A stretch of 23,038 nt of DNA from positions 1 through 23,038 of IMG/VR virus record IMGVR_UViG_3300036861_000254. One strand, 5' to 3'. This DNA is from a virus. Every line of letters starts with the position of its first letter. The stretch's first letter is position 1. Below, in pieces: positions 1 through 23,038 of the stretch. The notes under the pieces are model-generated. The model was not told the origin of the DNA, made no database searches, and was given only the letters and a program-made list of their open reading frames with translations. The position numbers and the translations under genes are program-made.

Positions 1-197
1 ACACGGCTCTCCAAGTCGGAGCGCAGGGTGCAGAGTGCGCTGTTGACGCTCTTAGTGGTGTGTTCAAGTGCGTCCCGCTGATGCATGGCGCTCACCCACC
101 CGACCGCTCCCAGCCCAGCCAACGCTATGTAGATAGCGACTGTCGCGATCGTCAGCCGCCGAAGACCACGGTGGAGGAAAGGTCGTGGATCGCTCAT
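1..197 (-). CDS. Small single-pass membrane protein, C-terminus beyond left edge
   Basis: The reading frame starts at ATG 197, sharing ATGA with the stop of the upstream coiled-coil gene, and stays open to the window edge (65 codons visible). It begins MSDPRPFLHRGLRRLTIA and has one hydrophobic segment at about residues 15-36 (ATVAIYIALAGLGAVGW), followed by a hydrophilic stretch with ALCTLRSDLESR. A basic N terminus before a single membrane helix suggests N-in topology with the C-terminal part outside. From memory, small proteins with an ALCxLRxDLE segment are common near the lysis genes of phages of Gram-positive hosts, but their role is unknown. It could be a holin accessory or an inner-membrane protein. 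I can support 'membrane protein' but not a function. Confidence 0.65.
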   Translation of the reverse strand, partial: MSDPRPFLHRGLRRLTIATVAIYIALAGLGAVGWVSAMHQRDALEHTTKSVNSALCTLRSDLESR

Positions 198-622
198 GGT
201 TCCTGCCCTTTCTGTCTCAGTTCTGATGTCTGGTCCTCGATCGTGGCGCGCAATTTCTCGATGGTCGCTTGTAGCCTCTCGATGATGGCCTGCAATTCAG
301 AGATCTTTTGTTTGAGTTCACGGTTTTCAAGCAACAGGTCTTCATTGATCCTCTCCAGCCTGTCCACCCTAGTTTCTAACTCGGTGATCTTCTCGTTGGC
401 CGCCTGGAGGCGAGAGCGGTAGTCATCTCGAATGTCGCGGGATTCCTTCCACAAATCAGCAGCGGTGCTCGTGTCGATCTGACCGCTCATCTTACGAGCG
501 GCCAGGACGTATGCGCCAATAGGCGCCGCTATTGCCGTGACAACAGCAGCGATGATTGCGACGGTAGTTGCATTCTGCCCCAAGACCATCGTTGAATATT
601 GTACCATATTATCCATGCTCAT
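194..622 (-). CDS. Membrane-anchored coiled-coil protein, possible lysis-module accessory
   Basis: 142 residues. The start ATG at 622 overlaps the upstream stop as ATGA. A single hydrophobic segment lies at about residues 18-42 (Ala/Ile/Val rich), followed by Arg-Lys. Residues about 60-136 form a long uninterrupted heptad pattern (repeated LETRVDRLERI, LKQKISELQAIIERLQ), so a parallel coiled coil of roughly 75 residues (about 11 nm) is predicted. The tail is short and polar. There is no signal-peptidase cleavage site that I can see, so it is probably an anchored protein. Position after the tail-tip genes and before a second membrane protein suggests the border of the lysis cassette. Holin-like, holin-regulator or superinfection-exclusion roles are all possible, and none is shown by sequence. 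Confidence 0.7.
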   Translation of the reverse strand: MSMDNMVQYSTMVLGQNATTVAIIAAVVTAIAAPIGAYVLAARKMSGQIDTSTAADLWKESRDIRDDYRSRLQAANEKITELETRVDRLERINEDLLLENRELKQKISELQAIIERLQATIEKLRATIEDQTSELRQKGQEP

Positions 623-984
623 GGACGAACGGCTGCGGATGAAAGGGTAGCGTTGCCCAAAGCCAACACGTTCCAGGCATTGTTATCAATCCTAGCTAAC
701 GCGTGACGATAAGTTGCGGGTGTGGGTCCTGACCCAGCGGGATCGGTATCAGACTTGAATATACGGACCTCCAACCTACCATTAGGACCATCCGTAATCG
801 TTATCCCACTCCCGACAGTTTTGGCTAATTTTACTACCGGGTCTGTGTCGGAACTCCTCATTTCCCACTTGAAATCCCAGGCAGTGATATCTTGAGGTAC
901 TCCGGCATCATCCTTCACAATAAACTCGAAGATTCTGTCCTCACCCCAGAACCAGTCGGTTATGTTTTGACTCTGTGTGGCCAT
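619..984 (-). CDS. BppU N-terminal-like baseplate/tail domain protein
   Basis: 121 residues, beta-rich, ATG start at 984 behind GGGAG about 7 nt upstream. The pattern WFWGEDRIFEFIVKDDAG, then ITAWDFKWEMRSS, KTVGSGITITDG, GRLEVRIFKSDTD and YRHALARIDN...VLALGNATL matches the small domain seen at the N terminus of upper baseplate proteins (BppU-like) in Gram-positive siphophages and in many stand-alone phage proteins. In that family the domain attaches receptor-binding proteins to the tail tip. Here it stands alone, without a coiled coil or receptor-binding C terminus. It follows the 995-residue spike and a small repeat protein, so it is likely a tail-tip component. Assignment is by pattern recall. 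Confidence 0.6.
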   Translation of the reverse strand: MATQSQNITDWFWGEDRIFEFIVKDDAGVPQDITAWDFKWEMRSSDTDPVVKLAKTVGSGITITDGPNGRLEVRIFKSDTDPAGSGPTPATYRHALARIDNNAWNVLALGNATLSSAAVRP

Positions 985-986
985 AG

Positions 987-1181
987 CTACACTCCCGCCG
1001 TATATGTAGTTTTCAACGAAGAGTTAGCATCATACGAGGTTTTGAGTGAAGAGTTCGCGTCATAAGTACTTTTCTGTATATCTCCTCCTGTGGGGGGAGG
1101 TGGTAAAGTCCCAATAGCGGCCCATAATCCTGGAACAGCGAGCCCCAACACGCCACCCCCAGACCCTACACCACCGCTCAT
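987..1181 (-). CDS. Small Gly/Pro-rich protein with tandem YDANSSLKT repeats
   Basis: 64 residues. I chose ATG 1181, which overlaps the spike stop as ATGA and has GGTGA 7 nt upstream; an in-frame ATG at 1202 would overlap the spike gene by 25 nt. The protein is short and of low complexity: a glycine-rich start (MSGGVGSGGGV), a hydrophobic patch (VLGLAVPGLWAAIGTL), PPPP, and two 10-residue repeats (TYDANSSLKT, SYDANSSLKT) ending in a partial third (TYTAGV). It matches no family I recognise. Tight coupling between the large spike and the BppU-like gene suggests a tail-tip or virion role; a short host-interaction peptide is equally possible. Confidence 0.6.
   Translation of the reverse strand: MSGGVGSGGGVLGLAVPGLWAAIGTLPPPPTGGDIQKSTYDANSSLKTSYDANSSLKTTYTAGV
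1008..1067 (-). repeat. Two tandem 30-bp coding repeats
   Basis: Two adjacent 30-bp units encode TYDANSSLKT and SYDANSSLKT. The DNA copies differ mainly at third codon positions while nine of ten residues are identical, which suggests selection on the peptide rather than recent slippage. A degenerate third unit (TYTAGV) closes the gene. Confidence 0.8.
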
Positions 1182-4165
1182 GTGAGTGTCACCGACTTCC
1201 ATGTACCTGGGGTACCGCTAACTGTACACATCCATATCTTATTAGTTGTGGGGTCAAAGCCGCCTGCGCCTTGTATATAGGTTCCAGTAGTTGGTGCGCC
1301 AGAGAGTATACCTATCCAACCGCTTTTAGCTGTTACTCCGTTAGCGTCAGCTACGAAAATACGGTGATCACCGTTGTCTAGCGCGAGGTCTACGTGTGAG
1401 TTTGCTGCAAGCACAGTTATCAAACTTTCGGGATCACTCACACCCCTATACCGAAGGCGCACCTGCATCTTCTGGGAGGTCAAGGTCTCGGTTAGTAGGT
1501 TGAAAGTGAGGGATGCCCCGGTCCCCGCAGTATCAGGCGTGATCCATAGTTGGTCCGTCACGGCAACCGTTGCCGAAGCGGCGAGAACTACATGTGTGCT
1601 ATCAGTGATGGATTGGATCGTTGTAATTAGGCTGTTGTTACCTCCCGCAGCCTTCGCTACGCGAATCGGATCATTGACCGAAAGGCCAGTGAAATTCCCA
1701 TGCGTAGCAGTAAGGATATTCCCCCCCGCCGACATACTCCCTTGGCCCACCCGGCTCAGGCCTGTCCTTACAGGGGTATTCACGTTCGTAGCGGTGACGA
1801 CGGTCGTAGTTCCTACTACAACATTCGTGATCAACCAATCAGATCGACTCAATGCCCCCACACCAGAACCAGAGGTGCACTCTATCGTCTGCCCTACCGC
1901 CGCGAAGAATCCACCGTTCTTGAACTCCAAAGTACCCGTCGTACCAGATTCTTGGAAGGATAGACAATCCATGTCCTGCGATGTGACTAGCGAAGTCGTA
2001 GCTTTCCGAAGTTCGATCCCGGCGTGTCGATCAATGATTACGTCAAGATCACATTCATAAGCTGCGAGGAGTATGGCCTTGTCAAGTGCAGTGTAGTCGT
2101 TCCAGCCCATCCATTGAATAATGAAGTTCCCATACAACTGTCGTGCCCCGCCCTCGAATGGGCCACCGTTTCTGAAGGTCTGTAGAGTTACTCCTCGTAT
2201 CTGATACCGAAGATGGGCGGGCCAGTTTTGGGCATCGGTCGATCCGGGTAGGTGGATGCCGTTGGAGCCCTCTCCCCAGTTCCGGATGACACCATCGACC
2301 ATCGTCACATCTGCCGACCGGAAGGTGGGCCCTTCTGGTTCGGCATCCCACCCCGAGAGGCCTGATTCGCCAAACAGGAAGTGGCGCACCGTGTACTTCG
2401 CCCCGAAAGAGCAACTCGGGGCGGAGGAGTTTCCGCAGGCTCGCCCCTCGAAGTGCTCGAGGAGCATCCCGCTCTGGAACCCCCCCACGTTGTTGATGGC
2501 GTTGCCCTGGAAACTCTCGATGTGCAGGTAATAGCCCTTGAAGTTCTGCACGCCGTTTTGAAGTCGGATGCCATTATTCAGTGGGTTATCCGACGTGTAG
2601 CTCACGCGCCGGTATCCCGTAGCTCCCCGATAGACCGTGCCCCCACTGGTATAAGTTCCGGGGTCCTGCCAGTAAGTCACCTGTAGTTGTGTGGCATTGA
2701 TGGAAGTAGCCTCAATATCTCTGTTAAAGCCGCTGACTGCCACCCCCTCGATGGAGACCCAGGTGCCGGTGGGGATGCCATGTGCCGATACTGTCGTGAT
2801 TATCCGAGTCAATCCAGTGCCAGTAATTGTACTGATATCTACAGAGGTTCCAATCGTAATTGGGTTTGAATTTGCAGGGGTGAGCCTCTGAACCCACCAT
2901 GTTATCGTCCTGGCCCCATCTTGAACAGGTACATTGGCGGGATAATAGGTTGGGCTAGCTGCGATTTGACCTGGAAGAATGATAGTGCAATTGACTGGTC
3001 GGTCAGGCGACGTGAGATTTGTATCGCTGAGTTTGTAATTGTACGTGGTCTGCGGGTTAGCTATGGCAAGCCTTATCAGATTCGCTACAATGGGAGATTG
3101 ATTCGCCTTGGTGACGTAGATCACTGCTGCCATCGCTCCCACAGGAGCCACCGGGATGGCGATGTTCACGTCCTTGGCCACCGTGATGTTGACCCTGGCC
3201 AGCGGGCTGATCCCACTCATGGTGCCATCTTTGAACTGCCAAGCGTATCCGATATAGTGGAACCCGAGCGTGACTCCAGTACTAGTTCCAAGTGAAAGTA
3301 CAGGGGCAGCTTGTGGTACGTCAATGTCTCGGTTGGCCTCGGAGCCGATGATCGCGCAGTCCTCGGGCCCGGGGGTCCCTGACTGAGACAGCCACCAGCC
3401 AGTGCCAGCATTGCCCTTTCGGTCTCGTCCCCAGAAGTAGCCATGCCCGTTGGCGTTTAGCGGCCATCGAGTCGCATCGGGCTGACCGCCGAAGGGTGCA
3501 TCCGCCAAAGTCCCGATCGGGGAACTACCGCTCATGACTGTAAGGGTCGTCGTTGCTTCGACCCTCGGGATGTACTCGCCAAACATCTTCAGGCCAGTGA
3601 TGGTCAGGCTGATCGCGCTGGCAATATCGAGTAGGTTTTCAAGGAACCATTTAGTTTGAAAGATGCGAACACCCTCACAGATGAGCGTGACGTGCGGAGC
3701 GATAACTGCTCCTCCATTGGGGAACAGACCACGTTCCATCAAATAATCCCCTGGCATGACCCTGACGGTTGAGTATGCTGCCGCCGCAGTGATAGCTGTC
3801 TCCCAAGCAGCTGCTGACCCTGTTTGCCCTGTGGCGTCTCCCCATCGTTCACCCTGAAGCGCTTCAATGAATTGAGCTGTAGGCACCTGTCTGACAATAG
3901 ACCCTACAGCCCAAATGCGGGGCGTAGTCCCTTCAAGCCCCCTATCAGTAATACTTCCGCTCGTCAATACATCGCCTGATCTTCCTCGAATCATAACTAC
4001 TTCAAAGATTGTGTCAGTGGCTGCATCGCTGATAACCACCCGAAAGGGGAATGTTGTGGGGAATTTGCTGCCCTGCCCTGTGGCGAGAGTGTAAGATAAC
4101 CCGGCAGCTGTAATCGAACTTAAGAGGGTACTGGTTGCTCGGTTAGTGAAGTATTCTACTGGCAT
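1178..4165 (-). CDS. Large tail spike/fibre with beta-helix domain
   Basis: 995 residues, ATG at 4165 in a TAATG overlap with the upstream gene. Residues about 1-100 form the common phage fibre adaptor: NRATSTLLSSI, LATGQGSKFP, FRVVISD, RGLEGTTPRIWAVGS, QFIEAL. Residues about 105-170 (GERWGDATGQTGSAAAWETAI, VRVMPGDYLMERG) look like the entry of a pectate-lyase-type beta-helix. A fibronectin-like stretch (about 300-385) and a beta-barrel-like insert (VSAHGIPTGTWVSIEGVAV, about 455-510) interrupt it. Helix-like rungs resume at about 525-740. The C terminus ends GFDPTTNKIWMCTVSGTPGTW, a frequent fibre tail motif. The architecture fits a trimeric receptor-binding or polysaccharide-degrading spike. 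Catalytic residues cannot be assigned by eye. Confidence 0.8.
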   Translation of the reverse strand: MPVEYFTNRATSTLLSSITAAGLSYTLATGQGSKFPTTFPFRVVISDAATDTIFEVVMIRGRSGDVLTSGSITDRGLEGTTPRIWAVGSIVRQVPTAQFIEALQGERWGDATGQTGSAAAWETAITAAAAYSTVRVMPGDYLMERGLFPNGGAVIAPHVTLICEGVRIFQTKWFLENLLDIASAISLTITGLKMFGEYIPRVEATTTLTVMSGSSPIGTLADAPFGGQPDATRWPLNANGHGYFWGRDRKGNAGTGWWLSQSGTPGPEDCAIIGSEANRDIDVPQAAPVLSLGTSTGVTLGFHYIGYAWQFKDGTMSGISPLARVNITVAKDVNIAIPVAPVGAMAAVIYVTKANQSPIVANLIRLAIANPQTTYNYKLSDTNLTSPDRPVNCTIILPGQIAASPTYYPANVPVQDGARTITWWVQRLTPANSNPITIGTSVDISTITGTGLTRIITTVSAHGIPTGTWVSIEGVAVSGFNRDIEATSINATQLQVTYWQDPGTYTSGGTVYRGATGYRRVSYTSDNPLNNGIRLQNGVQNFKGYYLHIESFQGNAINNVGGFQSGMLLEHFEGRACGNSSAPSCSFGAKYTVRHFLFGESGLSGWDAEPEGPTFRSADVTMVDGVIRNWGEGSNGIHLPGSTDAQNWPAHLRYQIRGVTLQTFRNGGPFEGGARQLYGNFIIQWMGWNDYTALDKAILLAAYECDLDVIIDRHAGIELRKATTSLVTSQDMDCLSFQESGTTGTLEFKNGGFFAAVGQTIECTSGSGVGALSRSDWLITNVVVGTTTVVTATNVNTPVRTGLSRVGQGSMSAGGNILTATHGNFTGLSVNDPIRVAKAAGGNNSLITTIQSITDSTHVVLAASATVAVTDQLWITPDTAGTGASLTFNLLTETLTSQKMQVRLRYRGVSDPESLITVLAANSHVDLALDNGDHRIFVADANGVTAKSGWIGILSGAPTTGTYIQGAGGFDPTTNKIWMCTVSGTPGTWKSVTLT

Positions 4166-4437
4166 TATGGCCCCTTGTCTACATATCCCACAACAAAAAT
4201 GTGATCTGTGGTGATAGATACACCCACACCGTCAGCTGCACTTCTTGCCTCCTGAAAGATCTTAGACCGTATCTCCGCGGGTGAATCACTTAGGTTAGCT
4301 TGTATGGCAAAACTATCTACAGTTTCTATATGCAGTTTATTAGCATCGTAGACCTGTAGGTCCCAAGAGAACTCAATCACGTCTTGATCATAATCATACC
4401 CTTTGTTCCTGAACGTGACAATAGCGAAGGCGGCCAT
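4165..4437 (-). CDS. Unknown small tail-region protein
   Basis: 90 residues from ATG 4437, which lies one base after the upstream stop; the ORF could be read back to 4497 but that part only overlaps the preceding 53-codon gene. There is no clear ribosome binding site, so translation is probably coupled. The protein starts MAAFAIVTFRNKGYDYDQD and reads as mixed alpha/beta: two strands, a helix (SPAEIRSKIFQEARSAADGVG), then strands (HIFVVGYV). I do not recognise a family. It sits directly upstream of the 995-residue spike and ends in its TAATG overlap, so it could be a small assembly factor or chaperone for that spike, but this rests only on position. Confidence 0.6.
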   Translation of the reverse strand: MAAFAIVTFRNKGYDYDQDVIEFSWDLQVYDANKLHIETVDSFAIQANLSDSPAEIRSKIFQEARSAADGVGVSITTDHIFVVGYVDKGP

Positions 4438-4438
4438 G

Positions 4439-4600
4439 TCAAGACACTTGAGGGGGAGAAATATTCCGAGTAGGTTCCCGTTCCTTAAGTAGATCAATCA
4501 AAGCAAGCATCTGATTTGCCAAGTCTTTCGTGTCTAAGATGACTAATGAGCGATCTGCTATAGCTTGCACCTGTGAGCGAATGTCGTTTAGACTAGCCAT
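4439..4600 (-). CDS. 53-residue helical protein
   Basis: A short gene between two longer ones. ATG 4600 has GAGGTG 7 nt upstream, and the TGA stop is one base before the next gene's ATG. The product begins MASLNDIRSQVQAIADRS and continues VILDTKDLANQMLALIDLLKE, giving two amphipathic helices and a short proline-containing tail. Without it there would be an unexplained gap of 112-175 nt in an otherwise gapless operon; a good ribosome binding site and exact fit between neighbours support it. Function unknown. Confidence 0.6.
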   Translation of the reverse strand: MASLNDIRSQVQAIADRSLVILDTKDLANQMLALIDLLKEREPTRNISPPQVS

Positions 4601-4612
4601 CGTTCATCACCT

Positions 4613-5290
4613 CTACAAAGTATTAGTCTCAATCCAATCCATGTCAACGAACATACGAACAGTGCCGCCCGCACCCATTAGGATTTCATTCCGAATGATG
4701 AAGCCTTCATTCTGACGAAAGACCAACGGCTCGTGCAGCAATTCCTGGTAATTATATCCTGTATCAATGCGGCCTTTAGGAACGGTTGCTGCCGCAGCAA
4801 GTTCCGCATAAGAATCGGCAAAGAACGGATTTGCCTGTAGAGTATGAGTGCCAGCAGTCAAGGCGGCAGTCGTGGCGATTCGGGCATCGGTCAGGAACGA
4901 TCCTCCATCATCTGTGGTGTCCTTGCGAAGTTCAGTCCCCGTCGTAACAATTGGCGTACCTCCCGTATGTGATGCACTATACCCAGTAGCCCGATAGGCA
5001 GCGAATTCGATCTCCTGTGCCGCTGTAAATCCTGCAATCGTTCTGAACCTTACGTTGATCCTATACACCTTAACGATATTTGGTGCAGCGCTACCCCACC
5101 GCCATGCAAAGATGTGTCCTGCTGTTGCTGTCCCTGCAGCGATTGTCGTCATCAGCCCGGAGATCGCCGTAAGTCGATAGCGACCTTGGGCTGCATCGAC
5201 TGGGTAGATTGCAATTCGACCGGTCTTAAATCCGTTGGGGTCAACTTCCCAAGTGGTACCCGAACTTCCTATAATTGGGATGCCGGCCAC
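4613..5290 (-). CDS. Unknown beta-rich tail-tip protein
   Basis: 225 residues. GTG start at 5290, overlapping the upstream stop as TAGTG, with AAGG 7 nt upstream. It begins MAGIPIIGSSGTTWEVDPNG, followed by alternating strands and Ala/Thr/Gly-rich loops (AISGLMTTIAAGTATAGHIF, VRFRTIAGFTAAQEIEFAAYRA). The last strand pair is NEGFIIRNEILMGAGGTVRMFVDMDWIE. This all-beta pattern with a C-terminal RMFVDxDWxE motif is familiar from phage proteins in the fibre region, but I cannot name a family. The first eight residues resemble those of the upstream 69-residue protein, suggesting a shared docking peptide. Likely a virion tail-tip or receptor-binding component by position. Confidence 0.65.
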   Translation of the reverse strand: MAGIPIIGSSGTTWEVDPNGFKTGRIAIYPVDAAQGRYRLTAISGLMTTIAAGTATAGHIFAWRWGSAAPNIVKVYRINVRFRTIAGFTAAQEIEFAAYRATGYSASHTGGTPIVTTGTELRKDTTDDGGSFLTDARIATTAALTAGTHTLQANPFFADSYAELAAAATVPKGRIDTGYNYQELLHEPLVFRQNEGFIIRNEILMGAGGTVRMFVDMDWIETNTL

Positions 5291-5499
5291 TAACTTACCT
5301 TCCTTTCCTTACGACTTGGCAAACTGCGAACCTCAGGGCCCGACCAAACTTCGTAGGTCGAGTTACCCCCATGTTCTCGACATTCAGCTGCAGGGTATTT
5401 GCCCTCCTTTAAAACTTTAACCAATCGGGCATGCGCTTCTTCACGGTTATTTGTTGTAAACAATTTCTTTGCTGCTCCCACAATTGGAATATCAGCCAT
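5290..5499 (-). CDS. Unknown 69-residue protein
   Basis: Starts at ATG 5499 behind AGGAGG (GAGGAGGAATAATG), a strong site. The N terminus MADIPIVGAAKKLF resembles that of the next gene (MAGIPIIGSS). The rest is a helix (NREEAHARLVKVLKEG), a cysteine (AAECREHGG), a short strand (STYEVWSG) and a basic C terminus ending KERKVS. The stop codon overlaps the GTG of the 225-residue gene, implying co-translation. No family recognised. The small size, basic tail and strong start suggest a well-expressed accessory protein of the tail-tip cluster. Confidence 0.6.
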   Translation of the reverse strand: MADIPIVGAAKKLFTTNNREEAHARLVKVLKEGKYPAAECREHGGNSTYEVWSGPEVRSLPSRKERKVS

Positions 5500-5508
5500 T
5501 ATTCCTCC

Positions 5509-6201
5509 TCATGCCCATTCCCAAGCTATTGTCCAAAGTCCGTAGGGTGGTGGGTTAGGGGGTGATCCAGGTTGGGCACGACCGTAGATCGTAAAACCAG
5601 TTCCAGCCACGATGTTGCCAGCTATAACGTCTGGGGGATCGATCCAGTGCTCATCGGCGTTATGATCAGCAGTAGCTACAGGTCTGACCCACGCCTTGAC
5701 CACAGACCCCGCGACAATACCTGTCTGGCCCGTTATAACCTGAGTCGTATCCCAACTGCCAGGAAACACTCCGAAATCAATGGTGGTAGTTCCAACCGTC
5801 GGTAGACCACTGTGAGTATGACCTGGTTTACTGTTAGGACCATCAGTATGCTGACTGTCGGTGTGGTTCTGAGCGTGGGCATCACTGTGGAGAGCGGAAC
5901 CCCTAACTCCATGTTGAGCATCGCTAAGGGTTCCGCCAATTGAGCCCAGTGCCAGCTCTGCCTCATCGACTACAACGTTGGCCTCGTTGGAGGGGCCCTG
6001 AGTGACATCTATACCGTGGCCAAAGTCTACTGTATCAGCGGCGGGCACCTTAGTAATATCGTCCTCTTGAACAATGATAGTTGTGCCTCCCCCACCGCCA
6101 ACATTGGGACCCTTAGCGGCCACGCGTTCTAACCGATACAGGCGACGATCTAATCTCTTATTGATCGTAGATTGCCCAACGGGTTCATGTTTGCCCGTCA
6201 C
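5509..6201 (-). CDS. His-rich tail fibre protein
   Basis: 230 residues. GTG start at 6201, overlapping the hub stop as GTGA, with GAGGTG 5 nt upstream. Residues 12-30 are basic and helical (INKRLDRRLYRLERVAAKG). A Gly5 linker at 35-39 follows. Residues about 92-131 are a low-complexity His-rich stretch with seven histidines, including LSDAQHGVRG and GHTHSG, of the kind found in trimeric fibre shafts. Residues about 139-230 form a compact beta domain (IDFGVFPG, VTGQTG-like ITGQTGIVAGS, VKAWVRP, DHNADEHWIDPP, GTGFTIYGRA, LWTIAWEWA) that recurs at the end of many phage fibre proteins. Probably a short fibre attached to the tail tip through its N terminus. Confidence 0.75.
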   Translation of the reverse strand: MTGKHEPVGQSTINKRLDRRLYRLERVAAKGPNVGGGGGTTIIVQEDDITKVPAADTVDFGHGIDVTQGPSNEANVVVDEAELALGSIGGTLSDAQHGVRGSALHSDAHAQNHTDSQHTDGPNSKPGHTHSGLPTVGTTTIDFGVFPGSWDTTQVITGQTGIVAGSVVKAWVRPVATADHNADEHWIDPPDVIAGNIVAGTGFTIYGRAQPGSPPNPPPYGLWTIAWEWA

Positions 6202-7304
6202 GGGATCACCTCATCGAAGAACAATTCAACTGTTTCCTTTCCCTCATTAGACACCTGAACAGTAATCGAGGTGATGCGGTACTGTTTGTTGATGTTGATG
6301 TACCCAGCCTGCGCTTTCAAAGTAATACTATCACCTACAGAATATGAACCGAATGGTGGGTCCTGAGTAACTAGGGAGATTTGAGGCGAATCTCTAATCA
6401 CTTTAGACAGCCTCAACTCTTCGACAGCGTGGCTATCTAGCGTAGCTTGCTCTAAAACGTCTGGGAAGGCTACCGAATCTTGCATAAGACCTTGAAGAAA
6501 CCGCTGACTTGTATCTGTTGCAACTGATGTGAGTGTGGTGGCTCCACTACCCGACCCAATGGCCGTCACTTCGTTAGCAGTAGGTGTGGCATCCAGGTTC
6601 CACGACAGGCCTTGGATGTTCTTGTCGAGTTCAAAAATCGTTCCTTGAGCAATGCCTTTATTGGGGTAATAGGTTACCCACCTTTTGTCGGAGGTTATCT
6701 CGAAGTCGAAGCCGTTATCGACTGCGGCCAGTTCTTGCAGTGCCTCGCCTAGATTCTTCCTTTCATAACCATTGTAAGTGCGACTTCTCAAAACGAGGCT
6801 GGGATCAACAGTCGCCCTGACAATACCCAAGTTCCCATCGGTCTTTGACTGCGTAAAGTTAATTAGGTCCCAAGCAATGTCGAACTGTTCTTGGTTAGTG
6901 TAAACCTTGTCTGCATCGATATACCGCTTCTTCAATAGCCAACTGAACCATCCTTCCCCCCCAAATAGCACGCTGCTATCAGACTTTGAGGCCACAACAG
7001 TCCAAAGATAACCACCCCACACCAACAACTGATCTCTGTAAACAAAGACCTCATGGAGGGGCTGGAGAGTGTCATAGGTGGTCTTGAAATGTCGTAGGGG
7101 CAATCGAAAACTGACGGATCCAGGTGAATCTAGGATATAGGAGAATTGGAGATTCTTGGCGGGGACTTCATCTAGAGGGACGCCGAACCTATCTGCAATA
7201 ACTACTCGGTATACATGAACCTCTGGGGGGATGGGAATGAACTCATACTCAAGGACGCCCCCATAAGGTGAGCTGCCATAGGGATCCGAACCATAGCCCG
7301 GCAT
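6198..7304 (-). CDS. Gp37-like tail hub / tail-associated protein
   Basis: 368 residues, ATG at 7304 directly after the upstream TAG. A Gly/Tyr/Ser-rich start (GYGSDPYGSSPYGG) precedes a beta-rich domain: VYRVVIADRFGVPLDEVPAKN, FSYILDSPGSVSFRLPLRH, then VFVYRDQLLVWGGYLWTVV. The helix-strand block ...NLGEALQELAAVDNGFDFEI... and the C-terminal PPFGSYSVGDSITLKAQ, QYRITSITVQVSNEGKETVEL are typical of the family often labelled 'ReqiPepy6 Gp37-like', a relative of the T4 gp27/Tal baseplate hub. In that family the protein sits under the distal tail protein and closes the tail tube. It has no lysozyme or peptidase extension. Two fibre genes separate it here from the distal tail gene. Confidence 0.75.
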   Translation of the reverse strand: MPGYGSDPYGSSPYGGVLEYEFIPIPPEVHVYRVVIADRFGVPLDEVPAKNLQFSYILDSPGSVSFRLPLRHFKTTYDTLQPLHEVFVYRDQLLVWGGYLWTVVASKSDSSVLFGGEGWFSWLLKKRYIDADKVYTNQEQFDIAWDLINFTQSKTDGNLGIVRATVDPSLVLRSRTYNGYERKNLGEALQELAAVDNGFDFEITSDKRWVTYYPNKGIAQGTIFELDKNIQGLSWNLDATPTANEVTAIGSGSGATTLTSVATDTSQRFLQGLMQDSVAFPDVLEQATLDSHAVEELRLSKVIRDSPQISLVTQDPPFGSYSVGDSITLKAQAGYININKQYRITSITVQVSNEGKETVELFFDEVIP

Positions 7305-8708
7305 CTATCCGCCTATCTCCGCGTCCCAGTCAAAGGATGGCGTGCCAGAAGTACCTACACGGTTAATGTCAAATGCAGTAGCGGCCTTATTTGTCACGGA
7401 TAAGGCAATTGGTGTAACGTCAGTCGAAATAGCACGAACCTTAGTGGGAGCAGCCCATAGTTCGTGGGGAGTAATAGTCTTTGTTGTTTGACCCGACGTG
7501 AATAGAGCATTACCGTAGTTCCTAGACTTGCGAATCGTTTGTGAGTAACCCACCCGATTAGGGTTGTCAGCATCGCCATGAATCTGATGCATAATATCGA
7601 GTCCCGCAGCATTCGAGATGCCCTGCACGCCCAAAATGTAACCAGGTCCAACAGTGCAACCAACGGGGCTTCCGCTTTGCTTTACAAGATATTGCCAACG
7701 ATTCCCATTACTTGGTGGAGTAACTAGAACTGGCCCGATAATGTTTCCATCGGCAGAGAGAACGATAACCGAATAGGTGAGGTCAGCAGATAAACCTCCC
7801 GCATTGATGCTCTTGATAGATCGGAACAGGTTCGAAGTACCACTGATCAGCAATTGGTCTTGAAGTCCCGAGTCGAGGTACACCATTTCATACATACAGG
7901 CGGCGCCTTGATGGTCTAGTAGGTTCTTTGCGGCACCCTGTGAGGTACAGTGGAATTCAGCGAACATATGTTGAGACCCAGTTACCACCGCACACTTCTC
8001 ACTACCTTTAACTCGCCCGCCAAACCAAGCAATATCGGCGCCTCTCAGCATGCATGAGATTGACCCCGCTGTGGGTGATGGAGGACCGCCGAGATGTAGC
8101 ATGTAAATATCCATTTGTCCAGTGCCTGGGAGATTATCGAAAGTGGTTCCGGCATTCTTAGGGGTACCGAAGTTACAGTACTGAATTCGGTTGTAGTCAT
8201 CCCCGACGCGCACGGTGAAATCAGGGAACCCATAGCCCTCGATATGAATCCCCCGAAGAACCGTTGAGAGGCCAGTCAAAATGCATTCGGCCATTGCTGC
8301 AGTACATTTGATGTGGGGGTTGTCAAGCGAACCACCAAGACCGGCACCAAGTGACCCCACGCCATCACCGTATATGACCTTGTCCTTCAATGCTCCATAA
8401 GGTCCAGCTGAGGATAGATCAATCTTTGTAGAAATAGTACTGTTACGAGGGACCCACAGTGCGTCGACTACATTCAAACCTCGCATAATAGCTAGCGTCC
8501 AATCCGATCCGTCCCCTGATTGTCGAAAAGCCCGGGCGTCACCTCGAACTAGACCGTGGAAGTTGGTATCGTCAGCCCCCACCATGGTTCGAGCTTTTGC
8601 CATGGAAACGAGCTGATCGACCATAGTCCAGTTATTGTTGTGGGGGTTACCCCAGCCCTTCTCATCAATGTCGGGCAGATATACGTTGTTGCCAGTGTAG
8701 GAACCCAT
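7305..8708 (-). CDS. Beta-helix tail spike
   Basis: 467 residues, ATG at 8708 with AGGAT 9 nt upstream. The N terminus (NNVYLPDIDEKGWGNPHNNNW) is a short adaptor motif frequent in phage spikes. A pectate-lyase-like right-handed beta-helix is suggested from about residue 75: VPRNSTISTKIDL, KDKVIYGDGVGS, DNPHIKCTAAMAECILTGL, LRGIHIEGYG, NRIQYCNFG, ADIAWFGGRVKG, and later LFRSIKSINAGGL, GNIIGPVLV. The C-terminal part (about 395-467) is a separate beta domain. The protein is likely a trimeric receptor-binding spike with possible polysaccharide-cleaving activity; active-site acidic residues cannot be identified without a structure. It is the first of two helix-type spikes in the window. Confidence 0.75.
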   Translation of the reverse strand: MGSYTGNNVYLPDIDEKGWGNPHNNNWTMVDQLVSMAKARTMVGADDTNFHGLVRGDARAFRQSGDGSDWTLAIMRGLNVVDALWVPRNSTISTKIDLSSAGPYGALKDKVIYGDGVGSLGAGLGGSLDNPHIKCTAAMAECILTGLSTVLRGIHIEGYGFPDFTVRVGDDYNRIQYCNFGTPKNAGTTFDNLPGTGQMDIYMLHLGGPPSPTAGSISCMLRGADIAWFGGRVKGSEKCAVVTGSQHMFAEFHCTSQGAAKNLLDHQGAACMYEMVYLDSGLQDQLLISGTSNLFRSIKSINAGGLSADLTYSVIVLSADGNIIGPVLVTPPSNGNRWQYLVKQSGSPVGCTVGPGYILGVQGISNAAGLDIMHQIHGDADNPNRVGYSQTIRKSRNYGNALFTSGQTTKTITPHELWAAPTKVRAISTDVTPIALSVTNKAATAFDINRVGTSGTPSFDWDAEIGG

Positions 8709-8709
8709 G

Positions 8710-9648
8710 TTATGCGATCCTATGAGCCGCGAACCAAGTTACAGCCTCTGTGCTACCTAATACATTCAAGCTACCCCCAGAGTTCTGGTAGGCATACACC
8801 TCAAAGTAATCACCTGCTACTGCATTAACATCTACGAAAGCGAGAATGTATGGGCTTTGAGATGAGGAGAATCCACTAGGGGCCTGACTCGACGATGCGA
8901 TAGCCACTCCATTTCGGTATATCTTCACGAATCGGGTAGTTCCATTCACATTGTTGTCGAAAGCTACCGATGCCTTTATGGTGTATTTCCCGGCCTGTTG
9001 GATAGTCAACCTAGTATTAGCTCCAGCGCTATACATTGCTGTGGTCCAATCGTACACCACTGTCTGAAAAGTCAAGGCAACATCAGTAGTATTTGCAATT
9101 GATTGGTTAGACGTTTTGTAGACCTTTACTGCGGGTATGTCGGGATAAAGTGCAAGTTTCGCTACAGATCGCTTGTCAGTGATCATCGAGTCGAGAATCG
9201 TGCCGCTTGTCGGTACCGCAATTTCGGCCAGCTTATAAGCATTAGCTGGAAGTGCGGGTACGCCCGGCGATGGTGCAGCAGTACCCTTCACCTTTGTAAG
9301 TAAACCTTGATCAGTACCGTCACCGTAGGCTGTATCGATAGCTTGTGCGATGATGAGGTCGATTCGAGGATTCGCTTCTAAAGCATCGAGATTGATTGTG
9401 AACAACCCGTCGTTATAGCCGAAGTAACTCCCAGGGTCGGTCACACCAGCCCGCTTAAACCACAAACCCCCGCGTTGAACATCGACTTTTACACCTGTTG
9501 GAGATGACTGTTGCACCTTTAAGTCGTTTACCCCATTCATGCCCACAATGCCATCTGCAATTAGAGACTGATTACTGCGTCTAACCAATAGGGCTGGGTG
9601 AAGAACAGTGCCCCCTTGAAGCGCCCATACCGGGTCCGAAAAGGTCAT
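8710..9648 (-). CDS. Tail fibre/baseplate protein with C-terminal jelly roll
   Basis: 312 residues, ATG at 9648 abutting the upstream stop. Residues about 1-165 are a virion-attachment domain: PVWALQGGTVLHPALLVRR, VDVQRGGLWFKRAG, NPRIDLIIAQAIDTAYGDG, PANAYKLAEIAVP, ITDKRSVAKL. This layout (start with an offset, 'range of data' loop, RIDLIIAQ, parameter DKR) is common in tail fibre and upper-baseplate proteins of phages of Gram-positive hosts. Residues about 175-312 form a TNF/C1q-like jelly roll: VYKTSNQSIANTTDVALTFQ, ANTRLTIQQAGKYTIKASV, RFVKIYRNG, AGDYFEVYAYQNSGGSLNV. Jelly rolls of this type trimerise and bind receptors or glycans. It is likely a receptor-binding or host-contact protein at the tail tip. 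Confidence 0.75.
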   Translation of the reverse strand: MTFSDPVWALQGGTVLHPALLVRRSNQSLIADGIVGMNGVNDLKVQQSSPTGVKVDVQRGGLWFKRAGVTDPGSYFGYNDGLFTINLDALEANPRIDLIIAQAIDTAYGDGTDQGLLTKVKGTAAPSPGVPALPANAYKLAEIAVPTSGTILDSMITDKRSVAKLALYPDIPAVKVYKTSNQSIANTTDVALTFQTVVYDWTTAMYSAGANTRLTIQQAGKYTIKASVAFDNNVNGTTRFVKIYRNGVAIASSSQAPSGFSSSQSPYILAFVDVNAVAGDYFEVYAYQNSGGSLNVLGSTEAVTWFAAHRIA

Positions 9649-10524
9649 CTAATTCCACGCCCCTCTCCAAATAAATGTTGCTCTTGCTGAACCGCCAATT
9701 CCCTGACCAAGGAACTGTATAGTGTTATCCCCCGGTTGAAGTGTCCACCACTCTGAAATTGAATTGTCAAGGAGCGAATATCTGCTAGCGCCATTGAGCT
9801 TGATCACTTTCAAGTCGAAGTCAACTTCCAGAAGGTCCGTCGCAGACAAAGTAAGATTCACCTGGATCATCCGGCTTTGAGTTACACTGATCAATTGTGG
9901 GTTAGAGATGGGACCAAACACCTTCACGTAGGGGGCAGTCTCGATATTGCCGGGATTAGTCAACGACTGGATTCCGATATTGCCCCCACCAAATGTGAAG
10001 GAAAAATCGATGCTAAAATCTACTCCGGTTTGGGGATCGCCAGGTAAGAAACCAACTTGCTGAAAGTCATCACTGTAAATTTTCGGGTCGCCCGCCAATA
10101 GTTCCAAAGCCCACGTCGCATACCCCTTCTGCAGGTACCCGTCAACGGAAATCGGTAGACGGGTGGGTATACAGTACACCCTTCGAGTGAAAGAGTTGGG
10201 CCTTTTGAACCGCAAGGGCAATGGGGTTTCTTGACGAGTAAAGGCAGTCTTAAGAGTGATCATATCCGCCTCCACTGCCTCAATCGGTGCGGAGAGTATA
10301 TGGCCGGTAACAACAACATGCCTCGTATCGAGGAAAGCCCCAAAGACAAAAGCCCCGTGCTCCTCTGTACGTTCGTCTTCCTCAACACGAGAATCCGCCC
10401 GACCCAATCCTTCAACCCTGACCATTCTAAAGTCGGTAGATTGGCCAATCACCAAACCATTGTATTCCATCTGCCAATCATTGAGGACGATGTTATCGCC
10501 GGGGGCCGCAATAATCGATGGCAT
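9649..10524 (-). CDS. Distal tail protein (Dit-like, siphovirus tail component)
   Basis: 291 residues from ATG 10524, which forms TAATG with the tape measure stop; an in-frame TTG at 10554 would extend it by ten residues inside the tape measure gene. The first half (LNDWQMEYNGLVIGQSTDFR, VEGLGRADSRVEEDERTEEHGAF, RHVVVTGHI, ADMITLKTAF, PLRFKRPN, RRVYCIPTRL, YATWALELLAGDPKIYSDD) matches the belt domain of Dit-type tail proteins. The second half is a beta-sandwich (TNPGNIETAPYVKVFGPISNP, VDFDLKVIKLNG, WWTLQPGDNTIQFLGQG), a galectin-like carbohydrate-binding-type fold in many Dit proteins. Its role is to form the hexameric ring between tail tube and hub. The position right after the tape measure supports this. 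Confidence 0.8.
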   Translation of the reverse strand: MPSIIAAPGDNIVLNDWQMEYNGLVIGQSTDFRMVRVEGLGRADSRVEEDERTEEHGAFVFGAFLDTRHVVVTGHILSAPIEAVEADMITLKTAFTRQETPLPLRFKRPNSFTRRVYCIPTRLPISVDGYLQKGYATWALELLAGDPKIYSDDFQQVGFLPGDPQTGVDFSIDFSFTFGGGNIGIQSLTNPGNIETAPYVKVFGPISNPQLISVTQSRMIQVNLTLSATDLLEVDFDLKVIKLNGASRYSLLDNSISEWWTLQPGDNTIQFLGQGIGGSARATFIWRGAWN

Positions 10525-13500
10525 TATCCCCACCCATCCGTCAAGCTTAGCCAAGCGGTTTCTCGACTTAAATCTTGAGCATCCATGTTAGCCTTGTGAA
10601 TATTGAAGACATTATTGACGGTTCTACTACCTCCTTCTCCCCCCACACCAACGGGCGTGGAGGCAACTTGGCTTAAGGCGGGTCGCTTGAGCGATGGTAG
10701 CTTTTGCCTCTGATCAATACCCTGGCCTAGCTGCTTAACTAGGTCTTGACCCAGATAATAAGTGAATAGCCTTGGTGACCCCGTTAGAGCGTCATTCAGG
10801 GCAGCGACAGTAACTTCGCCCATGCGAACAGCAGCAGCGGCGGCAGCGCTAATCTGCGAGGTGATGCCCTTAGCAAAGTCCAACCCCAAACGTTGTCCCG
10901 ATGTGAAAGCCCCAGGCACATTAAAAGCTCCAGCAGCAGACTCGCCAACATTCGCAGCCGCATCTACTGCACCCTTGCTTCGGGAGTTAATCCCACCAAT
11001 AAATTGCTCCACATGAACTTGCCCATTACGATAGGAGACTGTGATCTGTAGTCCCAAAGCATTTGCTACGGCTTGAGCAATATCGAGGGCTCTAGCCGGT
11101 GGAACCTTTTCATCGGAAATGATGCCATTGGCAAAATTCTCGATACTCTTAAAGCCCGCCCCCTTAAAGTCACCTGCAAGTAAGGCTGAGATAAATGCCT
11201 CATTGATAGCTCTTGCCCGTGCTACGGGCATATCACCGACAGCGTTTAGACCCGCCGCAAAGTTCTCTATGACAGCGATGCCCGTCGCATTTATCTTGCC
11301 TGACAAAAAGGCATTAACAACTCGTTGAAGAACCTGCCCAGCTGCAGCACCTGTCAAGTTCAATGCGCCCGGACCTGTCAAAGCGGCAGCGAAACCTTCT
11401 ATGAGGTCAAGTCCCTTTTGACCAATTTTCTTATTGTCGATAGCTCCTATTACAGCGGCGAGAACCTTCTTTGTCGCAGCGACTGGCAAATTCTTGTTGC
11501 TGAGCAAGGCCTCAGCAAAGGCCCCGATCATATCCTGAGCCTTACCCTCTTGATGTTTGCCCTCTTGCAGAACGATGGCATCTGTGGCTGCCATCGACAA
11601 CTGATATGCTCGTTCCAGCTTCTTCAATTCTTTGCCTGAGGCATTCACAAATTTGGCGACGAATTCAGGTCCTTTATCGACGAGAAATTGTAGAACTGCA
11701 GGATCAAGACCCCGTTTAAGTAGGGTTTGAGCGTTCTGTGCTTCCTTGATAAAGACATTGGCTACTGCACCAGCATTGGCAGTTAGCTTGGCTACTGATG
11801 CCTCAACCTTCTTCGGTAATTCTCCAAAAAGATCAATAGTGCCCTGTAGTGCCTCCTGCCGCTTAGCTTGAATCTCAGCTTCCTTCTCGGCTTCCTCTTC
11901 TTGCGCCGCAATCATCTGCCCAGTGGTTTCATCAATGAGGCCTGCAGCCTTACCAAACGCTTGGCCCGTATCATTCAAGGCCCCTGTAGTAATGTCAGTC
12001 ATGCCGAGTGCAGAAGTCCCCACATCTGACAATTTCTTCTGAATGAAGGCCCCGTCCACACCATAGGCCTTAGCCAATCGATCAACGGCAGCCTGATCAG
12101 CACTGTGGAGTAGGATTGTAGCCTCGGTTTGCTTGCGGATTTCTGCATAAGAGTTTGCAAGCGCATCAGAGGACCGCACGAGTGCTTCGATCTGTGGAGC
12201 CCCCTTACGACCAGAAACAAGATCGAGGAATTGCTGCTCATTGAGGCCCGCCTTCCGCCAAGCATCGCCGATGCCTATAACCTTGCCCCTAGTCTCTCCG
12301 AGTACATCTATGAAACGTGGTGGAATAGCGAAGTTTTTCTCAATACTTGGGCCTAAATCAGCCAGTTGCTTATTAACTTGTAGCAGGGTTTCACCAAGAC
12401 CCTTTTGGATAGGTTGACCAATTGCACCTGCAGCCTTAGCTGCTTCGAGGAAAGTCTCCTTCAAGGACCCAGCCTTATTGCCAATATCTTCAAGTACCTT
12501 CTTTGTCAGGATAGTTTCTGTGCCGAGATTAGTTAGGGCGTCCTGTAGATGACCTGCTGACTGAGCAGCTTCGTGAGACTTACCGATGATATAGCCCAAA
12601 CCTACGACTAAGGCTGTGAAGGCAATGGCAATCTGCGGACCAAAGCTAACAAGCGTACTGAAAGCTCCATACAGCAACGCACTCGACCCGCTAGTTGCAT
12701 ACAGTGCCGCCTGCAGACCCGAAAGTGCCAACCGAGTGGCAACAAAGGTTGCGATGGTCGTTAGCAGAACTGTTTGGAGATTCGCACTGCCCCCACTGAG
12801 TTTATCAAAGCCTGCAAATGCAAGGGCAGACGAGACGGCGATCAGACCAAGCCCAGTGCCCACTGACTGGAAAGTACCGAACAGGCCAAGGCCGCCTGTA
12901 TTGAGGGCACCCCACAACTTGATTAATGGGCCAGTAGCGGCGGCGAGGGTGAGAAGTACAGCCACCGCAGTCTTGCCAGCGGGAGACAGAGCACTGAAGG
13001 TACGGGCCATATCACCCACCACACCAAAGATGCCCTTGAATACAGGTATCAACTGCTGACCGAGTTGGATACCTGCGATCCGCAGGTCATTAAGGGCCTT
13101 CTGGAACTGGAAGGCTGTAGTGCGGGACATAATTTCCAAGGCGTGATCGAGGGCCCCTGTAGCATGGGCTGTCTTGTTGTAAATCTCCGAAACGTGACCA
13201 GCCTGATCACCCGTCAATCCGAGTAGAGCGGTAAAGCCGCGAATCTGTGGAACGATTTGGTGAAGTGCATCGATGTTCCCATGTGTAGCTTGAATCAAGA
13301 GGTTGAACGCCACAACGGGACCGGCCTTGACGGCATCTCTGACCTGCTGTGCTGTAAGCCCCAACGCCTTCAACTCGTCATTTGCTTGTTTTGTAGGTGC
13401 AAGAAGCTCGGTGAAGAGAGCTCGCAGGGATGTGGTGGCAACTCGGACGGGAAGACCAATATTCGTCAAAGCTGCCACAGAGGCAACGACTTCACTGAAA

Positions 13501-14153
13501 GAGAGCCCCACCTGCCGTGCTACTGGCAACAAACGACCAAGAGCAATTGCCAATTCGTCCGGCTCAGCAGTTCCTTCTCGAATGGCAACAGTCAATGTAT
13601 CCATCGCCCCTGCAGCCGTAAGACCTTGACTACGGAAGGTGTTGAGGGCGAAGATCAAGACTCGGGCAATTTCGCTGGCTTGACCCATACCAACCGAGGC
13701 GCCCTTAGCTGACAGCTCGACAACCTGGAAAGCCTCAGCGGCGGAAAGACCTGCGGACCCAGCGAAATACATGGCGTCTGCTAGGTCTTTTGGAGCCGCT
13801 ATGATCTTAGGGTCGGAAGCGAGCGCTATGATCCTATTGCCGAGTTGATCAATGCTTATACCTGTTTCGTCAAGGATAGGCGTCAAGCCAGCGACACGAG
13901 CGAGGGCTGCCTGGAAATCAGTAGCAAGTTTGACTGCGGCTGCGCCTAGACCAAGGATTGGGAGGGTAACGCTGCGAATGAGGGCATTACCTAATCTCGT
14001 AGCACCGGTGTTGAAGCTTTCGATGCTACTTGAAGCCCCAGCAAGCGAGGATTGAAGTTGGGCAGTGTTGCCGCTGACAACGATGAGCAGGCGGGCAGTA
14101 ACATTCCCACCTGCAAATCCTCCTAGAGAGTGCCCACTTCCAACAAGTGCCAC
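10524..14153 (-). CDS. Tail length tape measure protein
   Basis: 1209 residues; GTG start at 14153, one base after the gpT extension stop, with a weak upstream GGCGG. A TP901-type core covers about residues 60-345, with the recognisable PKDLADAMYFAGSAGLSAAEAF and AFQVVELSAKGASVGMG. A hydrophobic region at about 395-525 holds several membrane-spanning-like helices. A helical region with an EEEAEKEAEIQAKRQE coil follows. Four 40-45-residue helical repeats occupy 866-1034, and the C terminus is Gln/Pro/Gly rich. Tape measure proteins set tail length and are ejected with the DNA; at the usual ~0.15 nm per residue the tail would be about 180 nm. No lytic transglycosylase or peptidase motif is evident. 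Confidence 0.9.
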   Translation of the reverse strand: MALVGSGHSLGGFAGGNVTARLLIVVSGNTAQLQSSLAGASSSIESFNTGATRLGNALIRSVTLPILGLGAAAVKLATDFQAALARVAGLTPILDETGISIDQLGNRIIALASDPKIIAAPKDLADAMYFAGSAGLSAAEAFQVVELSAKGASVGMGQASEIARVLIFALNTFRSQGLTAAGAMDTLTVAIREGTAEPDELAIALGRLLPVARQVGLSFSEVVASVAALTNIGLPVRVATTSLRALFTELLAPTKQANDELKALGLTAQQVRDAVKAGPVVAFNLLIQATHGNIDALHQIVPQIRGFTALLGLTGDQAGHVSEIYNKTAHATGALDHALEIMSRTTAFQFQKALNDLRIAGIQLGQQLIPVFKGIFGVVGDMARTFSALSPAGKTAVAVLLTLAAATGPLIKLWGALNTGGLGLFGTFQSVGTGLGLIAVSSALAFAGFDKLSGGSANLQTVLLTTIATFVATRLALSGLQAALYATSGSSALLYGAFSTLVSFGPQIAIAFTALVVGLGYIIGKSHEAAQSAGHLQDALTNLGTETILTKKVLEDIGNKAGSLKETFLEAAKAAGAIGQPIQKGLGETLLQVNKQLADLGPSIEKNFAIPPRFIDVLGETRGKVIGIGDAWRKAGLNEQQFLDLVSGRKGAPQIEALVRSSDALANSYAEIRKQTEATILLHSADQAAVDRLAKAYGVDGAFIQKKLSDVGTSALGMTDITTGALNDTGQAFGKAAGLIDETTGQMIAAQEEEAEKEAEIQAKRQEALQGTIDLFGELPKKVEASVAKLTANAGAVANVFIKEAQNAQTLLKRGLDPAVLQFLVDKGPEFVAKFVNASGKELKKLERAYQLSMAATDAIVLQEGKHQEGKAQDMIGAFAEALLSNKNLPVAATKKVLAAVIGAIDNKKIGQKGLDLIEGFAAALTGPGALNLTGAAAGQVLQRVVNAFLSGKINATGIAVIENFAAGLNAVGDMPVARARAINEAFISALLAGDFKGAGFKSIENFANGIISDEKVPPARALDIAQAVANALGLQITVSYRNGQVHVEQFIGGINSRSKGAVDAAANVGESAAGAFNVPGAFTSGQRLGLDFAKGITSQISAAAAAAVRMGEVTVAALNDALTGSPRLFTYYLGQDLVKQLGQGIDQRQKLPSLKRPALSQVASTPVGVGGEGGSRTVNNVFNIHKANMDAQDLSRETAWLSLTDGWG
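11052..11558 (-). repeat. Four degenerate 40-45-residue repeats in the tape measure
   Basis: Residues 866-907, 908-952, 953-994 and 995-1034 share a pattern G..-I/L-I-E/G-x-FA-x-A/G-L/I, a proline- or leucine-marked turn, then an Ala-rich helix ending in AFLSG, ALLAG or NALG. Recognisable cores are MIGAFAEALL, LIEGFAAALT, VIENFAAGLN and SIENFANGII. Protein-level repeats only; the DNA copies are diverged. Confidence 0.75.
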
Positions 14154-14154
14154 A

Positions 14155-14427
14155 CTATCCGCCCACGAGTCTCATCGCCATTGACTTATGCACAGGTCGC
14201 CCGTACCGATAGTCACAGATCGGGCACTTCGCGGGTAGCCATTGGTAGTCCATCATATCTTTAGCTTCGTGTCCGCAGTTCGGGCATTCCTCTCCCCGTA
14301 CCATCGCCAACCCGACCCAGAACTCAAACTCCGCAGAAGTTATCTCGGCTTGAAGCCGAGCCAACGTCATTCCGAGCCGTTCTGCGAGTTCAAGGGAAAA
14401 TCTAAGCTCGGGGTCGGACTTGATCCT
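14155..14427 (-). CDS. Frameshift-encoded gpT-like extension of the tail assembly chaperone
   Basis: Read in the -1 frame relative to gpG from the A7 slip site, this adds 90 residues to gpG residue 123, making a 213-residue gpGT. The junction reads GELKK-RIKSDPELRFSLELAERLG, then MTLARLQAEITSAEFEFWVGLA. The helix-turn 'RLGMTLARLQAEITSAEFEFW' is the classic start of the T part in lambda-type chaperones. An internal ATG at 14370 could start a 71-residue protein alone but has no good ribosome binding site. The C terminus carries CPNC-x16-CPIC (fusion residues 171-194), a zinc-ribbon-like knuckle. In this family gpG and gpGT wrap the tape measure and recruit tail tube subunits. Confidence 0.85.
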   Translation of the reverse strand, partial: RIKSDPELRFSLELAERLGMTLARLQAEITSAEFEFWVGLAMVRGEECPNCGHEAKDMMDYQWLPAKCPICDYRYGRPVHKSMAMRLVGG

Positions 14428-14795
14428 TTTTTTAGCTCTCCTGATCTACCAATCAGGTTAATCAGCATGATCTGGGTTGAAATCTCATCGACGATTTCGC
14501 CGCTTTGCTGGCGAAGCGCTTCAACATCTTCCAAGGTGAGTTGTGGATCCACTACCGATTCTACAATAGTCAACATCACATAGTTGGTCTCGTCGAATCG
14601 ATCAGTCCCCACACCGGCTTGTTGCTTCAGGTCCTGTCGTTGTTGGAACGTTAATGATCGGACTTTAACAGTCCCATCAAGGCTTTCTATCCGTACTTCT
14701 CTCTCAACGATCTTCGGAGTAAGCAATTCCTCCTTTGAGATACGCCTTTGTTCATTCTGTGCTTGTAACATCTTCAGCTCTGTCTCGCTTGCCAT
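14367..14795 (-). CDS. Tail assembly chaperone gpG
   Basis: 142 residues, ATG at 14795, following the tail tube gene by 18 nt with a purine-rich AAGGA about 10 nt upstream. The protein is mainly helical and acidic: an N-terminal coil (ETELKMLQAQNEQRRISKEELL), a strand pair (EREVRIESLDGTVKVRSLT), then helices (QQRQDLKQQAGVG, EDVEALRQQSGEIVDEISTQIMLINLIG). The position between the tail tube and the tape measure, and the slippery heptamer near its 3' end, identify it as the G-type chaperone. The in-frame end after the slip site (GSSPTPSLDFPLNSQNGSE) is a low-complexity tail, as usual for unshifted gpG. Confidence 0.85.
   Translation of the reverse strand: MASETELKMLQAQNEQRRISKEELLTPKIVEREVRIESLDGTVKVRSLTFQQRQDLKQQAGVGTDRFDETNYVMLTIVESVVDPQLTLEDVEALRQQSGEIVDEISTQIMLINLIGRSGELKKGSSPTPSLDFPLNSQNGSE
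14427..14433 (-). promoter_or_regulatory. Programmed -1 ribosomal frameshift site (A AAA AAA)
   Basis: The gpG frame reads CTA AAA AAA G (codons 121-123), a perfect X XXY YYZ heptamer. Slipping back one base opens the 90-codon gpT-like extension. A Shine-Dalgarno-like AGGAG lies just upstream (14438-14442), close enough to act as a stimulator. No convincing downstream hairpin was found by eye. Confidence 0.85.
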
Positions 14796-14813
14796 GGGCG
14801 CTTCGTCCTTCCC

Positions 14814-15212
14814 TTAAGGTGACGTCCCTTCCGTGACTGCTCCATTTAGGCGGAAGTTTACACTTGCGAGAACAGCATCGTCGTAAGGGTAGGACAAGTT
14901 TTGCTGCAGCACCACTGCCGTGCCTACTGTGAACTTCGGCTTTCCAGCCGCAGTGCCTTGCGGGAACCAACCTAACGATCCAACCGAGCCCACCCTAGTG
15001 GCCTGCCGAATCGTAGACGAAGTGTCATCATCGAGAATCTCTGTAGCTGCGGAACGCTCAGCGAAACCCGTGATGAACTCCTTGTCCGTCGATCCATATG
15101 AAGTAACCTCGATCTCATCTCCAGACTGGGACACTTCGAAAGTGCGACCCTGACCAGAAATGTCAATCGTGCCGAACCGAACTACAAGCGCTTTCCCGGT
15201 ATACTTGCTCAG
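14814..15212 (-). CDS. Major tail tube protein, probable CTG start
   Basis: 132 residues if translation starts at CTG 15212. The only ATG/GTG/TTG candidate in frame is GTG 15134, which has no ribosome binding site and would cut off the first beta-strands. CTG 15212 has AGGAGGTGA with 9 nt between AGGAGG and the codon, and the added 26 residues (SKYTGKALVVRFGTIDISGQ...) match the start of typical tail tube proteins. The rest (RTFEVSQSGDEIEVTSYGST, EFITGFAERSAATEILDD, YPYDDAVLASVNFRLNGAVTEG) has the expected two-sheet tube-protein pattern. It forms the tail shaft by stacking hexameric rings. It lies between tail terminator and chaperone, as in other siphophages. Product assignment is secure; start choice is inferred. 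Confidence 0.8.
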   Translation of the reverse strand: MSKYTGKALVVRFGTIDISGQGRTFEVSQSGDEIEVTSYGSTDKEFITGFAERSAATEILDDDTSSTIRQATRVGSVGSLGWFPQGTAAGKPKFTVGTAVVLQQNLSYPYDDAVLASVNFRLNGAVTEGTSP

Positions 15213-15218
15213 CTTTGT

Positions 15219-15227
15219 TCACCTCCT
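15219..15227 (-). promoter_or_regulatory. Ribosome binding site for the tail tube gene
   Basis: AGGAGGTGA, close to a perfect match to the 16S rRNA tail. It overlaps the region just upstream of the tail terminator stop and points to CTG 15212; the other nearby starts in reach (GTG at 15222, ATG at 15232) lead to frames that stop within about 20 codons. Confidence 0.75.
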
Positions 15228-15228
15228 C

Positions 15229-15654
15229 TCATCTAGTCACTGCCACGCTATATGTGCTAGGCACTTGCACAAGCCCAGTATCCTGATCTGGTAATTCGAG
15301 CTCATCGCCGGTGCGTATCATACGGAGAAGTGAGTAGGGCGTCAAGGACGCATTCCAATCTCCGATCTCTAACGCCTCCTGAATGGCATTGAAAATATCC
15401 CATGCCTCATCACCATTACGTCCCCAAGCTGTGATCTGTACTTCGGGTATCTCAATCGATCGGTAATCCAAGTACGTACCTTCGGGTCTAACACCCGATA
15501 TACGCTGATAGACGATGTAAGGCGCTTCCGTGCCGGGGGGCACTCTCCCCACCCGATAGACCTTCGTGATGCTGTTCTGATCTTGTCCCACTAGAGCTAT
15601 GATAGTCGGATCACTACGGAGTATGTCTCTGACGGCACTGACGACGACTTTCAC
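15229..15654 (-). CDS. Tail terminator / tail completion protein
   Basis: 141 residues; GTG at 15654 overlaps the neck protein stop as GTGA, with TTGGAG 5 nt upstream. Pattern: N-terminal helix (AVRDILRSDPTIIALVG), strand (KVYRVGRVPPGTEAPYIVYQRI), strand with PEVQITAWGRNGDEAWDIFNAIQEAL and a C-terminal strand (LVQVPSTYSVAVTR). This alpha/beta pattern with the 'APYIVYQRISG' and 'QI.AWG.....A..I...I..AL' elements is that of the DUF3168-like tail terminator family. Such proteins form a hexameric ring capping the finished tail tube and joining it to the neck. It lies directly before the tail tube gene, the usual place. Confidence 0.85.
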   Translation of the reverse strand: MKVVVSAVRDILRSDPTIIALVGQDQNSITKVYRVGRVPPGTEAPYIVYQRISGVRPEGTYLDYRSIEIPEVQITAWGRNGDEAWDIFNAIQEALEIGDWNASLTPYSLLRMIRTGDELELPDQDTGLVQVPSTYSVAVTR

Positions 15655-16088
15655 AGTCGCTCCAATGCAGTCGCTAGCAGTCGTACATTGGAAACGAGGT
15701 ATTCCCGGCCTTTCGCTGCAGCTGGTCTCATAAAGGGTTCTGCTGCCATTTTGGAGGTACCGTACTCTACAAACGCTGCATATTCCTTCGTATTTTTTCC
15801 CTCAATGTTACCCGCCGTAGAAGCTGCAACAACTACCCAGTCATAGATTCCCAACTTCGTTGTTGAGATACCTGATTCAAGGTTACCCGATTCGACTGGG
15901 ACCTTCTCTTTAGCCACGGACTCGACACGTTGAGCAGTGGCATAGAGAATGTACCCGAGTCGACGGCTCGTTGCGCCCCCAATAAGTCGTAGTTTAGCTA
16001 TAGCAGCGGGTAATCCCAAGACCTGTACGCCCACAAATCCGCCTGCGCGTGCGGGAGTAACAACAGCGGCTCTGCTCAACCTTGCCAT
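15651..16088 (-). CDS. HK97 gp10-like neck protein
   Basis: 145 residues, ATG at 16088 in a TAATG overlap. Hallmarks of the HK97-gp10 family are visible: an N-terminal helix pair (GLPAAIAKLRLIGGATSRRLGYILYATAQRVESVAKEKVPVESGNLESGI), where 'A...K.PV.SGNL..SI' is typical, a strand (YDWVVVAAST) and the signature YAAFVEYGTSKMAAEPFMRPA at about residues 105-125. The final helix is KGREYLVSNVRLLATALERL. The family forms part of the neck/tail completion complex in siphophages. There is no Shine-Dalgarno site; translation likely depends on coupling to the head closure gene. Confidence 0.9.
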   Translation of the reverse strand: MARLSRAAVVTPARAGGFVGVQVLGLPAAIAKLRLIGGATSRRLGYILYATAQRVESVAKEKVPVESGNLESGISTTKLGIYDWVVVAASTAGNIEGKNTKEYAAFVEYGTSKMAAEPFMRPAAAKGREYLVSNVRLLATALERL

Positions 16089-16444
16089 TAAGGAGTTATC
16101 CGTTCTGCTAAGACTTTCTTTGCGGTTATCAACGTAGAATCAGTATCTTCTACCGCTCGCACTTGATAAGTTGAGGATAACGGCGAGACGACTTGATCAC
16201 CCACCTTGATGTCTTGGCCCCAAGGAAATGTCAGGGTCCAAGCAGCAATGTTCCGGAATTGATCGGCGACCGACCGGAAAGTCCCAAAGCCAGGCTCAAA
16301 ATGGCAAGGTACGTCGGTGGCAATTACTACAGGAGTCAACTCTACATCCCCCAAAAATGATACCCTCTTGATAGTCGCTAGAGACCCCATGAACTTCTCC
16401 TGTTCGGCCCTCAACAAGTCTAACTCCGTCTGAGTGATGCCCAT
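16088..16444 (-). CDS. Head closure / head-tail joining protein
   Basis: 118 residues, ATG at 16444 in a TAATG overlap. An N-terminal helix (TQTELDLLRAEQEKFMGS) leads into a small beta-barrel: ATIKRVSFLG, TDVPCHFEPG, AAWTLTFPWGQDIKVGDQVVSP, TYQVRAVEDTDS, ITAKKVLAERI. The 'W.l.fpwg.dik.gD.v....tyqV' pattern is that of the SPP1 gp16/HK97 gp7-like stopper proteins which plug the portal channel after packaging. The gene order adaptor, closure, neck, terminator agrees. No ribosome binding site; the bases before ATG read CTCCTA, which cannot pair with 16S rRNA. Confidence 0.75.
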   Translation of the reverse strand: MGITQTELDLLRAEQEKFMGSLATIKRVSFLGDVELTPVVIATDVPCHFEPGFGTFRSVADQFRNIAAWTLTFPWGQDIKVGDQVVSPLSSTYQVRAVEDTDSTLITAKKVLAERITP

Positions 16445-16764
16445 TAGGAGAATTCCGAAGCCTCGACCACAGGTGTGACTTGCATCAATATCGATTCGAT
16501 CTCATGAGCCGCCCTATCCTGCCACTGCTTGGCCATCTCAATGCAATGCTCAAACACCTGCTCTCGCGAGAAGAATCGACCATCGACGCTCGCAGAGTAC
16601 CAATCACTAACAGTGGCTGCCTTCACTAACCAAATCTCAGCAGCAGCAGCCTCGATATCCCCCTCGTAATGCTCGATCCGCTCCAAAAGCAAGTCATCCG
16701 TAGAAAATACAATCCGATTGGGATCGCTGATGAACTGACGAAGTAGGTCAACGTCTGAGGTCAT
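16444..16764 (-). CDS. Head-tail adaptor (connector) protein
   Basis: 106 residues, ATG at 16764, 8 nt after the methyltransferase stop. Mainly helical: DVDLLRQFISDPNRIVFSTDD, LLLERIEHYEGDIEAAAAEIWLVKAAT, then SREQVFEHCIEMAKQWQDRAAHEIES. The pattern 'short helix, ...LL...E...GD...AAAEI...KAA..S.WYS...DG..FSR....' is that of the HK97 gp6/SPP1 gp15-like adaptor family, which docks as a ring under the portal. The portal gene is not in the window. No Shine-Dalgarno sequence is seen before ATG. Its separation from the capsid gene by about 4 kb of accessory genes is unusual. Confidence 0.8.
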   Translation of the reverse strand: MTSDVDLLRQFISDPNRIVFSTDDLLLERIEHYEGDIEAAAAEIWLVKAATVSDWYSASVDGRFFSREQVFEHCIEMAKQWQDRAAHEIESILMQVTPVVEASEFS

Positions 16765-16772
16765 GAGCTAAA

Positions 16773-18548
16773 TTATACACCCACCCTCTCGCTCTGCTCC
16801 AGAAGACCCCGGACACCACTCCAACAAGCCTTCGTAGCCAAGATTGTGTCGTCAGGTCGGCCAGTCATGGTGAGCAGTTCTACCTCATACCCTCTTCCTT
16901 TGAAGTCTTCAGGTGAGAACCAGTGCTTGTGGGCCATTTGATGCGGGTAGTCTTCCTTTTCCCCCACACCAACTATGTCTCGGTTTGGTGTGGTGATAAC
17001 TACCGCCCCTGTAATGTGCTCACACTGTTTGAGAAGCATCCAGGGTTCCTCGACGTGTTCCAAGGTCTGTTGGATCACGATATATTCAAAACCCTCTGGC
17101 ACTTCATAATCGTTGAGATCAGTCCCATCGATTAATAGATCGACTGGTACGTAGGTGCCCCACCACCTATATTCACGAAGAAACCTGTCGAGGTCGCATA
17201 GCCCTGCTCCCAAATCCAGTATACGGTCTCCTGAGCGGAGACCCACACGCTCAAGGGCCTTAAAGATAGCGGCGTATTCCGGGACTCGAGCATCGTAATC
17301 TCCGTATTCCTTAGCCTCCTGTTCCATCGCCTCTCTAGCCACCTTGAGGCGTTGAGAGATACTAAGTTGAGGGCGGGTCGAAGTCCCCAGCGCCGCGCCC
17401 GAACGCCGGGGGAGGGACCCCTCGATCACCGCCCCCAACAATGCTTCCCATTTATCGGCGATAACGGGAACCGAGCAGTTCTCAATAACCCACTGACGAG
17501 CAACCTCCCCCTCATTGTGCGTAGCCATCCGATAAACACATTCGAGACGATAAACCATATCTTCAATGTCAGGGATGAAGTGGTAGCCGTAATGGGGAGC
17601 CATCACTCGAACAGCAGGCTCTACGACGTAACCGTACTTTGTGATTTCGGGCATTGAGGTATAGTTCCCAGTGATCACTGGTATCCCACAAGCCTGAGCT
17701 TCGACAATGGGAATCCCAAACCCCTCGCCAGCAGAGACGTTCATAAGCACGTCGAATGAGTTGTAAATCGTCGCCATCAGATCGGCGGCTGCGGGAACCA
17801 CCTTCGTATCGTACTGATTGGTGGAAAAGATCTTTCCCTTCAGCCCCAAACGATCCACCAATTGACGCATATCCCAACCACCCATTTTAGGCGTAGGTTC
17901 GGTGTGGAGGTAGATTCTCACTTTCACATCGGGTTGAGATTCCATCCACTGTTTCACAGCACGGAGCTGTAGTGGAAATTGCTTGCGGTCCCCCTTGTTA
18001 GCCATCACCATACCGATGATGTAGGCATCCTCATCAATACCCAGCTTTTGACGACATTCGGTCTTGTCCATAGGGCGAAAGGCGTCGGTGTCTACAGTGT
18101 GGTAAATAGTCGCTGTAGGTTTTACGCCCACGTCCCACATCTGTTTAGCGCCAAATTGACTCATAGCGATGGGGAAATCAACGTGCTTCAATCGATCAAA
18201 GGTCGGCCCGCCAATACCCTCATGATCGATGGGCGTCCACGCTATCCAAGGTACTGTCAATTCTTTCCAGCGATGGGGGTCCAATACAAATAGGTCCATC
18301 AATGTGATTACAGTTTCTGCCTCGGATCGAGCACTGTGAGCCTTGATTACATCGTTTCCCCAATCCTCGAAATCAGTATTTGGCAATACGAGGTAATCAT
18401 CGTACTCGACAGAGCCACCACTTAGTCCATAGAAAGCGAAGCACACAGGCTCATGTCCTCTATTGCGAAGCTCTTTAAGTATAAGGCGGGTTTGCTGACC
18501 ATACCCAGTTCCTGCCCAAGGCGCGTTACTCATCCATAATAGGCGCAT
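16773..18548 (-). CDS. Bifunctional GT4-like glycosyltransferase / class I SAM methyltransferase
   Basis: 591 residues, ATG at 18548 with AGGAG 6 nt upstream. Residues 1-380 are a GT-B fold glycosyltransferase: N-terminal loop NAPWAGTGYGQQTR (8-21), IYHTVDTDAFRP (148-159), and the donor-site EX7E motif in GEGFGIPIVE (E275, E283) followed by ACGIPVI. A linker (about 380-420) leads to a methyltransferase: motif I ILDLGAG (443-449), acidic D470, the IQQTLEHVEEPW motif (492-503), TTPNRD (519-524) and HWFSPEDF (542-549). The likely job is sugar transfer followed by methylation of the glycan or of the same acceptor. Substrates are unknown. The setting between the capsid and connector genes suggests a virion protein as target; cell-surface modification is the alternative. 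Confidence 0.85.
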   Translation of the reverse strand: MRLLWMSNAPWAGTGYGQQTRLILKELRNRGHEPVCFAFYGLSGGSVEYDDYLVLPNTDFEDWGNDVIKAHSARSEAETVITLMDLFVLDPHRWKELTVPWIAWTPIDHEGIGGPTFDRLKHVDFPIAMSQFGAKQMWDVGVKPTATIYHTVDTDAFRPMDKTECRQKLGIDEDAYIIGMVMANKGDRKQFPLQLRAVKQWMESQPDVKVRIYLHTEPTPKMGGWDMRQLVDRLGLKGKIFSTNQYDTKVVPAAADLMATIYNSFDVLMNVSAGEGFGIPIVEAQACGIPVITGNYTSMPEITKYGYVVEPAVRVMAPHYGYHFIPDIEDMVYRLECVYRMATHNEGEVARQWVIENCSVPVIADKWEALLGAVIEGSLPRRSGAALGTSTRPQLSISQRLKVAREAMEQEAKEYGDYDARVPEYAAIFKALERVGLRSGDRILDLGAGLCDLDRFLREYRWWGTYVPVDLLIDGTDLNDYEVPEGFEYIVIQQTLEHVEEPWMLLKQCEHITGAVVITTPNRDIVGVGEKEDYPHQMAHKHWFSPEDFKGRGYEVELLTMTGRPDDTILATKACWSGVRGLLEQSERVGV

Positions 18549-18557
18549 GGTGATCTC

Positions 18558-20060
18558 CTATGCTGCTACTACCTCCGAAGCGGACCCCAAGACCCGTCCG
18601 GCTGTAGACTTGGTAAAGGACAGCGAGGTCTCATCACCGTACTGATGTGCAGTGACAACCAACCCAAAGTTTGATGGTGTATCGTTATTCCCATCCTGCA
18701 TCGCCCCCGGTATGTTAATGCCTGTAGAAGACCCAGCACCGGGAACGAAACCAGGCCATGGAGCGCTCGACCCCATATTGACATTGACTCCCCAACCTGC
18801 AAGGAACAGATTTCGGTGGGTACCTCCTGAGGGTATAAGGGTAAGAGTCGTAGATATAGCAGTTCCCTGAGCATTGACTCCTGCAGGTGTAGATGTATTA
18901 ACTCCACTAGTCTGAACGACGATAATGTCGCAAGAGTCCTGTACAACGGCATGCTGTATCTGTAGCGAAGTACCCGACGGTGTAGCACTGATCCCCCAAT
19001 AATGAACGAGTGCAAAGTCCCCACTAGTCTGCGTAGACCCAATCTTCGTCCAGGTAAGCCCGAGGTTGCCCGCCCCACCAATCGCAGTTGCCCCCCCAGA
19101 CCCACCAGACTTTTGGGACAATATCCATAGGTCAACTCGCGTATTTGCGGTGGGGGTTGTTACAGAGCTGAATGAATAGTTTGTATTGTTTGCGATGCTG
19201 TTTGCGATTTTAAGCACTTTGAAATTCCGCTCATCCAATGGGTTAGCTGCAGGAGCCGAAGATGAGCGCACCTCCATCATGGCTATCAAGGAGTCAGAAT
19301 TCTCACTCCAAGTCATAGGCTCAGAAAGAAGCTGACCCGCCCGCCAAGCTACAAAGAGGAGAGCATTAGAGGAAGCAGTCTGGAATCGATCGACCTGGGT
19401 GGTGTTGGTATATGTATTGTCCCCATTGCCATTATTGAACCGCGTCCCAAATACAAATGAGGCGTTATTCGTTGCATCTGAGAACTTCCACCCATAGGTT
19501 TGCCCAACTGTAGTAGTATTACCGTCCTTCCGCCAGAACCACTCTAAGTACCCAACTGGGTTGACCGTATCCGCATTATCAACTGACCACATCTGATAAG
19601 AAGCTGTCGATACTGTCTGACTGAAAACGAAGGTCATACTTCCACTAGTTGGAGCAGAAGCATAGCCCCACACCAACCAATCGTTCTTTGGGTTTGCTGG
19701 GTCACCCGTTCGGGAGTCAATATTCCAAGTGACTCCACACCCCGTCGCACTCGACATAGAGGTTGCTCCAGAAGCCCCGAGGGCGAACATATTGATAAAG
19801 CAAACTTTCCCAGCCGGAGGGGTAAAAACAGTAGTGGTTGACCAGGTAGCCGAACCTACAGCATCGTTTCCCTCGTGAGCTACCAATGTAGGATTAGATA
19901 CGGCGACGCCTCCACCACCCCCTCCTCCCCCCGAGAACGCCCATCTAGACCACATACGAGACTTTGGACGAGGCAATCGCTGACGAGTGACTTGCACCAT
20001 GTGCATAGCCATCACGCAGGCTAATGCAATTGGGAATAGGTAACGACTAAACTTCCTCAC
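18558..20060 (-). CDS. Two-domain beta-rich structural protein with hydrophobic N terminus and Gly8 linker
   Basis: 500 residues from GTG 20060 (GAGG 6 nt upstream); an in-frame ATG at 20090 would overlap the preceding gene. Residues 1-6 are basic, 7-24 hydrophobic (LFPIALACVMAMHMV), 25-43 basic (RQRLPRPKSRMWSRW), 44-51 Gly8. Then come two related beta-sandwich domains (about 52-262 and 268-500) with the shared outline 'strand, TPPAGK/TPTANTR-V, aromatic strand, G-rich loop, W-T/N-I, hydrophobic strand, TSGSMTF/PSGTSLQ'. Domain 2 has LGLTWTKIGSTQTSGDFALVHYWG and VQTSGVNTSTPAG, typical of a recurring phage/surface beta domain. Both are rich in Ser, Thr and Asn. It lies between capsid genes and the glycosyltransferase, so it may be a capsid fibre or decoration protein and a glycan acceptor. 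Confidence 0.6.
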   Translation of the reverse strand: MRKFSRYLFPIALACVMAMHMVQVTRQRLPRPKSRMWSRWAFSGGGGGGGGVAVSNPTLVAHEGNDAVGSATWSTTTVFTPPAGKVCFINMFALGASGATSMSSATGCGVTWNIDSRTGDPANPKNDWLVWGYASAPTSGSMTFVFSQTVSTASYQMWSVDNADTVNPVGYLEWFWRKDGNTTTVGQTYGWKFSDATNNASFVFGTRFNNGNGDNTYTNTTQVDRFQTASSNALLFVAWRAGQLLSEPMTWSENSDSLIAMMEVRSSSAPAANPLDERNFKVLKIANSIANNTNYSFSSVTTPTANTRVDLWILSQKSGGSGGATAIGGAGNLGLTWTKIGSTQTSGDFALVHYWGISATPSGTSLQIQHAVVQDSCDIIVVQTSGVNTSTPAGVNAQGTAISTTLTLIPSGGTHRNLFLAGWGVNVNMGSSAPWPGFVPGAGSSTGINIPGAMQDGNNDTPSNFGLVVTAHQYGDETSLSFTKSTAGRVLGSASEVVAA

Positions 20061-20062
20061 GA

Positions 20063-20347
20063 CTAACCTCGATCCGCAAGAGCGACCCAAATGATGCCAT
20101 CAGTTCCACCGTCTCGCACATACCGAAAATCGATAATGTCCTGCTCCTGCAGCTCCCAAACGTCCCCCACACTGCCAATGAAACCAGCGGTTCCAGCTAC
20201 TGGGGTACCTCCATCCATACGGAACCGAATCGACTGACCCTGGACTTGAAATACAGCATAACCGTAGTTTGCGGCCCAAGCAGGATCTATTGATCCGACC
20301 GCAGTGCCCACCGTTATAGCAGAGCCCTTAGCGAAGTTTTGAGCCAT
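20063..20347 (-). CDS. Unknown small beta-rich head-region protein
   Basis: 94 residues; ATG at 20347 directly follows the upstream TAA, with CGGAG 7 nt upstream. The sequence alternates strands and turns: AITVGTAVGSIDPAWAANYGYAVFQVQGQSIRFRMDGGTPVAGTAGFIGSV-type core (shown here in pieces: YAVFQVQGQSIRFRMDGG, VGDVWELQEQ, IIDFRYVRDGGTDGIIWVAL). Confidence 0.55.
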   Translation of the reverse strand: MAQNFAKGSAITVGTAVGSIDPAWAANYGYAVFQVQGQSIRFRMDGGTPVAGTAGFIGSVGDVWELQEQDIIDFRYVRDGGTDGIIWVALADRG

Positions 20348-20647
20348 TTACTTACTCCGAGCTCTGCGCTTTCCTGTACCTGGCTCAAACTCATCCGACG
20401 GTGCCATACCTTCGGTCTGCTCTGCAAGTGACTCAGTTTCCTCAACCTCTAAAAGGTCCTTAGCAGCACCCTTACCAGCAATACGCTCTACGACCTCATT
20501 GAACTCGATGGCGTCCCCTCGATCCTTACCGAGTTCATCTGCGATCTGATCAACGAGGTCCCAACGATCCGAGGCTACACAGAAGTGTAGCTTCGTAACG
20601 AGTTCATCCTTCTTCCATTTCTTGGCTTCAGACGGAATGACTTCCAC
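20348..20647 (-). CDS. Unknown acidic helical protein
   Basis: 99 residues, GTG at 20647 behind AAGGAGG, a strong site only 4 nt from the start. Two helices (KWKKDELVTKLHFCVASDRW, LVDQIADELGKD) precede an acidic linker (LLEVEETESLAEQTEG) and a basic C terminus (GTGKRRARSK). I recognise no family. It is the first gene after the capsid gene and its hairpin, and its stop abuts the next start. Position suggests a head-assembly or capsid-associated protein; the basic tail could touch DNA or acidic virion surfaces, but that is conjecture. Confidence 0.6.
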   Translation of the reverse strand: MEVIPSEAKKWKKDELVTKLHFCVASDRWDLVDQIADELGKDRGDAIEFNEVVERIAGKGAAKDLLEVEETESLAEQTEGMAPSDEFEPGTGKRRARSK

Positions 20648-20665
20648 TTTGCCTCCTTAAGTTGG

Positions 20666-20696
20666 GTGTGGGGCAGCAGGATGCCACCCCACACCA
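20666..20696 (-). other. RNA hairpin between the capsid gene and downstream genes
   Basis: Perfect 9-bp arms GGTGTGGGG and CCCCACACC (20666-20674, 20688-20696). In the transcribed (minus) strand the stem extends through U-G, G-U, G-C and C-G pairs to 13 bp with a 5-nt loop AUCCU. No U tract follows, so it is not a standard intrinsic terminator. It is more likely an mRNA 3'-end stabiliser, processing site or partial attenuator that keeps capsid mRNA above that of downstream genes. Confidence 0.65.
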
Positions 20697-20716
20697 CTCG
20701 CCCGTGCCTAGTACGT

Positions 20717-21961
20717 CTATCTCCCTCCCGGCCCGCCGTAAATGACCGATGGGATATCGTAAGAACCGGATGCCTTGACCTGCATGATTATTCCAGCTCC
20801 ACGATGGCGAATCCCTGATCCAACTGCGTGATGGTAGAACGATTCCCTCAACGGATAACGCTCAAACTGCGGAATCAGCTTGAGTCCACGAAGGGCCGCA
20901 TTCTCATGCTCCCTGAAACCGATGGGGTTTCGCTCTGCTCTTACACCGCCAGACACGAACCCGAACAGATAGCCTGCTGGGATCATGTCCTCCTGGATCA
21001 CGTTCCACGGCCCATAAACACCCTGGAAACCGGGGAAGTTATCGATGCCCCCAGCAGCTGCTGGCGCAGTTGCAAGGTCCCCAACCAAAGTGCCACGGAA
21101 TGTGGAATCGTATGCATCCCTTGCTGGAATCCAGTCGTAGCTGTCACCAGACGCCACACGGAAAGCACGGATCCTCTTGATCTCCTGCAGGTTGATAGCC
21201 AGGAGGCAAGTTCCGCCTTCTGTGTAACCATGATGGTACAGCGTCTCCCACATCGCATCCAGGTTCGCCGAGGTCACTGCCGTGTTGGCCGAGACCAAGT
21301 AGTGATCATGTGATGTGGTGAAGGTAAACGATTTCCACTGGGGAGGAGCAGCAGGCAGAGTCTGCACCGTTCCGTTGTAGAACGGGTAGCAGTTTACAGC
21401 CGTACCTGTGTCCTCCATCGTGGCGACCGTCAGCAAGTTGTTGAAAGCTCGATCAAACACCGTCTTGTAAATCAAACGGTTATCTGCATCGAGCGCCGCT
21501 GCATTATTCGCCCTCAGCTGTCTCGAGTCAGCTCGCCCCAAGAAGCGAAACGTGTAACGGAGCCCCAAGTCCATGTACTTCAGGTCGTATCCCATATTCC
21601 AGTACGGAACCGGAGTACGGATACCTTTGGGCTGACCGAACTCATCCGCTTCCTCGAAGTCTGCCGCAGACACCTGAGCGACCCGCTCGAACGGCTCTGC
21701 TACTGGAAACGTCAGCCGTTCGATGAGTGGGGTTCGCTGACTGTTGAAGATTCGAAGCACCTGCTGAAATTCATTGAACAGTTCGTTGATATCCTCACCG
21801 TCCAACGTCTTCAGTGGGATATCAGCGACTTCGTTATAACCGAAGCTTGGTGCGCCACCGGCAATAGGAGCAAGTAGACCGGTTGCGCGATACAACTTCA
21901 AGGCGTTACCCCCATACTTTCTGAGGGCTTCAGCCCAAAAGCGTCTATACTCGTCGCTCAA
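20717..21961 (-). CDS. Major capsid protein (HK97 fold), TTG start
   Basis: 414 residues from TTG 21961, preceded by AGGAGGAGG with 7 nt spacing. A longer in-frame reading to 22015 only overlaps the decoration gene and yields an Arg/Ser-rich start unlike a capsid. The protein begins (M)SDEYRRFWAEALRKYGGN. Features include a PLKTLDGEDINELFNEFQQVL helix, a TFPVAEPFERVAQVSAADFE strand, EDTGTAVNCYPFYNG, CLLAINLQEIKRI, and the C-terminal PLRESFYHHAVGSGIRHRGAG motif typical of capsid proteins encoded beside small scaffold and decoration genes. There is no N-terminal delta domain, agreeing with a separate scaffold gene. About 415 copies-per-shell numbers cannot be read from sequence. Location between decoration and head accessory genes supports the call. 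Confidence 0.85.
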   Translation of the reverse strand: MSDEYRRFWAEALRKYGGNALKLYRATGLLAPIAGGAPSFGYNEVADIPLKTLDGEDINELFNEFQQVLRIFNSQRTPLIERLTFPVAEPFERVAQVSAADFEEADEFGQPKGIRTPVPYWNMGYDLKYMDLGLRYTFRFLGRADSRQLRANNAAALDADNRLIYKTVFDRAFNNLLTVATMEDTGTAVNCYPFYNGTVQTLPAAPPQWKSFTFTTSHDHYLVSANTAVTSANLDAMWETLYHHGYTEGGTCLLAINLQEIKRIRAFRVASGDSYDWIPARDAYDSTFRGTLVGDLATAPAAAGGIDNFPGFQGVYGPWNVIQEDMIPAGYLFGFVSGGVRAERNPIGFREHENAALRGLKLIPQFERYPLRESFYHHAVGSGIRHRGAGIIMQVKASGSYDIPSVIYGGPGGR

Positions 21962-21968
21962 CTGTCCA

Positions 21969-21977
21969 CCTCCTCCT
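21969..21977 (-). promoter_or_regulatory. Ribosome binding site deciding the capsid start
   Basis: AGGAGGAGG overlaps the decoration gene stop codon (21976-21978) and lies 7 nt before TTG 21961. No ATG or GTG in the capsid frame is as well placed. Confidence 0.75.
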
Positions 21978-22308
21978 ACATTCTCACGACTAGACGATCG
22001 CCCTCTACGGTCCAACCGACCTTTGTGGCGTTCGTCGAAGTCAAAGAGACAGTACCGCCTGTACCAGCGTAATAAATTGATCCAGCTGAACCGCCGAATT
22101 CGACAACCTCACCCGCTACTAGAATGCCTACGGGATGTCCTGCAGCCGTTGTACCGGGCAAGACGACGATACCGACAGCACCTGATCCAGCAGCAGTTCC
22201 TGATGGGACAGCTGAACCTCCAGAGTTGATCACAACCCCAAGAACGCCGGTCAGAGCAGTACCAGCCAGGGCGCGCACGACCTGAGTTGCTTTATCGATA
22301 CGCGCCAT
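21976..22308 (-). CDS. Capsid decoration-like protein
   Basis: 110 residues; ATG at 22308 behind AAGGAGGAGGA, directly after the scaffold stop. After a basic helix (MARIDKATQVVRALAGTAL) the protein is almost all Gly/Val/Ala/Thr beta-strand: GVVINSGGSAVPSGTAAG, GIVVLPGTTAAGHPVGILVAG, VVEFGGSAGSIYYAG, TVSLTSTNATKVGWTVEGDRLVVRM. This resembles the small beta-rich DUF2190/head-decoration type proteins encoded between scaffold and capsid genes; the 'AGHPVGIL..GEVVEF' strand pair and C-terminal 'VGW.V..DRLVVR' support this. It would bind the outer capsid at symmetry axes and stabilise it. The functional class is inferred from pattern and position. Confidence 0.7.
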   Translation of the reverse strand: MARIDKATQVVRALAGTALTGVLGVVINSGGSAVPSGTAAGSGAVGIVVLPGTTAAGHPVGILVAGEVVEFGGSAGSIYYAGTGGTVSLTSTNATKVGWTVEGDRLVVRM

Positions 22309-22317
22309 TCCTCCTCC

Positions 22318-23001
22318 TTATTGCTTAGGTATAGGGACTTTGCCCCGCAGTTGAGGGTAGTTTCGGAGGAGTTCCGCTTGCTTCGCAGCATCACTACTAT
22401 CGCCGCCACTAGCACCAGCACCAATGTCTCGGGTGCCCGTAGCCTTAGCAAACAGATAAGGCTTCTGCTTCTTGAACTCGTCAAAGAACGTCTCATCAAG
22501 GCCCTTCACTACACCCTTGTCATCGATACCAACGTCCTTCCAAAGTTCAAGTTTCTGGGCGATCTCGAAAGCATCATCTGGGTACTGGACCTCATGCTTC
22601 ATGCACATGAGTTTAAACTCGGCGAGTAGAAGTCTTTGATTCGCTGTAGAAAGCACAGTCTCAGTGGCTTCCTTAGCCGCCTGCTTCTTAGCTTCCTCTA
22701 GCGCCTTCTCCTGCTCAGACTTCTGACTCTCGAGAGTAGTCTTCTGCTGCTCGATAAACTCCTCCAACTCTTTCTTGCTCTGAAAACCCAACTCAGATGG
22801 ATCGAGCCTACCGCGCTTCGCCTTATCGGTTTCACGAGCGATTAACGCATTGACCTCATCCTGAGTAAAGGTCTTATCGCTCTTTCCATCGTCCGACTTC
22901 TTGCTGGTGTCGGTACCGCCTGACTTATCGGCGTCAGTGCCGCTCCCCTTACCCTTGTCATCTGGCGGGGGATCGCCTTCGCCTTCCGCGCCCTGGATCA
23001 T
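22318..23001 (-). CDS. Capsid scaffold protein
   Basis: 227 residues from ATG 23001, with an AGG about 9 nt upstream. The frame is open without a stop to the right window edge, so a start outside the window (adding at least RSGSSGAYRYLP) is possible. Residues 1-45 are a disordered Gly/Asp/Lys stretch; 46-60 (KTFTQDEVNALIARETDKAKRG) begins the classic scaffold motif; a coiled coil covers about 72-125 (KKELEEFIEQQKTTLESQK...); the C-terminal part has a helix (FFDEFKKQKPYLFAKA) and a basic end (LRGKVPIPKQ). This matches the DUF4355/GP20-type scaffold. It lies immediately upstream of decoration and capsid genes, as expected; it guides shell assembly and is removed before packaging. Confidence 0.8.
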   Translation of the reverse strand: MIQGAEGEGDPPPDDKGKGSGTDADKSGGTDTSKKSDDGKSDKTFTQDEVNALIARETDKAKRGRLDPSELGFQSKKELEEFIEQQKTTLESQKSEQEKALEEAKKQAAKEATETVLSTANQRLLLAEFKLMCMKHEVQYPDDAFEIAQKLELWKDVGIDDKGVVKGLDETFFDEFKKQKPYLFAKATGTRDIGAGASGGDSSDAAKQAELLRNYPQLRGKVPIPKQ

Positions 23002-23038
23002 AGGTAGGTACCTATACGCACCCGAGCTACCGCTTCTT

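Follow-up and report, generated by a model that had tools for sequence, protein, structure and literature searches.

The window, which is the whole 23,038-nucleotide stretch of IMG/VR virus record IMGVR_UViG_3300036861_000254, encodes a 591-residue protein that joins a GT4-type glycosyltransferase (GT) to a class I methyltransferase (MT). We think that this protein, whose gene is linked to the capsid genes, is likely to glycosylate the virion and to bring its own methyl-capping step with it, a function that is predicted from sequence. The gene (positions 16773–18548) is an uninterrupted frame of 591 codons with an ATG start on the minus strand, a strand that the earlier note on this DNA had left unstated when it gave the same location; the plus strand of this interval is full of stops. 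A Shine-Dalgarno-like AGGAG precedes the gene, and 8 nt separate its stop from the start of the next gene. The EX7E motif (EGFGIPIVE) and the DLGAG motif fall exactly at residues 275–283 and 445–449 of the translation, where the earlier note had placed them. Its description of a single protein composed of a GT-B glycosyltransferase and a class I methyltransferase is borne out by the frame, the motifs, and the Pfam and PHROG matches.

All neighbors of the fusion gene lie on the same strand, and its placement among them resembles that of a gene in an operon. In the order of transcription, genes for a scaffold protein, a 110-aa cement-like protein, the major capsid protein, proteins of 99 and 94 aa, and a Ser/Thr-rich protein of at most 510 aa precede the fusion. 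Genes for a 106-aa connector-like protein, a 118-aa adaptor-like protein, neck1, the tail terminator, and the major tail protein follow it, with the tail chaperone, tape measure, Dit, and further tail genes beyond (Table 1). This arrangement agrees with the setting between capsid and head–tail connector genes that was originally proposed. The capsid protein resembles those of Mycobacterium phage Cuke and Gordonia phage Wojtek at 42 and 40 per cent, respectively, and the cement protein at 35–39 per cent; neither phage has a GT at the corresponding capsid position. Because the capsid and cement proteins are actinophage-like, whereas the connector, adaptor, neck, and tail tube proteins resemble those of other GT-bearing phages, the window looks mosaic, with a capsid of actinophage type. 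The 23-kb record is probably a fragment, and no portal gene was found within it. The start of the Ser/Thr-rich protein is uncertain, an internal ATG at approximately position 19955 being likely. This protein is also Gly-rich, with poly-Gly near its likely N-terminus, and it has no relatives in the phage collection or in a single-protein scan of IMG/VR; a tandem duplication within it was considered and is not supported.

Table 1. Positions of the fusion gene, its parts, and the neighboring genes in the window.
Feature	Positions	Strand	Basis or remark
GT4-methyltransferase fusion, 591 aa (P0001)	16773..18548	-	ORF, Pfam, PHROG, motifs
GT-B / GT4-type glycosyltransferase domain, residues 1-385; EX7E 275-283, R188-K189, GTGYG 13-17	17394..18548	-	Pfam, PHROG_2170, invariant residues, AF2, Foldseek
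Linker between domains, residues 363-392	17371..17460	-	G+C content
Class I SAM methyltransferase domain, residues ~396-591; motif I DLGAG 445-449, then VPVD, TLEHVEEP	16773..17363	-	Methyltransf_23, MetW, profile match
Head scaffolding protein, runs off contig	22318..23037	-	PHROG
Capsid cement / minor capsid-like, 110 aa, 39% to Gordonia phage Wojtek gp13	21976..22308	-	
Major capsid protein (phrog_3990), nearest Gordonia/Mycobacterium phages at ~41%	20717..22015	-	
99-aa protein, no family	20348..20647	-	
94-aa protein between capsid and fusion, no family	20063..20347	-	
Ser/Thr-rich (22%) orphan, up to 510 aa, immediately upstream of fusion	18558..20090	-	
106-aa head-tail connector-like protein	16444..16764	-	relatives between GT and tail genes in other loci
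118-aa adaptor/stopper-like protein	16088..16444	-	
Neck1 / tail completion protein (phrog_5)	15651..16088	-	
Tail terminator	15229..15654	-	
Major tail protein	14814..15134	-	highest Ser+Thr among window proteins checked

By its fold and motifs, the N-terminal half is a GT-B, GT4-type glycosyltransferase with predicted retaining activity. The Pfam family Glycos_transf_1 matches residues 161–306 (E = 3.4e-11; 43.4 bits against a cut-off of 26.4), and the profile of PHROG_2170 ('glycosyltransferase') spans the full GT (residues 2–371; E = 9.8e-34). In an alignment of 27 relatives, E275, E283, R188-K189, G15-Y16-G17, and D108 are invariant. An AF2 model built from this alignment reached approximately 90 pLDDT, and its Foldseek matches are GT-B/GT4 structures (best E = 7.8e-18), headed by the chlorovirus glycosyltransferase B736L (3oy2) and followed by MshA, BshA, and other GT4 enzymes. 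This half thus combines a score above the Pfam cut-off, EX7E with basic phosphate-binding residues, and the GT-B double-Rossmann fold, and structure prediction, a check put forward in the earlier note, supports its active-site fold. The linker that joins it to the second half is the most G+C-rich 90-mer of the window (0.71 against a mean of 0.52, with a standard deviation of 0.05, or approximately 3.8 standard deviations above). The location of this peak at the inter-domain joint is so far a positional coincidence only, which could be the scar of the fusion event.

The GT family is tightly associated with capsid genes. A profile scan of IMG/VR yielded at least 573 confirmed relatives, of which the best 80 were analysed, with their capsid, portal, terminase, connector, neck, tail tube, and tape genes annotated by iterative profiles. 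Five of the capsid seeds (from loci L015, L024, L027, L068, and L069) match PHROG 'major head protein' families, and the L040 seed is without a PHROG match. Among these best 80 of at least 573, the GT starts no more than 2 kb downstream of the capsid gene in 56 of the 59 relatives with a recognizable capsid gene. Were the GT placed at random among the forward genes of these loci, 15 of 59 would be expected, and the highest count reached in 200,000 simulated draws was 30; the draw is approximate because the loci are centered on the GT. When four isolated phages are added to the best 80, a capsid gene lies upstream in 61 of 84 loci and the GT follows within 2 kb in 58 (median gap of 477 nt). The order TerL-portal-MCP-GT-connector-adaptor-neck-tail tube is repeated with different capsid families. 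The window's own fusion starts 2.2 kb after the end of the capsid gene, three genes on, which is outside the 2-kb habit, yet still before the connector gene.

Among GTDB genomes, a capsid gene is found upstream in 22 of the 36 best relatives. The strong GTDB matches (E = 1e-68 to approximately 1e-25) are mostly on short contigs of metagenome-assembled genomes (MAGs) assigned to Chloroflexi, Actinomycetota, Gemmatimonadota, Gammaproteobacteria, Patescibacteria, Planctomycetes, and others, with the hosts uncertain and MAG misbinning possible. A single-protein scan of IMG/VR recovered no close relatives of the whole fusion, no nucleotide match to the window was found in phages, and plasmids gave weak GT4 matches only. 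A homologous protein of approximately 125 aa separates the GT from the capsid gene in 27 IMG/VR and phage loci (e.g. L015:6525-6923, L027:7534-7905, and L068:4113-4526). Those of its members that were compared with PHROG and Pfam belong to no known family, and the protein might be a decoration protein or an acceptor; a profile search found no copy of it in the window.

The linkage with capsid genes could partly reflect shared descent of the module rather than function. An alternative is that the fusion decorates glycans of the host cell surface, as in receptor masking, superinfection exclusion, or serotype conversion, and that its place among virion genes reflects late expression only. Characterized GT4 enzymes do mostly make envelope glycolipids, polysaccharides, and small thiols; the cellular structures that best match the GT half are MshA, BshA, PimA/PimB', and WaaG; and PHROG_2170 is classed under 'moron, auxiliary metabolic gene and host takeover'. 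We nevertheless regard this alternative as unlikely, given that capsid adjacency is kept with different capsid families and on contigs assigned to many phyla. Moreover, serotype-conversion genes usually reside near the integration site, and late expression shortly before lysis would fit modification of the virion better.

Virion glycosylation is also in keeping with the other genes around the GT. The genes in the GT interval of the relatives are, judged by their sequences, a glycan cassette: among 113 ORFs downstream of the GT there are 15 GT2, 9 epimerase/dehydratase, 8 GT4, and 2 UDP-galactopyranose mutase genes, as well as MTs of the Methyltransf_24 (eight), Methyltransf_11 (five), and Methyltransf_23 (four) families, the MT counts overlapping. 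Radical SAM (5 of 113) and B12-binding (4 of 113) domains also occur in this interval between capsid and connector genes. The same evidence bears on the proposal that the fusion glycosylates and methylates phage DNA or nucleotides, producing a hypermodified base that protects against restriction. Phage GTs modify DNA in T4 and probably in Thanatos (PMC12838424), but the neighbors in the relatives are of the polysaccharide type rather than nucleotide enzymes, the linkage is to capsid genes, and no base-hypermodification genes were recognized on the 23-kb fragment. We therefore judge modification of DNA to be very improbable.

A homology search for the same fusion in other phages, likewise suggested in the earlier note, found GT4-MT fusions in 13 of the 80 best IMG/VR relatives (of at least 573). 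Eleven of them carry an FkbM-type MT (L009, L015, L024, L027, L037, L040, L055, L063, L069, L078, and L083, with L055 carrying a second MT), and the other two, L023 and L068, carry an MT of the Methyltransf_23/11 type. An additional GT4-FkbM fusion is found in a Micromonosporaceae MAG, and the protein A0A6J5SUQ0 of BFVD may be another. On the GT tree, whose deep branches have weak support and on which the window's sequence forms a long branch, the fused or single state changes at least eight times. The sister sequences L015 and L023 (88 per cent support) bear different MT families. Given these changes, the fusion to an MT probably arose, or was lost, repeatedly within the GT4 family. L016 was excluded from the count of fusions, as its long N-terminal extension is probably a start-codon artifact, and the 190-aa C-terminus of L012 matches no Pfam family. 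Members of the GT4 family are also found fused to a GT2 domain instead, which is C-terminal in L110:6913-8862 (an Actinomycetota contig) and N-terminal in L086:1463-3913; L113:5504-7399 is a further candidate, with a weak GT2 match.

The MT half of the window's protein is divergent, and its scores barely exceed the Pfam cut-offs. Methyltransf_23 matches residues 427–549 marginally (E = 3.7e-6; 27.2 bits against a cut-off of 27), and MetW scores 21.6 bits against a cut-off of 21. Motif I reads DLGAGLC and is without the third glycine of E/DxGxGxG, and the acidic residue after the second strand (VPVD) and the LEHV motif (TLEHVEEP) are retained. A profile of this half and its kin finds methyltransferase structures (E = 1.5e-15), including a D-glucose O-methyltransferase. 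The domain is also profile-similar (96 per cent probability) to a group of standalone MTs that contains those of phiPsal1 and S-CBS4. On its own, the MT half had no match at E = 0.01 in the phage collection; it likewise recovered no close relatives in a single-protein scan of IMG/VR and none in the first group of loci. In the full-length AF2 model, it was mostly at 30–65 pLDDT. Modeled alone from its own 14-sequence alignment, it reached 73, with the stretch after motif I below 50, and class I methyltransferases match this model in Foldseek (E = 7.7e-5; TM approximately 0.4). Structure prediction is thus compatible with a class I fold, and the fold of the active site, given the low pLDDT after motif I, is only plausible.

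It is conceivable, but rather improbable, that the GT half is active whereas the MT half has degenerated or serves a structural role, or that the MT half methylates not the glycan but a small molecule or the side chain of a protein. The weak family scores, the low model confidence, and the incomplete glycine motif would agree with degeneration; on the other hand, motif I, the acidic residue, and LEHV are all kept. Additionally, fusions to, and neighbors of, other MT families recur among the relatives, which argues that the methylation step is maintained by selection.

Several isolated phages carry a GT of the same PHROG_2170 family as the window: phiPsal1 (gp10), Microcystis phage Mae-JY09, S-CBS4 (gp14), and TJE1. 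The gene separates the capsid from the neck genes in phiPsal1 and the capsid from the connector genes in Mae-JY09, and it is part of the structural region in S-CBS4, whereas in TJE1, unlike in the window, it is upstream of the terminase genes. Where these isolates have an MT, it is encoded by a gene of its own rather than as a fused domain; in phiPsal1 and S-CBS4 it belongs to phrog_32762 and lies beside or within two genes of the GT4, in the structural region. The environmental GT4-FkbM fusions (e.g. L009, L015, L063, and L069) share with the window both the GT family and a C-terminal MT and lie a short way downstream of a capsid gene. However, their MT is of the FkbM type (Methyltransf_21), while the window's Methyltransf_23-type MT is shared by only L023 and L068 of the best 80.

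The more distant precedents combine GTs and MTs in viruses with glycosylated virions. According to two reports, capsid and tail tube proteins are glycosylated in mycobacteriophages, including Che8, Corndog, and Myrna, by phage enzymes (PMC12363180; PMC11256854). Corndog gp35–38 comprise an O-methyltransferase and GTs among structural genes (PMC4351075), and Che8 gp108 (L166:6172-7347), annotated as a glycosyltransferase only, is a fusion of GT2 with a Methyltransf_24/TylF-type MT. Corndog gp35–38 and Che8 gp108–110 are phage sets of GTs and MTs tied to virion modification, as proposed for the window. The Che8 enzymes are of different families, with GT2/GT25-type transferases and a Methyltransf_24/TylF-type MT in contrast to GT4 and Methyltransf_23, and their genes are at the far right end of the genome. 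The parallel with mycobacteriophages drawn in the earlier note holds as a precedent for virion glycosylation but not as a close fit: profile comparison detected no homology of the window's GT to Che8 gp108, no mycobacteriophage is among its matches in the phage collection, and the family occurs in phages of very different hosts. In the algal virus PBCV-1, A064R consists of two GT domains followed by an MT, and this third domain methylates the capsid glycan at O-2 of its terminal rhamnose (PMC9614988). Like the window's protein, it unites viral sugar transferases with a C-terminal MT, and its product is a capsid glycan; it differs in having a GT-A rhamnosyltransferase and a novel GT domain, with no GT4, and in making an N-glycan. 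We infer from these likenesses that the window's fusion may work like Che8 gp108 and A064R.

We propose that the fusion would be expressed late, in a tailed phage with an actinophage-type capsid. With a nucleotide-sugar as donor, the GT4 half would act as a retaining transferase and attach a sugar either directly to a virion protein or to a sugar that such a protein already bears. The C-terminal MT would then O-methylate the transferred sugar or the growing glycan as a cap, and its tethering would keep methylation local to the freshly made product. Since no sugar-nucleotide genes were recognized within the 23-kb fragment, either the host or the missing part of the genome must supply the donor. 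Possible acceptors are the Ser/Thr-rich orphan upstream and the major capsid, cement, or tail tube protein. The orphan and the tail tube protein have the two highest Ser+Thr contents among the window proteins checked, and we treat both as candidates. The capsid protein has no special Ser/Thr tail when compared to those of actinophages without a GT. The virion acceptor, the methylation of the sugar, the order of the steps, and any effect on adsorption, stability, or shielding are predictions of this model. The methylated virion glycan suggested in the earlier note is partly supported overall, and the case for it is strengthened by the capsid-linked GT family, the glycan genes beside it, the repeated fusion to MTs, and the precedents of Che8 and PBCV-1, in which GT-MT fusions occur in viruses that glycosylate their capsids.

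For the family as a whole, we see the evidence as evenly balanced on whether PHROG_2170-type GT4 genes mark a widespread capsid-coupled glycosylation that extends over many phyla beyond actinophages, with methyl capping repeatedly hard-wired by fusion to different MT families. Phage virion glycosylation is reported to have been demonstrated for only a few mycobacteriophages (PMC12363180; PMC11256854). If the proposal is true, glycosylated and methylated phage particles would be common, and the capsid-locked GT family would provide a gene marker that predicts them. This would bear on adsorption, particle stability, and antibody recognition of therapy phages.
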